Source of the DNA: a virus
Virus record (IMG/VR): IMGVR_UViG_3300021354_000007
Coordinates: 1-64,000 of that record
Direction: 5' to 3' (one strand)
Length of the DNA: 64,000 nucleotides
Part shown: positions 1-64,000 of the stretch, one piece after another
Position numbering within the stretch: position 1 is the stretch's first letter
How the letters are laid out: every line of letters starts with the position of its first letter
The notes under the pieces: generated by a model
What the model was told of the DNA's origin: nothing
What the model saw: the letters and a program-made list of their open reading frames with translations, nothing else
Database searches by the model: none
Translations under genes and position numbers: made by a program

Positions 1-46
1 GCTTCTAACCCACCGAAGGTAATAATACCTTCGGTGGGTTAGAAGC
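1..46. repeat. Perfect 21-bp inverted repeat (hairpin)
   Basis: Bases 1-21 are the exact reverse complement of 26-46, with a four-base ATAA loop. No T-run follows, so it is not a standard rho-independent terminator for the plus strand. It starts exactly at the first base, so it may be a fold-back assembly artefact at a contig end, or a real palindrome cut by the window edge. Confidence 0.8.
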
Positions 47-76
47 AGAAGCAAGGTTCGCTACTTGGAGGAAGGT

Positions 77-262
77 ATGACATTATTCTTTTTAATTATA
101 TTATTAAGTATAGTTGGTATCGCTATAATTCCGACCTTATTAGTAATGATTGTGAGTATAATTAGAATTATATTTGCATTGGGTTGGTTAGTTTTAGTAT
201 TTGGACTTATAGTCTACATATTTTTTATGAATTTTAATATAGGAGTTTTTCATGGCATGTGA
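77..262 (+). CDS. Small hydrophobic membrane protein
   Basis: A 61-residue protein that is almost entirely hydrophobic, with two predicted membrane segments (about residues 2-25 and 30-52) and almost no charged residues. I chose the ATG at 77 because GGAGGAAGG lies just upstream; the in-frame TTG at 65 would put the Shine-Dalgarno inside the gene. Its 3' end overlaps the start of thyX by 11 bases, which suggests translational coupling. Function not recognised. Confidence 0.6.
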   Translation: MTLFFLIILLSIVGIAIIPTLLVMIVSIIRIIFALGWLVLVFGLIVYIFFMNFNIGVFHGM

Positions 263-1100
263 AGTACGAGTAATTGAGGACAGCGAGAACCCATATAATG
301 GAATTCGCCTAACCACCTTGCAATTAAGGTACTGGCGAAGTATCCATGCGGAATTTATGACCCACAGAGTGTTTAGTAGAAACGCATCAAGTTCAAGAGC
401 AATACCAATATCCACGTTCTTGAAACAAGTATGGAATGATCCTGCTGGACCAATTCATTGGGGTGCGAATCAAGCAGGTATGAAAGCGAGAACCGAATTG
501 ACAGGTTATAAGAAATGGTTTGCGCAGTTTATGTGGAAGTTTACAGGTAGGGTTGTATGTTGTTTAGTATGGACTGCAAATAAGGTAAGTAGTCCTCATA
601 AACAAGTATTCAATCGATTACTCGAACCTTGGCAATATATATCGGTGATAGTAACATCAACAGAATGGGATAATTTCTTTGAACTAAGAAATCACCCTGA
701 TGCTCAACCTGAAATCCAAGAATTAGCGAGAGAAATGAAAAATGCAATTAATAACTCTAATCCTACAAAACGTATTCATCACCTTCCTTATATCACTGAT
801 TCTGACTTGGTTGCTATGGGAGAGTCAAGAACCACCAGAAGATTAATGCAGATATCTACCGCTAGGTGTGCCAGAGTATCTTACTTCACCCATGATAAAC
901 AGATACCAGAAATAGAAAAAGATTTGGCATTGTATAATGCTTTAGTTGGATCGGTACCGATCCATGCAAGTCCAACAGAGCATCAGGCAACAGCACAGTA
1001 TGAAGATACTTTCGATAAAAACTTCCGTGGTTGGGTGCAACATAGAGTTAAAGTGGAACAAGAAATTTATAGTAAAGGGAATAATAATGAAATTAAGTAA
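252..1100 (+). CDS. thyX: Flavin-dependent thymidylate synthase ThyX
   Basis: A 282-residue ThyX-family protein that would methylate dUMP to dTMP using methylenetetrahydrofolate, FAD and NADPH. The ThyX signature is visible at residues 38-49 (H38 R39, S42, N44, S46, R49, in the order HRxxSxNxxSxR), although the usual Glu after the Asn is Ala. An ARVSY stretch typical of the family lies near residue 212. AGGAG precedes the ATG. The gene heads a nucleotide-supply cluster with nrdB and nrdA, fitting a phage that makes its own DNA precursors. Family known; activity inferred. Confidence 0.92.
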   Translation: MACEVRVIEDSENPYNGIRLTTLQLRYWRSIHAEFMTHRVFSRNASSSRAIPISTFLKQVWNDPAGPIHWGANQAGMKARTELTGYKKWFAQFMWKFTGRVVCCLVWTANKVSSPHKQVFNRLLEPWQYISVIVTSTEWDNFFELRNHPDAQPEIQELAREMKNAINNSNPTKRIHHLPYITDSDLVAMGESRTTRRLMQISTARCARVSYFTHDKQIPEIEKDLALYNALVGSVPIHASPTEHQATAQYEDTFDKNFRGWVQHRVKVEQEIYSKGNNNEIK

Positions 1101-1293
1101 TAAAAACCGTGCGGATATAAAGAAAAACCAAAATAAGAATTTTAAAAAGTTTCTGGAAGAAGCAAACCCGATGGTTACTAAAAAGATTGAACCATTTGAT
1201 TTAATCTGGGAAACTCCTAAACGTAATAAATTACACTTTAATGTTTGGATTTACATATTAGTTGCAATCGTTGTTATTGTTGGGGTTATATGA
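1087..1293 (+). CDS. Small basic protein with C-terminal membrane anchor
   Basis: 68 residues. The N-terminal two thirds are lysine- and asparagine-rich and hydrophilic; residues 50-68 form one hydrophobic segment ending the protein, so it looks like a C-terminally anchored membrane protein. The ATG at 1087 lies inside the last codons of thyX, and the stop overlaps the nrdB start (ATGA), so it sits in a tightly coupled operon. Function not recognised. Confidence 0.65.
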   Translation: MKLSNKNRADIKKNQNKNFKKFLEEANPMVTKKIEPFDLIWETPKRNKLHFNVWIYILVAIVVIVGVI

Positions 1294-2279
1294 GCAGATT
1301 ACTAGATAAAAAAACTACATATACTATAGACTATCCAGTAGCAATAGAGTTTGCTAAACAGCAAGCAGAAATCTTCTGGTTGCCAGATGAGATTGAAGTA
1401 GAAAAAGATCTACACGATCTTAAAACAAATTTTACTGAAGCTGAATATCATGGAGTTATTTCTACTCTAAAGTTATTCACTATCTATGAATTATCAGTAG
1501 GTAATGACTACTGGCAAAACTATATAGGAAAAGTATTTCAACGACCAGACATTCAAAGAATGGCAGCAACATTTTCTTTCTTTGAACTTGGCGTACATGC
1601 TCCATTTTATAATAAAATTAACGAGGTATTGGGTTTAGATACAGATGAGTTCTACAACAGCTACATGGATGATGAAATCCTGAAGAATAGAATGGAGTGG
1701 ATAGGCAAACGAGTAGAGAAAAGCGATACTGTATATGATATACTTAAATCTATAGGTATTTTCTCGATGATTGAAGGTGCTATATTATACAGTTCTTTTG
1801 CATTTTTGAAGCACTTCAATAATGTTGGGAAGAATAAATTAGTAAACGTCAATGCTGGAATTAACTTTTCGGTTAATGATGAGACTAAACACTCGGAAGC
1901 TGGTGCATGGTTATTCCAAACTTTGCTATTTGAATCAATACGAGATGGTGATATTACCTCACCTGATATTGGAAGATTACAGCAGGAGTTGGAAGAAACT
2001 GCAAGAGTTATTTTAGAGCATGAAACGGTTATCATAAGTAAGATATTTGAAAAAGGTAATATTAAAGGTATTACTGATAATCAGTTAATTAAATTTGTCG
2101 AATCTAGATTGGATAAATGCTTGAAAAATTTGGGATATCATGCTATATTTAAACCAAGTTATAACCCTATTGCAGAATGGTTTTATAAGGATGTAGATTC
2201 ATCAGTATTACATGATTTCTTTGCTGGTCAGGGTTCTGACTATAACAGAAACTGGATTGAAGGTAACTTTAAATGGTAG
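1290..2279 (+). CDS. nrdB: Class I ribonucleotide reductase, beta subunit NrdB
   Basis: A 329-residue ribonucleotide reductase small subunit, which holds the metal centre and radical that feed NrdA. Visible ligand motifs: IYE in the first helix, FFELGVHAPFY in the second (Glu, His and a Tyr four residues after the His, as for the radical tyrosine), IEG, and NDETKH (ExxH). The first Glu and His are four apart instead of the usual three. Start chosen at the ATG of an ATGA overlap with the upstream gene; a longer in-frame start exists but would overlap the upstream gene by 49 bases. Confidence 0.93.
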   Translation: MSRLLDKKTTYTIDYPVAIEFAKQQAEIFWLPDEIEVEKDLHDLKTNFTEAEYHGVISTLKLFTIYELSVGNDYWQNYIGKVFQRPDIQRMAATFSFFELGVHAPFYNKINEVLGLDTDEFYNSYMDDEILKNRMEWIGKRVEKSDTVYDILKSIGIFSMIEGAILYSSFAFLKHFNNVGKNKLVNVNAGINFSVNDETKHSEAGAWLFQTLLFESIRDGDITSPDIGRLQQELEETARVILEHETVIISKIFEKGNIKGITDNQLIKFVESRLDKCLKNLGYHAIFKPSYNPIAEWFYKDVDSSVLHDFFAGQGSDYNRNWIEGNFKW

Positions 2280-2515
2280 ATGAACATGATTATTTGACTC
2301 AGGACATGGTAGAATTTATGAAATGGGCAAATGATGAAGAATTACAAAATATAATAAATGAGGAAGAAGACATGGAAAAAGAAGAAGAAGTGAGATACCT
2401 ACGGTTACGATTGGCAGAGTCTAAAGATGAAACTGAAAAAAGATATATACTTAAGCAATTAGAAATATTAGAATCAAAAGAATTAGGCGAAAATCAAACA
2501 CTATTGGTAGAGTAA
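2273..2515 (+). CDS. Small acidic protein between nrdB and nrdA
   Basis: 80 residues, strongly charged with a Glu-rich middle (residues 30-42) and heptad-like Leu/Glu spacing that suggests a helix or coiled coil. It overlaps the nrdB stop by 7 bases and shares its last base with the nrdA start (TAATG), so it is co-translated with both reductase subunits. No recognised domain; it lacks the CxxC of a glutaredoxin. Confidence 0.65.
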   Translation: MVDEHDYLTQDMVEFMKWANDEELQNIINEEEDMEKEEEVRYLRLRLAESKDETEKRYILKQLEILESKELGENQTLLVE

Positions 2516-4224
2516 TGGTCAAGGACAAAAGTATATACGATGAATTAGGAGAAGAACGTAAACTCCTACAAGAAGAAGGTAAATTACCTGATTGGGTTAC
2601 AACTGCAGCATGGCAGATGCTAAAGGAGAATTATCTTTCTGCGAAATATCCTGACCTACAATCTGTTTATAGACGAGTGGCGAAACATGCTGCACAATAT
2701 ATGAAACAAGATGAAGAAGTCTGGGAAGATAAATTTTTTAATTTGTTCTGGAAAGGTTGGTTGGCAGCATCTACTCCAGTGTTAGCTAATATGGGAACAG
2801 GGGTTGGATGTCCTGTATCATGTTCAGGAGGTTATATAGGCGATTCTGTATTCGACTTCTATGATTCGAATAAAGAAGCGGCAGTTCTTTCTAAGAACGC
2901 ATTTGGTACTTCTGGATATATTGGTGATATTAGACCTAGAGGTTCTAAGATTACAGGATTGAAAGGTACTGCATCAGGTGTTTTACCAGTATTTAAAAAC
3001 TTTGTGCAAATGTCAAGAGACATTTCTCAAGGTTCGCAAAGAAGAGGTGCTTGGGCAGGATATATTGAGATTGATCATAAAGACTTTTATGAGTTAGTGA
3101 CTTATATTGGTAAAAATCCAGATGATGCTAATATTGGATGGATTATCAGCAATGAATTTATCAAAAGACTAGATGCAGGTGATATCGATGCTATATCACG
3201 TTACCAGAAAGCATTGAAGTTAAAAATGGTCACAGGAAAAGGGTATTTCTTTTTTGTTGATAAAGTTAATGTACAGAACCCGCAAATGTATAAAGATAAA
3301 GGGTTAAAAGTATTGGCATCAAATCTCTGCACGGAGGTGACCCTGATGTCTGATTCTGACCATACCTTCTCTTGTGTATTATCATCAATGAATGCTTCTA
3401 AGTATGACGAGTGGAAAGATACGGATGCGGTATTCACTGCTACTGTATTCCTAGATTGTGTTAATCAGGATTTAATTGAGATAGGTAAAAATATAAAAGG
3501 TCTTGAAAAAGTTGTAAGATTTGCCGAAAAGTCAAGAGCATTAGGTCTAGGTATGCTGGGATTCCATACATACTTACAAGATCATATGATACCTTTTGAA
3601 TCATTGGAAGCTCATTTAGTTAATATTGAAATCTTTAAACACCTTGATGAAGAATCTAAACGTGCTTCTGAATGGATGGCATATAAGTTTGGAGAACCTT
3701 TCTGGTGTAAAGGTTACGGTGTAAGAAATACGCATAGAATAGCAATTGCTCCAAACTTAAGTTCTGCTTTGATATGTGGTTCCGTATCTCAGGGTATCGA
3801 ACCAATCTATAAAAATGCGTATGTCCAAAACACTGCTGCAGGTAAAATGGATCGTGTTAATCCTTCGTTACTAAACTTAATGAAAGAAAGGGGTGTTTAT
3901 AATCCAGAAACTGTTAAAGATATTATTAAGAATAATGGTTCAGTGCAAGGGGTAGATTGGTTGACTGATGATGAAAAATTAGTATTCAAAACTGCATTTG
4001 AGATAGACCAGAAAATTATTATTAGACTAGCATCGACAAGACAGAAGTATATTGACCAAGCACAAAGTATCAATTTATTCTTTAGTGCAAATGAAGATGA
4101 AGAATATATAAGCGAAGTCCATAAGTTAGCATTTAAAGATGAATGGATTAAGTCATTATATTATATTAGGTCGGAAACTGGTGTACAAACCAGTAAAGGG
4201 GAGTGTACAAATTGTCACGGGTGA
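2515..4224 (+). CDS. nrdA: Class I ribonucleotide reductase, alpha subunit NrdA
   Basis: 569 residues; reduces ribonucleotides to deoxyribonucleotides with NrdB. Catalytic features are all present: C103 (in PVSCSGG) and C287 (in FSCVL) as the redox pair, the thiyl-radical C272 within N270-L-C-T-E274, a tandem Tyr pair near the C-terminus (SLYYIRS) for radical transfer, and the mobile C-terminal pair C564/C567. It is much shorter than the 761-residue E. coli enzyme: the N-terminal ATP-cone (allosteric activity site) is absent, so dATP feedback inhibition is probably lost. TAATG overlap with the upstream gene. Confidence 0.94.
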   Translation: MVKDKSIYDELGEERKLLQEEGKLPDWVTTAAWQMLKENYLSAKYPDLQSVYRRVAKHAAQYMKQDEEVWEDKFFNLFWKGWLAASTPVLANMGTGVGCPVSCSGGYIGDSVFDFYDSNKEAAVLSKNAFGTSGYIGDIRPRGSKITGLKGTASGVLPVFKNFVQMSRDISQGSQRRGAWAGYIEIDHKDFYELVTYIGKNPDDANIGWIISNEFIKRLDAGDIDAISRYQKALKLKMVTGKGYFFFVDKVNVQNPQMYKDKGLKVLASNLCTEVTLMSDSDHTFSCVLSSMNASKYDEWKDTDAVFTATVFLDCVNQDLIEIGKNIKGLEKVVRFAEKSRALGLGMLGFHTYLQDHMIPFESLEAHLVNIEIFKHLDEESKRASEWMAYKFGEPFWCKGYGVRNTHRIAIAPNLSSALICGSVSQGIEPIYKNAYVQNTAAGKMDRVNPSLLNLMKERGVYNPETVKDIIKNNGSVQGVDWLTDDEKLVFKTAFEIDQKIIIRLASTRQKYIDQAQSINLFFSANEDEEYISEVHKLAFKDEWIKSLYYIRSETGVQTSKGECTNCHG

Positions 4225-4236
4225 TTTGGAGATAAT

Positions 4237-4491
4237 ATGAAAATTAAAATAAACAAATGGATTGAAATAGAATCCAGCAACGGTAATGCTGTAAATCTTA
4301 CATACGATGAAGCGAAAGAGTTGTATATCAACCTTCAGAGTGAGTTTGGTGAACTTTCTGAATCATGTATATCTTATCCACCAGGAGTAAGGGTTGATAC
4401 TGCATTTAAGGCTGACACTACACCACCGCCTTTGAGAGTTGGAGATATTACAACTTGCAATATCCGCGGGGAAATTAAATGGCATTTGTAA
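4237..4491 (+). CDS. Hypothetical protein, 84 aa
   Basis: Begins with a lysine/isoleucine-rich beta-like segment (KIKINKW) and contains two Cys and a Pro-rich stretch (TTPPPLR). A TTTGGAG Shine-Dalgarno lies 5-11 bases upstream. It overlaps the next, fibre-like gene by 13 bases. It lies on the boundary between the nrd operon and the fibre cluster; function not recognised. Confidence 0.6.
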   Translation: MKIKINKWIEIESSNGNAVNLTYDEAKELYINLQSEFGELSESCISYPPGVRVDTAFKADTTPPPLRVGDITTCNIRGEIKWHL

Positions 4492-4919
4492 AAATACAAT
4501 CGGCAAGTACGGGATACGCAACTATACAACCACCTTCTTTAGGTGCTGATATCACGTTAACGACTCCATCAACAACAGGAACGTTGACAACAACTGCCGA
4601 TGTTGCTACAATATTACAAGTTAATATTTCGGCAGATTATAGTATCACTTCAGCAGATATAGGTAAAATGATTTACCATCCAGGAACTGATACTACGGCA
4701 AGAACAGCGACTATACCATCAGGATTATCTGTTGGTACTACTATTGTGTTTGTCAATGACACGAGTGCAGGAGTGTTAAGCATTGCCTGTACAGAAACTT
4801 TGATGATTGCAGGTGCGGGTACGACAGGCTCTCCACGAGCATTGGCTGCCTCTGGTATGGCGACTGCTATAAAAATATCATCGAGCAAGTGGTTACTTAA
4901 TGGTGCAGGTCTAACATAA
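4479..4919 (+). CDS. Putative virion/tail-fibre structural protein
   Basis: 146 residues, rich in Thr, Ala, Ser and Gly with few charged residues, as in phage fibre beta-structures. After a Thr-rich N-terminal stretch, residues 50-145 (SADYSITSADIGKM, then VFVNDTSAG, then a C-terminal SSKWLLNGAG) resemble a small domain often found at the C-terminal end of phage fibre or decoration proteins. The TAATG overlap with the glycine-rich protein downstream suggests they act together. Role inferred from composition and neighbours. Confidence 0.6.
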   Translation: MAFVKIQSASTGYATIQPPSLGADITLTTPSTTGTLTTTADVATILQVNISADYSITSADIGKMIYHPGTDTTARTATIPSGLSVGTTIVFVNDTSAGVLSIACTETLMIAGAGTTGSPRALAASGMATAIKISSSKWLLNGAGLT

Positions 4920-5698
4920 TGGGTGGATTGTTATCTGTCATTGCAAATAGTTCAAGTGGGACGGTAGTTTCTAGTAGTGTGATTTTATCTACTGTTGGTA
5001 CTTATACTTGGCAAGTTCCTGCTGGTGTTACTTCTATATCTGTAGTTGCAGTTGGAGGTGGAGGTGGAGGTTATAACCCAGTTTGTGCTTGTGGTACATT
5101 AGGAAACGGTGCTGGTGGAGCATTAGCATACGCAAATAATATTTCTGTAACCCCACTACAGACAATAAATTATACAGTAGGTATTTCAGGTTCTGGTGCA
5201 TCTAGTTTATCAGGTGGTACAAGCACCTTTGGTACTTATGTTAGTGCTGGTGGTGGTTTAACCGCTGTTAGCGGAACTGGCGGTGCTGGTACTGTTTTAA
5301 TTGGTACTGGTTTTGCTGGTGGAAATGCTATAAGTGGTAGCACTGGATTAGGTGGTGCTGGCGGAGCTGGTGGTTATAACGGTGTTGGTGCTCAAGGTAA
5401 TGCTGTTGCTGTAACTGGTTCTGGTGCTGGTTCTGGTGGGTGGGATACTATGAGTAGTACAGAAGTGGGTGGTGGTGGTGTTGGATTATTTGGGAATACT
5501 GGTACTGGAACTACAAAAGGAAGTGGTGGTTCTGGTGGTGGTTCTGGTGGAAACTATACAGCACCTCATGGTGGTAATTATGGTGGTGGTGGTTCTACCA
5601 CCACCACTATGCACACAATAGGTGGTCAAGGTGCTATTCGTATTGTATGGCCAGGAACTACACGACAATTCCCATCTACAAATGTGAGTACAGTTTAA
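4919..5698 (+). CDS. Glycine-rich adhesin-like tail-fibre protein
   Basis: 259 residues. After an N-terminal beta segment ending TYTWQVPAGVTSISV, residues 44-245 are dominated by Gly-rich runs (GGGGGG, GGAGGAGG, GGGGVG, GGSGGGSGG) separated by short Ser/Thr/Asn segments. This resembles the glycine-rich tail-fibre domains of phages, including the gp38-type adhesins of T-even relatives, whose glycine motifs build a polyglycine lattice at the fibre tip. Receptor binding is inferred. TAATG overlap with the next gene. Confidence 0.65.
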   Translation: MGGLLSVIANSSSGTVVSSSVILSTVGTYTWQVPAGVTSISVVAVGGGGGGYNPVCACGTLGNGAGGALAYANNISVTPLQTINYTVGISGSGASSLSGGTSTFGTYVSAGGGLTAVSGTGGAGTVLIGTGFAGGNAISGSTGLGGAGGAGGYNGVGAQGNAVAVTGSGAGSGGWDTMSSTEVGGGGVGLFGNTGTGTTKGSGGSGGGSGGNYTAPHGGNYGGGGSTTTTMHTIGGQGAIRIVWPGTTRQFPSTNVSTV

Positions 5699-6219
5699 TG
5701 AATTTATACATAAAATTAGAAAATGGTCAACCAATAAATCATCCAATGTTTGAGGATAATATTCTGCAATGTTACCCAGATATTGATTTGAACAATACAG
5801 AATTATTTGCACCATTTAATAGACTAGAAATACCATCTAGGAGTGACCTTCCTGTTGGAATTTTTCAAGTATTGGAAACTAGATATGTTTTGTCAAATGA
5901 TGGTATATCCTATGAAGACCAATATTATACGCGAGATATGGATGCTGATGAAATATCATACACGACAAATGTTAAAATTGACACATTAAAAAATAGTGTT
6001 TCATCGCTAAAATCTATGGTTCTTGTGGACATAGATACTGCATCTGAAATAGATAAACCAGTATGGCAAGCATTTTATGATGAATTAGATGCTATAACGG
6101 ATTCTGAAATAGAAACTGACCCATTTTCATTTAACATCCCTAGAATACCAAAAAAAGATACAAATGGTACTTGGGTATCTTTACAATCATCTGGGAGTGC
6201 ACCTAATGTTATTGGCTAA
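5698..6219 (+). CDS. Putative tail-fibre assembly/accessory protein
   Basis: 173 residues, acidic, with an N-terminal NLYIKLENGQP segment and Pro/Tyr-rich middle, like small phage proteins encoded directly after fibre genes that help fibre folding. The ATG at 5698 overlaps the stop of the glycine-rich protein (TAATG), and the C-terminus overlaps the cupin gene by 14 bases. A chaperone role is inferred from position only; no catalytic motif is visible. Confidence 0.5.
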   Translation: MNLYIKLENGQPINHPMFEDNILQCYPDIDLNNTELFAPFNRLEIPSRSDLPVGIFQVLETRYVLSNDGISYEDQYYTRDMDADEISYTTNVKIDTLKNSVSSLKSMVLVDIDTASEIDKPVWQAFYDELDAITDSEIETDPFSFNIPRIPKKDTNGTWVSLQSSGSAPNVIG

Positions 6220-6511
6220 TCCATTACAAAACCTCGGCGATATTAAAGGTACGATGTACGACTTTGAAAAAGCCGGAGATATTCTACCTAAACATGTACA
6301 CACTGAAGATGATGTACATATCACAATAGTTACAAGAGGTAAACTCAAGGCATATTCACATGACTGGGAAATTGAAGCACTCCCAGGACAACTCATTGAC
6401 TTTAAAGTTGGTGAACCACATGAACTGATGGCACTTGAGGATAACACAAGAATCTTTAATATTTTAAAGAAACATAAAGGTATACCAAACGATTATAATA
6501 CTGGAGAGTAA
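6206..6511 (+). CDS. Cupin-fold protein
   Basis: 101 residues. The cupin barrel signature is clear: HVHTEDDVHITIVTRG for motif 1 (two His and an acidic residue, then the conserved Gly) and GEPHEL for motif 2 (third His). These would bind a metal. Cupins in phage genomes occur near fibre or sugar-modification genes, which fits its position behind the fibre cluster, but no substrate can be named. The internal ATG at 6206 was chosen because it starts just before the cupin strands; upstream in-frame sequence is out-of-frame fibre-accessory coding sequence. Confidence 0.75.
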   Translation: MLLANPLQNLGDIKGTMYDFEKAGDILPKHVHTEDDVHITIVTRGKLKAYSHDWEIEALPGQLIDFKVGEPHELMALEDNTRIFNILKKHKGIPNDYNTGE

Positions 6512-6512
6512 C

Positions 6513-6752
6513 GTGAAGAAGATTATACATATTAACCAACATGTAATTAAAGCAAATGCCAAAACAGGTGACAGAAATCCTGTTATTACTTGCAAGACAT
6601 ATAAAGAAAATGTTTATGGGCATGAAGTAGAATTTACAAATGGAAAAGTAGTCTACAGTCCAGACAAACCATTAGCATGCGGTGCAAAAGTTTGGATAGA
6701 AACTAACGATGAACTAAATATAAGAACTGATGAGGGTTGGAGGAAACTATGA
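6513..6752 (+). CDS. Conserved small phage protein, 79 aa
   Basis: GTG start with GGAGAG six bases upstream. Starts KKIIHINQHVIKANAKTG and continues NPVITCK.YKENVYGHEVE, a small basic beta-rich protein of a kind I recognise as widespread in phages but without an assigned function. The stop overlaps the next start (ATGA). Confidence 0.65.
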   Translation: MKKIIHINQHVIKANAKTGDRNPVITCKTYKENVYGHEVEFTNGKVVYSPDKPLACGAKVWIETNDELNIRTDEGWRKL

Positions 6753-7180
6753 GAATAATATACCTATTACTATTAATATTATTAATGGTAGCAGATGCAG
6801 ATGCAAAGGTTCCTTCAAATACAGTTAGAACTACGGATATTAAAGACATTTGTACTACACTGACAAGCACAATAAGAAACGTACCACAATCTGTTAAGAA
6901 AGCAGTATATAAAAGAGATGGTGGGGATTTAAGTAAATCGGGAAGTTATGAAGTTGATCATCGTATCAGTTTAACTGTGGGTGGTACCAACGATATTAAT
7001 AATTTGAAATTGCAATCGTATACAGGTAGTTGCAATGCACACCATAAAGATAAGTTAGAAGTAAGGTTCCATTCTCTTGTATGTAAAGGTAAGTTAAGTG
7101 TATCTGATGCACAAGACACTCTTTATAATAATTGGGAAGATGGATATAAAAAACACATAGATGCAAATGGATGCAAATAG
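6749..7180 (+). CDS. Secreted HNH-type nuclease
   Basis: 143 residues. Residues 1-19 are a signal peptide (hydrophobic core, ADADA cleavage site). The HNH core follows: D70-H71, then N84-N85, then H98/H99-K-D, with GG at 78-79 as in small HNH nucleases. A nuclease exported to the periplasm or outside could degrade incoming foreign DNA (superinfection exclusion) or host DNA released at lysis; both are inference. It starts at the ATG inside ATGA of the upstream gene. Confidence 0.78.
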   Translation: MRIIYLLLLILLMVADADAKVPSNTVRTTDIKDICTTLTSTIRNVPQSVKKAVYKRDGGDLSKSGSYEVDHRISLTVGGTNDINNLKLQSYTGSCNAHHKDKLEVRFHSLVCKGKLSVSDAQDTLYNNWEDGYKKHIDANGCK

Positions 7181-7189
7181 GAAAATAAA

Positions 7190-7336
7190 ATGAGTGCAAG
7201 TAAAACTTTCGATTGTCAATCATGTGAGACAGAAGGCAAAATAACTATCCGTACAGAAGATGTCCACTTGGAAGATATTACATATTGTCCAGTATGTGGT
7301 GCTAGTATATTTGATATTGATGATTCAGACGAGTAA
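7190..7336 (+). CDS. Small zinc-ribbon protein
   Basis: 48 residues with two CxxC knuckles (CQSC near residue 9 and CPVC near residue 33), the spacing of a zinc ribbon, and an acidic C-terminus ending DDSDE. The start has GGAAAA upstream. The stop overlaps the next start (TAATG). Small zinc ribbons of this kind are common in phages; nucleic-acid or protein binding is a guess. Confidence 0.7.
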   Translation: MSASKTFDCQSCETEGKITIRTEDVHLEDITYCPVCGASIFDIDDSDE

Positions 7337-7779
7337 TGACTTGGTATTACAGGGATGTTGAGGTAACAGAATTACCTGATAAGTGTGTGGGTTATGTGTA
7401 TCTTATAACCTGCATACCAAATGGTAGGAAATATATTGGTAAGAAACTTGCCAAGTTCTCTAAGACTACAACTAAAACAATTACTCTTAAAGATGGAACA
7501 AAGAAGAAAAAGAAGATCCGTTCAAAGGTGGATTCGGACTGGAATACTTATTATGGGTCTAGTAATGAGTTATCTCTGGAAGTATCTACACTTGGGGTAG
7601 AACAATTCAAACGCGAAATATTATATTTCTGCACATCAAAAGCATCATGTTCCTACCTTGAAGCGAAGGAACAGATGCTCCGCAACGTATTAGAGTCAAA
7701 TGACTACTATAATAACAATATCATGATTCGTGTACACGGTAATCATATACGGGATAAAGACCTGATTGTTTCTTTCTAG
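7336..7779 (+). CDS. GIY-YIG-like endonuclease domain protein
   Basis: 147 residues. The N-terminal half has the GIY-YIG pattern: GYVYLITC, then NGRKYIGKKL, followed by a Lys-rich insert and WNTYYGSSNEL, then a helix with Glu (EAKEQML) as expected for the catalytic Glu. This form, with no separate DNA-binding domain, is a conserved stand-alone protein in T4-like phages; it may be a host-DNA-degrading or homing-derived nuclease. Its last codons lie inside a 97-bp direct repeat. Confidence 0.72.
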   Translation: MTWYYRDVEVTELPDKCVGYVYLITCIPNGRKYIGKKLAKFSKTTTKTITLKDGTKKKKKIRSKVDSDWNTYYGSSNELSLEVSTLGVEQFKREILYFCTSKASCSYLEAKEQMLRNVLESNDYYNNNIMIRVHGNHIRDKDLIVSF

Positions 7780-7859
7780 TAATTAGTAAATTTCTTAAAT
7801 AAACCAAAATAAAGCTTTACTTATTTGTAAAATCCAGTATAATGAACTCATATTAGAAA
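7763..7859 (+). repeat. 97-bp direct repeat, copy 1
   Basis: Identical over 97 bases to 12282-12378. It includes the last codons of the GIY-YIG gene, its stop and a complete promoter, so the duplication carried a promoter together with a piece of coding sequence. Confidence 0.9.
7816..7843 (+). promoter_or_regulatory. Sigma70-like early promoter (core copy 1)
   Basis: TTTACT at 7816-7821, 16-base spacer, TATAAT at 7838-7843. The 49-base core 7806-7854 is identical at four other places in the window. It is followed by a short leader with GAGG and the ATG at 7879. Confidence 0.8.
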
Positions 7860-7878
7860 ATTATTGAGGAATTATAAA

Positions 7879-8046
7879 ATGAAAAGTTATTATGTTGAAA
7901 TTAATTACAGAAAAGGTCCATCCTTCTCGTGTGGTAAAATCCAAGCAGAAACTTGGCAAGAAGCCAAAGTAAAAGCATTAAATTATGCAATGGACAATGG
8001 TTTTAATCATGCCGTAAAAAAATTAACAGTGAAAGAGGAATTATAA
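7879..8046 (+). CDS. Small hypothetical protein, 55 aa
   Basis: Basic protein starting KSYYVEINYRKGP, with a helix of the form WQEAKVKALNYA. GAGG lies 11-14 bases upstream of the ATG. The early promoter directly in front makes it the first gene of an early cassette. Not recognised. Confidence 0.6.
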   Translation: MKSYYVEINYRKGPSFSCGKIQAETWQEAKVKALNYAMDNGFNHAVKKLTVKEEL

Positions 8047-8047
8047 A

Positions 8048-8494
8048 ATGAAAAAGTTGTTTTTAGTATTGATTGTATTATTATTGACTGCTTGTGACTA
8101 TCACAAATATTCAGAAGATAAAACAGTTTCTGCTCCAACTACTTTGAACGAAGAACAAATTGACCGTCATTTGATGAAAGAAATTGGTTCATTACCATAC
8201 GAACAATTAGTAGTGGCATTCTTTAATAATAATGAAGTTATAGATATTGGTTCAGTTAATAATGGTAACCAAAGTGAGGTTCAAATCTCATTCAATGACA
8301 TTTTTCATGAATGTATGGTTAGAAAATGTAATGGTATCATTATTGCCCATAATCACCCTGATAAACCATTTGCGCACCCTTCACAGGCAGATACACAAAT
8401 TTCAGTTAGATTTAAGGAAGTATTGAAAAAACATAACATCAATTTGATTAACAGTATCATAGTTACAAAGTATGATACAACTTGGATATTATAA
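8048..8494 (+). CDS. RadC/JAMM-like domain lipoprotein
   Basis: 148 residues. Residues 1-16 form a lipoprotein signal with lipobox LTAC (C16 would be acylated). The rest resembles the RadC-type JAB/JAMM fold: a central GIIIAHNHP with H101 and H103, followed by P111-S112 and D115, which matches the HxH...SxxD metal-binding pattern. A zinc-peptidase-like domain targeted to the cell envelope is unusual; RadC relatives are normally cytoplasmic. Possible roles are envelope protein cleavage or superinfection exclusion. Second gene of an early cassette. Confidence 0.7.
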   Translation: MKKLFLVLIVLLLTACDYHKYSEDKTVSAPTTLNEEQIDRHLMKEIGSLPYEQLVVAFFNNNEVIDIGSVNNGNQSEVQISFNDIFHECMVRKCNGIIIAHNHPDKPFAHPSQADTQISVRFKEVLKKHNINLINSIIVTKYDTTWIL

Positions 8495-8507
8495 GGGGAG
8501 AATGAAT

Positions 8508-8609
8508 ATGTTACAATTTGTACAGTATTTCGTGGTTTTAGGTTGTGTGTTTGGTTTATTTACATTAACTGTTTCAGATGTTTTAGATTATTTGGGTAAA
8601 ATAAAATGA
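8508..8609 (+). CDS. Tiny membrane protein, 33 aa
   Basis: A single hydrophobic segment (about residues 5-24) and a short charged tail. I chose the ATG at 8508 over that at 8502 because GGGGAG ends at 8500, giving a workable seven-base gap. Overlaps the next gene (ATGA). Not recognised. Confidence 0.5.
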   Translation: MLQFVQYFVVLGCVFGLFTLTVSDVLDYLGKIK

Positions 8610-8869
8610 AAATTTTTATAGTAACTGCATATCGTTGGGGTAATAAAGAGTGTCATAGTTATGTGCTTGGTGCATTTGATAATAAAGAAACTGCTATTGA
8701 ACAAGCAATAAAAGAAAAAGAATGGAGAGGTGGTAAGTATGATTGTGAAGTCGTTTGTATGGAATTAAATGAATCTTTACAATATAAAAATTATGAGGTA
8801 GTTTACAAAATACCATATTCGGAGCAGTATAATGAGAAACCCAGTAGCAAAGGTGCTGAGAACACCTAG
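8606..8869 (+). CDS. Hypothetical protein, 87 aa
   Basis: Starts KIFIVTAYRWGN and has a GAFDNKETAIEQA helix, a pattern (short beta strand, then EAIEKA-like helix) shared by many small phage proteins of unknown role. ATGA overlap with the preceding gene. Confidence 0.6.
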   Translation: MKIFIVTAYRWGNKECHSYVLGAFDNKETAIEQAIKEKEWRGGKYDCEVVCMELNESLQYKNYEVVYKIPYSEQYNEKPSSKGAENT

Positions 8870-8933
8870 ATTTAAAATTCAAGTAGTAAAATCCAAAAAA
8901 CTTTATAACAGAAAGGTGAAAAATTATGAGTAA
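8832..8933 (+). CDS. Very basic 33-aa protein
   Basis: Starts RNPVAKVLRTPRF and is rich in Arg and Lys throughout, ending KVKNYE. Short basic proteins of this type recur in phages and may bind nucleic acid. It overlaps the preceding gene by 38 bases in another frame and the following start by 8 bases. Confidence 0.55.
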   Translation: MRNPVAKVLRTPRFKIQVVKSKKLYNRKVKNYE

Positions 8934-9198
8934 AATAGATTACAATGATGGTAAAATTAGAAAACTTGTAAAAGATATTCTAACTATTACAACTGCAAAT
9001 ATAGTCTTTACAAAGAAAGACGGTACAGAAAGAGTAATGCGTTGTACTCTTAATAGTGCTATGATTCCTGCAGATAAACATCCAAAGTCAGATTCGACCG
9101 TTAAACCTCGTACAGATGCGGTACAAGCAGTATATGACTTAGACGCTGACGGTTGGAGATCATTTTCTTGGGATTCTGTAATTGAGGTGAATGCATGA
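8926..9198 (+). CDS. Sm-like/WYL_2-type small phage protein
   Basis: 90 residues. The pattern VFTKKDGTERVMRCTLN, then a loop, then AVYDLDADGWRSFSWDSV is that of the small SH3/Sm-like barrel family (formerly DUF2693) found in T4-like phages. Function unknown in the family. AAAGGTG precedes the ATG. Confidence 0.65.
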   Translation: MSKIDYNDGKIRKLVKDILTITTANIVFTKKDGTERVMRCTLNSAMIPADKHPKSDSTVKPRTDAVQAVYDLDADGWRSFSWDSVIEVNA

Positions 9199-9407
9199 GT
9201 GAAAAAACATCAACGAGTTCTATTGTGGCAGCCTTCGTGGCAATAGTAGTGCTAATATTAATACTAGCATCGTTACCTGCAACTTTTATATGGGCACTGA
9301 ATACGTTATTCCCATTACTTACAATCGAATTGTCATGGAGCACCTATTTTGCATCTTGGGCGATATTAGGATTAATTAGACTTTTAACTACAACAGTGAG
9401 AAAATAA
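9195..9407 (+). CDS. Small membrane protein, 70 aa
   Basis: Two hydrophobic segments (residues 9-30 and 40-64) separated by a short loop; Lys/Arg at the C-terminus suggests an inside orientation for the tail. ATGA overlap with the preceding gene. Not recognised beyond being a phage inner-membrane protein. Confidence 0.6.
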   Translation: MSEKTSTSSIVAAFVAIVVLILILASLPATFIWALNTLFPLLTIELSWSTYFASWAILGLIRLLTTTVRK

Positions 9408-9408
9408 C

Positions 9409-9666
9409 ATGGCAGTGATCAATAATCCAGTAGACCGTAAAAAAATTAAAGATGCACTTATACAGATAAGTGATTCTTATACAAGAATCGAGGCAGAACG
9501 CGAACTAATAAAGGATATTGTTGCGGATATATCCGAGAAATTTGAGTTGGAAAAGAAGCATATTATCCTGAACGCAAAGGTATATCATAAGCAAAACTAT
9601 TCGGAACAGGTAAGCAATTCGGAAGAGTTCCAAGAACTTTACGAATCTTTATTCGAAGTGCAATAA
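9409..9666 (+). CDS. dsbA: DsbA-like double-stranded DNA-binding protein (T4 type)
   Basis: 85 residues, close to the 89 of T4 DsbA, a helical protein that binds double-stranded DNA near late promoters and modulates late transcription. Shared pattern: a helix with RIEAERELIKDIV, then NAKVYHKQNYSE and a C-terminal ELYESLFE. The context, among DNA-metabolism genes and just before a promoter, agrees. This DsbA is unrelated to the disulfide isomerase of the same name. Confidence 0.72.
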   Translation: MAVINNPVDRKKIKDALIQISDSYTRIEAERELIKDIVADISEKFELEKKHIILNAKVYHKQNYSEQVSNSEEFQELYESLFEVQ

Positions 9667-9671
9667 ACCGC

Positions 9672-9700
9672 TTTACTTTAAACGAAAAAGGTAGTATACT
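9672..9700 (+). promoter_or_regulatory. Sigma70-like promoter
   Basis: TTTACT at 9672-9677, 17-base spacer, TATACT at 9695-9700. Drives the gene at 9725 and probably RNase H; the leader contains TTGAGGAATTAT as in the other cassettes. Confidence 0.72.
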
Positions 9701-9724
9701 GGTTTTTTATTGAGGAATTATCCT

Positions 9725-10879
9725 ATGTCTGAAGAAGTTAAATTGAGTAAAAAAGAACAGTATGCTGCCAATAAGAAAGATAAAGCAGCAGAAATTAAAG
9801 AAAAACGAAGAGAATTGGCATCCAAGATGAGTGGTGGTGCAGAACCCACCACGAATCCATTGGATTACAAATTGTCATTGTTGATTGCAATGAATTGGTA
9901 TAATATCAATGCTGATTATAAGAAGTATAGAGAATGGTTAAATGATTACCTCATTTCTACCAATAGAAAGAAAATTATAACTTTATTGAATAAGGTATCA
10001 GATTATGAAATAAAATCTGTCGGTACGATCTGCAGATTGAAATCTAGAGATCAGTTTCTAGAAGATAATGAATTAAATTTCATTGAAACTAAGATAAGTG
10101 AATTGTTGGATTATTTGTCTAATATTACAGAACCTGTAGTTGTTATACCAGATACTGCACCTAAATTGGTAGTTGATAAAGTCCATATCGAATCTATTCG
10201 GTTGTCTGAAGCATTTGAAGATGCCATTGATGAATTTACTTCCAAGAAGAAAAGTTTATTCAATGCAACAGATTACTTGAAAGTAAACCAAGTTGCTGCA
10301 CCTGTATCTAAAAAGATTGGAGTGTTTTATACTGGGTTGTTGAATGAACTCAAAGAAGTATTGGAAGGTAAAGATGAACAACTGGTAGAAGGTTACTCTA
10401 ACTTTACAAAATCACAACTAAAGAAGTTTGTTACATTTATTGAATCAATTGTCAATGCATGTAACCAACAAGTAGTTTCTTCAAGAGTTAGTAAACCAAG
10501 GATTAAGAAAGCAGTTCCACCTGAAAGGGTGGTTGCTAAGTTAAAGTATCTTAAAGAATTCGATGAACTGGGTATTAAATCGGTCAAGGCAACTGCTGTT
10601 GTAGAATCCAATGAGGTCTGGTTATATAATACTAAAACAAAAAGATTGTTTGTGTATAAGTCTGCCGAGGGTAATAAGTTATCTGTTAAGGGTACTGCAA
10701 TTACTGGATATGATATCAAAGAATCTGTATCAGTTTGTTTAAGAAAACCAGAAGAATTCTTTAAATCTACAACTTTAGCAAAACGTGCATTGGGAACTGC
10801 ATTTAAAACTATTAAAACTAAACCGTCTCCTGCAAATGGTAGAACCTGTGATACAATGATTATATTAGGAGCATTTTAA
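9725..10879 (+). CDS. Conserved T4-like phage protein upstream of RNase H
   Basis: 384 residues. A Lys/Glu-rich N-terminal helix (residues 5-35) is followed by helical regions and a C-terminal beta-rich part from about residue 270 (VWLYNTKTKRLFVYKSAEG). Basic overall. Proteins of this shape lie directly before the RNase H gene in T4-like marine phages; I do not know a function. The start was chosen at the ATG 5 bases beyond a GAGGAATT Shine-Dalgarno. Confidence 0.6.
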   Translation: MSEEVKLSKKEQYAANKKDKAAEIKEKRRELASKMSGGAEPTTNPLDYKLSLLIAMNWYNINADYKKYREWLNDYLISTNRKKIITLLNKVSDYEIKSVGTICRLKSRDQFLEDNELNFIETKISELLDYLSNITEPVVVIPDTAPKLVVDKVHIESIRLSEAFEDAIDEFTSKKKSLFNATDYLKVNQVAAPVSKKIGVFYTGLLNELKEVLEGKDEQLVEGYSNFTKSQLKKFVTFIESIVNACNQQVVSSRVSKPRIKKAVPPERVVAKLKYLKEFDELGIKSVKATAVVESNEVWLYNTKTKRLFVYKSAEGNKLSVKGTAITGYDIKESVSVCLRKPEEFFKSTTLAKRALGTAFKTIKTKPSPANGRTCDTMIILGAF

Positions 10880-10880
10880 C

Positions 10881-11774
10881 ATGATATTGATTGACTATAG
10901 TCAAGTATCTTTGGCAACTATTCTGTCCTTTAAGAATGAGTTGAATAAATCACAAGAGGAAGTTAAAGATCTAATTAGACATATTGTGTTGTCTACTATC
11001 CTTAACTATAAAAAGAAGTATGGTTCCCAGTATGGTAATATTGTTATTTGTTGTGATGGCAGAAAATACTGGCGAAAAGAAGTATTTCCATACTATAAAG
11101 GTGATAGGAAAAAGAACAGAGAGAAGTCTGACTTTGATTGGAAACTGATATTCGAAGTATTAGATCAGATGCGGGCAGACTTGAGGGAATTCTTTCCATA
11201 CAAAGTTATTCATTTAGATAGAGCAGAAGCAGATGATGTTATTGCTATATTAACTGAGTGGTCACAAACTAATGAATTAGTTCAAGATGGTTTATATGAA
11301 AGACCACAGAAGAATATAATCATTAGTTCAGACCACGACTTTCTGCAATTACAGAAGTATGAAGGGGTAGCACAGTTCTCTCCAAATACCAAGAAATTGA
11401 TAAAGATGAGTCATAAGGATTTATATGTGAAATATATAACACACATAGTTAAAGCAGGTGATGATGGTATACCGAATATATTGAGTAAAGATGACGTACT
11501 TGTTACGGAAGGTGTCCGACAAACTCCAATGAGTGCTAAACGACTTGAAGAATTTATCGAACAGGGTAAAGATGCTTGTAGGAATGATGATGAACGTAGA
11601 AACTGGGATCGTAACGAAACCTTAGTATCATTTGCCAAGATACCTGAAGATATTAGAGAAGAAATCTTAAGTGAATATATAAAAGGTACACAGAATATAG
11701 ATCGCATGCGAATTATGAGTTATCTTATTAAAAACAAGTGCAGATTATTACTTAACAGTTTAGAGGAATTTTAA
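10881..11774 (+). CDS. rnh: T4-type RNase H (5' nuclease, FEN family)
   Basis: 297 residues, close to the 305 of T4 RNase H, which removes RNA primers from lagging-strand fragments. Features of the 5'-nuclease family are visible: an N-terminal ILIDYSQ (first metal Asp), VICCDGRKYWRKEVFPYYKGDR (bridge region), the acidic RAEADDVIA cluster, and SSDHDFLQL. It follows the previous gene after one base and shares TAATG with the next. Confidence 0.9.
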   Translation: MILIDYSQVSLATILSFKNELNKSQEEVKDLIRHIVLSTILNYKKKYGSQYGNIVICCDGRKYWRKEVFPYYKGDRKKNREKSDFDWKLIFEVLDQMRADLREFFPYKVIHLDRAEADDVIAILTEWSQTNELVQDGLYERPQKNIIISSDHDFLQLQKYEGVAQFSPNTKKLIKMSHKDLYVKYITHIVKAGDDGIPNILSKDDVLVTEGVRQTPMSAKRLEEFIEQGKDACRNDDERRNWDRNETLVSFAKIPEDIREEILSEYIKGTQNIDRMRIMSYLIKNKCRLLLNSLEEF

Positions 11775-12253
11775 TGGCGAAGATGATAACAGAAATATTG
11801 GATGAGATTAATGCTGATCCTACTACAATTGCAAAATATAAAGATAATGGAGCATTGAAAATATTATTTGAATATGGATTTGATCCATCAAAGAAATTCG
11901 TATTACCTGAAGGTATACCACCGTTTAAAGAAGACCCAGCACCATTAGGTATGAGTCCAGGGAATTTATTAATGGAAATGCGTAGACTTTATATCTTCTG
12001 TAGAACTGATTTAAATCAACTTAGAAAGGAATCATTGTTTGTACAATTGTTGGAAGATATCCACCCATTAGAAGCGAGGTTGATGTTGGCAGTAAAAGAT
12101 CAAACAATACATAAGTTATATAAAAAGGTAACTCATAAGTTAGTATATGAAGCAGGACTAGTTTCGGTTGCTCCACCAGAAAAGGTAAAGAAAGAAAGAA
12201 AAAAGTCTGTGACGACTGGTCAAGAGGACTTACCAGAGGCAGAAGTGTTGTAA
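11774..12253 (+). CDS. Conserved T4-like phage protein (DUF6433-like)
   Basis: 159 residues, mostly helical, with DPTTIAKYKDNGALKILFEYGFDP near the start and a basic C-terminus (PPEKVKKERKKS). Proteins of this type sit next to RNase H in many T4-like marine phages and I associate them with DUF6433; that family name is from memory. Function unknown. TAATG overlap with rnh. Confidence 0.55.
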   Translation: MAKMITEILDEINADPTTIAKYKDNGALKILFEYGFDPSKKFVLPEGIPPFKEDPAPLGMSPGNLLMEMRRLYIFCRTDLNQLRKESLFVQLLEDIHPLEARLMLAVKDQTIHKLYKKVTHKLVYEAGLVSVAPPEKVKKERKKSVTTGQEDLPEAEVL

Positions 12254-12281
12254 CAAAAAGATTAATTATAGATAAGATAAA

Positions 12282-12378
12282 TGATTGTTTCTTTCTAGTA
12301 ATTAGTAAATTTCTTAAATAAACCAAAATAAAGCTTTACTTATTTGTAAAATCCAGTATAATGAACTCATATTAGAAA
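12282..12378 (+). repeat. 97-bp direct repeat, copy 2
   Basis: Exact copy of 7763-7859, here placed after an unrelated gene. The remnant of the GIY-YIG gene's last codons is no longer in a gene, which suggests the direction of copying was from 7.8 kb to 12.3 kb. Confidence 0.9.
12335..12362 (+). promoter_or_regulatory. Sigma70-like early promoter (core copy 2)
   Basis: TTTACT 12335-12340, 16-base spacer, TATAAT 12357-12362; 49-base core 12325-12373 identical to the copy at 7806. Precedes the small gene at 12396 (TTTGGAG leader). Confidence 0.8.
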
Positions 12379-12395
12379 GTTATTTGGAGATTATT

Positions 12396-12647
12396 ATGAA
12401 CGTATTAGAAATGATGAAGCAAGATATCAACAGTGTTAAAGGTTTAGAAGTTGAATATGATTTTGGTGGTTCTGAACCAATTATCGATACCATTGCCAAT
12501 GTTAGAGTTGACAATTATGATGTGTTGATGAATGGAGAAAACAATGTGGCAAAAGTATATGCTATTTCGTTTAGTGAATTTCCAGATTCATTTTACGTGA
12601 TGCATAAAGATGTTAAACTTGTTGAAAACAGTTTAATCAACGGTTGA
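12396..12647 (+). CDS. Hypothetical protein, 83 aa
   Basis: Acidic, predicted mixed alpha/beta (MNVLEMMKQDINSVKG, then beta strands with VYAISFSEFPDSFYV). TTTGGAG lies upstream. First gene after an early promoter. Not recognised. Confidence 0.6.
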   Translation: MNVLEMMKQDINSVKGLEVEYDFGGSEPIIDTIANVRVDNYDVLMNGENNVAKVYAISFSEFPDSFYVMHKDVKLVENSLING

Positions 12648-12672
12648 TATTTGGTAATACCGAATGTATAAT
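12644..12672 (+). promoter_or_regulatory. Candidate sigma70 promoter
   Basis: TTGATA at 12644-12649, 17-base spacer, TATAAT at 12667-12672. It overlaps the stop codon of the preceding gene and lies about 30 bases before the ATG at 12704. It does not share the 49-base core. Confidence 0.6.
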
Positions 12673-12703
12673 ATTGACATACTAACAAATAGAGAGATTT
12701 GAA

Positions 12704-12868
12704 ATGAGAGTATTTGTAGTGTGGTATACTTCTTATAGTTGTGAACGTGAAATGGAATGTATTTTTGCCACAGAAGAACTTGCAGAAGCATTTGTTGCAA
12801 ATAACCAAAGCAACACTTATTCATATGAAATTGTAGAAACTCATGTCTATGGAGATTATTATGAATAA
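12704..12868 (+). CDS. Hypothetical protein, 54 aa
   Basis: Starts RVFVVWYTSYSCEREMECIFAT and continues with a helix EELAEAFVANNQ. AGAGAG precedes the ATG. Its 3' end overlaps the next gene by 8 bases. The two share a layout (beta strand, then ATEE/EDEQ helix), as if both derive from one small family. Confidence 0.55.
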   Translation: MRVFVVWYTSYSCEREMECIFATEELAEAFVANNQSNTYSYEIVETHVYGDYYE

Positions 12869-13022
12869 AGAGAAATATGTTTATAATGTAATGTATTATG
12901 ATGATTCTTATATGGAAGAACCAACTATCGCAGGTACTTTTGAAGATGAGCAGACCGCATATACTTTTCAAACGTGGAGGTATGAGTCTGAATTCTATTA
13001 CATAGAAAGAGAAGTTGTATAA
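12861..13022 (+). CDS. Hypothetical protein, 53 aa
   Basis: Tyr- and Glu-rich (KYVYNVMYYDDSYMEEP), with TFEDEQTAYTFQ as the helix. GGAG lies eight bases upstream. Overall layout resembles the preceding gene. Not recognised. Confidence 0.55.
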   Translation: MNKEKYVYNVMYYDDSYMEEPTIAGTFEDEQTAYTFQTWRYESEFYYIEREVV

Positions 13023-13085
13023 TTAAACGGCAATACCTGAAGTCGTTAGGATTATGGATACATAGTCGAAGATGGCAATAATTAT

Positions 13086-13156
13086 GAGATATTAGTTTAA
13101 TGGTAAAACTCCATCCTTCCAAGTTGGCGTTATCAGTTCGATTCTGATATATCTCT
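13086..13156 (+). tRNA. tRNA-Gly (anticodon UCC)
   Basis: A full cloverleaf can be drawn: acceptor GAGATAT with ATATCTC; D stem GTTT/AAAC with a GG-containing loop; anticodon stem CCATC/GTTGG (one T-T mismatch) with loop CTTCCAA, anticodon TCC; T stem ATCAG/CTGAT with loop TTCGATT. The discriminator is T and the CCA end is not encoded. It reads the GGA glycine codon. It is the only tRNA I found. Confidence 0.85.
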
Positions 13157-13181
13157 CAAAATTATATAATAGGACAATATT

Positions 13182-13589
13182 ATGAGAAATCCGGAGAATA
13201 ATGTGTTTAAAACAGTAAAAGTGAATAAGGAAGAGTTGCTAAGTGTTGTGCGAGAAAATCTTGAAAAACATATTGCACAATTTGAAGAATCTAAAGAAGA
13301 TTATCTAAAGGCATTAACTTGTGTATCTGAGCAAAATGTAAAGATTTCTAATAAAAGATTAAAACAATCTTTAACTGGTAAGATTGATGGTGAGTTATCT
13401 TGGAAACAATTGCCACCCGAACCCGTTTCATTTGAAGCAGAATATAATAGGGCAATTCGCATGCTTGAAATGTCAGTAGAGACTGATTTAGATGTAGAAG
13501 CACAAGTGTTTAACCAATTAGCATTAGACGAGTGGTCTTGGAAAAATCAATTTTTAAATGTGTCAACATTAGTTAAGGGTATGATATAA
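13182..13589 (+). CDS. Conserved phage hypothetical protein, 135 aa
   Basis: Helical, charged N-terminal half (KVNKEELLSVVRENLEKHIAQFEE) and a C-terminal region with PEPVSFEAEYNRAIRMLEMS and a Trp pair (WSWKNQF). I recognise the layout from several phage genomes, without a function. AGGACA lies upstream. The stop shares TAATG with the co-chaperonin gene. Confidence 0.6.
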   Translation: MRNPENNVFKTVKVNKEELLSVVRENLEKHIAQFEESKEDYLKALTCVSEQNVKISNKRLKQSLTGKIDGELSWKQLPPEPVSFEAEYNRAIRMLEMSVETDLDVEAQVFNQLALDEWSWKNQFLNVSTLVKGMI

Positions 13590-13861
13590 TGAGTGAAGTT
13601 ACACCAATCCGCAAACAAGTATTGATTGCACAGATAGCAAGAAAAACAGTATCTGCTGGTGGTATTATTATTGAAGGTGCGAGGTCTGTAGCAGACAATG
13701 AAACTGCAAGAGTATTGGCAATCGGTTCAGAAGTAACTGATGTTCAAGTTGGTGATGAAGTATTAGTAGATTGGGCAAAAGGTAGTCCAGTTACTATTGA
13801 TGGGCAACAAAGAATTATTATCAAGGAAGAGTTCATTATTGTTGTAATAGACAGAGATTAA
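13589..13861 (+). CDS. GroES-like co-chaperonin (gp31 role)
   Basis: 90 residues, the length of bacterial GroES. It follows GroES order: RKQVLIAQIARKTVSAGGIIIEGA (barrel strand plus mobile loop with the hydrophobic III tripeptide that binds GroEL), ETARVLAIGSEV, VQVGDEVLVDW, and a C-terminal EEFIIVVID. It would form the heptameric lid for the host GroEL during capsid folding, as T4 gp31 does. No GroEL gene is in the window. Confidence 0.85.
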   Translation: MSEVTPIRKQVLIAQIARKTVSAGGIIIEGARSVADNETARVLAIGSEVTDVQVGDEVLVDWAKGSPVTIDGQQRIIIKEEFIIVVIDRD

Positions 13862-13865
13862 AATT

Positions 13866-13988
13866 ATGTTAGGTTATATCGGAACAAAGATGATACAAGC
13901 AGGAATATTAATATCAGTAATAATATTATCACCTGTAATCATTTATGCTTGTATCAAGGAAGAAATAGAATTTAGGAAAACACATTAA
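13866..13988 (+). CDS. Small single-span membrane protein, 40 aa
   Basis: One hydrophobic segment (residues 10-29) followed by a charged tail EEIEFRKTH. It starts five bases after the co-chaperonin stop with no strong Shine-Dalgarno, so it relies on coupling. Not recognised. Confidence 0.5.
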   Translation: MLGYIGTKMIQAGILISVIILSPVIIYACIKEEIEFRKTH

Positions 13989-14004
13989 CTAAGAGGTGGG
14001 TAAA

Positions 14005-14139
14005 ATGAATGCAATTGGATATTTTTTGATAGCAGTAATGATTTTTGTGCTGATTCAAATGGAAATTGATTCTCAGAACCCATGTTCAAGTTTTTCTAAA
14101 AATCCTTCAGAGTGCAATTCCGATATGATTCGACAGTGA
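14005..14139 (+). CDS. Small membrane-anchored protein, 44 aa
   Basis: Hydrophobic N-terminal segment (residues 3-18), then a short Cys-containing tail with two Cys (NPCSSFS and SECNS) that could form a disulfide if exported. GAGGTGGG lies six bases upstream. Not recognised. Confidence 0.5.
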   Translation: MNAIGYFLIAVMIFVLIQMEIDSQNPCSSFSKNPSECNSDMIRQ

Positions 14140-14146
14140 GGTTTAA

Positions 14147-14635
14147 GTGAAAGAGAGATGGATTATTAGTGATACGCATTTCGGGCATCAAAAATGTTGT
14201 GAATTTACTCATCATGATACTGGGGTTAAAACAAGACCTTGGACTGATGTTGAAGAAATGAACGAAGATATGATTCGTATGTGGAATGAAGTTGTAAATC
14301 CAGGAGATCGAGTTTATCATCTTGGAGATGTTGCGATGCAAGCAAAATATCTTCCCATTCTAGATAGATTGAATGGGAAGAAAGTATTAATAATGGGTAA
14401 TCATGATATTTTTGGTGCAAAAACCTATCTAAAATACTTTGAAGATATTAGGGGTTATTCTGTTCACGATGGAGTTATAATGAGTCACGTACCCGTCGTT
14501 AAAGATAGATGGAAAATGAATATACATGGTCATTTACACACAAACGTGATTGACGATCCTTGGTATCAAAACGTATCGGTAGAACAGATTGGGTTCAAAC
14601 CAATTTTATTAGAAGAGGTATTAAAAAGACTATGA
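14147..14635 (+). CDS. Calcineurin-like metallophosphoesterase
   Basis: 162 residues. All metal motifs of the family are present in order: D9-T-H11, G60-D61, G84-N-H86-D, S113-H114, and H127-G-H-L-H131. The size and motif spacing fit the small single-domain phosphodiesterases encoded by T4-like phages. Substrate unknown. GTG start with TGAGG upstream; the stop overlaps the next start (ATGA). A second, larger member of the family lies at 23949. Confidence 0.85.
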   Translation: MKERWIISDTHFGHQKCCEFTHHDTGVKTRPWTDVEEMNEDMIRMWNEVVNPGDRVYHLGDVAMQAKYLPILDRLNGKKVLIMGNHDIFGAKTYLKYFEDIRGYSVHDGVIMSHVPVVKDRWKMNIHGHLHTNVIDDPWYQNVSVEQIGFKPILLEEVLKRL

Positions 14636-14763
14636 GTAGTTGGGAAGGTGGTAAAGGTAGTAAACCAAGACCAGTATCAGACCGTAAAAAGTTTGAAGAT
14701 AACTGGGATGCTATCTTCGGTAAGAAGAAAGAAAAAGAACCTAAAGAAGAACCTAAATTATGA
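14632..14763 (+). CDS. Small conserved basic phage protein, 43 aa
   Basis: Starts SSWEGGKGSKPRPV, followed by KKFEDNWDAIFGKKK and a Lys/Glu/Pro tail. The WEGxKGSxxRP opening is a widespread small phage protein of unknown function. ATGA overlap on both sides. Confidence 0.65.
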   Translation: MSSWEGGKGSKPRPVSDRKKFEDNWDAIFGKKKEKEPKEEPKL

Positions 14764-15071
14764 GACCAGAAACAGCATATCAAATAGTAAGAAATGGGAT
14801 GAAGGTATTTTATTATTCTCGCGATACAATGCCTAAACATAGGTTATTAGATAAAAGATTTGAACAAGCTGTAGATGTGTGTTTAAGAGTTGCTCAGCAG
14901 GATGAAGATCCTGAGTATAAGACTACTAATGCGTATTACGAGATTGATGGTATAGATGATATTTTAGCAAATCTTCATTACATTTCTGATCGTTGGAATT
15001 GTGTTGGCAGATTGTTTTATTTGAAAGATGTAATTAACTATATGAGGAATGAAAATGGCAGTAGCAATTAA
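14760..15071 (+). CDS. Hypothetical protein, 103 aa
   Basis: Helical, with an N-terminal RPETAYQIVRNGMKVFYYSRD and a C-terminal helical segment after a Trp (ISDRWNCVG). Overlaps the next gene by 17 bases. Not recognised. Confidence 0.6.
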   Translation: MRPETAYQIVRNGMKVFYYSRDTMPKHRLLDKRFEQAVDVCLRVAQQDEDPEYKTTNAYYEIDGIDDILANLHYISDRWNCVGRLFYLKDVINYMRNENGSSN

Positions 15072-15201
15072 AAAGTGTACTTGTAAAGAAGGTCAAGCAG
15101 CGAAATTCCAAGACAAAGAATATGGTCAAGGTAATAGGGTAATGAATGAAGATGCCAAGAAAGGTTATAGTTGTTCAGTATGTGGATCTAAACACAAATA
15201 A
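15055..15201 (+). CDS. Small zinc-binding-type phage protein, 48 aa
   Basis: Four Cys arranged CTC near residue 8 and CSVC near residue 41, typical of a small zinc ribbon, with a basic middle. ATG at 15055 inside the preceding gene; TAA at 15199. The family is common in T4-like phages without a known role. Confidence 0.65.
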   Translation: MAVAIKKCTCKEGQAAKFQDKEYGQGNRVMNEDAKKGYSCSVCGSKHK

Positions 15202-15206
15202 AAAGC

Positions 15207-15235
15207 TTTACTTTTTTTAATTTATGGTGTAAAAT
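15207..15235 (+). promoter_or_regulatory. Sigma70-like promoter
   Basis: TTTACT at 15207-15212, 17-base spacer, TAAAAT at 15230-15235, just before the membrane-protein gene at 15266. It shares AAGCTTTACTT with the repeated core but diverges afterwards. Confidence 0.65.
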
Positions 15236-15265
15236 AGATCATAAATTATTAAAAGTGAGTATATT

Positions 15266-15544
15266 ATGTCAAAGATAGTCAAAACGAAGTTTCAGAAAAT
15301 ATCAGAATTCGGTGGTTGGGTCGGTATGATCCTGATCCAATCATCGACCATCCCCGTTTCAATTAGCATTATCCGTGGTAATGTTGAACGAATCCCTCCA
15401 GTCGATATGACTTTAATGATTTGGGTAGGACTATTCCTATTCTTGATCAGGTCTATTGCTAACAAAGATAACTTATACATTGTGTCTAATGCGATTGGGT
15501 TCTTTCTCCAAACAATTTTATTAATATTAATTGCATTCAGATGA
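15266..15544 (+). CDS. Three-span small membrane protein (PQ-loop-like?)
   Basis: 92 residues with three hydrophobic segments (about 15-35, 49-65 and 72-91). The start GGWVGMILIQSSTIP slightly resembles the first helix of SemiSWEET/PQ-loop proteins, but the Pro-Gln pair is not intact (STIP), so this is only a possibility. Own promoter directly upstream. Confidence 0.6.
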   Translation: MSKIVKTKFQKISEFGGWVGMILIQSSTIPVSISIIRGNVERIPPVDMTLMIWVGLFLFLIRSIANKDNLYIVSNAIGFFLQTILLILIAFR

Positions 15545-15594
15545 TTGTTGTCATTTTGGAAATAGTAAATTTCTTAAATGACGCAAAATAAAGC

Positions 15595-15622
15595 TTTACT
15601 TATTTGTAAAATCCAGTATAAT
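15595..15622 (+). promoter_or_regulatory. Sigma70-like early promoter (core copy 3)
   Basis: TTTACT 15595-15600, 16-base spacer, TATAAT 15617-15622; 49-base core 15585-15633 identical to the other copies. GTAAATTTCTTAAAT upstream is shared with copies 1 and 2. Confidence 0.8.
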
Positions 15623-15653
15623 GAACTCATATTAATTAGTTATGGAGAAAAAC

Positions 15654-15953
15654 ATGAAATCAACTACCCCAATTCAAGACAAATTAGAATTAGCTTTCGG
15701 AATGTTAGCTGAAGTTCGTCTTTACAACCAAAAGAAAAATTATTTAGATTCAAACTCTGTTGCAGTTGAAGCAGCAAGAATCGAAAGATGTGTTGAACAC
15801 TTCTACAAAGAAGAAAAACACGATCTTCAGTACCCTGAATATGCTTTACAGTTCATACAATTTAATTGCAAAGATATTCTTGGTACAACTTATGATGGCG
15901 ATTGGTTAGATGGTATCAAAGACGTCGACTATGTGGATGGAGATGGAGAATAA
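15654..15953 (+). CDS. Hypothetical protein, 99 aa
   Basis: Helical (DKLELAFGMLAEVRLYNQKKNY) with an acidic C-terminus (DVDYVDGDGE). I chose the ATG at 15654 because TATGGAG precedes it and the in-frame ATG at 15642 overlaps that Shine-Dalgarno. First gene after an early promoter. Not recognised. Confidence 0.6.
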   Translation: MKSTTPIQDKLELAFGMLAEVRLYNQKKNYLDSNSVAVEAARIERCVEHFYKEEKHDLQYPEYALQFIQFNCKDILGTTYDGDWLDGIKDVDYVDGDGE

Positions 15954-15954
15954 A

Positions 15955-16374
15955 ATGAAAATTAATAAAAGCAGTTGGCACTATAGATTGGTAAAACTAG
16001 GAGACCCTTGGGATATACCAGATGATTTATGTTCATACGTCAGGTTGCTAATTTGGAACATAATGGGAGTTTCATTCACCTTTGCACTGGGTATCTTTTT
16101 AGTAGTTGTTGGAATATGGTCTCCGATACATTTAGTATTATACGGTATCCCAGACCAGCAATCCGCATTATATGGATTTTATATTATTGGTTCAATGGTT
16201 GATGTAGCGGTTTTAATTTGCATTATATTCTACATTATTGACTGGGTCAGAGAATATCTATTAGAGCATCGTGAAGTTAAACCTCCAAAACCTATCAAAG
16301 AACCATCTTTTATTAAAAAAGCATGGAAAGGTTTTAAAGAGAAAACCTGTTATAAAATTGATTTTGAGGATTGA
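15955..16374 (+). CDS. Two-span membrane protein, 139 aa
   Basis: A hydrophilic start with WHYRLVKLGDPWDIPDDLC, two long hydrophobic segments (about residues 35-60 and 75-98) and a basic, Pro-rich C-terminal tail (EVKPPKPIKEP). This arrangement is found in T4-like phage membrane proteins of unknown role. GGAGAA precedes the ATG. Confidence 0.62.
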   Translation: MKINKSSWHYRLVKLGDPWDIPDDLCSYVRLLIWNIMGVSFTFALGIFLVVVGIWSPIHLVLYGIPDQQSALYGFYIIGSMVDVAVLICIIFYIIDWVREYLLEHREVKPPKPIKEPSFIKKAWKGFKEKTCYKIDFED

Positions 16375-16375
16375 T

Positions 16376-17425
16376 ATGAGAAAATTAGCAAGCGTACAAA
16401 AGATTATTGATATTAAACCAATTGAAGGTGCAGATTTAATCTGTGCGTATAAAGTATTGGGATGGTGGGTAGTTAGTAAAGTAGGTGAATTTAAAGTTGG
16501 TGATTATGTAATCTATTGTGAAATTGATTCTTGGATCCCAAATGCGATTGCACCGTTCCTATCAAGAGGTAATGAACCGAGAGAATATGAAGGAGTTAAA
16601 GGTGAGAGATTAAGAACTGTGAAATTGAAAGGTGCCACTAGCCAAGGTTTGATTTTAAACGAGGATACACTTGACCAGTTCAACTTATGTTACTTGATAG
16701 AAACTGGAATCCTACCGTATAAAGAAGGTACTGATGTTACAGACTTACTTGGTATATTAAAATGGGAACCTCAAATACCGGCGCAATTAGCAGGTCAAGT
16801 TAGAGGTACATTTCCATCTTTTATTAGTAAGACAGACCAAGAACGAATCCAGAATTTACAATCAGAAATTACTGAAGAATATGGTAAACGTACCACTTTT
16901 GAAGTAACGGTTAAATTAGATGGTTCTTCATTTACTGCATATTATAATGGTGATGACATTGGAGTATGTTCACGCAACCAAAGTTTGAAACTCGACCAAG
17001 AAGGCAATACCTTTGTTGATATAGCAAAGTCTACTGGTTTACTTAATGCCTTACAAACTTATGGCAAAAATATCGCAGTACAAGGCGAGTTAATGGGTCC
17101 AGGTATCCAGGGTAACCGAGAGAAACTTAGCAAGCACGATTTGTTTATCTTTGATATTTACGATATTGATAATGGCAGATATTATACAGCTAAAAGTAGA
17201 GAGGACATTATCGAAAGACTTAGAGATTTTGGATATACTGGTAGTGTCGTACCAGTGGTAAAACTAGCAACAGCATTGCCAACGGATAACATTGATGAAT
17301 TACTTAAATTATCCGAAGGTCCATCCTTAAATCATTCTATTCGTGAGGGATTGGTATTTAAACGAAATGATGGTGAATTTTCTTTTAAAATTATTAACAA
17401 CCAATTCTTATTGAAGGAAAAGTGA
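16376..17425 (+). CDS. RNA ligase (DRB0094/Rnl5-like family)
   Basis: 349 residues. The N-terminal part (1-110; ASVQKIIDIKPIEGADLI, GDYVIYCEIDSWIP) is the OB-like module of the DRB0094 RNA-ligase family. The nucleotidyltransferase core follows with motif I K180-L-D-G (K180 is the AMP-accepting Lys), a motif IIIa-like IFDIYDI, motif IV E324GLVFK and motif V FKII. It would seal nicked RNA, for example tRNA cleaved by a host anticodon nuclease. Starts at the ATG 36 codons into the longer open frame, just before the OB strands. Overlaps the next gene by one base. Confidence 0.87.
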   Translation: MRKLASVQKIIDIKPIEGADLICAYKVLGWWVVSKVGEFKVGDYVIYCEIDSWIPNAIAPFLSRGNEPREYEGVKGERLRTVKLKGATSQGLILNEDTLDQFNLCYLIETGILPYKEGTDVTDLLGILKWEPQIPAQLAGQVRGTFPSFISKTDQERIQNLQSEITEEYGKRTTFEVTVKLDGSSFTAYYNGDDIGVCSRNQSLKLDQEGNTFVDIAKSTGLLNALQTYGKNIAVQGELMGPGIQGNREKLSKHDLFIFDIYDIDNGRYYTAKSREDIIERLRDFGYTGSVVPVVKLATALPTDNIDELLKLSEGPSLNHSIREGLVFKRNDGEFSFKIINNQFLLKEK

Positions 17426-18003
17426 TGCCTATACCAATAGATCCAAAAGTAATATTAGATATAAAAATAAAGATACAATCTAAATTGGCTTATGCTTCTA
17501 AGGCATACAAATATTATGAAGCGATTCCATGGGACAAAGCTTATATTGCAGGGGGCGCAATAGCATCTATGATCCAAGGCGAAGAACCAAAGGATTATGA
17601 TGTATATTTTATCGAAGAACCTATATTTAACATTATGCAAACAGTTAGGACCGTGTTGATTACTACTTATAAAGATGAGATTGAAGATGTTCAAGAACAT
17701 TATCGTGAGTATATGGGTACAGATGGTAAAATGATTACAGAGAATGCTATTACCATGAAGGATGGTATATCATTTATATTCAAAAGTTATGGTGCACCTG
17801 AAGATATGAAAAAGTCATTTGATTATCTTCATTGTACACCACATTACCATATAACGGAAAATAAATTATACATTAGTCCTACAGCGTACTGGGCATGTGT
17901 TGCAAAACTATTGATTATCAATAATCCATTCAAAATTGAACAATGGCGGACAGATAAGTTCTTGAAACGGGACTACAGAGAACATAAGATTAGTTCATTT
18001 TAA
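17425..18003 (+). CDS. Nucleotidyltransferase-like protein
   Basis: 192 residues. YIAGGAIASMIQGEEPKDYDVYF near residue 40 has the GG...(D)xD pattern of the Pol-beta nucleotidyltransferase fold, with two acidic residues (D59, D61) placed to bind metal. Co-translated with the RNA ligase (one-base overlap), so a joint role in RNA end repair is plausible but unproven. A GTG three bases upstream is an alternative start. Confidence 0.65.
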   Translation: MPIPIDPKVILDIKIKIQSKLAYASKAYKYYEAIPWDKAYIAGGAIASMIQGEEPKDYDVYFIEEPIFNIMQTVRTVLITTYKDEIEDVQEHYREYMGTDGKMITENAITMKDGISFIFKSYGAPEDMKKSFDYLHCTPHYHITENKLYISPTAYWACVAKLLIINNPFKIEQWRTDKFLKRDYREHKISSF

Positions 18004-18087
18004 GAAACAGTCTATTTCCATTATAAAGTAAAATAAAGCTTTACTTATTTGTAAAATCCAGTATAATGAACTCATATTGTTAATTAT
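18004..18087 (+). repeat. 84-bp direct repeat, copy 1 (with promoter)
   Basis: Identical over 84 bases to 21089-21172. It carries GAAACAGTCTATTTCC, a short imperfect dyad, and the whole promoter core. A diverged version (GAAATAGTTTATTTCCA) precedes the promoter at 30376. Confidence 0.9.
18040..18067 (+). promoter_or_regulatory. Sigma70-like early promoter (core copy 4)
   Basis: TTTACT 18040-18045, 16-base spacer, TATAAT 18062-18067, inside the 49-base core 18030-18078. Drives the small-gene string starting at 18102. Confidence 0.8.
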
Positions 18088-18101
18088 TGAGGAATTTTAA
18101 A

Positions 18102-18221
18102 ATGAGTATAGCGAGTTATGTGTCTTTAGGAATAATCTTTGTTGGTTTCGGTGTTGTTTATTACATCCAATACAAATTGAAACAAATCTTAACTAATTAT
18201 TATTTGGGTTTGGGAGAATAA
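18102..18221 (+). CDS. Small single-span membrane protein, 39 aa
   Basis: A hydrophobic segment (residues 4-23) followed by YKLKQILTNYYLGLGE. TTGAGGAATTTTAAA precedes the ATG. First gene of an early cassette. Not recognised. Confidence 0.55.
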   Translation: MSIASYVSLGIIFVGFGVVYYIQYKLKQILTNYYLGLGE

Positions 18222-18222
18222 A

Positions 18223-18420
18223 ATGACTAGACAAGAACAATTTAGAGAAGAATTAAAAGCATTACTAGGCAAATATGATGTTGAGATATCACTTGAGCAA
18301 GTTGATTTTGATGTGAACGTAATAGAATTTTATTCTAAGCCAGAATCTTATGAAGACAACGGAACTCCTATCGGTGATATTGATTTTCAATGCAGATGTT
18401 TTGATAAGGATGGAGAATAA
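18223..18420 (+). CDS. Hypothetical protein, 65 aa
   Basis: Acidic, helix then beta: EQFREELKALLGKYDVEIS, ending CRCFDKDGE. GGGAGAA overlaps the preceding stop region and serves as Shine-Dalgarno. Not recognised. Confidence 0.6.
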   Translation: MTRQEQFREELKALLGKYDVEISLEQVDFDVNVIEFYSKPESYEDNGTPIGDIDFQCRCFDKDGE

Positions 18421-18421
18421 A

Positions 18422-18628
18422 ATGAATAGAATTGACGAAGACCTATTAAAAAGACAAACTCGAGAAACTGTTGTAAGATTAAATGATGATTTATGTATTG
18501 ATCAATCGGGTGATGATTATCACGTTATGGTATGGTGTGCTGGTGCTGGTGTTTGGATTTCTTATAATGTTTTTAAAAATTTAGAAGAAGCTGTGGCTTG
18601 GGCAAGTATTCCGGAGAATGTAGCATGA
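18422..18628 (+). CDS. Hypothetical protein, 68 aa
   Basis: RIDEDLLKRQTRETVVRLN, then a beta-rich middle (DDYHVMVWCAGAGVWISY) and a C-terminal helix. GGAGAA lies six bases upstream of the chosen ATG. ATGA-type overlap with the next gene. Confidence 0.58.
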   Translation: MNRIDEDLLKRQTRETVVRLNDDLCIDQSGDDYHVMVWCAGAGVWISYNVFKNLEEAVAWASIPENVA

Positions 18629-18813
18629 ATGATTCATGGGCAATTACTGAAGTTATAAAATATTATGAAGACGACGATTGTCCGTTCAGTTATACTGTCG
18701 CTGGATATTTAGATGCAAAAGCTGATATCAGCGAAGAGTGGAAAAATCTTTTTATTGCATATAAAAATGGAGAATTTACTCCTGCTGATTGTAGATTTAT
18801 GTTTAGTTTTTAA
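18625..18813 (+). CDS. Hypothetical protein, 62 aa
   Basis: NDSWAITEVIKYYEDDDCPFS, with two Cys and an acidic helix (AKADISEEWKNLF). CCGGAGAATG upstream gives the Shine-Dalgarno and supports the ATG at 18625. Not recognised. Confidence 0.58.
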   Translation: MNDSWAITEVIKYYEDDDCPFSYTVAGYLDAKADISEEWKNLFIAYKNGEFTPADCRFMFSF

Positions 18814-18818
18814 ATTAA

Positions 18819-19010
18819 ATGGAGAATATGGTGAATATGGTGAATAAAAAATTGTTAGTTTTATTAATTGATGTGATGTTGTTTATATTGCTGGCATCAT
18901 TCCTGTGGTTTGTTTCTTCTTGGGTGATTTTGGTAATTGCAATACCAGTGCTGTTTTTAGTTGTTGACCATTACATTGTTATGCGTGGTTGTTATTTGGA
19001 GAACAAATGA
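18819..19010 (+). CDS. Two-span small membrane protein
   Basis: 63 residues or slightly fewer: three closely spaced in-frame ATGs at 18819, 18828 and 18837 lie in a GGAGAATATGG repeat, so the start is uncertain. Two hydrophobic segments (residues 11-30 and 33-50), then a short tail with one Cys. Overlaps the next gene (ATGA). Confidence 0.55.
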   Translation: MENMVNMVNKKLLVLLIDVMLFILLASFLWFVSSWVILVIAIPVLFLVVDHYIVMRGCYLENK

Positions 19011-19267
19011 AAAGATATAATGGAGCAAACGGTTACCCAGAAATGGTTGAGTCACCGAACGGTCATTGGGTAACATTCCACGACCACAATCTGGCTTTAC
19101 TTGATGCAAACAAAAGTAAAGAACGCAAATGGGAAGACACTTGTAGGGTAGTTGATAATATCACAATAGAATATGAGGAACAGTTATCTAAACAACAAAC
19201 TATTATTGTTGGTTTGTCTTCTGCATTATTCTTGATTGTAGGTGTGTTTATTCTGAACTGGATTTGA
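19007..19267 (+). CDS. Small protein with C-terminal membrane segment, 86 aa
   Basis: The N-terminal part contains MVESPNGHWVTFHDHNLALLDANKSK, a pattern (short beta hairpin, then HxxLLDA) seen in small phage proteins; residues 66-85 are hydrophobic and end the protein. TTGGAG precedes the ATG. Role unknown. Confidence 0.6.
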   Translation: MKRYNGANGYPEMVESPNGHWVTFHDHNLALLDANKSKERKWEDTCRVVDNITIEYEEQLSKQQTIIVGLSSALFLIVGVFILNWI

Positions 19268-19269
19268 TT

Positions 19270-19380
19270 ATGATGTGGAACTCTTTTAGGTTTAAGACAG
19301 ATGCTCAAATCAACATGATAATGTCTAAAGCATTTGCATCTGGTGAATTGCTTCTTTACACTCAAACCAAAAAGAATTGA
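19270..19380 (+). CDS. Possible small protein, 36 aa
   Basis: Begins with tandem ATGs at 19270/19273 and encodes a mixed peptide (WNSFRFKTDAQINMIMSK). The Shine-Dalgarno is weak. It fills the gap between two neighbours in the same direction, which is the main support. Confidence 0.4.
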   Translation: MMWNSFRFKTDAQINMIMSKAFASGELLLYTQTKKN

Positions 19381-19419
19381 AAAGAAGAAACAACAAATTT
19401 AAGAAATGCTGAGGTGATG

Positions 19420-19785
19420 ATGAGTAAAGAAAGAGAGTTATTGAAGGAAGCATTATATGTGATTGGAGAATATACAGAAGATGCACAAGAAAGAGCTGAT
19501 ATATTAATTACTAATATAAAAGAACTCCTAACCCAACCTGAGCAGACTGAGCCAGATCCAGACATAGATTATATTGTAAAGGAAATCCACAAAAAATGTT
19601 TCCACCAGTCCTTAAATACTGCACCTGTTATAACAGTAAGAGATGCCTTATCTATTTTCAGGAAGCATCTTAAGAACAAAAGGACTCCTAAGGTGAAATC
19701 ATTATTTACCCTGAAAGAATTAGACTCATTTGAAAAAGCAGTACAACAATCCGAGAATTTAGGAAAAATGTATGATGAACTTTGA
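19420..19785 (+). CDS. Hypothetical protein, 121 aa
   Basis: Predominantly helical: ERELLKEALYVIGEYTEDAQERADIL, a Pro-rich linker (TQPEQTEPDPD), then a second helical half. GAGG five bases upstream picks the ATG at 19420. Overlaps the next gene by 14 bases. Not recognised. Confidence 0.6.
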   Translation: MSKERELLKEALYVIGEYTEDAQERADILITNIKELLTQPEQTEPDPDIDYIVKEIHKKCFHQSLNTAPVITVRDALSIFRKHLKNKRTPKVKSLFTLKELDSFEKAVQQSENLGKMYDEL

Positions 19786-20134
19786 CGGTATACCTCAATC
19801 CTTGGCAACAAAACCCAGACCAGCGTTTAATGGAGAAATTGATTGGTCACACCCTCAGTTACAATCTTTACTAAGTAATAATGCAAAACTAGAGTTATAC
19901 CTGAAAATACTTGAGGATATATTAGATGACCCATATTATGAGCAAAGTATTGGGGATGCTGAACATTGGCAACCTATTCATGATAAAGCATTAAATCTGG
20001 TTCAATCACTGGATTATTCGGTGTCATGGTTACAGGATTTTGAAGAATATTATTATGCTAAACACGGTAAAGAAAAAGCGCGACGCTCATCTTTAAAAAC
20101 TTTATTTCTAACATTAAAACACAACTTGGAATAA
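19772..20134 (+). CDS. Hypothetical protein, 120 aa
   Basis: Helical, aromatic-rich: NAKLELYLKILEDILDDPYYEQ and WLQDFEEYYYAKHGKEKARRSS. No catalytic motif seen. ATG lies within the preceding coding end. Confidence 0.6.
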   Translation: MMNFDGIPQSLATKPRPAFNGEIDWSHPQLQSLLSNNAKLELYLKILEDILDDPYYEQSIGDAEHWQPIHDKALNLVQSLDYSVSWLQDFEEYYYAKHGKEKARRSSLKTLFLTLKHNLE

Positions 20135-20137
20135 ACA

Positions 20138-20347
20138 ATGAGCAATAAAATATTTTTATCAAGAGAAGATTTGGATAAAATCCAAAATATATTACAACGA
20201 GTACTGGGTGACCAGGAAAAGACCTTGACATTAACGGAAGATAGAATGGCAGGTATTGGTTCAGTGCTTACCCTATCATTTGATTATAATGTTGATGGGA
20301 TCCCAGGAAAGTATTCTACTGAAATTTCAGGTGTGGAGGCTTGGTAA
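20138..20347 (+). CDS. Hypothetical protein, 69 aa
   Basis: Helix (REDLDKIQNILQRVLG) then beta strands (IGSVLTLSFDYNVDGIPG). Small phage protein type; the stop shares TAATG with the next gene. Confidence 0.58.
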   Translation: MSNKIFLSREDLDKIQNILQRVLGDQEKTLTLTEDRMAGIGSVLTLSFDYNVDGIPGKYSTEISGVEAW

Positions 20348-20760
20348 TGACTAATTCACCACAAGCTGTCTATGGTAAGTGGACGGGATATAATAATGTA
20401 CCCATACCTGCCGTTGATGGAGTTAATATAACAAGTACACCTCAAGGCAACGATTATTTTAGTAATCAATACTTGAATGGGGATGGGATGAAACCAACTT
20501 TTAATAGTGTACCAATTTCCGGTGTAGGCATCGTATCAAATTTGGTTTTGCCTAGAATTGCATACGATGATATGGATGAGCAAGAAATAAAAAAGATATT
20601 GGTTCACGATTTAGCTGAAAAGATATATAAGTTTGGTTATGTCGAGTTCACTAGAGTACCAGACCATAGAGGTGATATGGTATTAAGAGGAAGAATATTC
20701 GTTACGCCTAATGCCAAAGTGACATTGCTAAGGACAATTAATCCAGATTTATTCAAATAG
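20347..20760 (+). CDS. Hypothetical protein, 137 aa
   Basis: An N-terminal Gly/Asn/Pro-rich segment (residues 1-60) and a more regular C-terminal part (EIKKILVHDLAEKIYKFGYVEFTRV, then MVLRGRIFVTP). The C-terminal half may form a small alpha/beta domain. Not recognised. Confidence 0.58.
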   Translation: MTNSPQAVYGKWTGYNNVPIPAVDGVNITSTPQGNDYFSNQYLNGDGMKPTFNSVPISGVGIVSNLVLPRIAYDDMDEQEIKKILVHDLAEKIYKFGYVEFTRVPDHRGDMVLRGRIFVTPNAKVTLLRTINPDLFK

Positions 20761-20767
20761 GAGAACC

Positions 20768-20944
20768 ATGAAAACATATCGGGCACGTGACCTTCATAAA
20801 GGTCATGTTATTATCAAAGAAAATGAACAATTAGTAGTTGATAGAGTAGATATAACAAGACGCGGTAATATACTTGTATGGATCAATAACAGAATTAACG
20901 AAGTGCTAACGTATGATCCAATGGATGTGGTGATATTAAAATGA
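20768..20944 (+). CDS. Small basic protein, 58 aa
   Basis: Beta-rich (GHVIIKENEQLVVDRVDITRRGNILVW) with regularly spaced Val/Ile, like a small barrel. AGGAGA lies upstream. ATGA overlap with the next gene. Confidence 0.55.
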   Translation: MKTYRARDLHKGHVIIKENEQLVVDRVDITRRGNILVWINNRINEVLTYDPMDVVILK

Positions 20945-21072
20945 AACTTAAAAAATTGATGAAGAAAATGTATAAAGCGTGCTTGGAGCACGATAAAGTA
21001 AAAGAAAAGAAATTATGGTTAAAGGCATTGAAAAAGTCGTTAAAGGGTAAACCAACTCACCGTATTAAATAG
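20941..21072 (+). CDS. Very basic protein, 43 aa
   Basis: Lys-rich helix (KKLMKKMYKACLEHDKVKEKKLW) ending GKPTHRIK. Similar short basic helices occur in T4-like phages; a nucleic-acid role is a guess. Last gene before an early promoter. Confidence 0.58.
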   Translation: MKLKKLMKKMYKACLEHDKVKEKKLWLKALKKSLKGKPTHRIK

Positions 21073-21088
21073 ATTAGTATCGTTTCAG

Positions 21089-21172
21089 GAAACAGTCTAT
21101 TTCCATTATAAAGTAAAATAAAGCTTTACTTATTTGTAAAATCCAGTATAATGAACTCATATTGTTAATTAT
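21089..21172 (+). repeat. 84-bp direct repeat, copy 2 (with promoter)
   Basis: Exact copy of 18004-18087, about 3 kb away, again directly in front of a small membrane-protein gene. Confidence 0.9.
21125..21152 (+). promoter_or_regulatory. Sigma70-like early promoter (core copy 5)
   Basis: TTTACT 21125-21130, 16-base spacer, TATAAT 21147-21152 within the 49-base core 21115-21163. Leader ATGAGGAATTTTGAA precedes the ATG at 21186. Confidence 0.8.
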
Positions 21173-21185
21173 GAGGAATTTTGAA

Positions 21186-21296
21186 ATGAGAGATTATAAA
21201 CCGAAAGAATTTAAACCATTTGAAGAGAAATTATGGATGATGGTTCTTCTTCATATAGTCTTAGGTGCATTATTTGTGTGGGGGTTATTGACATGA
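21186..21296 (+). CDS. Small membrane protein, 36 aa
   Basis: Charged N-terminus (RDYKPKEFKPFEEK), then one hydrophobic segment to the end. Same position relative to the promoter as the membrane protein at 18102. ATGA overlap with the next gene. Confidence 0.55.
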   Translation: MRDYKPKEFKPFEEKLWMMVLLHIVLGALFVWGLLT

Positions 21297-21511
21297 CAAC
21301 AGTAGCAGAATTGATTGAATATCTACAAACTTTGAGACCTGAGACAAGTGTAATGGTGTTAGTTGGAGAGAACGACCATTATTTAGATTATACAACATGG
21401 GAATCTTTGATACTCCCCGAAATAGAAGAAAGTGGTGCATATAGGGATTATTCTGATACAATTGATTATTGTAGTCGAGATGAACCAGTAATTTGGATAG
21501 GGAGACAATAA
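21293..21511 (+). CDS. Hypothetical protein, 72 aa
   Basis: TTVAELIEYLQTLRPETSVMVL is a helix-strand pattern seen in many small phage proteins, followed by an acidic region (PEIEESGAYRDYSD). I use the internal ATG of an ATGA overlap; the longer in-frame start would lie inside the upstream gene. Role unknown. Confidence 0.6.
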   Translation: MTTVAELIEYLQTLRPETSVMVLVGENDHYLDYTTWESLILPEIEESGAYRDYSDTIDYCSRDEPVIWIGRQ

Positions 21512-21708
21512 TGACAATACTCCGCATTCAACCAATTTACTATAAAAAGTCTGATTATGTAGGATTGGAGAATATTTCCGAGGAAATTTATGATACAATA
21601 GCACGATACGTCAATGACCACAATAAATTCGGTCATAGTTTTGATATGCAAGATATCGAAGAGGGTGAATTTATAGTAACGATTGATTGGAGAAGTAAGT
21701 ATGAATGA
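21511..21708 (+). CDS. Hypothetical protein, 65 aa
   Basis: Beta strand TILRIQPIYYK, then a helix ISEEIYDTIARYVNDH, then strands EGEFIVTIDW. TAATG overlap upstream, 8-base overlap downstream. Not recognised. Confidence 0.58.
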   Translation: MTILRIQPIYYKKSDYVGLENISEEIYDTIARYVNDHNKFGHSFDMQDIEEGEFIVTIDWRSKYE

Positions 21709-22027
21709 AAAGATTAAAGATGTTTATATAAAATTTCACACTAAAAGAAGACTTTTCATCGAAGAAGAAACTGAGAAAGTATTTCAAGAAATGGTTGCAG
21801 ACAATTGGTCTGATTCGCCAACCACTAGAAAGGAAGCATTATTTGTAGTAATGAGTAAACGAAATGAGCAAACGGATTTTGAAGAATTTGCTGAGTTGAT
21901 TATTAAGGAACATCTTTTGGTATGGAACCGAATGTATAACGGTAATAAAGTCGAAGGCTACGTTGAGATGGAAGATTATCCTAGAGCTATTTTAAAATAC
22001 TTTGGAATTACTAGGAGTACAAAATGA
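21701..22027 (+). CDS. Hypothetical protein, 108 aa
   Basis: Helical and charged, with EETEKVFQEMVADNW and FEEFAELIIKEHLLVWNRM. No motif recognised. Overlaps both neighbours by a few bases. Confidence 0.58.
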   Translation: MNEKIKDVYIKFHTKRRLFIEEETEKVFQEMVADNWSDSPTTRKEALFVVMSKRNEQTDFEEFAELIIKEHLLVWNRMYNGNKVEGYVEMEDYPRAILKYFGITRSTK

Positions 22028-22254
22028 ACGATAGAATATTAGCACTTGCTGAAAAGTGTTACACAACAAAATATAACCCATTCGGTGCTGATGAAGAATT
22101 ATTTGATGCAGTAAAGTTTGCTAACCTGCTATTACAAGACGTATATGATATACTATCGTCTTATCACGGTAAGGTTGAATTTGTTGATTTAGAACATCCA
22201 GAAGTACATCCTATTACACGATTGAAAAAACATTTAGGAGATAAGAATGAATAA
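22024..22254 (+). CDS. Hypothetical protein, 76 aa
   Basis: Begins NDRILALAEKCYTT and is mostly helical, with an HPEVHP segment near the C-terminus. ATGA-type overlap upstream. Not recognised. Confidence 0.58.
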   Translation: MNDRILALAEKCYTTKYNPFGADEELFDAVKFANLLLQDVYDILSSYHGKVEFVDLEHPEVHPITRLKKHLGDKNE

Positions 22255-22534
22255 AGATTTAGATTTAGGTGAATTGTATAAGGAGCATAAAGTTGGAGCA
22301 TCGGGACTTTCAAATGAAGACATAATTAATGACTTCTTTTTAGAAGAAAATCTTGCATCTATGAAAGCAGACACAATAAACCTTGAATTAAACCATGAGC
22401 AGTCCTTATTATTGAATGTCGAACTATTGGGTATCATTTCAGACCTTAACTTTTATCTTGACAATGTGAATCTAGGTGTGGTAACTGATGTACAAATTAT
22501 TAAAGACATAAAACAACTCATAGAGGATAAATAA
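22247..22534 (+). CDS. Hypothetical acidic protein, 95 aa
   Basis: Leu- and Asp/Glu-rich, helical (NLELNHEQSLLLNVELLGIISDLNFYL). TTTAGGAG lies eight bases upstream. The stop shares TAATG with the next gene. Confidence 0.58.
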   Translation: MNKDLDLGELYKEHKVGASGLSNEDIINDFFLEENLASMKADTINLELNHEQSLLLNVELLGIISDLNFYLDNVNLGVVTDVQIIKDIKQLIEDK

Positions 22535-22626
22535 TGAGAGAGAAAATATTAATTACTCTTTGGTGTGCTAATGCATTTGCTATTACTACATTAGCAGTTC
22601 TAATAATTAACTGGCTAAGATCGTGA
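22534..22626 (+). CDS. Tiny membrane protein, 30 aa
   Basis: One hydrophobic span (residues 5-27) flanked by basic residues. TAATG overlap upstream, ATCGTGA overlap downstream. Not recognised. Confidence 0.48.
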   Translation: MREKILITLWCANAFAITTLAVLIINWLRS

Positions 22627-22877
22627 TAAAAATATTATTGCTGTTGATATCTTTACCTGTTTCTGCTCACGTATATTATCAACCTTGGACACCACGAGCA
22701 GAAGCATTTTTGCCCAACACTGCTGATAGAGCATTTGGCAAATATAGATATGATCTTCCTAGTATAATATACTTTCCTCAGAATTATTATGAGGTTCATA
22801 TATATGGTGACTATAGAACAGAAACGGTGTACGATGTGCACTGCAGTTGTTACAAAACGATTATTATTAGGGAATAA
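22623..22877 (+). CDS. Small secreted protein, 84 aa
   Basis: GTG start. Residues 1-15 form a signal peptide (IKILLLLISLPVSA cleaved before H). The mature part is Tyr-rich with a C-terminal CSCY cluster, so a disulfide is possible. Exported phage proteins of this size can act on the envelope, but no function can be named. Confidence 0.55.
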   Translation: MIKILLLLISLPVSAHVYYQPWTPRAEAFLPNTADRAFGKYRYDLPSIIYFPQNYYEVHIYGDYRTETVYDVHCSCYKTIIIRE

Positions 22878-22879
22878 TA

Positions 22880-23146
22880 ATGGCATATACAAGATGGATA
22901 GATAGTAACTGGTATTCCTTTTATAACGCTAAACCAGAAAGTGATAAGAAAGAAGAGCAATCTTTATCATTGTGGCATATTAGCGAAACCAAGACATTTA
23001 CATATAAAGAATTGCAAAGTATGGGTGAAGGTAAACTTAGGTCTTTATACCCAGAAGCAGACGACGAAGACATTAAAGAAGTATTGGACATAATTAGTAG
23101 ATTTAAAAAAGATGTTAATGATGATTTCGAGGATGATTTAAAGTGA
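22880..23146 (+). CDS. Hypothetical protein, 88 aa
   Basis: Starts YTRWIDSNWYSFYNA and carries a long acidic helix toward the end (PEADDEDIKEVLDIISRFKKDVNDD). Its last nine bases overlap the 3' end of the minus-strand endonuclease gene. Confidence 0.58.
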   Translation: MAYTRWIDSNWYSFYNAKPESDKKEEQSLSLWHISETKTFTYKELQSMGEGKLRSLYPEADDEDIKEVLDIISRFKKDVNDDFEDDLK

Positions 23147-23812
23147 TAATTTCCATCCTCTATGAGTATGTTGTCTGCCACTAATTATACTACGTACACC
23201 ATCACTGCTTAGATTATAAAACATATAAAAATCAAATCTAGTTCCAGTAAAGGTTTCGTTGATGTGAGTGTTAACAAAATGATATATCGTGCGATCGTAT
23301 CTAGGATTATTTTTACCCGAATTGTCTTTACATTTCATTTTACTTCTTCTCACGTCTTTTAGTTGGTCAGATTTCTCCTTACCATATAAATCTTCATATG
23401 ACTTACCTTTAAATCTTAATATAGCTCTTACTGCAGTAGCTTTTTTAACGACATTTGTATGGGTTTTGCCAAACATGCCATTTTTATCACCAATCATAGC
23501 ACTTCCTCCATCTAAACCATTTTCTAGAACTAGATTTGCCCATGCACTAGATTCTACTATATTATTTTCTATAGAAAAATGCATGGCATGTTCAACTATG
23601 GAAGTATCGTGATATAACTCAGATACCCAAAGAGTTTCAACGTATCCTCTACCGTGAACTTTGATGTGATTTACCCAGCGCGTTCCAGAACCTTTATAAC
23701 TATAAGGATCCTTCTTAGTAGTTTTGCCAAAATACATCAATCCAGTAATTGAATGTTTTTTGATGTAGAGATATGTTGGTTTGATTGGGACATAAATATT
23801 ATTGCTAGTCAT
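23138..23812 (-). CDS. GIY-YIG homing-endonuclease-like protein
   Basis: 224 residues. The N-terminal GIY-YIG domain reads PTYLYIKKHSITGLMYFGKT, then KGSGTRWVNHIK, then HAMHFSIENNIVESSAWANL. The C-terminal part has HVT/NUMOD-like features: KNGMFGKTHTN and a GVRSIISGRQHTHRGWKL repeat-type DNA-binding end. A paralogue lies at 28752. The start at 23812 has AGGAG upstream; a longer in-frame start exists at 23875. It faces against all neighbours and overlaps the 3' end of the upstream gene. A late promoter lies at 23912-23919. Confidence 0.82.
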   Translation of the reverse strand: MTSNNIYVPIKPTYLYIKKHSITGLMYFGKTTKKDPYSYKGSGTRWVNHIKVHGRGYVETLWVSELYHDTSIVEHAMHFSIENNIVESSAWANLVLENGLDGGSAMIGDKNGMFGKTHTNVVKKATAVRAILRFKGKSYEDLYGKEKSDQLKDVRRSKMKCKDNSGKNNPRYDRTIYHFVNTHINETFTGTRFDFYMFYNLSSDGVRSIISGRQHTHRGWKLSL

Positions 23813-23911
23813 TATAGACTCCTGTTTATTGTAAGAATGATTAGAGTTACTGGGACTGCCATCCGCGAGTAACACCTATTTGCTTTTTATACTATTTTAA
23901 TGTATAATATA

Positions 23912-23919
23912 TATTTATA
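23912..23919 (-). promoter_or_regulatory. T4-type late promoter (minus)
   Basis: TATAAATA read on the minus strand, about 100 bases before the endonuclease start. It overlaps by two bases the plus-strand octamer at 23918-23925, giving a divergent pair. Confidence 0.6.
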
Positions 23920-23925
23920 TAAATA
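23918..23925 (+). promoter_or_regulatory. T4-type late promoter (plus)
   Basis: TATAAATA, 24 bases before the ATG at 23949. A possible sigma70 -10 (TATAAT) also lies at 23903-23908. Confidence 0.6.
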
Positions 23926-23948
23926 AAATTTTACCTTAAGGATTTATC

Positions 23949-24791
23949 ATGAATGTGTTAGAAAAGGATACTGTCGGAGGCATAAAAATAGCTTATGCCT
24001 CCGACCTTTGACTTCATATTGAACGGGGTGCGATAGATCTCAAGAATGAAGGGAAAGCAGAGGTGTTAATATTGGCGGGAGATATCTTCGTTGCCAATGA
24101 TTTAATGGAACAATCTAACAATACAGATATGATTTCCTATAAATCTAGTAGGATATATGATTTTATAGAAAATTGTTGTGAAGAGTTTCCAAATGTAATA
24201 ATGGTATGTGGTAACCACGAATCATACGATTTTGATATTAAAGATACAGTCAATCATATCAAGAAGCATCTTGGTCACCATAAAAACTTTCATTTGTTAG
24301 ATAACAGCGTAATAGAACTAGGTGGCACATTATTTGTCGGTGGAACTCTTTGGACAGATATGAATTGCGAAGATTTAGAAACTATCGACACTATCAGAAA
24401 AATGATGAACGATTTTCGTGTAATTAAAAACGATAATTATCGATTCACACCTGCCGATGCTGTCACTAAATTCAAGGAAACAACTGATTATATTGATTTG
24501 ATGGCAACTATACACGACGATAAAGAAATAGTTGTAGTGACGCACCACTCACCATCGTTTGGTTCTATCGATCCTATCTACGAAAACCAAACTATCTTAA
24601 ATGGTGGATATTGTTCAAACCTCGAAAAATTTATTATAGATAGAAAGAATATTACGTATTGGGTTCATGGTCACCTGCATTGTTTGAACGACTATATGGT
24701 TGGCACTTGTAATGTGCTGAGTAATCCTAGAGGTTATATCAATTACGAAGCATGTGCTGATAATTTTAAATTAAGATATTTTGAGGTATAA
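23949..24791 (+). CDS. Calcineurin-like metallophosphoesterase with in-frame TGA
   Basis: 280 codons with a TGA at codon 21 (24009-24011). The frame reads KIAYASDL-stop-LHIERGAIDLKNE, and homologues read ASDLHLE here, so the stop falls at the position of the metal-binding His. The remaining motifs are intact: LAGDI, CGNHES, THHSP, HGHLH, which argues against long-standing decay. AAGG precedes the ATG. A restart at the GTG at 24063 would give a 242-residue protein without motif I. Either a recent nonsense change, recoding, or an N-terminally truncated product. Confidence 0.7.
23973..24005 (+). repeat. Perfect 13-bp hairpin inside the phosphoesterase gene
   Basis: Bases 23973-23985 are the exact reverse complement of 23993-24005, loop AAATAGC. 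The 3' arm ends three bases before the in-frame TGA codon. The stem is GC-rich compared with its surroundings. Confidence 0.85.
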
Positions 24792-24792
24792 T

Positions 24793-25158
24793 ATGACACA
24801 CCCATTTGAACACGTAAGAAGATTTATGATTGCGGGCGAACATAAAGTAGATGGTTCTTCAGAAGAACAGTCTTTATTATATGCTAACTTAGTTAAAGAA
24901 GAAATTACTGAATTTTGGACAGGTATCCTAAATGATAATGATATAGAAACCCTAGATGGTATTGCAGATTCTATCTGGGTTTTAGTCGGTTATGCACTCA
25001 GTAAAGGATGGGATATCAAAAGTGCTTTCGAAGAAGTGGCACGTAGTAATATGTCAAAGGTTGACTTAGAATCAGGAAAATTAATAAAAAGAGAAGATGG
25101 TAAGGTGTTGAAGCCGGAAACATATTCACCACCAGATTTGACTCCGTTCGTAAAATAA
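24793..25158 (+). CDS. MazG-like nucleotide pyrophosphohydrolase
   Basis: 121 residues of the all-alpha NTP-pyrophosphohydrolase type: LLYANLVKEEITEFWTGI supplies the ExxE motif, followed by ETLDGIADSIWVLVGYAL supplying the downstream D/E helix, and the family's usual end (NMSKVDLESGKLIKREDGKVLKP, then YSPPDL). It would hydrolyse nucleoside triphosphates, in phages proposed to affect (p)ppGpp or dNTP pools. Directly followed by a terminator. Confidence 0.85.
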   Translation: MTHPFEHVRRFMIAGEHKVDGSSEEQSLLYANLVKEEITEFWTGILNDNDIETLDGIADSIWVLVGYALSKGWDIKSAFEEVARSNMSKVDLESGKLIKREDGKVLKPETYSPPDLTPFVK

Positions 25159-25162
25159 TTTT

Positions 25163-25186
25163 AGGGAACTTCGGTTCCCTTTTTTA
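25163..25186 (+). terminator. Rho-independent terminator
   Basis: GGGAAC (25164-25169), loop TTCG, GTTCCC (25174-25179), then six T. The UUCG tetraloop and T-run are typical. It closes the unit ending with the MazG-like gene. Confidence 0.9.
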
Positions 25187-25197
25187 TGAAATAACGC

Positions 25198-25225
25198 TTT
25201 ACTTTTATTATATTTGTAGTATAAT
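25198..25225 (+). promoter_or_regulatory. Sigma70-like promoter
   Basis: TTTACT 25198-25203, 16-base spacer, TATAAT 25220-25225. Together with the terminator just upstream it starts a new unit at 25256. Confidence 0.75.
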
Positions 25226-25255
25226 AAATTATAAATTTTAATTATGGAAATACTA

Positions 25256-25816
25256 ATGAATATATTTTATTTAAATAAGAATTACAAAACTTGCGCCGAG
25301 TATCACACAAATAAACATCTTATTTCACAAATAAAAGAAAGTTGTCAATTATTATCTACTGCACATCGTGTTTTAGATGGGGTTCAATATATCGATTCTT
25401 CATCGGGTAGACGTATTAAACGCTGGAAACTTGGCAATTCTTACGAAAACATTTTATATAAAGCTACTCATGTTAATCATCCAAGTGCAATCTGGGTAAG
25501 ACAATCAGAAGCTAACTATCGCTGGCTTGTTTCCCTACTATCCGAACTGTGCAAAGAATACACCTATAGGTATGGTAAAACGCATAAATGTGAATACTCA
25601 GGGTTAGTTGATCTATTATACGTTAATAGTCCGCGTAATATATCAAATAGACCGTTTACAGAACCAACACCTGCTATGCCTGATATATATAAAGTAAACG
25701 GAGATTCTGTACAGTCTTATATAAATTATTACATAGGAGATAAACAGAGAATGTTTAATTGGAAAAATAGAGAAATACCTCATTTTATAAAAGGACAAAT
25801 TAATGCCAATATATGA
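25256..25816 (+). CDS. Conserved T4-like phage protein, 186 aa
   Basis: Starts NIFYLNKNYKTCAEYHTNKHLISQIKESCQLLSTAHRVLDG, a pattern (CAxxHxxKH followed by QLLSTAHR) I know from a widespread phage family; I am unsure whether it belongs to the pyrimidine-dimer-glycosylase-like group. A central ATHVNHPSAIWVRQSEANYRWL and a C-terminal YINYYIGDKQRMFNW follow. Overlaps the next gene by 14 bases. Function not assigned. Confidence 0.6.
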   Translation: MNIFYLNKNYKTCAEYHTNKHLISQIKESCQLLSTAHRVLDGVQYIDSSSGRRIKRWKLGNSYENILYKATHVNHPSAIWVRQSEANYRWLVSLLSELCKEYTYRYGKTHKCEYSGLVDLLYVNSPRNISNRPFTEPTPAMPDIYKVNGDSVQSYINYYIGDKQRMFNWKNREIPHFIKGQINANI

Positions 25817-26054
25817 TTTTCGCAATAAAGAAACAGGTGAGGTGATTGAGAAAACGATATCTTATAATGCTAAACTTGAATATTTAACACAGAATCCACA
25901 TATGGAATCTGTTATTTTAACATCACCATCACTTGGAGACCCAACTAAACTTACTGCTACAAGAAAATTTGATACTGGATTTAAGGACGTGTTACAGAAA
26001 ATACACGAAAAGACTCCAGGAAGTCAACTGGATAAATCATCTACTCAACTATAA
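25803..26054 (+). CDS. Conserved small phage protein, 83 aa
   Basis: Begins PIYDFRNKETGEVIEKTISYNAK, resembling the start of FmdB-type regulatory zinc ribbons (MPxYDF), but there are no Cys, so no zinc can be bound that way. Ends with a Lys-rich helix (DVLQKIHEKTPGS). This form is common near phoH in T4-like phages. Confidence 0.62.
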   Translation: MPIYDFRNKETGEVIEKTISYNAKLEYLTQNPHMESVILTSPSLGDPTKLTATRKFDTGFKDVLQKIHEKTPGSQLDKSSTQL

Positions 26055-26068
26055 TAAGGGAATAAAAC

Positions 26069-26839
26069 ATGGCGCGTAAACCAAGAATTGTTGACACACA
26101 TTTTGAGGACACCATGCAATATAAACAACCTCCAAATGAAAAGGTTATACAAGGTGCTTCTAATAGACTGAAAATGCGTCTAGAAGACCTAAAGACGTTC
26201 ACACCTCTTACCGATAACCAGAAGTTATTTTTTGAATCATATAAAGTAGGCGAATACTTTATGATGCTCAGCGGATCCGCTGGTACTGGTAAATCTTTCA
26301 TTGCTTTGTATAAGGCATTAGAAGAAGTGATGGATAAGGGCAATTCTTTCAACCAAGTTTTGATTGTCCGTTCAGCAGTACAGACAAGAGATGTTGGTTT
26401 TTTGAAAGGTTCACTTGAAGAGAAGACTTCGGTATATGAATTACCATATGAACAAATAGCAGATACTCTATTTGGTAAAAAGGGAGCTTATGGAAGACTT
26501 AAGGAACAAGGATACATTGAATTTATAACAACTACGGCAATACGTGGAATTTCTATAGATAATTCCGTCGTCATTGTTGACGAATGCCAAAATATGACCT
26601 GGGGCGAGTTATCTACTGTAATAACTCGTATTGGGCATAATTCAAAAGTTATATTCATAGGTGATACTAAACAAAATGATTTAACTAAAAAGTCTAATGA
26701 GATATCTGGTATGTCAGATTTTTTATTAGTTGCTAACAGTATGAAAGAATTCTGTCGTATTAATTTTACACCAGAAGATATTGTTAGATCAAGTTTAGTT
26801 AAATCTTGGATTATTGCTTGCGAAAAAAAAGGGTTTTAA
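26069..26839 (+). CDS. phoH: PhoH-like ATPase
   Basis: 256 residues. Walker A GSAGTGKS at residues 69-76, then RSAVQTRDVGFLKGSLEEK, Walker B VVIVDECQN near residue 170, and a GDTKQND sensor, all in PhoH order. PhoH proteins are nucleotide-binding, proposed to act on RNA; they are a frequent marker in phages of aquatic bacteria. Its last 45 bases overlap the 3' end of the convergent endonuclease gene. Confidence 0.9.
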   Translation: MARKPRIVDTHFEDTMQYKQPPNEKVIQGASNRLKMRLEDLKTFTPLTDNQKLFFESYKVGEYFMMLSGSAGTGKSFIALYKALEEVMDKGNSFNQVLIVRSAVQTRDVGFLKGSLEEKTSVYELPYEQIADTLFGKKGAYGRLKEQGYIEFITTTAIRGISIDNSVVIVDECQNMTWGELSTVITRIGHNSKVIFIGDTKQNDLTKKSNEISGMSDFLLVANSMKEFCRINFTPEDIVRSSLVKSWIIACEKKGF

Positions 26840-27616
26840 TTTACAGTTTTCGAAATGCCATCTTGTCATATTACTTCCTTTACCTTCTTTATTACAATAT
26901 GGGCAAATTAGTAAAGGTAAATTAGCCATAGTTATTTTCATTCTTTCAGAAGCAGCATCTTTATTAGACTGCTTCTGCATAGGATGAGTACCTTGTTTTA
27001 ACATCATATAATTTGTATTTTTAAATCTATTAGATAATTTTATTCTATTTTTAGGTAACTTACTTGGGTTATTGTTAGTATTTCTTTCTAACAATATAGC
27101 AATCATATCTTCTCTTTTGTTTAATATTGAGGTGTTTATTGATGCTTTAAGTCTTGAAGATTCGGTTTTTTTATAACTATCTACTCCATACTTTTTTAAA
27201 CAGGTTTCTTTATTTTTTATAGGATTATTGAAGAATTCATTACCATATTTATTTAACATTAACTGTCTAAATTGTTTAGAACCAAATGATGGGCATTTAT
27301 TATCATTATTATGTCCATTATACCAATCAGGAGAACTAGCACAATCTAAACATTGAAGAAATAAAGTTTCATAATCATAAGCAGATATTCCGTCTAAGTT
27401 TGTATCAATCCTTAATATCTCAAAAGAATCTATTCCTTCTTGATATATAATAGAATTAATTGTTGGAGATGAAGTGGTATATCCATTAGGTTGCATAAAT
27501 TCAGATGGATTACATCCTTTTGCCCATTTAGCACCAGCATATAATATTCTGGTTTCTTTGTGCTGGATAATGTAGAAATATGGAATTGTTTGCGTATAAA
27601 TATCTATGCTGGTCAT
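26795..27616 (-). CDS. Homing-endonuclease-like protein, GIY-YIG variant
   Basis: 273 residues. An N-terminal GIY-YIG-like domain (PYFYIIQHKETRILYAGAKWAKG, then GYTTSSPTINSII, then SAYDYETLFLQ) is followed by NUMOD-type segments (FNNPIKNKETCLKKYGVDSYKKT) and a C-terminal zinc-finger-like CPYCNKEGKGSNMTRWHFENC. This is a common free-standing phage homing-endonuclease layout, different from the GIY-YIG pair at 23138 and 28752. A TATAAATA late octamer lies upstream. The 3' end overlaps phoH by 45 bases. Confidence 0.78.
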   Translation of the reverse strand: MTSIDIYTQTIPYFYIIQHKETRILYAGAKWAKGCNPSEFMQPNGYTTSSPTINSIIYQEGIDSFEILRIDTNLDGISAYDYETLFLQCLDCASSPDWYNGHNNDNKCPSFGSKQFRQLMLNKYGNEFFNNPIKNKETCLKKYGVDSYKKTESSRLKASINTSILNKREDMIAILLERNTNNNPSKLPKNRIKLSNRFKNTNYMMLKQGTHPMQKQSNKDAASERMKITMANLPLLICPYCNKEGKGSNMTRWHFENCKLKPFFFASNNPRFN

Positions 27617-27685
27617 ATTGATTCCTGTAATTAATAATAGAATGATTAGAGTAGTTAGATACTGGTAATATCGTGAACTACAACT

Positions 27686-27693
27686 TATTTATA
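27686..27693 (-). promoter_or_regulatory. T4-type late promoter (minus)
   Basis: TATAAATA on the minus strand about 70 bases before the endonuclease start at 27616. Between them lies a 14-base segment (27639-27652) also found in front of the endonuclease at 23812. Confidence 0.6.
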
Positions 27694-27720
27694 CGAAATT
27701 AAATTTCATTGAATTAACGC

Positions 27721-27749
27721 TTTACTTTTTTATAATTATAGAGTATACT
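27721..27749 (+). promoter_or_regulatory. Sigma70-like promoter
   Basis: TTTACT 27721-27726, 17-base spacer, TATACT 27744-27749, about 38 bases before the nuclease gene at 27787. Confidence 0.7.
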
Positions 27750-27786
27750 AAGTTATAGATTGAAATTTAGTATACTTTTAAAATTG

Positions 27787-28437
27787 ATGAGAAACTTTAT
27801 AGAATACAATTTCCCCGAACTTGTACAGAAAAATGAAAGTGGTGGAAGAATTTACCTGACTCCAACTGGAGAACAGTATCCATCTGTCACTGCTGTTACT
27901 GGACTTGGGAGCGAAGTTTATATAAAAGAGTGGCGTGATAGGGTGGGTCACGATGAAGCAGACGCAATAACTAGGCGTGCTTCCACTAGGGGAACTCGTA
28001 TACATACTTTATGCGAAGATTATATTCTAGGCAAAGAATTAGATGTTAGTATATTCGATAAAGAAATATTCAACTCTATGTTACCACATATTGATAAAGT
28101 GGGAGATATCCATTGTCTCGAGACAAGGTTATATTCCCATAAATTAAGGGTTGCTGGTACGGTAGATTTGATTGCGGAATATGAAGGTGAATTGGCTGTA
28201 ATAGATTGGAAAACTTCTGGTAAAGTAAAATATGCAGAAGATATTAGTGGTTACTTTATGCAAGCATCGGCATACTCTCAGTGCTTCTTAGAGTTGACTG
28301 GAATTAATATAGATAAATTAGTTATTGTTATGGGGATAGATAATAATCCAGCAAAGTTGTTCATCGAGGATAAAACAAAATGGTTGAAGAAGTTTAAGCA
28401 ACAAAGATATAAATATTATGCAGTAAAAAAAGTATAA
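27787..28437 (+). CDS. PD-(D/E)XK nuclease (RecB/Cas4-like)
   Basis: 216 residues. YPSVTAVTGLGSEVYIKEWRDRVG and RASTRGTRIHTLCEDYI near the N-terminus and the catalytic core AGTVDLIAEYEGELAVIDWKTS (D, then D-x-K) identify the PD-(D/E)XK exonuclease fold; a conserved SAYSQ follows as in RecB-like proteins. Probably acts in recombination or host-DNA degradation. The start is placed at 27787; an in-frame TTG at 27760 is an alternative. Two late-promoter octamers lie in its 3' end. Confidence 0.8.
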   Translation: MRNFIEYNFPELVQKNESGGRIYLTPTGEQYPSVTAVTGLGSEVYIKEWRDRVGHDEADAITRRASTRGTRIHTLCEDYILGKELDVSIFDKEIFNSMLPHIDKVGDIHCLETRLYSHKLRVAGTVDLIAEYEGELAVIDWKTSGKVKYAEDISGYFMQASAYSQCFLELTGINIDKLVIVMGIDNNPAKLFIEDKTKWLKKFKQQRYKYYAVKKV

Positions 28438-28440
28438 ATA
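28408..28440 (+). promoter_or_regulatory. Pair of T4-type late promoters
   Basis: TATAAATA at 28408-28415 and again at 28433-28440. The first lies within the 3' end of the nuclease gene; the second overlaps its stop codon. They face the structured region and the GIY-YIG gene at 28752. Confidence 0.62.
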
Positions 28441-28458
28441 GTAATACATCTCCTTAAA

Positions 28459-28539
28459 ATGGCAATGAGAGAATTAAACAGAAATGTTCAATTGATTGGC
28501 AGATTGGAACGACTCACTCTTTCTGCAGATGTGCCCTAA
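28459..28539 (+). CDS. Possible 26-aa leader peptide or exon remnant
   Basis: ATG at 28459 opens a short frame starting AMRELNRNVQLIGRLERL and ending at TAA 28537. There is CTCC rather than a good Shine-Dalgarno upstream. It is not obviously part of a known gene. Recorded because it is the only open frame between the nuclease and the structured region. Confidence 0.25.
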   Translation: MAMRELNRNVQLIGRLERLTLSADVP

Positions 28540-28556
28540 TGGTATCCATGGACTGT

Positions 28557-28738
28557 AACTATATGATAGTTAAATTTGTTAAACGTATTACCACTTACGC
28601 TTATAGGTGACATAAGATATGTGAATGCGACATATTGAGTAATACGTTTACAACAATAAAATGTGTATTGAACACCCTGACTGGCGATAACACCTGAACC
28701 CAATCCTAGTTAATGTAACAGTATACATTTTATTGTTG
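28557..28738 (+). ncRNA. Highly structured non-coding region, class unknown
   Basis: This stretch (with flanks 28438-28751) has no convincing gene. It folds as a short hairpin (28557-28571, six base pairs), then a perfect 12-bp stem (28580-28591 with 28639-28650) closing two hairpins (28600-28616 and 28617-28635), then without a gap a 17-bp stem with one G-U pair (28651-28667 with 28722-28738) enclosing 54 bases. It lies between late promoters and a GIY-YIG gene, as intron or leader RNA would. Group I core elements could not be recognised. Confidence 0.6.
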
Positions 28739-28751
28739 TAATTCCTTTGAC

Positions 28752-29564
28752 ATGAAGACGGACAACACTGGGGTTCAAATGTTTAAACCAACATACTTAT
28801 ATATTAAAACGCACAATGTAACTGGACTAAAATATTTCGGTAAAACTGTCTCAAATGATCCCCACAAATATATGGGTTCTGGAACTAGATGGATAAATCA
28901 TATAAAACATCATGGATATGATGTTACTACCGAAATTTTAGGATATTATGATAATGAAGAACAATGTAAAAGAGTTGCTTTACAATTTGGTATAGATAAT
29001 GATATTGTAAAATCCAGCGGTTGGGCAAATTTAAAAGAAGAAACTATTGATGGTGGATTTGATCATATCAATAACATGCCACCAGAAGAAAGAGTTAATG
29101 TAATTGCATATAAACAACGGGTTTTGGAAGGCAATATTACTTGGGGTGGCACGCAACATTGGACCGAAGATTCTAAGAAAAAAGTTCTGGAACAATCTTG
29201 GGGAAATAAAGTCAAGAATGGATGGAATCCAAATAATTGGGATAAATTTTCAGAAGACAAATGTGATGAAATAAAAAAACAAATTTCAATTGCTGTTTCT
29301 GGACATAAAAACGGAAATTATGGCAAAGTTTGGTGTGTCAAGGCTGACTCGCAAGATTGCTCGTATAGAAAATCGTTTCTGAAAGATTCTATTCCGGATG
29401 GTTGGATAACCACGAAAGAATTTAAAGATAGGAAGAAGAATAAAACAAGTCCAACATATGGGAAACATTGGTATAATGATGGTGTTAAAAATTATTATCT
29501 ATACCCAACAGATAATAAAATATTTAAATTAAATTTAGAAAAGAGAAGATTAATTTCTAAATAA
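28752..29564 (+). CDS. GIY-YIG homing-endonuclease-like protein
   Basis: 270 residues, paralogue of the minus-strand protein at 23138 (shared PTYLYIK, TGL.YFGKT, GSGTRW.NHIK, SSGWANL blocks). GIY-YIG domain at residues 12-100, then a Trp-rich linker with NUMOD-like GHKNGNYGKVW, and a C-terminal WYNDGVKNYYLY. Start uncertain: the ATG at 28779 (starting FKPTYLY) has GGGG upstream and matches the paralogue's beginning better than the one at 28752. A structured RNA and two late promoters precede it. Confidence 0.8.
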   Translation: MKTDNTGVQMFKPTYLYIKTHNVTGLKYFGKTVSNDPHKYMGSGTRWINHIKHHGYDVTTEILGYYDNEEQCKRVALQFGIDNDIVKSSGWANLKEETIDGGFDHINNMPPEERVNVIAYKQRVLEGNITWGGTQHWTEDSKKKVLEQSWGNKVKNGWNPNNWDKFSEDKCDEIKKQISIAVSGHKNGNYGKVWCVKADSQDCSYRKSFLKDSIPDGWITTKEFKDRKKNKTSPTYGKHWYNDGVKNYYLYPTDNKIFKLNLEKRRLISK

Positions 29565-29808
29565 TATATTCGTTGAAGTTGTTAAAATAAAAGAAAACTT
29601 ATCAAATGAAGAATCCCTATTTGAAGAACAGAAATTAATAATTCTTTTAGGATTAAAATCATTAGATAACTTAGGTATGTTAGTTAATCTACAAACAGAC
29701 ATATCTATAATACATACTATAGATAAATTTTTAACTGAAAATATAACTGATGAAATTCAATTAAAAAAATCTAAGTGGTTTATAGACAAAATAACAAGTT
29801 GGATATAA
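29563..29808 (+). pseudogene. Truncated GIY-YIG gene remnant
   Basis: An open frame without a start codon, beginning in the last codons of the upstream gene in another frame. It reads FVEVVKIKENLSNEESLFEEQ, then IILLGLKSLDNLGMLVNL, which matches the second half of a GIY-YIG domain (the helix with the catalytic Glu, then the closing NL), followed by about 35 further residues. The first half of the domain is missing. Probably debris of another endonuclease gene. Confidence 0.6.
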
Positions 29809-29818
29809 ACAAATTTTA

Positions 29819-29847
29819 GGAGACAAACTGCGTAGCGGAATGTCTCC
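29819..29847 (+). terminator. Symmetrical hairpin, possible terminator or leader element
   Basis: GGAGACA pairs with TGTCTCC, an AA/AA internal loop follows, then CTGC with GCGG around a GTA loop. A loose T-rich stretch (ATTCATTTTT) lies after it. The remaining 100 bases up to the RlpA gene contain a second small hairpin (GATCC/GGATC) and no gene. Confidence 0.5.
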
Positions 29848-29949
29848 GATTCATTTTTCTGCAAAAGTTGTAGGAAAGCAAAAGATCCACCTATAATGGG
29901 ATCGGAGTAATTGATGTTTGGTTACTCTTTAACTAGATGAGGAGATTGT

Positions 29950-30336
29950 ATGCTAAAATACATATCTATAATAGCACTATTAGTAATTACTACTCAGGTG
30001 CAAGCAAAACAAGTCAAGAACATAAAACATGTTATCCACAAATTAAATGGTACTGCGTCATGGTATGGATACGAGTCTGGGAATCGTTATAAGAAACATC
30101 CCAAAACCGCATCTGGTGAATTGTTCAGTCCATATAAATTAACTGCTGCACACAGAACCTTACCATTTGGAACTAAAGTAAGAGTTACCAATACCGTAAA
30201 CAACATGTCAATCATTGTCACCATTAATGATCGAGGTCCTTATGCTAAAGGTCGCATCCTTGATTTGTCAAAGATGGCAGCTGTAAAGATAGGCATCAAA
30301 GGTGTTCAGAAAGTATCTATACAAATTGTTTCCTGA
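29950..30336 (+). CDS. RlpA-like (DPBB) exported protein
   Basis: 128 residues. Residues 1-19 are a signal peptide ending VQA. The rest is the double-psi beta-barrel of RlpA: GTASWYGYE, KTASGELFSPYKLTAAHRTLPFGTKVRVTN, VTINDRGPYAKGRILDLS (with the conserved D-R-G-P), and KVSIQIV. RlpA-type proteins cleave naked glycan strands of peptidoglycan, so a late envelope or lysis-related role is likely. GAGGAG lies upstream. Follows the endonuclease/structured-RNA block. Confidence 0.88.
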   Translation: MLKYISIIALLVITTQVQAKQVKNIKHVIHKLNGTASWYGYESGNRYKKHPKTASGELFSPYKLTAAHRTLPFGTKVRVTNTVNNMSIIVTINDRGPYAKGRILDLSKMAAVKIGIKGVQKVSIQIVS

Positions 30337-30375
30337 CGAGAAATAGTTTATTTCCAAATATTTGAAAAATAAAGC

Positions 30376-30403
30376 TTTACATTTAGCAGTTTTAGGGTAT
30401 AAT
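30376..30403 (+). promoter_or_regulatory. Sigma70-like promoter (diverged core)
   Basis: TTTACA 30376-30381, 16-base spacer, TATAAT 30398-30403. The upstream GAAATAGTTTATTTCCA and downstream ATTGAGGAATTAT resemble the repeated cassettes, so it is a diverged member. Confidence 0.75.
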
Positions 30404-30438
30404 GAAATCATAAATTAATTATTGAGGAATTATATATT

Positions 30439-30642
30439 ATGAGAGAAGTAAAAAGAAACTGGTTTGGTACCCTAAATGAATCTCTTGAATCTGAAGGTCT
30501 AGTTGATCTTTGGCCTTTAGGTACTAACATCGCGTATGATGAAAACGTTCGTATTCATACGGATTGCGGTAGACTTATCTCAATCTTCCGTAACAATGAT
30601 GGTCGATATGAAAGACCAGTACATTATAATATGTACAAATAA
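30439..30642 (+). CDS. Hypothetical protein, 67 aa
   Basis: Starts REVKRNWFGTLNESLESEGL and contains a beta-rich middle with one Cys (VRIHTDCGRLISIF). First gene behind an early-type promoter. Not recognised. Confidence 0.6.
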   Translation: MREVKRNWFGTLNESLESEGLVDLWPLGTNIAYDENVRIHTDCGRLISIFRNNDGRYERPVHYNMYK

Positions 30643-30667
30643 TTTAGATTTTTAGGAGAATCAAAAA

Positions 30668-30811
30668 ATGAAAGATTATACATTATTTGGTTTTATTGGA
30701 TTGTTTATTAGTATTGTTGTATTTTGTATTATTATCGAGTCTACCGTCTTTATAGAGATAAATGATGTCTTTAAAGGAAAGGTATCTCAAATTGTATTAT
30801 TGAGTGAGTAA
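30668..30811 (+). CDS. Small single-span membrane protein, 47 aa
   Basis: Hydrophobic residues 6-28, then a mixed tail. AGGAG 9-13 bases upstream of the ATG. Not recognised. Confidence 0.5.
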   Translation: MKDYTLFGFIGLFISIVVFCIIIESTVFIEINDVFKGKVSQIVLLSE

Positions 30812-30812
30812 G

Positions 30813-31016
30813 ATGAGAAACTTTGTTGTTATTATACCTTTAATATTATTGATAGGTATAATATATGGTGCAAAAGGTGTACCAAAGGTATCCAAAGAAC
30901 CAGAAGTGCTAACGGTACAAGGTGAATGCACAATATACAAGATGTATGATAAAGGGAACAGGATTTATTTCAGTAAGTGTTTAGATGGCACTGAAATGCC
31001 TATATCTAACAAATAG
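30813..31016 (+). CDS. Small exported or anchored protein, 67 aa
   Basis: N-terminal hydrophobic segment (residues 3-19) that could be a signal or anchor, then a soluble part with two Cys (GECTIYK and SKCLDG), compatible with a periplasmic disulfide. Upstream GTG (30804) is a possible alternative start. Not recognised. Confidence 0.52.
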   Translation: MRNFVVIIPLILLIGIIYGAKGVPKVSKEPEVLTVQGECTIYKMYDKGNRIYFSKCLDGTEMPISNK

Positions 31017-31026
31017 TGAGAACGGT

Positions 31027-31185
31027 ATGGAAGAAATTAAAACATTATTATTGTTATCTTCAACTCTAATATTATGGACAGAAATGGTGTACCATAGAAT
31101 ATGGAAGTATATGATCCATGAGTATAGGGTATTATTTATTAAGTACCCGAGGTTAATGACATATATTGTCGAATTATTTAATTAA
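31027..31185 (+). CDS. Small membrane-associated protein, 52 aa
   Basis: Hydrophobic N-terminal segment (IKTLLLLSSTLILW), then an aromatic, basic tail. The ATG at 31027 fits the short gap from the preceding gene; GAACGG is a weak Shine-Dalgarno. Confidence 0.48.
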   Translation: MEEIKTLLLLSSTLILWTEMVYHRIWKYMIHEYRVLFIKYPRLMTYIVELFN

Positions 31186-31199
31186 ATTATGGGGTTGGA

Positions 31200-31460
31200 A
31201 TGAATGATATTTATGAAGAGATAGTACTTGCAGTAACAGAATATAAGTTCGATTTACTCAAAGATTATAAAAAGTCTTTGAGTAAAGAGATAGAATCTAT
31301 GGATATTTTTTTTGAAGAATTCCTCACAAATAAACAATTAGACCGAAGGAAAACCACCGTTACAAACTGGGCAACGTATAGAGAAAAGACCGAAGAATAT
31401 TCTGTTATTGTGGAAAATTTAAAGTTGGTAGATTATTATCTGGAGAAATATAATGTTTGA
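31200..31460 (+). CDS. Hypothetical helical protein, 86 aa
   Basis: Long charged helices (KKSLSKEIESMDIFFEEFL and EYSVIVENLKLVDYYLEKY). It overlaps the gp33-like gene by 8 bases, so it is co-expressed with the late-transcription and helicase-loader genes, but no function is recognised. Confidence 0.6.
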   Translation: MNDIYEEIVLAVTEYKFDLLKDYKKSLSKEIESMDIFFEEFLTNKQLDRRKTTVTNWATYREKTEEYSVIVENLKLVDYYLEKYNV

Positions 31461-31668
31461 ATCACCAAATGAGTTTTCATTTTACATAGAATCCACTGCA
31501 ACTAAGAACAATATCAGTGTTGTCGATGTTATTATTGAATATTGCAAAGATAATTATATCGAACCAGAAGAAGTATCAAAGTTGATAAACAAATCATTGA
31601 AAGATAAGATTGAAATAAATTTCATCGATATGAACTTCTTACCTAAAAGTGCTTGTTTAGACGTATAA
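31453..31668 (+). CDS. 33: gp33-like late-transcription co-activator
   Basis: 71 residues. T4 gp33 (112 aa) links RNA polymerase to the sliding clamp at late promoters. The match covers its conserved part: FSFYIESTATKNNISVVDVIIEYCKDNYIEPEEVSKLI, then LKDKI and a C-terminal hydrophobic LDV that would touch the clamp. The N-terminal arm is shorter than in T4. Position before gp59 and gp32 matches T4 gene order (33-59-32). TAATG overlap with gene 59. Confidence 0.82.
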   Translation: MFESPNEFSFYIESTATKNNISVVDVIIEYCKDNYIEPEEVSKLINKSLKDKIEINFIDMNFLPKSACLDV

Positions 31669-32282
31669 TGGACGGGTTCACTGCATATAGATATTATCTT
31701 GCTGTTAAGTTGCATTTTACACGTGACTCTTATGACATATTCGAAAAACGTGGTGCAGTAAAATATTCCAGAGAACAATTCAATAAAAGAAATGATAAGG
31801 GTATTTTCGAAAAGGTAGCAAGGAAATATACAAAAGATAGTGATTTGATACAATACTACGTATCCAATATTGTATATGGGAATGATTCCCCTGTATATGA
31901 AATAGAAGAGTCTGAAAGATATTATCTTAACTGGATTAAAAGGAAAGAATCTATTACGCATACATTTAATAACGATTTGAGTGTTATAATAAACGATGCA
32001 TATAAAAATAAATTAGAAAAAGATTCTATATTGGGCTTTACTTTTAACCAACAACCAAGTATACTAACTCTGTTCCTTGGAAAACGTATCTCATTGGAGT
32101 CAGTATCAATTCTCAATGATTTTATCGGTCTTATAGATAAATGGGATTCATCGGGGTTTGTTATGAACTTATGGGAGTCGGAAATAAAAAGGATATATAA
32201 GTCCAAAAGATTTGTCAAATACGACAAAGAAAAGATTCGTCCTCTAGTCGATAAATTTCTTGAAGAACTAGAAGACTTATAA
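31668..32282 (+). CDS. 59: gp59-like helicase loader
   Basis: 204 residues, near the 217 of T4 gp59, which loads the gp41 helicase onto gp32-coated DNA. Shared pattern: MDGFTAYRYYLAVKLHFTRDSYD at the N-terminus, then FEKRGAVKYSREQFNKRNDK, and a C-terminal half with SILNDFIGLIDKWD. It sits between gp33 and gp32 as in T4. Start set at the ATG of a TAATG overlap. Confidence 0.85.
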   Translation: MDGFTAYRYYLAVKLHFTRDSYDIFEKRGAVKYSREQFNKRNDKGIFEKVARKYTKDSDLIQYYVSNIVYGNDSPVYEIEESERYYLNWIKRKESITHTFNNDLSVIINDAYKNKLEKDSILGFTFNQQPSILTLFLGKRISLESVSILNDFIGLIDKWDSSGFVMNLWESEIKRIYKSKRFVKYDKEKIRPLVDKFLEELEDL

Positions 32283-32283
32283 C

Positions 32284-32360
32284 CTAGTGACGTACTAGAC
32301 CAATTACGTCAATACTAAAATGATATTAAAACAATACTAAAACCATACTAAAATATAAGG
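32284..32360 (+). promoter_or_regulatory. Putative gp32 autoregulatory leader: pseudoknot plus A-rich repeats
   Basis: H-type pseudoknot: CTAGT (32284-32288) pairs with ACTAG (32294-32298); the loop GACGT (32289-32293) pairs with ACGTC (32306-32310); linker ACCAATT. It begins two bases after the gp59 stop. Then follow repeats of AATACTAAAA-type unstructured sequence up to the Shine-Dalgarno AAGG. T4 gene 32 mRNA has the same arrangement, where gp32 binds from the pseudoknot and blocks its own translation. Confidence 0.75.
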
Positions 32361-32369
32361 AAAATTAAT

Positions 32370-33278
32370 ATGTCTCTTGATATAGCAACATTGCGTAAAT
32401 CCCGTTCAACAGATTTTTCTAAAATCACTTCAGAATTAGACAAAATCGCAAATCCCCAATCTTCTTCTAGAAATGATGACCGTCTATGGAAATTAGAAGG
32501 TGATAAAGCAGGTAATGGTACTGCTACTATTCGGTTTCTACCACGTGTAGATGGTGATGAATATGAATTACCATGGGTCAAATTATTTACACATGGTTTC
32601 CAAGGTCCAACTGGTAAATGGTACATCGAGAATTCTTTAACTACTATTGGTAAAGATGATCCTGTAGGTGAATTGAATACTCAGTTATGGAACTCTGGTA
32701 CAGAAGCGAATAAAGAAATTGCACGTAAACAAAAGCGTGGTCTTTCTTATTATGCAAACATTCTTGTTATTTCGGATCCAAAACATCCTGAGAATGAAGG
32801 TAAAGTGTTTATCTTTAGATTCGGTAAAAAGATTTTCGATAAGATTATGGATAAAGCAAAACCAACTTTCGAAGACGAATTACCTGTAAACATATTCGAT
32901 TTTGATGAAGGTGCAAACTTCAAATTCAGAATGCGTAAGGTTGCTGGGTATTCTAATTATGACGAGTCCGTGTTCTCCGAACCTGTTGCAATTACAAAAG
33001 ACGATAACGAATTGTTAAGAATTATGAATAGTCGACATAATTTACAAGAATTAGTATCTCCGAGTAATTTTAAAACATATGACGAATTGAAGAAAAAACT
33101 TGATTCAGTATTATCGGGAGATTCATTTACACCAAAGACTGCTGAACAAATCGCAGAGGAGTTCGATGTCGCTCCTGCTCCGACGTTTGTGAGTAAACCT
33201 GCACCTGTGCCAGTAAGTGCTGTGGTGGATGATGACGATGATTTAGATTATTTTAAAAATCTGGCTTTAGATGACTAA
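32370..33278 (+). CDS. 32: gp32-like single-stranded DNA-binding protein
   Basis: 302 residues (T4: 301). N-terminal basic LRKSRSTDF region for cooperativity, the OB-fold core (ATIRFLPRVDGDEYELPWVKL, KWYIEN, FRFGKKIFDKIMD, FDFDEGANFKFRMRKV), and a very acidic C-terminus (VDDDDDLDYFKNLALDD) that recruits partners. The T4 zinc site (one His, three Cys) is not conserved: the protein has no Cys at all, the region reading ENSLTTIGKDDPVGELN. Likely controlled by the pseudoknot leader upstream. Confidence 0.92.
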   Translation: MSLDIATLRKSRSTDFSKITSELDKIANPQSSSRNDDRLWKLEGDKAGNGTATIRFLPRVDGDEYELPWVKLFTHGFQGPTGKWYIENSLTTIGKDDPVGELNTQLWNSGTEANKEIARKQKRGLSYYANILVISDPKHPENEGKVFIFRFGKKIFDKIMDKAKPTFEDELPVNIFDFDEGANFKFRMRKVAGYSNYDESVFSEPVAITKDDNELLRIMNSRHNLQELVSPSNFKTYDELKKKLDSVLSGDSFTPKTAEQIAEEFDVAPAPTFVSKPAPVPVSAVVDDDDDLDYFKNLALDD

Positions 33279-33284
33279 AAAGAG

Positions 33285-33308
33285 AAGGGGACTTTCGTCC
33301 CCTTTTTT
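33285..33308. terminator. Rho-independent terminator between convergent genes
   Basis: AAGGGGAC (33285-33292), loop TTTC, GTCCCCTT (33297-33304), T-run 33303-33308. The upstream A-rich side gives a matching T-rich tail on the other strand, so it may serve gene 32 and the convergent tape-measure operon. Confidence 0.9.
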
Positions 33309-33312
33309 AGTT

Positions 33313-35451
33313 TTACTGTACAGCGTATCTACTAGTAACATACCTGTTTGAAGTAGTGTCTGGGTTCCTTGTTGGTAGTTTTACTGACGTGTTTTGTACA
33401 GTTTTATTTGATGTATTTACTGTTGGTGATGATACAGAAATATTACCACCAGTGGATTTATTTTCTTTTGCTTCTACATTATCTGCAGACTGTTTATATA
33501 TCTTATCCGAAGATATAGTTTCTCTTGGTTGAGGTATCAAATAATCAACACCAGACTTTGGTTTCTCAAGTAAAGTTGGTGTAACAGTATTAGTTGGTGT
33601 AACAGTTTCATCTTTCCTTTTATCATTATCAGATGATGGTTTATATATCTTATCCGAAGATATAGTTTCTCTTGGTTGAGGTATCAAATAATCAACACCA
33701 GACTTTGGTTTCTCAAGTACAGTTGGTTTCTCAGGTACAGTTGGTGTAACAGTTTCATCTTTCTTTTCACCATTATCAAATACTGATTTATTCCACCAAG
33801 ATTTTTCTTCTTTTACAGGTTCTACTGTAGGTTTAGCATCGGTTGGTTTTGATGGTGATGCAGTATTAGTTGGTGCAACAGTTCCATCTTTCTTTTCACT
33901 ATTATCAGATGATGGTGGATGCGACCAAGATTTTTCTTCTTTTACAGGTTCTACTGTAGGTTTAGCATCGGTTGGTTTTGATGGTTTAACGTTTTCTGGT
34001 GCAGGAGCAGTTTCTTCTTTTTCAGGTGTATCAGATGATGTTTCCTTAGTAGGTGATTCAGATGGTTTAGGTACATCCAAGGGTGGAATTTTCATCGAAT
34101 CAAATGGTGCAATCTTATTCCATTTTTCTATTAAAGAATTTATACCCTCTACTATAGAAATTTGTAAATCAGTAATTATTTTCTTGATTAACTCTATTGG
34201 ATGAAATACCGCCTGAAAGAAATCCTCAATTATTTTTGAGAATGAAAACGAGTCTAACCACTTTGAAGCATCTTCAAACCCAAGTTTTTCAAGTACCCAT
34301 GAGGCAATGTCTTTAATTAAATCAAGAACACCACCAACTAACGAGTCTAAGAATCCTGTAATTGCACCTTCAATGGCGCCCATGATGCCACCTTTATCAT
34401 AACCATCTAATGCACCTTTTACAGTATCCCAAACAGTCATGATGACCAGTAATGGTGTTGCAAGTGTTCCTACAATTTTAGATATAAACTTAACTGCCTT
34501 GGCAAATTTAGAAATACCCTCAAATATAAACTTAACACCATTAGAAAGTGTTTCCAATGGTCCAGACAGTAATGATTTTATCTCTGTAAATGCTTCTTCA
34601 AATGGTTTTGCAAATTTAGTAACGGCATCCTTTAATCCATTGAATACCTTACCTAACATACCTTCACTTGAAAACATTTCTTTGATTGTATTTGATATCT
34701 GACGCAATCCGATGTTCTCAGATATAGCAGTCTTCATTAACTCTATTTCATTAGTGATTGCTGTCTTAATGGATTTAGCAATAGTTTTAAACATACCAAT
34801 GACACTTTCTACTATGGAATCAAAAAACTTACCCATTTTCTCGAATGAGGATAGGATACTTTTCTTAAGAAATTCAGGTGTGAATAACTTTACATTTTCA
34901 ACCCATGCTGTAATAACACCTATAACTGAACCAATTGCCACGGCAAGGCCTTCCAAAAGACCTGAAAGTCCAAAACCTTCTTCTTGTTTAGGTTTAACTT
35001 CTTTCTCTTTCTTTGGAATAGTATTACCTGCAATAGTTTTCAATAATGCAGTTTGTTCTGCATATGCTCTATCGCTTTCTGTCTTATCTTCTTTACTCAT
35101 AGTTAAACTATTAAGCAAAGATTGTCCTATTTTTTCAATATTGGTTAATACATCCAGTTGCTCAACTTGTAAAAGAAATGATTTCAGATCAATATCTTTT
35201 ATTTGCTCAACGTTTGTATTTGTTTTATTTGATACTTCTAATGATTTATCTTCATCTTGCTGAACCTTTCTTTCTTCAGCAAATTGACCAATCTGTATCA
35301 ATCTATCAGTTGTAGCATAGGTTGCAATATTCTTTAAAGTATCTAACTGCTCAGAATGTATTGCATTTGTTTGCTTTAAGGTATCTGCAATTGAGCTCAG
35401 ACTATCTTGTTGTTGTTTTTGTAAAATAGGCTGAATTGATTTCTTTGCCAT
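33313..35451 (-). CDS. Tail tape-measure protein (gp29-like position)
   Basis: 712 residues. Coiled-coil N-terminus (QKQQQDSLSSIADTLKQ), hydrophobic central segments (GLLEGLAVAIGSVIGVITAW, then amphipathic and membrane-like stretches around 330-400), and a Pro/Lys/Thr-rich C-terminal third built from duplicated blocks (two of PTDAKPTVEPVKEEKSW, two of SGVDYLIPQPRETISSDK). This is the pattern of myovirus tape-measure proteins. Last gene of the minus-strand late operon; AGAGG Shine-Dalgarno. Confidence 0.75.
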   Translation of the reverse strand: MAKKSIQPILQKQQQDSLSSIADTLKQTNAIHSEQLDTLKNIATYATTDRLIQIGQFAEERKVQQDEDKSLEVSNKTNTNVEQIKDIDLKSFLLQVEQLDVLTNIEKIGQSLLNSLTMSKEDKTESDRAYAEQTALLKTIAGNTIPKKEKEVKPKQEEGFGLSGLLEGLAVAIGSVIGVITAWVENVKLFTPEFLKKSILSSFEKMGKFFDSIVESVIGMFKTIAKSIKTAITNEIELMKTAISENIGLRQISNTIKEMFSSEGMLGKVFNGLKDAVTKFAKPFEEAFTEIKSLLSGPLETLSNGVKFIFEGISKFAKAVKFISKIVGTLATPLLVIMTVWDTVKGALDGYDKGGIMGAIEGAITGFLDSLVGGVLDLIKDIASWVLEKLGFEDASKWLDSFSFSKIIEDFFQAVFHPIELIKKIITDLQISIVEGINSLIEKWNKIAPFDSMKIPPLDVPKPSESPTKETSSDTPEKEETAPAPENVKPSKPTDAKPTVEPVKEEKSWSHPPSSDNSEKKDGTVAPTNTASPSKPTDAKPTVEPVKEEKSWWNKSVFDNGEKKDETVTPTVPEKPTVLEKPKSGVDYLIPQPRETISSDKIYKPSSDNDKRKDETVTPTNTVTPTLLEKPKSGVDYLIPQPRETISSDKIYKQSADNVEAKENKSTGGNISVSSPTVNTSNKTVQNTSVKLPTRNPDTTSNRYVTSRYAVQ
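33492..33719 (-). repeat. 81-bp exact direct repeat in the tape-measure gene
   Basis: 33492-33572 equals 33639-33719. In frame it duplicates the block SGVDYLIPQPRETISSDK. Being exact, it is recent or maintained by recombination. Confidence 0.88.
33795..33985 (-). repeat. 62-bp exact direct repeat in the tape-measure gene
   Basis: 33795-33856 equals 33924-33985, duplicating PTDAKPTVEPVKEEKSW. The two repeat pairs together form most of the low-complexity C-terminal tail. Confidence 0.88.
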
Positions 35452-35516
35452 TATTGTTTATTTTGTAACCTCTATTTTGATAATTGACACGAAAATAATA
35501 TAATCTGCTCAAGCCA

Positions 35517-35702
35517 TCAAACATTTTTTGATTGGAGACGTTGTTTTTCTTCTTCCAAAAAATTTACCAACATTGTAACATATATTTCTTTCTCAAATGG
35601 TATTAAGTTTTCAACCTCAGTCAACGACCACTTATGATATTGCATCAACGCAAAATTCATTTTATAGTAATTCGCAAGTGATTCATTGCTAAGGCATATT
35701 AA
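35517..35702 (-). CDS. Candidate -1 frameshift extension of the gp26-like protein
   Basis: A -1 slip on T8 (35708-35701) moves translation into this frame with no intervening stop: 61 residues, reading ICLSNESLANYYKMNFALMQYH, then KWSLTEVENLIPFEKEIYVTML and a charged end. The full product would be 298 residues. An internal ATG at 35660 would give only 47 residues and has no Shine-Dalgarno. The sequence looks like the C-terminal part of T4-like hub-assembly proteins. Confidence 0.65.
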   Translation of the reverse strand, partial: LICLSNESLANYYKMNFALMQYHKWSLTEVENLIPFEKEIYVTMLVNFLEEEKQRLQSKNV

Positions 35703-36412
35703 AAAAAAGCAGCTAACCCATTTAGTTCTACATGATTATCTGCACTGCATATTGGGCAGGTGTAATCAACTATTTGAGTAAGTTTAGGCATAGTTTCAAA
35801 GAATAATTTGATCTTTGAAAATTGCTCTGAGTTCAAATCATTTAGGAACTCTTCAAGTTCTTTCTTTGGTGTTTCTTTTGCATGATATACAGATGAAGAA
35901 TCGTAAATATAATCGATACAATCAATAACAATATTGAAAATTGTATCAAACTCATTGGTTTTTATATTCTCCAACTTTTTAATTATATTGATTGTTGGGT
36001 ATTTCAACACAATACCAACATCATCAAATAATTCTATCTTAGTTGTATGTTCGGGTTTCTTTTCGACTTGGAGATTAGTTAAATCAAACTTTATATTAAT
36101 CTTTGCATTTTCATCATCACAATGCGTACATTTAAAAGTTAACTCTACTTCTTCGCCAACTGACTTTGATCTAATTTGAGTAAAGATATATTCTAGGTCA
36201 AAGATTGCCAATGTTGTTACATCAATCTTATCGAGAATACAACCTTTAAGAACTTCCTGTAAGGTATTCACCATTACAGCAGAATCTTCACTTTGTTGCG
36301 CCAATAATAATGACTTCTCTTCTTTTACAAGAAATGGTCTATACTTAACTGACTTATTGGTAGATGGTATAGTTAAATTATATATTGGGGTACTGTTCTT
36401 TGGTAATGCCAT
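35699..36412 (-). CDS. 26: gp26/gp51-like baseplate hub assembly protein
   Basis: 237 residues. Begins PIYNLTIPSTNKSVKYRPFLVKEEKSLLLA, typical of the T4_baseplate family, in which gp26 and gp51 help assemble the hub. It has two CxxC pairs (FKCTHC near residue 95 and YTCPIC near residue 222) that could hold zinc. The reading frame stops right after a T8 run (GCT TTT TTT TAA), a classical slippery site with the continuing frame at 35517-35702. It overlaps neither neighbour; the gap to gp16 is one base. Confidence 0.82.
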   Translation of the reverse strand: MALPKNSTPIYNLTIPSTNKSVKYRPFLVKEEKSLLLAQQSEDSAVMVNTLQEVLKGCILDKIDVTTLAIFDLEYIFTQIRSKSVGEEVELTFKCTHCDDENAKINIKFDLTNLQVEKKPEHTTKIELFDDVGIVLKYPTINIIKKLENIKTNEFDTIFNIVIDCIDYIYDSSSVYHAKETPKKELEEFLNDLNSEQFSKIKLFFETMPKLTQIVDYTCPICSADNHVELNGLAAFF

Positions 36413-36413
36413 T

Positions 36414-36836
36414 TTATTTCTCTCCTTTGCTCATATCAGATATCAATTTGTTTAATTCTGTAGTAGAACCGACGAATATTGCATTGTTGGTTACACTTGC
36501 TGCTTGTTCTGTTTTAGGTGTGACTGGATTCAACCTTTGTTTCTGACTGTGTAAATGTAGTAACTGTTGATTCATGTCTGCTAATTGCTTTAATATATTT
36601 CCAACTACTTCATAACTTCTTGGATTCTCAGATTGCTTGGCGACTTCTATCATATCAAGTAGAGCATCTTTACCTGTTTCTATCAAGTCATATAAATTAT
36701 CCCTTGCATGTTCAAAGTCGTTATCCACTACCTTATTTGGAGAATCAATTACAATATCAGGTTTCTTTTTAACAATTTCCTTATATTCGCTTGGTTCCAA
36801 ATCGAATATCTTATTCATATTATCATCAATATTCAC
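36414..36836 (-). CDS. 16: gp16-like small terminase subunit
   Basis: 140 residues. HARDNLYDLIETGKDALLDMIEVAKQSENPRSYEVVGNILKQLADMNQQL is the helical core of T4-like small terminases, and the C-terminal NNAIFVGSTTELNKL the conserved tail. It stimulates packaging by the large subunit gp17, which is not in the window. Its position inside the tail-hub operon differs from T4, where 16 and 17 are adjacent. Confidence 0.82.
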   Translation of the reverse strand: MNIDDNMNKIFDLEPSEYKEIVKKKPDIVIDSPNKVVDNDFEHARDNLYDLIETGKDALLDMIEVAKQSENPRSYEVVGNILKQLADMNQQLLHLHSQKQRLNPVTPKTEQAASVTNNAIFVGSTTELNKLISDMSKGEK

Positions 36837-36837
36837 T

Positions 36838-37494
36838 TTATAATCCTATTAGTTTATTTTTAAGCATATTAACACCATAATTTTCGACCGATCCTATATC
36901 GTTGGATGCAATACCATTAAATACTCCAAGTGTTTCTGGTTTAGCACCAAATGCATTTGTACCTATTAATTGGGAATCCCCTTCATTATCTAAAGTAACA
37001 GGTTCCCAATACTTATACGCAAATGTAACTGATAACTTCATTATTATATCTTTTGAACCATAGTCTAATTGAATAGCACTTACTGTCTTTGGATAACACT
37101 CACGTAACATAATTGAATACCGTCCAATACCTTCAAGGTCTTCTACAATTACCTGAATTGATGATGTATATTCATTGTAATACCTGAATGTTTTGTCATT
37201 GGGGTTCTGGATAAACCATAACCAGTTATCAAAGAACTTTTTAATATTCATTCCATTATCAACATAGAATGACATTGTTAAATTATCGAACATCCTTGTG
37301 TAAGGTGCTTCGCGTGATTCACCCCAAGTCATATTTGCACTAGTGCCGACATTTAATCCTGGAAGTTGAACTTGGTCACAATACAATCCAAGTAGATGAC
37401 CATTTGTCGAATCTGGTATAATCACAGTGTATCGAGCGGTTTGCATTAAACCACCTGATTTTATCTTCCCTATAAATTGGTCTAGAGTTGCCAT
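36838..37494 (-). CDS. 54: gp54/gp19-like tail-tube initiator protein
   Basis: 218 residues. The fold of tail-tube proteins is suggested by TARYTVIIPD, LPGLNVGTSANMTWGESREAPYTRMFDNLTMSFYVDNG, FFDNWLWFIQN and a C-terminal LSVTFAYKYWEP. Between gp48 (plus strand) and the hub genes, gp54 (tube initiator) is more likely than the tube gp19 itself. Start set at the ATG sharing a base with the upstream stop (TAATG). Confidence 0.72.
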   Translation of the reverse strand: MATLDQFIGKIKSGGLMQTARYTVIIPDSTNGHLLGLYCDQVQLPGLNVGTSANMTWGESREAPYTRMFDNLTMSFYVDNGMNIKKFFDNWLWFIQNPNDKTFRYYNEYTSSIQVIVEDLEGIGRYSIMLRECYPKTVSAIQLDYGSKDIIMKLSVTFAYKYWEPVTLDNEGDSQLIGTNAFGAKPETLGVFNGIASNDIGSVENYGVNMLKNKLIGL

Positions 37495-38114
37495 TAATAA
37501 CCTGCCTTTTTGACTGAATCTTTCCAAACTGTGGTTTTATTAGCACCGATAAATTGCTCGGGTAAAAACATGGCGGTGGCCCAGTCTTTACGTTCTATTT
37601 CCCTGAACTGAGATACAACATGACTTGTTAAATATCTATGTACGCAAGGTTGAAGTAATTTTAATTTAGACGAACTTTGGATAAGATCCCATGATAATTG
37701 CATTTTAGTTCTCTGCGTTCCTTTAGACCCATCTATTTCCATTAATTTATCTAACATACGAATTCTAAACGCATAGGGTATATAGTGCATATTCAACCCA
37801 ATAAATCCATTGGGTAATGCTTTAAACGGAAACACCATTGGGTACATATCCCAGTATGGTAGAGTGTCTTTATGTTTAGCATCGTAAATATACATATACA
37901 ACTTTCCAGGAGTTATTTTCGATGGATGTTTATATCCTTGCTCTTTCAACACGCGATTGTAAGTAAACCCTTCACTCTTAAGTAAAGTAGCTTGTTGAGC
38001 AAACCACGAATATGAATTTTTATTGGCCGCTGCTAGGTTATACTTGTGTCGATTGAAGACATAGTGCATCGATGCTTCGTTCTTTGCAATAACAAGTTGT
38101 TCAGGAGTTGCCAT
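37494..38114 (-). CDS. T4-like virion-assembly protein, unassigned
   Basis: 206 residues. A helical start (IAKNEASMHYVFNRHKYN) is followed by a conserved-looking core, PGKLYMYIYDAKHKDTLPYWDMYPMVFPFKALPNGFIGLNMHYIP, a pattern I associate with T4-like structural or DNA-end proteins (possibly gp2), without certainty. Between gp4 and gp54 in a late operon. A head-completion role is a guess. Confidence 0.55.
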   Translation of the reverse strand: MATPEQLVIAKNEASMHYVFNRHKYNLAAANKNSYSWFAQQATLLKSEGFTYNRVLKEQGYKHPSKITPGKLYMYIYDAKHKDTLPYWDMYPMVFPFKALPNGFIGLNMHYIPYAFRIRMLDKLMEIDGSKGTQRTKMQLSWDLIQSSSKLKLLQPCVHRYLTSHVVSQFREIERKDWATAMFLPEQFIGANKTTVWKDSVKKAGY

Positions 38115-38140
38115 TGATATCTCTATTGGATTATAATATA

Positions 38141-38602
38141 CTATTTATTGCTTGGTTTAGAAAGTCCAAGATGGTCTTCTGTAAAAACATAAAATTCCCA
38201 ACCACGATCTTTTGCATACCGAGTAGCTGCTTCCCATTTGGATTGGTTTTTTATATATGTCATAGATTCATTCAAATATCGTTTTGTCTGCTTTCCAGAA
38301 TATTTTGGTGGCAGAGTTTGTACCTTTGGTTTAATTTCTATCAAGTATGTTTTGACTTGACCCAATTTATTTTTTATTTGGACTCGAAAATCCATGTAGT
38401 ACTTGTGGATTTTATTGTCGGTACCACACCTGTATGGTATAATAGTTTCTTCACTGGAATAACTGACAACACCTGGACTATTATCGCACCAGTTTAAAAA
38501 TCGAATTTCCCATGAAGACCGAGCAACAATATTAGTCACATCACCAGTGTATTTCTCTGGATGTAGAGGTGTCCATTTCCTTGGTTCGGGATACTTTGCC
38601 AT
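38141..38602 (-). CDS. 4: gp4-like head-completion protein
   Basis: 153 residues (T4 gp4: 150). Strong match in order: WTPLHPEKYTGDVTNIVARSSWEIRFLNWCD, SEETIIPYRCG, KYYMDFRV, LIEIKPKVQTLPP, KWEAATRYAKDRGWEFYVFTED. The fold resembles PD-(D/E)XK (TnsA-like) nucleases: D in YMDF and E-x-K in IEIKPK. It finishes filled heads before tail joining. I use the internal ATG at 38602; the longer in-frame start reads through promoter sequence. Confidence 0.88.
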   Translation of the reverse strand: MAKYPEPRKWTPLHPEKYTGDVTNIVARSSWEIRFLNWCDNSPGVVSYSSEETIIPYRCGTDNKIHKYYMDFRVQIKNKLGQVKTYLIEIKPKVQTLPPKYSGKQTKRYLNESMTYIKNQSKWEAATRYAKDRGWEFYVFTEDHLGLSKPSNK

Positions 38603-38607
38603 TTTTA

Positions 38608-38615
38608 TATAAATA
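38608..38615 (+). promoter_or_regulatory. T4-type late promoter (plus)
   Basis: TATAAATA 31 bases before gp48. Its partner for the opposite operon lies 12 bases further right, so the two late operons start from one 28-base region. Confidence 0.7.
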
Positions 38616-38627
38616 AAGGAAATAGAA

Positions 38628-38635
38628 TATTTATA
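38628..38635 (-). promoter_or_regulatory. T4-type late promoter (minus)
   Basis: TATAAATA on the minus strand, 25 bases before the gp4 start. It is the only octamer seen in front of the minus-strand operon that runs to 33313. Confidence 0.7.
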
Positions 38636-38646
38636 AGGAATTATCA

Positions 38647-39681
38647 ATGTTTAATACAGGAAAATACGATATATCTCAAATGACCTACCCAAATGATCTA
38701 TTAGATCCCAGTTATGGTGGTAATATGGTCGTATTTTTTATCAATGTCGCGACTGCATCTAAGTTCATACCAACGTATGGTGATATGTATGATATGTCTT
38801 CAGTAGATACAGAATTAACCAAAGAATTATTGTTGGCAAGGAACATATCTAATCTAAATGCTTCCGTATCTGCTACTGCAAGTGGTATACTTCCAGCATT
38901 AATAGCTGGTTCAACTGGAGGATTAGGTGCTGCGGTATCTGCTGCAGGTGCAATTGGTGCAGCATCTTTTTTAGCAGCAGGAGATATCGCAGGTAGTACT
39001 ATAAGAGAAAAGAAAAGATTAAAGTCGGCAATCGCATTGCATATGCCAAATACATTGAATATCAAGTACGGTGTAGGTTGGGCAGAAGAAGATACTGCAG
39101 GTGCAGAAATGGCATCAATACTTGGTGAAGAAGGACTTGCTATGCTTAAGTCTCTTGCAGATACAAAAACATCTAGCACGATTGATTCAATTAAAAAATT
39201 GGGAACCGATGGAAAGGCAATGGTTGCCAGTCTTGGTTTATCAAATGCACCTGGAGGTGCATATATGTCTGCACGCACAGGATTAGCATCAAATCCTAGA
39301 AAGGAAATGGCATTCAAAGGTGTTGACTTCAGGACATTTTCATTTGATTATTCATTCTTCCCACGAAGCGAGTCAGAAGCAAGAAATGTAGAACAAATCA
39401 TCTATACATTTAAATTCCATATGCATCCTGAATATAAAGATGCAAATAGTTTCTTATACTTATATCCTTCTGAATTTGATATATCGTATTATACATCCAC
39501 GGGTGAAAATGATCATATTCATAAACATACGTCTTGTGTATTGACTGATATGTCCATTAACTATACACCTAATGGTAACTTTAATACCTTTGCGAATGGT
39601 ATGCCTACCCAAATTAATATCTCTTTGACATTCAAAGAACTTTCTAGTCCAACGAAAGAATCTATAAATTTAGGATTATAA
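38647..39681 (+). CDS. 48: gp48-like tail-tube cap/baseplate protein
   Basis: 344 residues. Starts MTYPNDLLDPSYGGNMVVFFINV, a pattern of T4-like gp48; a central Ala/Gly-rich segment (residues 78-120, hydrophobic) and a C-terminal tube-like region (FSFDYSFFPRSESEARNVEQIIYTFKFHMHPEY) follow. gp48 and gp54 form the platform from which the tail tube grows. AAGGAATT precedes the ATG. Confidence 0.8.
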   Translation: MFNTGKYDISQMTYPNDLLDPSYGGNMVVFFINVATASKFIPTYGDMYDMSSVDTELTKELLLARNISNLNASVSATASGILPALIAGSTGGLGAAVSAAGAIGAASFLAAGDIAGSTIREKKRLKSAIALHMPNTLNIKYGVGWAEEDTAGAEMASILGEEGLAMLKSLADTKTSSTIDSIKKLGTDGKAMVASLGLSNAPGGAYMSARTGLASNPRKEMAFKGVDFRTFSFDYSFFPRSESEARNVEQIIYTFKFHMHPEYKDANSFLYLYPSEFDISYYTSTGENDHIHKHTSCVLTDMSINYTPNGNFNTFANGMPTQINISLTFKELSSPTKESINLGL

Positions 39682-39682
39682 T

Positions 39683-40171
39683 ATGTACTTTAAGAACTTT
39701 CCAAGTTTCATTTATAATTATGATATTGCTGGCGTTGATACTGCGTTATTAGTAAAAGATATTACAAGAAATGTCAGATTCCGTCAGCAGATACTGGCAA
39801 ATATAACTGTGTATGACGAATATGATATACTCGATGGGGAAACACCAGAACATATTTCAGAAAAGATATATGGTAATCCAGATTACTTTTGGGTTATTAT
39901 GTTGTCCAATGATAGGTATGATTATGTCAATGATTTTCCATTACCACAGTTTACTTTAGAACAATATATTAGTGACAAGTATCCAAATCCTTATGGTGTT
40001 CATCATTATTTGAATGTAAACGGGTTTGTAGTAGATTCTTCATATGCAGGTGCAATTGCAGTTACTAATAAAGATTATGAGTATGGTGTTAATGAAACCA
40101 AAAGAAGAATAAAGATTATTCCTAAATTTTACATTGACAAAGTCCTAACAGATTATAAGAAGATTATCTAA
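39683..40171 (+). CDS. 53: gp53-like baseplate wedge protein
   Basis: 162 residues. YFKNFPSFIYNYD at the start and DGETPEHISEKIYGNPDYFWVIML, the LysM-like segment typical of gp53, which clamps wedges to the hub. TAATG overlap with the next gene. Confidence 0.85.
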   Translation: MYFKNFPSFIYNYDIAGVDTALLVKDITRNVRFRQQILANITVYDEYDILDGETPEHISEKIYGNPDYFWVIMLSNDRYDYVNDFPLPQFTLEQYISDKYPNPYGVHHYLNVNGFVVDSSYAGAIAVTNKDYEYGVNETKRRIKIIPKFYIDKVLTDYKKII

Positions 40172-41439
40172 TGGATGGTATTAATAAAGCAGGTGATATT
40201 AATATAGAAATGGCGCAGATTACAACTACGCAAGGTTTCTATCAAGATATCCTAAACCAGATAATTGGTATCCAATTATTTGAGGATTTGTTTGCACCAT
40301 TTACTACAGGTACAATTGAAATTCGAGATAGTTTAGATTTGTTGAACGTATTCCCATTCAATGGTGAAGAATATCTAGAAATAAAACTAACGACACCGTC
40401 ATTGGAGAAGGGGAATGTAGATGGTAAGTTCTATATTTATAAGATGGCAAATAGAACTATGCTCGGAGATAGATCAGTAGTCTATACATTAAACTTTATT
40501 TCTGTCGAGGCAGTGATTGACCTTAATAAGAAAATAAGTAAAACATTTTCTGGTAAGTGTTCTGATATTGCAAAAGATTTATTATCAGATACAACACATG
40601 GGCTACAACCAACTAAACCTATTGTTGTTGAAGATACACAAAATTCAACAAAGTATATTTCTAATTTTTGGTCACCTATTAAAAATCTCAATAATGTAGT
40701 AGAAACTTCCGTTAACGTAAATGGGTCAGGTTCTTATGTATTTTACGAAGATAGATATGGTTTTAATTTTGTATCAATGGAGTCACTTTATTCTAAGGAT
40801 ATTTTCCAAGAATTTATATATGATAGTTATGTTCGTGACAATGCGTATGGTTCAGGGTCTGTTAGGAACGTAAATGAAGATTACAAAAGAATTCGCAGTA
40901 TCAATATCGATGTTGCATATGATTATATAGAACGGGTTCGATCTGGTATGTATGGTTCTAAGTTATATACTCATGACTTAACTACAAAAAGATTTGAAGG
41001 TAAGTTATATAATATGCTTGATAACTTTGCAAGTCAAAAGCATCTTAACGAATTCCCATTAGCATCTAATAGATCAGTTTATAGGTATAATTCTTTAATT
41101 TTATTTGTACCAAAATATCACCAGAATTTCAGCAACTTTGGTGACTCTACCAATGCAAATTCTATGCAAAATAGAGTATCATTATTGAGTCAAATCGATG
41201 CAAATAAAATACAGATAGTTGTTCCTGGACGGATGGATTACACTGTTGGTCTGAAAGTCAATTTGAAATTATATAAAGTTGAACCTCAAAGTTCAGATGA
41301 TACAAGTATTATTGATAATGTATTGTCTGGTTCATATATAATTACTGCAATAAACCATTACATCAATAGAAATATGCACCAATGTACTATAGAAGTTGCA
41401 AAAGAAAGTTTGTTAATAGATTTGAATAGGAAGCACTAA
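40171..41439 (+). CDS. 27: gp27-like baseplate hub protein
   Basis: 422 residues. GTIEIRDSLDLLNVFPFNGEEYLEIKL, SVEAVIDLNKKISKTFSGKCSDIAKDLLSD, and a C-terminal region ending ITAINHYINRNMHQCTIEVAKES are the order of hub domains that form the trimeric tube adapter holding the gp5 spike. Directly followed by gp5 (TAATG), as the complex would require. Confidence 0.82.
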   Translation: MDGINKAGDINIEMAQITTTQGFYQDILNQIIGIQLFEDLFAPFTTGTIEIRDSLDLLNVFPFNGEEYLEIKLTTPSLEKGNVDGKFYIYKMANRTMLGDRSVVYTLNFISVEAVIDLNKKISKTFSGKCSDIAKDLLSDTTHGLQPTKPIVVEDTQNSTKYISNFWSPIKNLNNVVETSVNVNGSGSYVFYEDRYGFNFVSMESLYSKDIFQEFIYDSYVRDNAYGSGSVRNVNEDYKRIRSINIDVAYDYIERVRSGMYGSKLYTHDLTTKRFEGKLYNMLDNFASQKHLNEFPLASNRSVYRYNSLILFVPKYHQNFSNFGDSTNANSMQNRVSLLSQIDANKIQIVVPGRMDYTVGLKVNLKLYKVEPQSSDDTSIIDNVLSGSYIITAINHYINRNMHQCTIEVAKESLLIDLNRKH

Positions 41440-44309
41440 TGTATTATACAGGTGTAGTTGAAGATAGAATGGATCCTCTCAAATTGGGTCGATGTAAAGT
41501 TCGTATAATAGGTCTTCATACTGAAAGCAAAGTCGACTTACCTACCGATGATTTACCATGGGCATATCCAATGCAACCAATTACTTCTGCAGGTATCAGT
41601 GGTATTGGTCATGCACCTGTAGGTCCAGTTGAAGGTTCTTGGGTAGTTGTCATCTTTGCAGATGAAGACCAACAACAACCAATGATGATTGGTACCATAG
41701 GTGGTATTCCACAAGATAAAACGGGTATTAATGGTCAAGGTAATACCGAAGACTTGGTAACTGGTATTGGTACATCTTCAGTAACTGGTACAAGAACAAA
41801 AGATATTTCTCCACCTGATCCATTATCTGAATCTTCTGGGTTGATTGGTCCACTTGCAAATCTTATCGCAAAAGCAGAATCTGGCAATAAAGGTTATAAT
41901 GCATTCAATCGTGGAACTGCAAATGGAAAGATTATTCCTGCAGGTGGAAGCATGAATTTGGTAGATATGCAAATTAGTGAAATTATGGCACTTCAAGCAT
42001 TACGTCCTGGCGATCCAAATAGGTTATTTGCAGTTGGTAGATATCAATGTATTCCAGGAACTTTAAAAGAAGCTGTTAAATCTCTTAATATTGATATCAC
42101 AAGAAAATTTAATGAAATAACTCAGAATTTAATTTGTCAAGAATATTTACTATGTAGAAAAAGATCTGCTTTAGTAGATTATTATAAATCCTCAGATAAA
42201 ACGAATGCCACATTATTGAAAAATGCAGGTAGAGCCTTATCTGCAGAATTTGCATCTATTGAAGACCCATTTAACTTAGGGTATCCATATGAAGGTAAGA
42301 ATGGTAAATATTATAGGGGTGGAAATAGAGCCCATACTATGTGGGAAAGTCAAATAAAACCTACTTTGCAAGCTGAATGGGAATTTAGAAATGGTGCTAA
42401 ACCATCTGTAACTGCTCAGTTAGGTGAACCTCCTGTAGAGAATCCAGAAACTCCATCGACTAAAGGTAGTGCTGATAATCTATTAAGTTCTTTATTAAAA
42501 GTTGCAGCAGAAGCAACTAATATTCCTGCACTTGGCGAATTAATGCCCGATGGAACTTTGAGTACAGGTATTAAAGATGCCAATATTGGTGGTGATGGTT
42601 TCAAAGATCCAACTGGTACTTACCCGTTATATGTAAAGGAACCTGATACTAATAGACTTGCTATCAATAATAACATTGAAAGCACTATGATTATTCAGAA
42701 AGAGGCTGCACTTGATACAGGTGTGTTGATTGCAAATGGTGGTACATGGGATCAAAGTCCACCACCATATAATGCACAGTATCCATTCAATCATGTATGG
42801 CAATCAGAATCTGGACATCTTCTAGAGTTTGATGACACTGCAGGTTCTGAACGGGTTCATTTATATCATAAAGCAGGTACATTTACAGAGATAGATGCAA
42901 ATGGTTCACAGGTCAATAGAATAGTTGGTGATAATTTTGAGATACTAGAACGAAATGGATTTGTTCATGTTAAAGGTTCTTTAAATGTTACGGTGGATGG
43001 TGCATATAACGTAAGGGTAGACAATGCACTTAATTTAGAAGTTTCAGGTAATGCATTAATTAATATTTTTGACACTGCCGATATTAATATCAGTGGCAAT
43101 GCTAATATATCTGTAGGTGGTGATTTTAATCTAAGGGCAGCAAATATAAATCTGGAATCAGAAGGTGAAATCAATTTAAAATCTAATGATAATACCAATA
43201 TTCATTCAAGTGCTGATTATAACTTAAAAGCAGGTTCAGTTGTTAATGTAGAATCAGGTGCAGATTTAAATATTAAGGGTAATGGTGATACTAATATTTA
43301 CAGTGTAGGTAATCTGAATCAAAAGGCAGATGGGGATTCTACTCTTGATATTAAAGGTATACTTGGATTTAATGGACAAAACATCGATGTTATCTCGATA
43401 GGGCATTTTAACCTTAACTATTCTACTGCCAATTTAGGTAATGGTGCAGCAATTGTACCAAGTCTGGAAAATACTCAGTCAACTGCAGAAGCAGGATTAT
43501 CTAATCTATTACCTCCAGGAGATATACGTGGTACAGGTGATCTACCTACGTTACCTGCATTATCTGTTACAACACGGGGTGCAGAAGTTGGGTTCGATGA
43601 TCCAGATGCAGGAGATTCTTCTGATTATAATGCAGGTAGAATCAATTCAAATGTGTTATCTGCGGCAGACATATCAGCAAATAAAATTATTGTTGACAAA
43701 TCAGATATAATAGCAAATTCTTCAACTGCTCCTATAGGTTCTAATTGTGATTTGATATTCAATATGGATCCTCAGTCATTTAATCCAAATATGAAGTTAT
43801 CAGAATTCTTTACTCTTGGTGACTTAACTAAAGGTGGGGTTAGAATCCCGAGAATATCTTATCCAGTTAAGGGCAAGCATGATGCCGTTGCTAAAATATA
43901 CAGTCCACAAGAAATTGTATGTAACTTAAAGGGTTTATGTACAAATATTCTTGATCCTATTGCCAAAAAATATGGCAAAGATTCTTTTATTATTACAAGT
44001 GGATTTAGAAGACCTATTGTAGGTAATACTCCAGGAGATATGGGTATGCATCCTGAAGGTGGTGATCACAATAGAGGTTGTGCTGCTGACTTACAATTTA
44101 AAGCAGGTAGGGCACAAATGTTTGAAATTGCAAAGGATTTAGTTACACTATTACCAGCGTGGAATCAAATCATTTTGGAATATGACGGTAAATCAATGTG
44201 GATACATGTTGCATTCTATTATGTAGGTAACAAAGGTGATTATTTCACTATGAACCATAATGAGAAATATGGTGGAACTTATCCTAAAGGTGGGTTCATA
44301 CTTATATGA
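41439..44309 (+). CDS. 5: gp5-like baseplate spike with two wall-hydrolase domains
   Basis: 956 residues, longer than T4 gp5 (575). Order: OB-fold (1-95; GVVEDRMDPLKLGRCKVRIIG); a lysozyme/muramidase-like domain (about 140-310) with candidate catalytic E147 in AKAESGNKGYNAFNRG; a beta-helical spike (about 450-680) of short V/I-x-V/I-x repeats; and a C-terminal M15-type peptidase-like domain (about 790-956) with H877, D884 and H923 in zinc-ligand spacing. It would cut both glycan and peptide bonds of the cell wall during injection. Confidence 0.85.
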   Translation: MYYTGVVEDRMDPLKLGRCKVRIIGLHTESKVDLPTDDLPWAYPMQPITSAGISGIGHAPVGPVEGSWVVVIFADEDQQQPMMIGTIGGIPQDKTGINGQGNTEDLVTGIGTSSVTGTRTKDISPPDPLSESSGLIGPLANLIAKAESGNKGYNAFNRGTANGKIIPAGGSMNLVDMQISEIMALQALRPGDPNRLFAVGRYQCIPGTLKEAVKSLNIDITRKFNEITQNLICQEYLLCRKRSALVDYYKSSDKTNATLLKNAGRALSAEFASIEDPFNLGYPYEGKNGKYYRGGNRAHTMWESQIKPTLQAEWEFRNGAKPSVTAQLGEPPVENPETPSTKGSADNLLSSLLKVAAEATNIPALGELMPDGTLSTGIKDANIGGDGFKDPTGTYPLYVKEPDTNRLAINNNIESTMIIQKEAALDTGVLIANGGTWDQSPPPYNAQYPFNHVWQSESGHLLEFDDTAGSERVHLYHKAGTFTEIDANGSQVNRIVGDNFEILERNGFVHVKGSLNVTVDGAYNVRVDNALNLEVSGNALINIFDTADINISGNANISVGGDFNLRAANINLESEGEINLKSNDNTNIHSSADYNLKAGSVVNVESGADLNIKGNGDTNIYSVGNLNQKADGDSTLDIKGILGFNGQNIDVISIGHFNLNYSTANLGNGAAIVPSLENTQSTAEAGLSNLLPPGDIRGTGDLPTLPALSVTTRGAEVGFDDPDAGDSSDYNAGRINSNVLSAADISANKIIVDKSDIIANSSTAPIGSNCDLIFNMDPQSFNPNMKLSEFFTLGDLTKGGVRIPRISYPVKGKHDAVAKIYSPQEIVCNLKGLCTNILDPIAKKYGKDSFIITSGFRRPIVGNTPGDMGMHPEGGDHNRGCAADLQFKAGRAQMFEIAKDLVTLLPAWNQIILEYDGKSMWIHVAFYYVGNKGDYFTMNHNEKYGGTYPKGGFILI

Positions 44310-44704
44310 GTGTAAGGATAGGTGGGTCTTTTGATGATTCTGCATTTGAAGATGGATTTGATATTGGGGTATTATCATCTCAATCAGGTGGAGCATATGT
44401 TGCATTAGAAGGAGATTTTAGTATAGGAGAACCACCATTTCCTCCCACTGTAGCGATTGGTCCATTTTCAACTAAAACACAAATAAACGGTAAATATATA
44501 CAATTACAAGGTATAACCCATTATATAACCCATTATGCAGAAACACCTGATGGGATTATCGTGCATCCTTCTTCTATGCGAATAGTAACAAGTGGTTCAT
44601 CTACATTACAAATTGAAGGTTATTATGTTGCAAGAGTTGGTGACTTCTTGGGTGATGGTGATATGATTGCAGGTCCAGGATCTATAGATACATTTATAGG
44701 ATAA
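44306..44704 (+). CDS. PAAR-like spike-tip protein (gp5.4-like)
   Basis: 132 residues. The C-terminal VARVGDFLGDGDMIAGPGSIDTFIG is the closing repeat of PAAR proteins, which sharpen the tip of the gp5 spike. The N-terminal half has similar Gly-x-hydrophobic strands. ATGA overlap with gp5. Confidence 0.78.
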   Translation: MSVRIGGSFDDSAFEDGFDIGVLSSQSGGAYVALEGDFSIGEPPFPPTVAIGPFSTKTQINGKYIQLQGITHYITHYAETPDGIIVHPSSMRIVTSGSSTLQIEGYYVARVGDFLGDGDMIAGPGSIDTFIG

Positions 44705-44708
44705 AATT

Positions 44709-44900
44709 ATGGAAACACACGACAATAAGTTTTATTATAGTCCAGTACCAGATGAAAAAACTTATGAGGAATCTTTAAATAAAGCATCATACCTTGTTGA
44801 TAACGGATATGTTAACATTACTGATGGACTTACATTTGATACTCTTGTGAATCACTTAGTTCAATTAAAGCTTTCTAATAAGACCTCACACCAAACCTAA
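44709..44900 (+). CDS. Hypothetical protein, 63 aa
   Basis: Acidic, Tyr-rich (DNKFYYSPVPDEKTYEESLNKAS) with a C-terminal helix (LVNHLVQLKLSNK). It lies between the spike tip and gp25. Not recognised. Confidence 0.55.
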   Translation: METHDNKFYYSPVPDEKTYEESLNKASYLVDNGYVNITDGLTFDTLVNHLVQLKLSNKTSHQT

Positions 44901-44955
44901 CACAGTTAGTATACACCATAAACAAAATAAAGTAAAGCCCTTTCTGAAAAATAAT

Positions 44956-44963
44956 TATAAATA
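44956..44963 (+). promoter_or_regulatory. T4-type late promoter
   Basis: TATAAATA, 25 bases before gp25 and followed by AATTAGGATAATAAA with the Shine-Dalgarno AGGA. Confidence 0.7.
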
Positions 44964-44987
44964 ATACATATTAATTAGGATAATAAA

Positions 44988-45380
44988 ATGTCAAGGAACA
45001 CTAGATTATTTTCAGACATAGACCTGAACTTTACAGCACATCCAGTTACAGGTGATATTAATATTCGGTATGATGAAGATGCTATAAAGAATTCTGTTAA
45101 GAATCTCATATTAACTCAGAATTATGAAAGACCATTTCATTCTGATATTGGTACTCCTGTCCATGGTTTATTGTTCGATTTACAAACTCCATTATTGGTA
45201 ATCACAATAAAACGTGCAATTACAGATTTAATATTCAATTATGAACAAAGAGTAAATTTGATTGATGTTAAAGTTGACATATCACCTGAAAACCAATCAG
45301 TTTACATTACAATAATTTTCACAATACTAAACACAGTATCACCATTAACTCTGGATATTACTTTAGAAAGGACTAGGTAA
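44988..45380 (+). CDS. 25: gp25-like baseplate wedge protein (lysozyme-fold)
   Basis: 130 residues (T4: 132). DLNFTAHPVTGDINIRYDEDAIKNSVKNLILTQNYERPFHSDIGT is the gp25 signature, including the EPR-like turn (YERPF). It is a core part of the wedge in all contractile tails. Followed three bases later by gp6. Confidence 0.9.
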   Translation: MSRNTRLFSDIDLNFTAHPVTGDINIRYDEDAIKNSVKNLILTQNYERPFHSDIGTPVHGLLFDLQTPLLVITIKRAITDLIFNYEQRVNLIDVKVDISPENQSVYITIIFTILNTVSPLTLDITLERTR

Positions 45381-45382
45381 AA

Positions 45383-47206
45383 ATGGCAAGTAAAAAGATT
45401 AATTATACAGAGTTAGACTTTGATGGAATAAGGAATAATTTAATAGAGTTCTTGAAAGGACAGAGTACTTTCACAGATTACAATTTTGAAGGTTCAGGTC
45501 TATCTGTATTAATAGACCTATTGTCATATAACACGATGTATAATGGTGTTTATAATAACCTTTCAATTAATGAAATGTTTTTAGATTCGGCAAGAAAAAG
45601 AAACAGTGTCGTTTCTATATCCAAGGAATTGGGATATAGACCTCAGTCTGCAACTTGTGCTACTGCCACTGTAAATATTACGATGACAAGTGCTTCACCA
45701 ACTACATTTATAATTCCAGCAAACACACCATTCCTCACAACTATAGATGGTGTTACATACACATTTTATAATAGTTCTGTACTTAGTAGCAATACAACAG
45801 CATTATCATACATATTCCAAAATATAGTGTTGACAGAAAAGAAAGATATATTAACATTCGATTATAATGCAGGTACTAATACAAAATATATTATACCAAA
45901 TAAAGATGTAGATTTAAATACATTAAATGTACGTGTCCAAGATAGCATTTCATCTTCAACAATAACCACATTCACAATATCCAATAATATTGTAGATATT
46001 ACTTCTACATCCAATGTTTATTGGGTAAAGGAGATTGATGATGGTTCGTATGAACTTACATTTGGTAATGGTAAAATAGGTACAGCATTGTCTGATGGTA
46101 ATATCGTCAAATTAGACTATTGTGTATCTAGTTTGGAAGCACCGAATGGTGCTAAGTTATTTACGTATGGGGGAACATTAATTCCAGGTGTTTATACGTC
46201 AATAATTACTCAGAGTGCTGCATCAGGTGGTTCAAGTGCAGAAGATATAGAATCAATTCGTTATAATGCACCAAGAGCTCATTCTGCACAGAACAGAGGT
46301 GTAACTATAGATGATTATAAGGCATTAATATATTCTAATTTCCCCGATGCAAAATCTGTGTCTGCGTGGAGTGGTGAAGACAACATACCACCTGTTTATG
46401 GTAAAACCTATATTTGTGTTAAACCTAAGAATTCTGATGTATTAACTAATGCCCAAAAAGATACAATTATAAAATCAATACTTGCCCAAAGAAATGTTGT
46501 CACTATAACTCCTGTTATAGTTGATCCAGAGATCATTAACATCATACTGAATGTTACTGTATATTATAATGAACTTACAACTACAAGAACTGCAGAAACT
46601 ATCAGACAATTGATTATTGCATCATTGGTCAATTACAATTCAACCGAGTTGCAGAAATTTGATGGTATCTTTAGGTATTCAAAAGTAAGTAAATTAATCG
46701 ATAATACTGAAAGTTCAATAATAAATAATATAACCACAGTAACACTAAAGAGATACGTTACTCCAAAATATAATATTCTATCTAATTATGTAATTAACTT
46801 AATAAATCCAATTTATTATTCTGGTGCAGCAGAGGATATTGTTATATCTACTGGATTTTATATTGAGGGTAGTTCAGAGATACATTACTTAGTTGATGAT
46901 GGTGTAGGTAAAATAATATTATTCAATAAAAAAGATGTTAACTATAGAACAGTAGTAAATCCTTCTATAGGTACAGTAGATTATGCACGGGGTGTTATAA
47001 CAATAGTAGGTCTTAAAATTAATTCTATTGTAGGTGATTATTTTACATTCTATATCAAACCCAGTTCTAATGATGTAGTTTCGGCATTAACACAAATTGC
47101 AGAATTATCTATTGATGACTTGAATGTTAATGTTATATCAGATAAGACTAGTAGTGGTGATTTAAGAGGCGGTCAAAATTATACCTTTACTTCAAGTAGA
47201 ACATAA
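45383..47206 (+). CDS. 6: gp6-like baseplate wedge protein
   Basis: 607 residues (T4: 660). DFDGIRNNLIEFLKGQSTFTDYNFEGSGLSVLIDLLSYNTMYN is the conserved N-terminus; a central beta domain and the gp6 core (APRAHSAQNRGVTIDDYKALIYSNFPDAKSVSAWSGED) follow. gp6 rings hold the wedges together. TAATG overlap with the next gene. Confidence 0.9.
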   Translation: MASKKINYTELDFDGIRNNLIEFLKGQSTFTDYNFEGSGLSVLIDLLSYNTMYNGVYNNLSINEMFLDSARKRNSVVSISKELGYRPQSATCATATVNITMTSASPTTFIIPANTPFLTTIDGVTYTFYNSSVLSSNTTALSYIFQNIVLTEKKDILTFDYNAGTNTKYIIPNKDVDLNTLNVRVQDSISSSTITTFTISNNIVDITSTSNVYWVKEIDDGSYELTFGNGKIGTALSDGNIVKLDYCVSSLEAPNGAKLFTYGGTLIPGVYTSIITQSAASGGSSAEDIESIRYNAPRAHSAQNRGVTIDDYKALIYSNFPDAKSVSAWSGEDNIPPVYGKTYICVKPKNSDVLTNAQKDTIIKSILAQRNVVTITPVIVDPEIINIILNVTVYYNELTTTRTAETIRQLIIASLVNYNSTELQKFDGIFRYSKVSKLIDNTESSIINNITTVTLKRYVTPKYNILSNYVINLINPIYYSGAAEDIVISTGFYIEGSSEIHYLVDDGVGKIILFNKKDVNYRTVVNPSIGTVDYARGVITIVGLKINSIVGDYFTFYIKPSSNDVVSALTQIAELSIDDLNVNVISDKTSSGDLRGGQNYTFTSSRT

Positions 47207-48921
47207 TGTCAATAATTAAACCAAAAATATCATCATTAGTTCCATCGCAACTTCCTGAATTTATTCGGGAGGATTACCAAACTTTTGTTGCCTTTTTGGA
47301 GGCATATTACCAGTTCTTAGAACGTGATGTAATAGTTGATTTTAATTCTATTGGTGATATAGACAAAACCTTAGATTCATTTATTGTTTATTTCAAGAAT
47401 GAATTGGCGTTGAATTTTCCAAGTTTGAATGTTGATGATAGATTCTTATTACCTAAAATAAAAGAATTATATACAGCAAAAGGTTCTGAAGCATCATATA
47501 GACTTCTGTTTAGATTACTATATGGTAAAGAAATACAAATTGATTATCCTTCTACTCAGATGCTTAGAGTATCTGATGGTAAATGGGTTCAAGATACATC
47601 AATATTTGTAAACATAACAGTTGGTACTCCTGATAGTGTAGTTGGTCAGATAATAAAAATCTCTACTTATGATAAAACTATAAGAGTATTCATTGATAGT
47701 TATAAAACTACAAGCGATCCCAATGTTTATGAATTGTTTATAACAGGCGGGTGGACAGGAATATTTGGAGTTGGGTCTGCAGTATCATTCAATACTACAT
47801 TTGCAGGTTCTATAAAAGCGACTACCAAAACTGTATCTATAACACAATCTGGCAAGAATTTCTCTGTTGGACAAGTGTATGCCTTAGGTGGAACTGGAAC
47901 TGGAACTGGAACTGGGTCTTCAATTGTTATCTTAAAGGTAGATAATAATGGTGGTATATTACTTGCAAAACTAATTTCGTTTGGTATCGAGTATACGAAT
48001 AACTTTACCACTAGTATTTTATCATCATCTTCTGCATTAATTGCTCAAAACTATTTTACAATCAATGCAGGTGGTACTTCACCTATTACACAAACGGTAA
48101 AAATATCAGATTCTATTACACAGTTAAGTGATTATGGAGTTATCAATTCGTATAATTATACATCAGATACAATACCATATGTAGAACCCTCATATGCAGG
48201 AACTATAATTAGTTCATTTAATAATGTAACTTCTTATGCATTACCAAATCAGTTAGATTACGCAATTGTTTCTATAGAGATTGGGTCTTTTGCAAAATAT
48301 CCTGGATATTATAAAAATGATGATGGGTTTTTAGATAGTACTCAATATATTCAAGATAGTAAATTCTATCAGGCATTTTCTTATGTTATTAAAATAGATG
48401 AAAAGTTTGAATCTTACAAATCGGTTGTAAGGAATTTATTACATCCATCAGGAACATCATTATTTGGAGAATACCAAATAACTAAAGTAAGTGATTTGAG
48501 TTCAACTGCCCAAACATCGGCAGGATCATTATTAACATTACGTGGTATAAATCTTGTTACCTCAAGTGGAAAAATACTAGGAACTAAATATGGAATAATT
48601 AATACAGTTTCTTCTTTAGCAAGTTCTACTACGGTATTACCACATACTACATTAACTGGTTTTATTACACTTCCTATTAATGCAATTGCATCTAATACAA
48701 CAGTATTACCACGTACTACATTAACTGATTTTGTTGCATCATCCCCTACTACTACAATTACAAATAATACTACATTAGCATCAAGTGCGACAACCCAATA
48801 TATAGGATTATTACAAATTTCTAATGGGGTCACTGTTACAATTCCTGCAACATCTATTTTGTTAATAAATCTTAATCGGATTACTGTAACTAGTGGAACT
48901 GTAACGGTAACTATTACATAA
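47206..48921 (+). CDS. Baseplate wedge-associated structural protein (gp7-position)
   Basis: 571 residues. VPSQLPEFIREDYQTFVAFLEAYYQFLERD and the KIKELYTAKGSEASYRLLFRLLYG core are conserved in T4-like baseplate proteins located between gp6 and gp8, the place of gp7. A GGAACT x4 microsatellite (47890-47913) encodes GTGTGTG, and the C-terminal region repeats a TTVLPxTTLTxF unit. Assignment by position and pattern. Confidence 0.65.
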   Translation: MSIIKPKISSLVPSQLPEFIREDYQTFVAFLEAYYQFLERDVIVDFNSIGDIDKTLDSFIVYFKNELALNFPSLNVDDRFLLPKIKELYTAKGSEASYRLLFRLLYGKEIQIDYPSTQMLRVSDGKWVQDTSIFVNITVGTPDSVVGQIIKISTYDKTIRVFIDSYKTTSDPNVYELFITGGWTGIFGVGSAVSFNTTFAGSIKATTKTVSITQSGKNFSVGQVYALGGTGTGTGTGSSIVILKVDNNGGILLAKLISFGIEYTNNFTTSILSSSSALIAQNYFTINAGGTSPITQTVKISDSITQLSDYGVINSYNYTSDTIPYVEPSYAGTIISSFNNVTSYALPNQLDYAIVSIEIGSFAKYPGYYKNDDGFLDSTQYIQDSKFYQAFSYVIKIDEKFESYKSVVRNLLHPSGTSLFGEYQITKVSDLSSTAQTSAGSLLTLRGINLVTSSGKILGTKYGIINTVSSLASSTTVLPHTTLTGFITLPINAIASNTTVLPRTTLTDFVASSPTTTITNNTTLASSATTQYIGLLQISNGVTVTIPATSILLINLNRITVTSGTVTVTIT

Positions 48922-48951
48922 TAAATAGATAAACAAACTAAGAGAACTAAA

Positions 48952-49593
48952 ATGATCAATGATAATTTTTCAGTAAAGGGTGATGTGCACGTCACTGTAT
49001 ATGATGAAAATGGTAATATTAAAGAAGAACGCGATATACTTAATTTAGTAGTAACTACTGGAAAAAAGTTTCTTGCCAATAAACTTGCTGCACCTGCTCA
49101 ATTAATATGGAATTCTGCTGTAACATTGGCACAACAATTCTATTACAATGGTTATTTGTACACAGTAACTACTGCTGGTACTTTACCTGCAACTCCTGCA
49201 TCATTGACCACTACCTTGTTGGCATCCACTACTTTATCTACTGGAGTTGTACTTAAATGTGATGCTGATTTGACAACTGATGGTGTTGCTATACAATATA
49301 TGGCAATAGGTACTAGTTCAACAACACCTACTGTAATTGATACTTCTCTTGGATCACAACTTGCAAGCAGGCGACCTGTATCTGTTTCGTATACGTCAGG
49401 TATTGGAGTTGCTGCAAAGGTAGTATATTCTGCGTCATTTCCAGGGTCTACATTTGCGTCAACTGCAGTAACAGAAGCAGGTTTGTTTTGTTCATCGACG
49501 AGTGGTATATTAGTTTGCCGAACAATATTTGGTTCATTTCCAATTTTATCCTCTGATACAATAGGCATCAGTTGGACACTCTCAATTCTTTAA
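48952..49593 (+). CDS. Virion structural protein, 213 aa
   Basis: DVHVTVYDENGNIKEERDILNLVVTTGKKFLANKLA opens it, a pattern of phage structural proteins at the baseplate rim; a Thr/Ser/Ala-rich middle follows, and a C-terminal strand pair with EAGLF. Few charges, fibre-like composition. No SD stronger than AGAGAAC. Role inferred from operon position. Confidence 0.62.
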   Translation: MINDNFSVKGDVHVTVYDENGNIKEERDILNLVVTTGKKFLANKLAAPAQLIWNSAVTLAQQFYYNGYLYTVTTAGTLPATPASLTTTLLASTTLSTGVVLKCDADLTTDGVAIQYMAIGTSSTTPTVIDTSLGSQLASRRPVSVSYTSGIGVAAKVVYSASFPGSTFASTAVTEAGLFCSSTSGILVCRTIFGSFPILSSDTIGISWTLSIL

Positions 49594-49603
49594 TGGAACA
49601 ATA

Positions 49604-51580
49604 ATGTCAAATTCATTACTAAGGTCTATTTCTCATAATTCATTTGCTGATAGTATATTATTAGATATAACAAATAGAACTACAAGATATTATCATTATT
49701 TTGGTAAGGTTGCACCGTGGTCTTCTGATTCTAATCCATTACCAGCAATAGATTCTAATAGTTATGAACATTCCGTTCGTAATGAAATGGTTATGATGAA
49801 AGAAATTTCACCTGCGGATGTGTCATTTGTTATACCAAGAAATAATTGGGTAACTGGATTTGCTTATGATCAGTATGACGATTCATACTCAACAGAAATA
49901 CATGGTATAGATTTACGATCTTCAGGTGCTGGATACACTGTACCTATAGTTACAATTGGTACAGTATTACCATCAAACACAACAGTTTCTTTAAATGATC
50001 AGTATTACTATGTTATTGGTGGTATAGGATATGTTTACACTGTAACTACTGCAGGAACTACTGGAGACAATGGTTCTGTCGGTAATACTATAGGTGTAGC
50101 ATATGCTTCGGGTACTGCAATATTAACATGTGTAGGTAACCAAGCAACTGCAACTGCTCAATTGGGGACATTAACTTACATAGATAAAATAGTTTCTGTG
50201 ACTATGACATATAATGGTTCTGGATATATAACACCACCGACAGTTACTATTACAGATTCTACTGGAGGTGGAGCAGTTTCAGTTTCAGTTATGGTAAGAG
50301 GATCTTTATTAGGATTCCCATTAGTTAAATCATATGCTTTAGAAGATAGTAGATACTATGTTTACAATAGTTCTACAAATGCAGTTTATATTTGTATATA
50401 CAATAACGAAGGTGGATTATCTACTGTAGCACCTACAGGAACTAGTCCTACTATTTTAAATACTGCCGATGGGTATAAATGGAAATATATCTATTCTCTT
50501 GATACAGTAAATAAATTTATCACTTCAAAATATCTACCTATTATCACCGCATCTAAAAACAGTTATACACCAGTTGGAAGTATTGTAGGTGTAAGTATTG
50601 ATAGTGGTGGATCTGGTTATTCTGGAAATACTGTTAATATTATTGGTGATGGTACAAGTGCAATAATAACACCTACAATTACTGATGGAGTTATAACTGG
50701 TGCTATCGTAACAAATCCAGGATCTGGGTATACATATGCAAATTTAAGTCTATCTGCGGGTGGATCGGGTGCAGCATTATCCCCTTGGTTATTCAATGGT
50801 ACTATTGCTCTCAATGCACAATTCGAATCAGAATCACAAGCAGTTATAGGAAACTTATTGGGTATTTCTGTTATATCTGGTGGTTATGGATATTCATACG
50901 CAACTGCTATTATTATAGGAAATGGTACGGATGCAACTGCAACAGTGACAGTGTCTAGTGGTAGAGTTACAAAATTAACAATCACTAACAGAGGAACTGG
51001 TTACAATTGGGCAAACATTGTAATTAGTGGTGATGGATACGGTGCGACTGCCAGACCAGTTTTATCTCCATACGGTGGACTTGGAAAGGATCCTGTGAAT
51101 CAATTTGCATCTAAATCTTTGATGTTCTATTCGGATTTATCTTATAATTTGAATCAAGGTCTTTCATTAGCTAATGATTACAGACAAATAGGTATTATAA
51201 AAGATCCTGTTCGTTATAGTGATAAGAAAACATTAAAATCTAATTTTGCTACTTGCTGCTGGAAAATAGATTCGGGGAGCACTATATCAGATGTTGCACT
51301 TGATGATATTGTTACTACATATTCTAACTCGGTGTTATATTCTTTTAGAGTAGTTTATGTAAGTGGATCAAGTATTTTATTGATACCGATAGATAATGGT
51401 ATCCCAACATTAGGTATGCAGTTCACTAAACCAGTTACTTCGGGTACTGCTCCTACATTTACTGCAAATGCGGTTGTTCCACCTTCTGTTGACAAATATT
51501 CTGGTGATATAGTGACGATAGATAACGAAGTGTCATTCAATGCATACTCTGCTGTTATTAGAACTATTGTAAATTTCTAA
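49604..51580 (+). CDS. 8: gp8-like baseplate wedge protein
   Basis: 658 residues, about twice T4 gp8 (334). The N-terminal part matches gp8 (TNRTTRYYHYFGKVAPWSSDSN, SPADVSFVIPRNNWVTG), and the C-terminal part too (KDPVRYSDKKTLKSN). Between them are inserted beta-rich Gly repeats of the form ISGGYGYSYATAII.GNGT and SGGSGYSGNTVNIIGDGT, expanding the gene. The insertions may project outward like an extra decoration. Confidence 0.78.
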   Translation: MSNSLLRSISHNSFADSILLDITNRTTRYYHYFGKVAPWSSDSNPLPAIDSNSYEHSVRNEMVMMKEISPADVSFVIPRNNWVTGFAYDQYDDSYSTEIHGIDLRSSGAGYTVPIVTIGTVLPSNTTVSLNDQYYYVIGGIGYVYTVTTAGTTGDNGSVGNTIGVAYASGTAILTCVGNQATATAQLGTLTYIDKIVSVTMTYNGSGYITPPTVTITDSTGGGAVSVSVMVRGSLLGFPLVKSYALEDSRYYVYNSSTNAVYICIYNNEGGLSTVAPTGTSPTILNTADGYKWKYIYSLDTVNKFITSKYLPIITASKNSYTPVGSIVGVSIDSGGSGYSGNTVNIIGDGTSAIITPTITDGVITGAIVTNPGSGYTYANLSLSAGGSGAALSPWLFNGTIALNAQFESESQAVIGNLLGISVISGGYGYSYATAIIIGNGTDATATVTVSSGRVTKLTITNRGTGYNWANIVISGDGYGATARPVLSPYGGLGKDPVNQFASKSLMFYSDLSYNLNQGLSLANDYRQIGIIKDPVRYSDKKTLKSNFATCCWKIDSGSTISDVALDDIVTTYSNSVLYSFRVVYVSGSSILLIPIDNGIPTLGMQFTKPVTSGTAPTFTANAVVPPSVDKYSGDIVTIDNEVSFNAYSAVIRTIVNF

Positions 51581-51616
51581 TAAATAATAAAAACTAACAA
51601 TCTCAGGACAGAATAA

Positions 51617-54600
51617 ATGAAAGACCAAAATGTGGAACCATATTTCGATGACTTTTCAAATGACAATAAGTTTTATAAAATATTGTTTAGACCTTCTGTC
51701 GCGGTTCAGGCAAGAGAATTAAATCAATTACAGAGTATTCTCCAAAATCAAATAAAATCTCAGGGCGACAGCATATTTAAAAATGGTACTCGTGTTATTC
51801 CTGGAGAGTTTGCTATCAACTCCAATTTTGATTATGTTAAGTTAACAGGTATTGGAGATACTGTTGATATTACTAATTTAGTTGGTACTATTCTTTCTGA
51901 TAATAACACTAATCCAGAATTAGGATTGCAAGCACTAGTAATACATGCAGAACCTGCAACTATATCCGATCCTGTTACATTGTATGTACAATATACAAAT
52001 TCATCGAGTGCAAAAGTTTTTGCAAATTCTGCATCATTAAGAACTTTGAATGGGACTACTTATACTGTTACTGTTGCGGGTTCTTCTTCAACAGGTAAAG
52101 GAACAATTGCTTCTGTAAAAAAGGGAGTATATTATATCAACGGTTATTTTGTTCTCAATAATGAACAAACTATTGCAGTTGACAAATATAATGTACTGAC
52201 AACTGCATTAACTTTAAATACTAGAATAGGGTTTACAATATTAGAAGATTTTATAACTCCTGATGATATTGGATATGATGCTTTACTTGATAATGCTCAA
52301 GGTTCTCCTAACTATGGTGCACCTGGAGCACACCGTTATTTTATTGATCTAATTTTATCTTCTGTAGATATAGGCACTTCTGAAACAGGATTTATTGAAT
52401 TAAGTAGAATAGTAAATGGTGTTTTGGTTAAAGATAGTTCTAAAACTGATTACAGTGAATTAGAAAAAACTTTAGCAAGAAGAACTTATGATGAAGCAGG
52501 TAACTTTTTAATTGATGGGTTTGTTCCAGATATAAGAGAACATAGAGATAATAATAGAGGTGCTTGGTCAGCAAGTAACAATTATATTGCAGGTGATATT
52601 GTAACAAATAGTTCTATTAATTATGTTGCCTTGGCATATATCGCAGCAAGTGCAACTGCACCTACACATACTACAGGTATTGTATCTAATTGGATGCAGT
52701 CAAATGCACCAATTTATAATAGAGGTATTTATCCAGCACATCCTACAGATTCTATATCTAATATTGCTGGATATGGTAATGAATCAAAGTTTGCTGCTGG
52801 ATTCTCTCCTGGAAAGGCATATGTTAATGGGTTTGAGATTCAGAAAATATCATCGACGTATTTACCTATTAGTAAACCAAGAACTTATGCTACAGAAACA
52901 AGTGCTTCAATATCTACAAATGTTGGTAATTTTGTACAAGTCACAAATGTGCACAATTTACCATCATTAACTATTTGCCCAATTGTTACAATTTATTCAG
53001 ATATTACTGCAACTCCAGGTGCATCTGCAGGAAATGCAGTTGGTACTTGCCGTATACGTGGTATAGAACAAGATGGAACATACACACGATTATATTTGTT
53101 TGATGTGAATATGAATGCAGGGTTATCTTTTGCAAGATATGCTAAAACATTCTATTGGCAAGCAGGTAGTTCACCTAGTTCTACAACTGATTTTACTGCA
53201 TCTATAACACCTGACACTTATTCTATATTGTTGAATGGTGGTGTTACTGTATCCTCTGGTACGGTTACTTCAATTGCTGGCGTAAATACTACATTCAAAA
53301 CTGATTTAGTTGCTGGAGATTGGATATATTTTAAGAATGACAGTGGTACAGGTTTTAGTGTTAAAGTAAGTAGTATATCAAATGATAATTTAATTGTAAT
53401 ACCATCAACATCATTAAGTGGTATTATAACTACAACGGCAGTTTATAGAATTCAGACATCATTAGTAGAAACAAATAATAATGCATTGTTATTCCCACTA
53501 CCTCATAAATCAATTAAATCTGCAGATAATTATGTTTATTATGTAATAGAATCTGTTGGTGTTGCATCTGCAACTGGTTCCACAATAACTTTAAGTACGA
53601 CTGATGGTACTTACGAGTCAAATACTTCTAACTATTATGCTCAAGATGGATCTGGTAATACTGTTAACATTACAAGTGTTGATGCAAGTGCAATCAATAC
53701 CGCAACATTAACATTTGGTTCTACTCCAAGTACATCTTATAAAGTTTGGGCAACTGTCCGTAAAGTAGGAACCTCTAAAACCAAAACATTGACAAGTGCT
53801 ACACAAACATTTACATATACTAATGGTGCATCACTTAATACTAAATTAGTGTTGAATAATACTGATGTCGTTAGAATTGTAAGTATAATATCTAATTCTG
53901 TGGATATTTCTAATTGGTATTCTTTTGATTCTGGTCAAACTCCAGAAATGTATAATTATGGTACGTTGACATTAATACCAGCATACCCAATTCCAGTTGG
54001 CGATGTAGTAGTATCTTACCAATATTTTGTTCACGGGTCAGGTGATTTCTTTGATGCTACTTCTTATACAGATTATGCACATATACCTCCTCAATTAAGA
54101 GATGCAATAGACTTCAGACCAAGATCCGATGGTATGGCACTGAAGATGCCTAAACGTGGTTATAATGCAAGTGCAAACTTGACTTATTATATACCTAGAA
54201 AAGATAAAATTGCTATTAGTAATGTCGGTGATATATTTGACATTGCGGGTTCTCCATCATTATATCCAGGATTACCTGAAGAACCATCATCTGGTATGGT
54301 ATTATGCACCTTGGATATTCCTGCATATACTTATACTGTTGATAGTATCAAACCTAATATCGTCAATAATAAACGATATACAATGCGTGACATAGGTAAA
54401 CTAGAAACACGTATTAACAATTTAGAGTATTATACTTCTTTATCTTTATTGGAGCAAGAAACTGCTAACCTAAGCATACCAGATGCACAAGGATTAGACA
54501 GATTCAAAAATGGATTTATTGTAGACAACTTCTCAGGTCATAATATAGGTGATGTAGGTTCTGCTGATTATGTGTGTGCTGTTGATATGGAAAATAACGA

Positions 54601-57600
54601 ACTTAGACCGTTCACTTCTCAAGATAATATTGGGTTGATTCCTTATGCAACTGGTTCTTCTAATCTAAATGTATATGGTGACTTGATTACATTACCACTG
54701 AATTCTACTACACCACATGTTAAGTTAGCAGAGAATTCATATGCATCAAGAACTGAATTCGTTAACCCATTTGCGGTGTTTACATTTATTGGTGATATGA
54801 AAATCAATCCTGCTTCTGATGATTGGTTCGAAGTTAATCGTAGACCAGATATCGTTAATAATGTTGATGGTAGTTTCAATACTATTTCGGAATTGGCAGA
54901 AAAAACGGGTGTATTGGGAACTGTATGGAATGCTTGGCAAACTCAATGGTCAGGTAAACCAATTGACTTAGGTACATTTAGGGCAAAAAATGCAATTCAC
55001 TCTTATGCAGAATCTGTATCTAAAGGGCCTCTATCTGCATCTGATGAACTTGCTGCGGCAAACAAGTATTGGGGTGGAAATGCTTACAACGCCCGTAGTA
55101 CAACATTTGATGTTACTGCTACCCAGATAGGCAAAGCAAGAACTGGTGTTAATACTAAATTAGTTTCTACTATTGAGAATAAGGTTATTGATGACAAAAT
55201 ATTGTCTGTTGCGACTATACCTTATATCCGTTCAAGATATGTATTAGTACAAGTTAAGGGGTTAAAACCAAAAACTACATTCTATCCATACTTCGATAAT
55301 GTTGATGTTTCTTCATATTGTACAAGTGCAAGAAAATTAATTTATATTCCAGTATCAGGAACATTCGATACTTCAACAAATGCCAAAGAAGTACTGGCAA
55401 CAGATTCTGCAAGACAAATTAATAGCGATTCTCAAATCTGTTTGAATGTTGGTGATAAAATTACAGGCAATACATCAGGAGCAAAGGCAATTGTAGTTGG
55501 CAAAGAGGTTTATAATAACCCAGTTTCGAATGCTCTTGAATATAGATTATATGTATTAAACGTGGTGGGAACTTTCACAAGTTCAGAAGTTATAGTCGGG
55601 GATATATCCAGTGCACATGGAACTTTTGTTTCACTTGAAACTCAACCAACTTCATTAATTTCAAGTGATAGTGGTTCAGTTAATTTATTGTTTAATATTC
55701 CACAATCGGATTCTATTAGATTTAGAACTGGTGATAGAGAATTTAAACTTATAGATGCAAATACTCCTACAGGTTCTTATACTTCACGTGGTAGGGCAAC
55801 ATACAGTGCTGTTGGTGTGATGCAAACTAAACAGGCAACGGTATTAGCAACTAGAAATGCAGAGATAGTTGAAGAAGCAGTATCGCAAAATGCAACTATT
55901 ACACAAACAACTATTAAAGCAGTAGCAGGTACTGATACAGGGTGGTATGATCCATTGGCACAAACTTTCTTGATTGATTGTGCAGGTGGAGCATTCTTAT
56001 CTAAAGTTGATTTGTACTTTGCTAAGATTGATAATAATTTACCTATTACTATTGAAATAAGAGAAGTAGTTAATGGATATCCTGGAAAAACAGTTCTACC
56101 ATTTAGTAGAGTTACCTTAAATCCAAGTGATATTACGTTATCATCAAATACTGTAATTGATGCAGAAGGTGTATCTTATTATTCCTACGATACTCCTACT
56201 ACAATATCATTTAGAAGTCCAGTACAAGTATTAAACAACAAAGAATATGCATTGGTGGTAATGAGTGATTCAAACAATTATAAAGTTTGGATTTCTAATA
56301 TGGGAGATACAATTCCAGGAACTTCTAATGTTATTAAAGAACAACCTTATAATGGGGTGTTGTTTAAATCACAAAATGCATCTACATGGACTGCAAATCA
56401 AGACCAAGATTTGAAGTTTACTATTTGGAGAGCAAATTTTAATACGTCTATAACTGCAGTTCCAGTATTAACTAATACTAAAGTTAATGGAGTTATACTT
56501 AATAACAACCCAATTCAGACTTTAAATGGTTCTGCAGTGGTTAGAATTTGGCAGGATAATCATGGTTTCTCCAATACACAAAGTGTCCTCTTATCGGGTG
56601 CACCTGGTTTAGTCAATGGTGCTACAATTAACGGTACTTGGGCAGTGTCTAATGTTACATTAGATTCTTATACAATAACAAGTTCTACAACTGCAACCGC
56701 AACAGGTTATGTGGGTGGTGCTTCTATAAAAGCGACCAGACATATTAGATTTGATACTTTACAACCTAATATTAATGTACTAACGTTCCCAGAGACAAGT
56801 GCTACCTTTACATCAACTTCACAAGTATGGGGTGTTTCCAGCACTACAAATACCCAATCAATTATATTGAATGACAATAATAACTTTACTAGTTCACAAT
56901 ACGTAGATGGTAGTGGTAGTACTCCTTATACATTATCTATTACAGGAACTTTGAAAAGTACGAATCCTTCACTATCTCCTATTATTGATATCGGTCGGGC
57001 ATCTGCTATCTTAGTTTCTAATAAAATAGACAGTCCTGCTTTTGGTACTACTAATGTTGCAGGTGTAGATCAGACTACTTTATTAACTGGTGCAACTTTT
57101 GCATTTAATGGTTCTACAATTACGGGTAACTCTATTCCATTGAGTAACGCTAAATTAAAAAGTATTATCCCAGGATCTTATATCCAAATTACTGGATCAA
57201 CTACAGTAGGAAATGATGGTACTTACTTAGTGACTGATGTTAATACAACAACTGGCACTTTGACAGTAAGTGGTAAAACATTTGCAACTGAACCATCTGT
57301 AAGTGGAATACTATATTATTATCCACGATTTGTAGATGATATTACACCTGTCAATAGCACAACTACTAGTAAATATGTCTCAAAAGAAATCAAATTGGCA
57401 AACAGTTCTTCTACTATCAGAGTAAAACTTTCTGGTAGTGTACCTTATGCTGCTGATATAGTGGTATACTATAAAGTAGGAAATTCTGCCACAGATTTCA
57501 GTAAAACTAATTGGACATTATTACCACCAGATACAACTTTCCCTAAAGTTGCAGTCGGTTCTGATACATTTAAAGATGTTGACTATACTAAAACAACTGT

Positions 57601-57700
57601 TGCAACTTTTGAAAAGATTTCGATCAAAATTGTAATGAAATCTACAAATACTGCAGCTGTTCCTAGAATTAAAGATTTAAGGATAATTGCTTGTGCATAA
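51617..57700 (+). CDS. Large baseplate/tail-fibre structural protein (DUF4815-like)
   Basis: 2027 residues. PYFDDFSNDNKFYKILFRPSVAVQARELNQLQSILQNQIKSQGDSIFKNGT at the N-terminus is the DUF4815 start found in T4-like marine phages. The middle is made of many Thr/Ser beta modules, and the C-terminal half includes DPLAQTFLIDCAGGAFLSKVDLYFAK. Probably the gp10-like fibre-anchoring protein of the baseplate periphery. The next gene overlaps its end. Confidence 0.75.
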   Translation: MKDQNVEPYFDDFSNDNKFYKILFRPSVAVQARELNQLQSILQNQIKSQGDSIFKNGTRVIPGEFAINSNFDYVKLTGIGDTVDITNLVGTILSDNNTNPELGLQALVIHAEPATISDPVTLYVQYTNSSSAKVFANSASLRTLNGTTYTVTVAGSSSTGKGTIASVKKGVYYINGYFVLNNEQTIAVDKYNVLTTALTLNTRIGFTILEDFITPDDIGYDALLDNAQGSPNYGAPGAHRYFIDLILSSVDIGTSETGFIELSRIVNGVLVKDSSKTDYSELEKTLARRTYDEAGNFLIDGFVPDIREHRDNNRGAWSASNNYIAGDIVTNSSINYVALAYIAASATAPTHTTGIVSNWMQSNAPIYNRGIYPAHPTDSISNIAGYGNESKFAAGFSPGKAYVNGFEIQKISSTYLPISKPRTYATETSASISTNVGNFVQVTNVHNLPSLTICPIVTIYSDITATPGASAGNAVGTCRIRGIEQDGTYTRLYLFDVNMNAGLSFARYAKTFYWQAGSSPSSTTDFTASITPDTYSILLNGGVTVSSGTVTSIAGVNTTFKTDLVAGDWIYFKNDSGTGFSVKVSSISNDNLIVIPSTSLSGIITTTAVYRIQTSLVETNNNALLFPLPHKSIKSADNYVYYVIESVGVASATGSTITLSTTDGTYESNTSNYYAQDGSGNTVNITSVDASAINTATLTFGSTPSTSYKVWATVRKVGTSKTKTLTSATQTFTYTNGASLNTKLVLNNTDVVRIVSIISNSVDISNWYSFDSGQTPEMYNYGTLTLIPAYPIPVGDVVVSYQYFVHGSGDFFDATSYTDYAHIPPQLRDAIDFRPRSDGMALKMPKRGYNASANLTYYIPRKDKIAISNVGDIFDIAGSPSLYPGLPEEPSSGMVLCTLDIPAYTYTVDSIKPNIVNNKRYTMRDIGKLETRINNLEYYTSLSLLEQETANLSIPDAQGLDRFKNGFIVDNFSGHNIGDVGSADYVCAVDMENNELRPFTSQDNIGLIPYATGSSNLNVYGDLITLPLNSTTPHVKLAENSYASRTEFVNPFAVFTFIGDMKINPASDDWFEVNRRPDIVNNVDGSFNTISELAEKTGVLGTVWNAWQTQWSGKPIDLGTFRAKNAIHSYAESVSKGPLSASDELAAANKYWGGNAYNARSTTFDVTATQIGKARTGVNTKLVSTIENKVIDDKILSVATIPYIRSRYVLVQVKGLKPKTTFYPYFDNVDVSSYCTSARKLIYIPVSGTFDTSTNAKEVLATDSARQINSDSQICLNVGDKITGNTSGAKAIVVGKEVYNNPVSNALEYRLYVLNVVGTFTSSEVIVGDISSAHGTFVSLETQPTSLISSDSGSVNLLFNIPQSDSIRFRTGDREFKLIDANTPTGSYTSRGRATYSAVGVMQTKQATVLATRNAEIVEEAVSQNATITQTTIKAVAGTDTGWYDPLAQTFLIDCAGGAFLSKVDLYFAKIDNNLPITIEIREVVNGYPGKTVLPFSRVTLNPSDITLSSNTVIDAEGVSYYSYDTPTTISFRSPVQVLNNKEYALVVMSDSNNYKVWISNMGDTIPGTSNVIKEQPYNGVLFKSQNASTWTANQDQDLKFTIWRANFNTSITAVPVLTNTKVNGVILNNNPIQTLNGSAVVRIWQDNHGFSNTQSVLLSGAPGLVNGATINGTWAVSNVTLDSYTITSSTTATATGYVGGASIKATRHIRFDTLQPNINVLTFPETSATFTSTSQVWGVSSTTNTQSIILNDNNNFTSSQYVDGSGSTPYTLSITGTLKSTNPSLSPIIDIGRASAILVSNKIDSPAFGTTNVAGVDQTTLLTGATFAFNGSTITGNSIPLSNAKLKSIIPGSYIQITGSTTVGNDGTYLVTDVNTTTGTLTVSGKTFATEPSVSGILYYYPRFVDDITPVNSTTTSKYVSKEIKLANSSSTIRVKLSGSVPYAADIVVYYKVGNSATDFSKTNWTLLPPDTTFPKVAVGSDTFKDVDYTKTTVATFEKISIKIVMKSTNTAAVPRIKDLRIIACA

Positions 57701-57923
57701 TTTTCTAAAAGTAGAAGGAAGTGATAGTTTAATACGAGATATGTCTACTCATGCTATTATTAACAATAATAGTACTGAATATAATAATTATATTAAACGC
57801 AAGAATAATAGTGTCGCCCAACAAGAAAAAATAGAACGGCATGAGAATGATATAAATAGTATAAAGCAAGACCTCCGAGATATACGGAGAATGCTTGTTC
57901 AACTTCTAGATACAGGAAAATAA
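57693..57923 (+). CDS. Conserved small T4-like protein with coiled coil, 76 aa
   Basis: NFLKVEGSDSLIRDMSTHAIINNN is a widespread T4-like start; it ends in a Lys/Glu coiled coil (EKIERHENDINSIKQDLRDIRRML). GTG at 57693 is chosen; a TTG at 57687 is an alternative. Overlaps the large structural gene by 8 bases. Probably a virion or assembly component. Confidence 0.6.
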   Translation: MHNFLKVEGSDSLIRDMSTHAIINNNSTEYNNYIKRKNNSVAQQEKIERHENDINSIKQDLRDIRRMLVQLLDTGK

Positions 57924-57926
57924 TAA

Positions 57927-59255
57927 ATGGCAACAATTTTATTGAGAAATATTAAAGGTAGTCCATTAACGAATACAGAGGTTGATAACAACTTTCAATA
58001 TTTGCTTAATGCTATTGGTGCAAATGGTTCTACAACTGTTCCTACTCCTACAGGAACAATTAATGGTAGTACAAGTGTACCTGTATTATCAGTTGCACCT
58101 ACAATTACAAGTGCAACATTAATAACACCTGCATTGGGTACACCTGCTTCAGGTGTATTAACTAATTGTACAGGTACTGCTTCTGGTTTAACTGCAGGTA
58201 ATGTAGTTACAAATGCAAACCTTACAGGTGCCATTACTTCTGTTGGTAATGCTACTTCTTTAGGTTCATTTACATCATTACAATTATTAACTGCATTGGT
58301 TGATGAAAGTGGTACTGGTTTAGTGGTATTCAATACCAGTCCTACTTTAGTAACACCTAACTTAGGTACTCCATCTGCAGGGGTATTAACTAATTGTACA
58401 GGTACTGCTTCTGGTTTAACTGCAGGTGCAGTAACAAACGGAGTTTATACTGCAGGTGATCAAACTATAGCAGGCAACAAAACTTTTAGTAGTACTATTT
58501 TAGGTAATATATCTGGTAATTCTGCAACTGTAACAAATGGTGTATACAATAATCTTACTTATGCAAATCCAACTTGGATAACTTCATTAGCTGGATCAAA
58601 GATTACAGGGTATGTTGACAATGCTACAAATGCTACAAATGCTACAAATGCAACCACAGTAACAAACGGGTTTTACTTAACTGGTAATCAAACTGTAGTT
58701 GGTAACACTACATTCACAGGTACATTAGGCGTAAGTTCTACTCTAACTGGTTCGGGTATCATCAATGGTACAACTATGCAATACGGTGGTATTGCAATGC
58801 CTCGTATGGTTCAGGTTTATGGCAATGCTAATGCAACATATAATATACCATCTTGGGTTAAACGAATCACTGTTAGTTATTTGACTTTAGTACCATCAGC
58901 AACTGGAATGATATTGTTTAGGATTAATAATTCAACTACAGGTTATACCACTACGGTTTCCCAATTTATTTCTGGTTCACCTGATTCTTATAGTGTTGCT
59001 GGTTTCAATAATACTGCTGTTGGATTTCCTTTTGTTAATACTACAAGTTCTAATGTAAGCATGTACGGGGTTCTAACATTAACACAAATCGGAACTTCTT
59101 GGGTGTTCAATGCGACCACTGATTATGGACAAAACGCACCAGGATGGATGTCTCATTCTATTGGTGCTTGGGGTGGTACATTAACGTCAATAACATTTGT
59201 GACAAGTACCAGTGCATTTGTGAATGGCAATGTTTCTATCATATACGAAGGTTGA
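57927..59255 (+). CDS. Tail-fibre-like protein with repeats
   Basis: 442 residues. RNIKGSPLTNTEVDNNFQYLLNAIG at the N-terminus, then repeated segments (TNCTGTASGLTAG twice) of a common phage-fibre beta repeat, a NATNATNATNATT run, and a C-terminal beta domain with a Trp-rich SWVFNATTDYGQNAPGWMSH. The repeat copies are nearly identical in DNA too. Presumably trimeric, receptor-facing. Confidence 0.75.
   Translation: MATILLRNIKGSPLTNTEVDNNFQYLLNAIGANGSTTVPTPTGTINGSTSVPVLSVAPTITSATLITPALGTPASGVLTNCTGTASGLTAGNVVTNANLTGAITSVGNATSLGSFTSLQLLTALVDESGTGLVVFNTSPTLVTPNLGTPSAGVLTNCTGTASGLTAGAVTNGVYTAGDQTIAGNKTFSSTILGNISGNSATVTNGVYNNLTYANPTWITSLAGSKITGYVDNATNATNATNATTVTNGFYLTGNQTVVGNTTFTGTLGVSSTLTGSGIINGTTMQYGGIAMPRMVQVYGNANATYNIPSWVKRITVSYLTLVPSATGMILFRINNSTTGYTTTVSQFISGSPDSYSVAGFNNTAVGFPFVNTTSSNVSMYGVLTLTQIGTSWVFNATTDYGQNAPGWMSHSIGAWGGTLTSITFVTSTSAFVNGNVSIIYEG
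58155..58427 (+). repeat. 45-bp direct repeat in fibre gene
   Basis: 58155-58199 equals 58383-58427, coding for the TNCTGTASGLTAG block. Flanking LGTPASGV/LGTPSAGV is nearly repeated too, so the unit is longer at protein level. Confidence 0.85.
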
Positions 59256-59276
59256 TTAACCTAATAAGGAATAGTA

Positions 59277-59714
59277 ATGGCAGTCCAGCATATATTCAAT
59301 AGTCCAGCAACTGACGGTACTAATTCCAGTAAGATACAACCATCTCACTGGAATTCTTATCATAACCAATACATGACTATTGCAGGTAATACTGCAGGAC
59401 AATCGACTGTATCTGGTACTAATATAGTTTTCCAGGGTGGTAACAATGTTACATTATCTGCCAATACAGGTGTAGGTGCTGCTTCTATTATTATCAGTGC
59501 ATATCCACAAGGTGTTGGAATGTCATTCGGTGGAACAAATATATCTGGTACAGTAAATACATCTGGAATTCAATTATCAGTTGCACAAGGTGTTGGTACT
59601 TCATTCGCTGGAACGAATATATCTGGTACAGTAAATACATCTGGAATTCAATTATCAGTTGCAGCACCTTCCGCTGCAGGATATCAAGATTACTTCATGC
59701 TAATGGGAGCATAA
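59277..59714 (+). CDS. Tail-fibre-associated structural protein, 145 aa
   Basis: Opens VQHIFNSPATDGTNSSKIQPSHWNSYH, the start of a small phage structural-protein type; the C-terminal half contains two copies of GTNISGTVNTSGIQLSVA. Together with the next gene it resembles a fibre-collar pair. AAGGAAT upstream. Confidence 0.68.
   Translation: MAVQHIFNSPATDGTNSSKIQPSHWNSYHNQYMTIAGNTAGQSTVSGTNIVFQGGNNVTLSANTGVGAASIIISAYPQGVGMSFGGTNISGTVNTSGIQLSVAQGVGTSFAGTNISGTVNTSGIQLSVAAPSAAGYQDYFMLMGA
59538..59663 (+). repeat. 48-bp direct repeat in fibre-associated gene
   Basis: 59538-59585 equals 59616-59663; offset 78 bases, i.e. 26 codons. Encodes the NISGTVNTSGIQLSVA block. Confidence 0.85.
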
Positions 59715-60038
59715 ATGACAACTGCATACAAAGTATTAGGTCAAGTATCACCTTCAGCAACAACAGCAACAACATTATATACTGCATCTTCAGTTCAAGC
59801 AGTCGCATCTACATTGTCTGTTTGTAACAGGGGTGTACCTACAAATTATAGAGTAGCAGTAAGACCTGCAGGTGCTTCACTTGCAAATCTTCATTACATT
59901 GTATATGATTCAGTTATCAATGCCAATGATACAGTATTTTTAACAATCGGAGTTACTCTAGCATCTACAGATGTAGTAACCGTTTACGCAGGGACTGCAA
60001 ACTTATCATTTAGTTTATTTGGTTCCGAGATTAGTTAA
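59715..60038 (+). CDS. Conserved virion structural protein, 107 aa
   Basis: TAYKVLGQVSPSATTATTLYTASS, CNRGVPTNYRVAVRPAGASLANLHYIVYD and VFLTIGVTLASTDVVTVYAG follow the order of a beta-sandwich virion protein common in phages with large tails. It ends SLFGSEIS, sharing TAATG with the next gene. Exact location in the virion unknown. Confidence 0.72.
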   Translation: MTTAYKVLGQVSPSATTATTLYTASSVQAVASTLSVCNRGVPTNYRVAVRPAGASLANLHYIVYDSVINANDTVFLTIGVTLASTDVVTVYAGTANLSFSLFGSEIS

Positions 60039-62308
60039 TGAGCAATAGAATAGTTACAAATGGTGGATCATCTGTATCAAGTAGGTCGTTAAAACAAGAT
60101 CAAACAAATAATATTCTAACAGGTCGCAGACCTTGGGTCAGGAATCCTTCTTGGCCGACATTACCTACAGTTCTCTCTACAGATAATAAAGTAGTAGGTC
60201 TGGTAAAGGTGTTTAATGGAAGCACTGATGCGAATGGAATTGCATTTATTATATCAGGTGCATATACTGTTGACTGGGGTGATGGTAACGTTGAGAATGT
60301 TGCTACAGGCGTCCGTGCACAACATTTATATGATTATAATAATAGCAATCTTGCCAATACAAATGCACCTGTTACATTTCAAGATGCAGGAGATACGGTT
60401 ATTCGTAATAGTCATGGATATCAAGAGGGGATGCAAGTAACCTTCTTTTCTATCACTTCTACAACTGGCATCTCTATAAATGTACCATATTATATTATAA
60501 ATGTAACAACTAATACATTTCAATTATCGACTACTTATAATGGTTCTGCAATTGCATTAACTACCGATGGTTCGGGAATCCTTCTTAATTATAAATTATC
60601 AATTGTAACTATAACACCTCAAAGTGGTCAAACACTTACCCAATTAAATTTCCTGCAATTCTATGGTGGGGTATCATTAAATGCAAATATACCTTGGGCA
60701 GAACTTATAATATCTGCACCTAGTGCAACTCTTTGTGCAGTTGGTTCAGGTACATCAGTACAATATTATAGTGATTTAGAACAATTAACAATTTTATCGA
60801 GTGGTACTTCTTCAATGTCAGCAATTGGTTCCAATATGCCGAATTTGTATAGTGTACCGTATATTGGTAATGCAAGAAACCCATCGTTATTGGATTATGC
60901 ATTCACTGGTTCAAGAAAGTTAGAATATGTAGGTACATTTAACCTAACATTTCCACCTACAAGTGTTACCTTTATGTTTGAGAAATGTTATGCTCTGATT
61001 ACTGCTCCTTATTTTGATACTAGTGCAGTTACTAATTTCACAGCAATGTTTAACGGTTGTTATTCTCTTAAGAATGTACCTAATTACAACACTGCGTCAG
61101 GAACAAATTTCACGATTATGTTTCAGAATTGCACATCATTAGTTAATTCTCCTAAATTAAGTCTATCTGGAAATACAAGCAATATGTTTGTTGGATGTTC
61201 AGCATTAAAATACGTACCTAATATGAGCACTTCAACTGTAACTAATACATCTACCATGTTTCAAAATTGTTATTCGTTGGAATCGGTACCTGATTTCGAT
61301 TTATCTGCGACAACTAATACATCATATATGTTTCAAAATTGTTATTCGTTGAGGTCATTCAATGGCAATATGAATATGCCCAACAATACAAATACAAGTG
61401 ATATGTTTGATACTTGTTCAACATTATCTTATGTTAGTCCTATAGTATTTAAAACTGGTAATTCCGTAGTTACTACAACTAGCATGTTTTTTGCTTGTTA
61501 TGCTCTACAGTTCGCACCTAATATAACAAATCCAAGTGCTTCGAATGGGTTAACTTCTATGTTTTATTCTTGTATTGGTATTCCTGAGATTCCAGCATGG
61601 GATTTGAGTGGTGCTGGTAATATAAGCAATGCCTTCTCTTACATGTATGATTTAGTTTCTTTTAAAGCAACTGGAATGAAATGGAATGCAGATTTTACTT
61701 ATTGCAGATTATCAAAGACTGCTATAGAAAGTATATGTAATACAGGTTTGGGTACTTCTGCAAGTGGTTCTGGTACATTAACAATAACTCAATGTCCAGG
61801 ATCTACGTTAAACCCAGCAGTTACCACAACTATCACTGCTACTGCAAAAGCATTAACTGGCACAGTTGCATCTAGTGTTGGGTTAGTAAATGGTATGTTA
61901 ATGTCTGGTTCATCTTTGAATACATGGACTACTGCTACCTCAATGGCAACTACCGTAAGTACTAGTATTATTACTTGGACAGGTCATAACTTTTCAAATG
62001 GTACTATTATATCATTTAAAACTATTGGTACAACTACTGGAGTTGTTATTAATACAGTATATTATATTGTTAATGTCACTACGGATACATTCCAAGTTTC
62101 TGCTACATCAGGTGGTTCTCCTATTACATTTACAGGTACAAGTTCTACAGTTACTATGGTCTGGCCGCAATATATAACTTCGATAGTTGGAACTACTATA
62201 ACTTTCAGTGCTCCATTTGGTAATACAGGTACTACCATATCTTCTTCATTTAGAAATTTAGACACTGCACAGGCATATTTAAAGGGGTTTACAACAGTTT
62301 CTTATTAG
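60038..62308 (+). CDS. Tail-fibre adhesin with BspA-like leucine-rich repeats
   Basis: 756 residues. N-terminal fibre part with VKVFNGSTDANGIAFIISGAYTVDWGDGNVE (PKD-like DWGDG), then a module HGYQEGMQVTFFSI...VPYYIINVTTNTFQLS, which recurs near residues 645-710. Residues 300-545 are a BspA-type (DUF285) repeat array with units such as MFQNCYSLESVPDFDLSATTNTS, each with a Cys and SL. BspA repeats occur in surface adhesins; here the array probably forms the receptor-binding solenoid. Confidence 0.82.
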   Translation: MSNRIVTNGGSSVSSRSLKQDQTNNILTGRRPWVRNPSWPTLPTVLSTDNKVVGLVKVFNGSTDANGIAFIISGAYTVDWGDGNVENVATGVRAQHLYDYNNSNLANTNAPVTFQDAGDTVIRNSHGYQEGMQVTFFSITSTTGISINVPYYIINVTTNTFQLSTTYNGSAIALTTDGSGILLNYKLSIVTITPQSGQTLTQLNFLQFYGGVSLNANIPWAELIISAPSATLCAVGSGTSVQYYSDLEQLTILSSGTSSMSAIGSNMPNLYSVPYIGNARNPSLLDYAFTGSRKLEYVGTFNLTFPPTSVTFMFEKCYALITAPYFDTSAVTNFTAMFNGCYSLKNVPNYNTASGTNFTIMFQNCTSLVNSPKLSLSGNTSNMFVGCSALKYVPNMSTSTVTNTSTMFQNCYSLESVPDFDLSATTNTSYMFQNCYSLRSFNGNMNMPNNTNTSDMFDTCSTLSYVSPIVFKTGNSVVTTTSMFFACYALQFAPNITNPSASNGLTSMFYSCIGIPEIPAWDLSGAGNISNAFSYMYDLVSFKATGMKWNADFTYCRLSKTAIESICNTGLGTSASGSGTLTITQCPGSTLNPAVTTTITATAKALTGTVASSVGLVNGMLMSGSSLNTWTTATSMATTVSTSIITWTGHNFSNGTIISFKTIGTTTGVVINTVYYIVNVTTDTFQVSATSGGSPITFTGTSSTVTMVWPQYITSIVGTTITFSAPFGNTGTTISSSFRNLDTAQAYLKGFTTVSY

Positions 62309-62328
62309 TATAAATACAAGTATAAATA
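62309..62328 (+). promoter_or_regulatory. Pair of T4-type late promoters
   Basis: TATAAATA at 62309-62316 and 62321-62328, 12 bases apart, both followed by C. They precede the glycosyltransferase by about 30-40 bases. Confidence 0.7.
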
Positions 62329-62355
62329 CAAAATATAATTTAATATGAGAATATA

Positions 62356-63096
62356 ATGGCACTTGAACCGCAAATTATATCATCCTACGATGGTGGTAAA
62401 CATAATGTTAATCTTGACGAGACTATTTCAAGATTAACACAGGATAAATCTTACAGAGATATGTCTTGTATAATGATTGTACCTTGCTTTGGTCAGATTC
62501 CGACTAAGGCAGTTGCAAGTTGGATGAATTTATATTCACCTCCTAATGGAAAGTTTACACGGTTGTGGGCTATGGGTATGGAAGTTGGTAAGGCATTTTC
62601 AAGTGCAATTGAAAGTATTCTTGCTCACCCAGATATGGGTAATTGGAAATATATTATTACATTGGAACATGATAATATACCACCTCCCGATGGCATTGTC
62701 AAGTTACTCACTCAGATGGAAAATCACCCTGAGTTTGCGTGTATAGGAGGATTATATTTTACACAAGGACCTGCAGGGGTTGCACAGATTTGGGGAGACC
62801 CTAATGATCCAGTTACTAACTTTAGACCACAAAAACCAGACCCTAATGGTGGTTTAGTTGAATGTTGTGGTACTGGAATGGGGTTTAATGTTTTTAGACT
62901 AAATATGTTTAAAGATGAGCGATTACGAAAACCTTGGTTTACTACACAAACAGAAGGTGGGGTATCGACTCAGGATTTATACTTTTGGTCTGATGCTAGA
63001 AAGTATGGCTATAGATGTGCAATTGACTGCGATGTGAAGGTGGGCCATTATGACCTTGATGGAAAACGTGGTGGCATAGAAGATTATGTTTGGTAA
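62356..63096 (+). CDS. Glycosyltransferase-like protein (GT-A fold)
   Basis: 246 residues. SCIMIVPCFGQIPTKAVASWMNL and YIITLEHDNIPPPDGIVKLL give the Rossmann start and the DxD-like HDN metal/sugar-nucleotide site; CIGGLYF and an acidic QDLYFWSDARKYGYRCAIDCDVKVGH complete the fold. Similar genes lie beside fibres in T4-like phages and may decorate fibres or phage DNA/LPS. Sugar donor unknown. Confidence 0.78.
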   Translation: MALEPQIISSYDGGKHNVNLDETISRLTQDKSYRDMSCIMIVPCFGQIPTKAVASWMNLYSPPNGKFTRLWAMGMEVGKAFSSAIESILAHPDMGNWKYIITLEHDNIPPPDGIVKLLTQMENHPEFACIGGLYFTQGPAGVAQIWGDPNDPVTNFRPQKPDPNGGLVECCGTGMGFNVFRLNMFKDERLRKPWFTTQTEGGVSTQDLYFWSDARKYGYRCAIDCDVKVGHYDLDGKRGGIEDYVW

Positions 63097-63112
63097 TAAA
63101 TAGGATAATGAT

Positions 63113-63655
63113 ATGAAATTAGATATGGGTTGTGGAAGTAAGAAACAAGAAGGATTCATTGGTGTTGATCAGTATGAGATGGAAGGTGTTGATGTAGTTC
63201 TAAATATAGGTGATGATACTTGGGAATGGGAAGATGGTTCAATTGAAGAAATTCATGCATCACATTTTCTAGAGCATCTTACTGCTAAACAACGTGTTCA
63301 TTTTATGAACGAAGCATATCGAGTATTGCAAGATGGTGGGAAAGTTACAATCATTACACCACATTGGGCAAGCAATCGAGCATACGGTGATTTCACCCAT
63401 CAATGGCCACCAGTAGCAGAGATGTTTTATTATTATTTGAAAGAAGAATGGCGAGATACTCAAGCACCGCATACTGATATAAAATGGAATCCTGATGGGT
63501 TTTCATGTGATTTTAATGCAACATGGGGATATTCATTTTCGCCTGAGTTATCGGCAAGACACCAAGACCATATACAATTTGCATTGCAGAATTATAAAGA
63601 GGCGGCACAAGATTTGCACGCAACACTAATTAAACCTCAACTTAAAGAAGAATAG
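63113..63655 (+). CDS. Class I SAM-dependent methyltransferase
   Basis: 180 residues. KLDMGCGSKKQEGFIGVD (motif I, glycine loop), DDTWEWEDGSIEEIHASHFLEHL (acidic and EHL motif of the class) and EAYRVLQDGGKVTIITPH (post-motif). Substrate unknown; with the glycosyltransferase it may act on sugars. AGGATA upstream. Confidence 0.82.
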   Translation: MKLDMGCGSKKQEGFIGVDQYEMEGVDVVLNIGDDTWEWEDGSIEEIHASHFLEHLTAKQRVHFMNEAYRVLQDGGKVTIITPHWASNRAYGDFTHQWPPVAEMFYYYLKEEWRDTQAPHTDIKWNPDGFSCDFNATWGYSFSPELSARHQDHIQFALQNYKEAAQDLHATLIKPQLKEE

Positions 63656-63663
63656 GAATAAAC

Positions 63664-64000
63664 ATGGGAATTCAATTAAATACCGCAACAGGTGGTTCAG
63701 TTACAATAAATTCAACACCAACTGGTTTAACAATGTTGGGTACTGGTACTTCTGCATCATTGGGTTATTTTGATGTAGGTGATAATGGAAATATTCGAAT
63801 AGGTGGTGGGCTGCGGTCTGGTGGGGTGCTACCTTTGGGTATCGATCCAACTTTATTCAGCGATTGCATTGCTATAGGGGATGGTGCTGGTGCAGGCAGT
63901 ACTGGTGCTGCCGCTTGTATATTTATCGGCGAAAGCAGCGGTGGATATTCGACAGCTGGTTCATTTGATATACTGATTGGGGTCGATGCTGGTGGATCGT
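63664..64000 (+). CDS. Fibre-like protein, cut by the window end
   Basis: 112 residues visible. GIQLNTATGGSVTINSTPTGLTML is a fibre-like start; then IAIGDGAGAGSTGAAACIFIGESSGG and ILIGVDAGGS resemble the YadA-type head repeats (hydrophobic-x-hydrophobic-G-x-x-A/S). The second half is noticeably more GC-rich than its neighbours. Confidence 0.65.
   Translation, partial: MGIQLNTATGGSVTINSTPTGLTMLGTGTSASLGYFDVGDNGNIRIGGGLRSGGVLPLGIDPTLFSDCIAIGDGAGAGSTGAAACIFIGESSGGYSTAGSFDILIGVDAGGS

Follow-up and report, generated by a model that had tools for sequence, protein, structure and literature searches.

The window analyzed here, i.e., the whole 64-kb stretch of DNA, itself a portion of a 67.9-kb viral record, carries genes 59 and 32 in tandem, separated by a short leader (Table 1). 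In this leader, a candidate H-type pseudoknot begins at position 32284, one base past the gp59 stop codon, and is followed by four phased A-rich repeats and a Shine-Dalgarno sequence. Together these elements (32284–32361) occupy the gene 32 5′ leader and adjoin its ribosome-binding site (ATG at 32370), the location of a T4-type operator. All of the strings from which the initial annotation had built its pseudoknot (CTAGT, GACGT, ACTAG, a linker, and ACGTC) were found in place.

Table 1 Features of the gene 59–gene 32 region, in window coordinates.
Feature	Position	Strand	Basis
Gene 59 (helicase loader)	31668..32282	+	ORF; Pfam PF08993; stop TAA 32280–32282
Stem 1, 5′ strand, CTAGT (CTAG in the 4 + 6 register)	32284..32288	+	Sequence; pseudoknot scan
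Stem 2, 5′ strand, GACGT / GACGTA	32289..32294 (GACGT 32289–32293)	+	Sequence; scan
Stem 1, 3′ strand, ACTAG / CTAG	32294..32298	+	Sequence; scan
Loop 3 (L3), ACCAATT, 6–7 nt	32299..32305	+	Scan
Stem 2, 3′ strand, ACGTC / TACGTC	32305..32310 (ACGTC 32306–32310)	+	Sequence; scan
Four 11-nt ATAC/ATAT-TAAAA repeats, proposed gp32 loading track	32311..32354	+	Periodicity (0/2000 shuffles); ATAC spacing across leaders
Shine-Dalgarno AAGGA, 8 nt 5′ of ATG	32357..32361	+	Sequence
Gene 32, cysteine-free ssDNA-binding protein, proposed repressor	32370..33278	+	ORF, ATG 32370; Pfam PF08804
Intrinsic terminator, 3′ of gene 32	33281..33308	+	Predicted

The predicted pseudoknot spans 27 nt (32284–32310), close to the ~28 nt of a T4-type operator knot, and can be drawn in two near-equal registers: 5 + 5 bp without loop 1 (L1; stacking score −16.0), or 4 + 6 bp with a 1-nt L1 and a 6-nt L3 (−15.6). 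The latter should be easier to build, because L1 must cross stem 2 and has zero length in the 5 + 5 register. Scores were obtained with a scanner using Turner stacks and no pseudoknot penalty, and the same scan recovered the operator knots of T4 and RB69 as positive controls. Dinucleotide shuffles never matched the score of the window knot, either for the whole leader (0/1000) or for its 29-nt core (0/5000), and when stem 2 was kept constant, 187 of 20,000 shuffles of the other bases rebuilt a stem 1 matching that of the window in strength. Overall, the pseudoknot, as a predicted fold, exceeds chance for its composition. Across the window, 49 of 1470 tiles of 87 nt (3.3%; both strands, no composition matching) reached −15.5 or better, so that, taken by itself, the knot stands out only moderately in this genome.

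Immediately 3′ of the knot lie the units AATACTAAAAT, GATATTAAAAC, AATACTAAAAC, and CATACTAAAAT (32311–32354), identical to each other at 8–10 of 11 positions and containing UAAAA or UUAAAA in the RNA; both unit and period differ from those of T4. None of 2000 shuffles equalled this periodicity. Three or four repeats of an ACTAAAA type had been recognized at the outset; their presence is confirmed, and their number and form are revised to four 11-nt units in exact phase.

The succession of pseudoknot, unstructured A-rich repeats, and ribosome-binding site had been likened to T4, and the same scan returned this order in the T4 and RB69 leaders. On the T4 operator, which is proven, gp32 nucleation starts at the knot and binding then extends across the UUAAA units as far as the ribosome-binding site, and RB69 has a similar knot-plus-repeats leader between genes 59 and 32 on which both RB69 gp32 and T4 gp32 act as repressors (PMC535899). 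The window resembles T4 (and T2) in combining an H-type pseudoknot on the 5′ side, unstructured reiterated A/U-rich units on the 3′ side, a Shine-Dalgarno sequence, and gene 32, and RB69 in the placement of knot and repeats between genes 59 and 32. The dimensions of stem 1, L1, stem 2, and L3 are also similar (4/1/7/5 in T4; 4/1/6/6 or 5/0/5/7 in the window). However, the likeness is one of anatomy, and the leader is not a recognizable sequence homologue of the T4 operator: the window knot has different letters and no evident similarity to the T4 knot, the repeats are 11-nt AUACUAAAA units instead of UUAAA, the distance from the end of the knot to the AUG is 59 nt as opposed to 39 nt in T4, the leader directly follows gp59 without segG, and the window gp32 lacks zinc ligands. 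Similarly, the RB69 operator region is ~70% identical to that of T4 whereas the window operator sequence is unrelated, and the window gp32 is ~40% identical to its RB69 counterpart. In T4, RNase E cleaves just upstream of the knot, at −71. The site size of T4 gp32 is 7 nt (PMC10484735), which the 11-nt period of the window does not match. Rfam yielded no meaningful match for the operator region, and blastn of 32000–33200 against a phage collection gave alignments only inside gene 32 among the 60 matches listed.

The ligands of the T4 gp32 zinc domain are His64, Cys77, Cys87, and Cys90. The window gp32 contains zero cysteines, i.e., equivalents of Cys77, Cys87, and Cys90 are absent, and it therefore has no T4-type zinc domain; likewise, Cys77 and Cys90 are absent from 186 of the 198 gp32s compared. 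Going by its title as listed in PMC535899, a 1991 T4 study reported the zinc domain to be essential for translational repression. Either RNA recognition works differently in zinc-free gp32s, or autoregulation is missing from some of these phages, and a cysteine-free gp32 offers a handle on whether repression needs zinc generally or in T4 alone.

Given that the parts stand in the same order as in T4, a T4-type mechanism is the best explanation here: with a probability of about two-thirds, we propose that the 59–32 intergenic region is an autogenous translational operator bound and repressed by gp32, T4-like in action, with a diverged RNA and a zinc-free repressor. The short H-type pseudoknot just past the gp59 stop would form the first docking site of gp32 on its mRNA, from which further monomers would load cooperatively, 5′ to 3′, along the four unstructured 11-nt ATAC-TAAAA units; gp32 would then cover the Shine-Dalgarno sequence and block ribosomes once free gp32 exceeds the available ssDNA. 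In favor of such an operator are the non-random knot and repeats, the replaced stem 1 of the nearest relative, the phased repeats of many other gene 32 leaders, and the precedents of T4 and RB69. Against the operator stand the occurrence of the knot in two independent leaders only (see below), the missing zinc ligands, the 3% of tiles that score alike, and the discrepancy between 11 and 7 nt.

The nearest leader was shared by two contigs, IMGVR 3300042328_000726 and 3300042891_000398 (L082/L210), whose gp32 and gp59 are 83% and 79% identical to those of the window. Directly after the gp59 stop, L082 reads ATTTCCG-G-TGGCGTT-A-CGGGAAT-GATAGTAAAC-AACGTCA, and the scan predicts a pseudoknot in the homologous place, with a 7-bp stem 1, a 1-nt L1, and a 7-bp stem 2. 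Stem 1 is composed of different letters (ATTTCCG/CGGGAAT in L082 vs CTAG/CTAG in the window). Stem 2 has its core letters in common with the window, ACGTCAATACTAAAA at its 3′ strand being identical, and differs by a two-sided A-U to U-A change and a one-sided A-U to G-U change; these letters are partly shared by descent, and stem 2 is therefore not independent evidence. With stem 2 fixed, an equally strong stem 1 arose in 32 of 20,000 shuffles of the remaining bases of L082, and in 320 of 20,000 for the T4 leader. Pairs were compared explicitly, since MAFFT, applied to the three clade leaders, misaligns stem 1. In L289 (gp32 76%, gp59 64%), the homologous stretch TTTCTGGTGGCGACTGGAA would instead fold into a plain 9-bp hairpin with a GGCG loop, in which just GCG/CGC is left of stem 2; this fold is insignificant (395 of 3000 shuffles), and the repeats are kept. 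No knot was seen in the L212–L217 group (gp32 72%), where gp59 extends through most of the leader. Complementary changes in both stems, the initial test of the pseudoknot, were thus encountered in L082/L210 (stem 1 rebuilt, a double change in stem 2) and not in L289 or L212–L217, which leaves two independent leaders only. The knot is supported within a two-member clade (support 0.94) and altered or lost outside it. Queries with gp59 and gp32 in two genome-contig scans found no relatives, a pattern scan of viral contigs for ACGTCAATACTAAAA returned mostly unrelated sequences and, as gene 32 loci, the two L082/L210 contigs only, and the same type of scan for ATTTCYGGTGGCG gave no further close relative.

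Across T4-type phages, knots of T4 geometry scoring −13 or better were detected in 14 of 199 non-redundant gene 32 leaders vs 38 of 1990 shuffles (1.9%). Convincing knots were those of T4, RB69, Klebsiella phage 15882-3, the window, L082/L210, and L321 (identical to L079), and in the scan the knots of T4, RB69, and this Klebsiella phage, a Jiaodavirus, all had a 7-bp stem 2 and a 1-nt L1. RB49-type leaders, like most leaders sampled, have no knot whereas the window does; for RB49, sources disagree, with UUAA units described as conserved (PMC535899) or no A+U-rich sequence reported (PMC3014915). The pseudoknot is hence patchy among T4-type phages. Because almost all sampled lineages outside the knot clades are knot-free, inheritance from T4 is not to be assumed; the gp32s of the window and T4 are separated by 2.6 substitutions per site, and the knot has more probably arisen separately or been lost repeatedly than descended directly. 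The initial suggestion that the architecture of T4 is kept is partly supported: the layout stands, with the knot in two independent leaders, and the proposed repressor, being cysteine-free, differs from that of T4. The knot in the leader of Klebsiella phage 15882-3 (L318) has the T4 geometry (4/1/7/5) but other letters, and, as in T4, CAACTGTTAA comes next. In L079 (identical to L320/L321), a small ORF separating genes 59 and 32 contains a predicted 7 + 7-bp H-type pseudoknot with one G-U pair, which lies 115 to 78 nt 5′ of gene 32 and just downstream of a promoter-like TTGACA/TATAAT. The L047/L328 leader also has a candidate knot, set aside as possibly due to chance because its pairing differs from that of the neighboring L079.

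The repeats were surveyed in 190 non-redundant gene 32 leaders outside Straboviridae. ATAC occurred 530 times at −75 to −8 (216 expected), the spacing of successive ATACs peaked sharply at 10 nt (81 pairs vs 3.0 expected), 167 pairs lay at a lag of 9–11 nt (10.5 expected), and AAGG was enriched near the repeats. At least two phased units were present in 121 of the 190 leaders vs 1 of 105 control starts, i.e., other gene starts with a Shine-Dalgarno sequence on the same contigs. The repeats, more than the knot, are thus common to distant T4-type phages, and the phased array is the wider and better-supported finding, for which we found no description in the open-licence papers searched. An array with a clear period in very diverged phages represents a common element open to testing. 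This distribution can also be read as an operator made of the phased repeats alone, in which the 5′ fold, hairpin or knot, would be loosely conserved and would insulate the leader or stabilize the mRNA, the pseudoknot form being incidental. Repeats in most sampled leaders, the low frequency of T4-geometry knots, and the hairpin of L289 all agree with it; the complete H-type knot that the window and L082 both place in the same position, with stem 1 replaced, does not, and we regard this reading as unlikely.

Alternatively, the A-rich repeats might be an unstructured, translation-enhancing ribosome site for an abundant protein, with no gp32 feedback. They do lie directly 5′ of the Shine-Dalgarno sequence with AAGG enriched nearby, and a zinc-free gp32 may not repress. 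However, phased units are nearly confined to gene 32 in the control comparison above, and leaders without ATAC carry other tandem units in the same place, AATCC(A/G) in L317, L436, L447, L457, and L474 or TCGTTTACAA in L124, with AATCC units found in S-H9-1-like phages. Such alternative units are more readily explained by a binding array than by base composition, and an enhancer without feedback seems quite improbable. That the four A4 tracts phased at 11 bp in the window bend DNA, and act at the DNA level on a promoter or replication, is hardly credible, since at least three phased A4 tracts occur in 1 of 190 leaders vs at least three phased ATAY units in 83 of 190, i.e., curvature is not the conserved feature.

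Extending the gp32 operator beyond the window is more tentative: it is possible that, outside Straboviridae, gene 32 is controlled by a phased array operator of ATAC-type units every 9–11 nt and a zinc-free gp32, the 5′ pseudoknot serving as an optional aid to nucleation, gained or rebuilt independently in the window’s clade. If true, gp32 would recognize repeat spacing and not a fixed sequence or zinc-dependent fold. How a non-specific ssDNA-binding protein recognizes its own mRNA is a stated open question, as is whether T4 relatives lacking the pseudoknot autoregulate at all (PMC535899). An extra layer may come from gene 59: with the knot one base from the gp59 stop, a terminating ribosome would be expected to open it, possibly coupling gp59 translation to gp32 derepression. 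In L213, L215, and related leaders, the array is partly coding, since the gene 32 repeats overlap codons of a C-terminal gp59 extension.

Follow-up and report, generated by a model that had tools for sequence, protein, structure and literature searches.

The gp26-like gene of this virus, a T4-like phage, very probably encodes a tail assembly chaperone in two forms, one short and one long, the long form being made by -1 ribosomal slippage at the 3' end of the gene. The open -1 frame, its conservation as a protein, the conserved slippery site and the collinearity with gp51 of T4 are read directly from the sequences compared.

We infer that slippage takes place, and likewise its rate and the chaperone role of its products. 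Most ribosomes would stop at a TAA codon and release a short form of 237 aa (gp26, TAC-N), whereas a minority would slip back one base on U_UUU_UUU, where two Phe-tRNAs would re-pair with UUU, to yield a long form of 298 aa (TAC-NC) ending in the C-terminal domain of gp51. If the two forms act as gpG/gpGT of lambda do, numerous short copies and a small number of long ones would cover the tape measure protein and bring in subunits of the tail tube. In lambda, the ratio of gpG to gpGT is about 30:1, and the tape measure protein is bound by the G part and the tube protein by the T part (PMC5009743).

The gp26-like locus and its predicted products

The stretch of DNA analysed (64,000 nucleotides, hereafter the window) is part of a 67,946-base IMG/VR virus record. 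Genes neighbouring the locus are T4-like: small terminase, tail tube, DNA end protector, head closure and tube cap. The gp26-like gene (35699-36412, minus strand) was assigned as the putative short chaperone from its matches to PF12322 (E 1e-61, full length, profile positions 2-218 of 219) and phrog_150 (E 3e-67) and from an AlphaFold model. Its 0-frame ends in GCT TTT TTT TAA, with the slippery heptamer U_UUU_UUU at 35702-35708 (minus strand), inside a T8 tract (35701-35708), and the stop codon TAA (35699-35701, minus strand) directly 3' of the heptamer. The slip site of lambda gpG/gpGT is G-rich, while the heptamer of the window is of the U_UUU_UUN type.

A -1 slip on the heptamer (35708-35702) gives FFLICLSNESLANYYKMNFALMQYHKWSLTEVENLIPFEKEIYVTMLVNFLEEEKQRLQSKNV, up to a stop at 35519-35517. 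The extension (TAC-C, the gp51 C-terminal domain; 35517-35702, minus strand) thus has 61 open codons after the slip, and its fusion to the gp26-like protein is 298 aa long. The sequence-only reading had described the same gene end, T8 tract and heptamer and the same two counts, all of them correctly. It had also found that the extension looks like a real protein, which is borne out by a match to phrog_634 ('baseplate hub assembly catalyst', the gp51 family; E 4e-26) and by the substitution pattern given below; what needs correcting is its identity, since it is a C-terminal domain, the one called gp51. The extension also matches the end of phrog_150, weakly.

Judged within the window alone, the junction is only moderately unusual. 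The 75 called ORFs of the window hold 67 in-frame tandem heptamers, three of which are followed by at least 63 open -1 codons; a heptamer no more than 40 nt from the stop together with an extension of at least 55 codons is found in the gp26-like gene alone. Elsewhere in the window, the ORF at 26068-26839 (plus strand) carries A_AAA_AAA 13 nt before its stop, with about 28 more open -1 codons.

The AlphaFold model of the gp26-like protein, built on an alignment of the window and viral-contig rows only, has a mean pLDDT of 85.7. The HK97 tail assembly chaperone gave its top two PDB matches among 350,542 chains, though the first of them, 2OB9, is a weak match below usual significance (prob 0.75, E 1.1, TM 0.42 by target length, 63 columns). 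Among viral models, gp51 of Acinetobacter phage ZZ1 was matched (E 7.6e-6). For the extension by itself, the predicted fold is a helical hairpin (pLDDT 76.6). A sequence search against solved structures returned nothing, and none of the sequence profiles applied recognised lambda gpG/gpGT.

The next gene downstream (33313-35451, minus strand) encodes a putative tape measure protein of 712 aa. Its product resembles tape measure proteins only weakly, through several weak matches to tape-measure PHROGs (best E 1.9e-9) in which compositional bias is possible, and no similarity to T4 gp29 was detectable. A long ORF is syntenic with this gene in relatives, where the order of chaperone, extension and long tape-measure-like ORF is kept.

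Conservation in relatives and rival explanations

It is the comparison with relatives that is decisive, and it indicates that the slip-site signal is real and deeply conserved and not due to chance. Homologues of gp26 were found in 838 phage records and those of the extension in 588. Among 100 loci found via gp26, 97 have U_UUU_UUN in frame before the gp26 stop (73 UUC, 22 UUU, 1 UUG and 1 UUA), at a distance of 7 or 10 nt from it in 95 of the 97, and complete extensions in these relatives run to 54-66 codons. The downstream frame is kept in every relative with enough sequence 3' of gp26. All 80 loci found via the extension alone, a set that shares some contigs with the 100 gp26-anchored loci, have a slip site with the extension in the -1 frame behind it, and that frame reaches only a short way upstream; therefore no in-frame fused copy was seen there, and none occurs among the gp26-anchored loci.

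Codon choice at the site agrees with this. The codon preceding Phe-Phe ends in T in 96 of 96 genes (61% expected from their codon use) and the first Phe codon is always TTT (96/96, 69% expected), the 96 sites spanning 94 distinct sequence contexts. Median dN/dS of the extension is 0.29 when it is read in the -1 frame, as against 0.91 and 1.91 for the remaining frames, descriptive values since the sequence pairs are not independent, and variation is highest at third codon positions. By these measures the extension evolves as a protein in the -1 frame only.

A different arrangement was observed in gp26 of a Kuttervirus (Ackermannviridae) and two Vibrio phages (L095 2402-3405, L097 2438-3405, L099 2342-3298), which keep an open -1 extension but have A/CUUUUY in place of U_UUU_UUN. 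Because of this replacement, another slip motif may be in use in these phages.

The long protein could also arise without any shift of the ribosome, if RNA polymerase slipped within the T8 tract, so that some of the mRNAs carried an extra U and gave the long protein by normal translation. T8 is long enough for this and is also present in most of the closest relatives. However, in 72 of 96 relatives, the close L003 and L017 included, the heptamer ends in C (U_UUU_UUC), which makes polymerase slippage ill-suited to them, and the heptamer holds its in-frame phase without exception, something a simple run of T would not require; we consider this explanation very improbable. An error at the homopolymer, with one continuous frame as the true gene, is the least credible of the readings considered. 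Although T8 is error prone in some sequencing chemistries, the arrangement recurs in independent metagenome assemblies and isolate genomes, as T8 or as a T-run followed by C, and therefore is not an assembly slip; the C lies inside the tract in most relatives, and no fused copy turned up in the 100 and 80 loci. The sequence-only reading had itself raised such an error.

Many cyanophage records present the extension as a separate gene (gp51) with an internal ATG start, and it is annotated as a CDS of its own in the records of P-SSM2, Melnitz and Sf-CH8. Against this, the first possible start ranges from codon -17 to codon +33 around the heptamer. The -1 frame of the window has no ATG, GTG or TTG before codon 16 counted from the heptamer, which lies past conserved residues, and no ribosome site was found at any ATG of that frame in the window locus, in agreement with the sequence-only reading; gp26, by contrast, has a strong one (-8.7 kcal/mol). 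Moreover, the extension never occurs without a slip site in the 80 extension-anchored loci. With start positions that are not conserved and no window ATG served by a ribosome site, an independent start appears unlikely, and we give the separate gene hardly any credence, less than polymerase slippage and slightly more than the homopolymer error. Ribosomal slippage on the heptamer remains by far the preferred explanation.

Candidate stimulators of the slip

In most relatives the heptamer is preceded, at 9 nt, by a Shine-Dalgarno-like GAGG that is conserved among them. At this spot the Glu codon of a Glu-Gly pair is GAG in 54 of 74 loci (24 of 31 after thinning), as against 86 of 363 such pairs elsewhere in the same loci, and the mean anti-SD pairing energy is -7.1 kcal/mol versus -5.4 kcal/mol for synonymous recodings. 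The window lacks the element (35709-35730), having AATGGG in its place (-3.1), and this is a point against the slippage model. It also counts against the model that, in E. coli, U_UUU_UUU is reported to shift less readily than A_AAA_AAG (PMC5009743).

Downstream, a stem-loop that might act as a stimulator is predicted at 35608-35695 (minus strand, limits approximate), starting about 6 nt after the heptamer; the region 35600-35700 of the window has an MFE z of -3.5. Taken singly, the downstream sequences fold better than shuffles (mean z -1.5, 36 of 95 below -2), and the stem of the window shows some covariation, above that of shuffles, among 15 close relatives. The consensus fold, however, contains two pairs only and does not support the stem. 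As both arms also encode conserved residues, a conserved downstream RNA structure was not accepted and the stem is kept as a candidate only.

A possible reading, which we put forward tentatively and consider somewhat less probable than its opposite, is that the -1 signal of T4-like phages has two parts, as in dnaX, with GAGG exactly 9 nt before U_UUU_UUN, and that some lineages, including that of the window, lost GAGG and rely on the downstream stem and the adjacent stop.

Relation to T4 gp26 and gp51 and to known systems

In T4 the two forms seem to be supplied by separate genes. T4 gp26 matches the short-form profile with 79.5 bits, and T4 gp51 (249 aa) matches the fusion profile across the junction with 37.0 bits, the best of 3000 shuffles reaching 16.9. 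With the profile of the N part alone, gp51 scores 17.6 bits, poorly set apart from shuffles (16.8), and the profile of the C part matches gp51 residues 200-243 with 19.2 bits (best shuffle 9.2). A direct match was found between T4 gp26 and T4 gp51 as well. By these profile scores the predicted fusion and T4 gp51 are collinear, the latter representing an in-frame fused counterpart of the former, and the short form of the tail assembly chaperone would therefore be gp26 and the long form gp26-51. T4 gp26 thus resembles the short form and T4 gp51 the whole fusion; T4 carries them as two genes on opposite strands and needs no slip, whereas the phage of the window has one slip-site locus.

The sequence-only reading had suggested aligning homologues to look for an in-frame fusion; the downstream frame proved conserved in them, and the fused counterpart is T4 gp51. 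Its further proposal, that T4-like hub assembly uses a -1 slip, is supported as to the slip, but gp26 is better regarded as a chaperone of tail assembly than as a structural part of the hub.

The locus resembles lambda gpG/gpGT (Xu, Hendrix and Duda 2004) in its predicted short chaperone, with a -1 slip near the 3' end, and in its C-terminal extension; the gene downstream, in lambda that of the tape measure protein, is a putative tape measure gene in the window. For T4-like phages, the idea of a frameshifted chaperone comes from Vladimirov, Gautam and Davidson (2022; Virology 566:9-15), as cited in PMC10885494 and PMC12846349, the latter in connection with poly-T slip sites of TAC-N genes in T4-like phages. 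As far as the citing papers convey that work, the mechanism is not new, having been predicted for the T4-like group in 2022, and because the locus matches it, it adds one case to a known system. Common to both, on the same accounts, are the gene family, its place and a poly-T slippery site at the 3' end of the short form; the window differs in being a new phage contig, with the stop directly after the heptamer and no SD-like element. The abstract by Vladimirov and co-workers is said to describe frameshifting as conserved in several T4-like groups and T4 as having separate genes 26 and 51. Our additions are small: the SD-like GAGG in most relatives and the stem predicted 6 nt downstream in the contig of the window.

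Sullivan et al. (2010; PMC3037559), in their passage on gp51, note that gp51 of cyanophages has only about 20% of the length it has in other T4-like phages and leave this without explanation there; it would be short because gp51 in cyanophages would be the frameshift extension of gp26. In relatives, the extension is called as a separate 'baseplate hub assembly catalyst' with varying starts, or omitted (L087 3016-3189, L086 3064-3207, L101 2564-2695, L083 and L084 after 3013). None of the annotated records examined bears a frameshift annotation, gp51 being separate or absent in them.

Across the whole family, the comparison bears out that in cyanophages and their relatives gp26 and 'gp51' belong to a single, very probably frameshifted chaperone locus, which is wrongly annotated either as two genes or as a gene with a gap behind it, and the practical value of this result lies in better annotation. 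The locus also offers an easy system for studying how the proportion of the two chaperone forms depends on the slippery site, the SD-like element and RNA structure.
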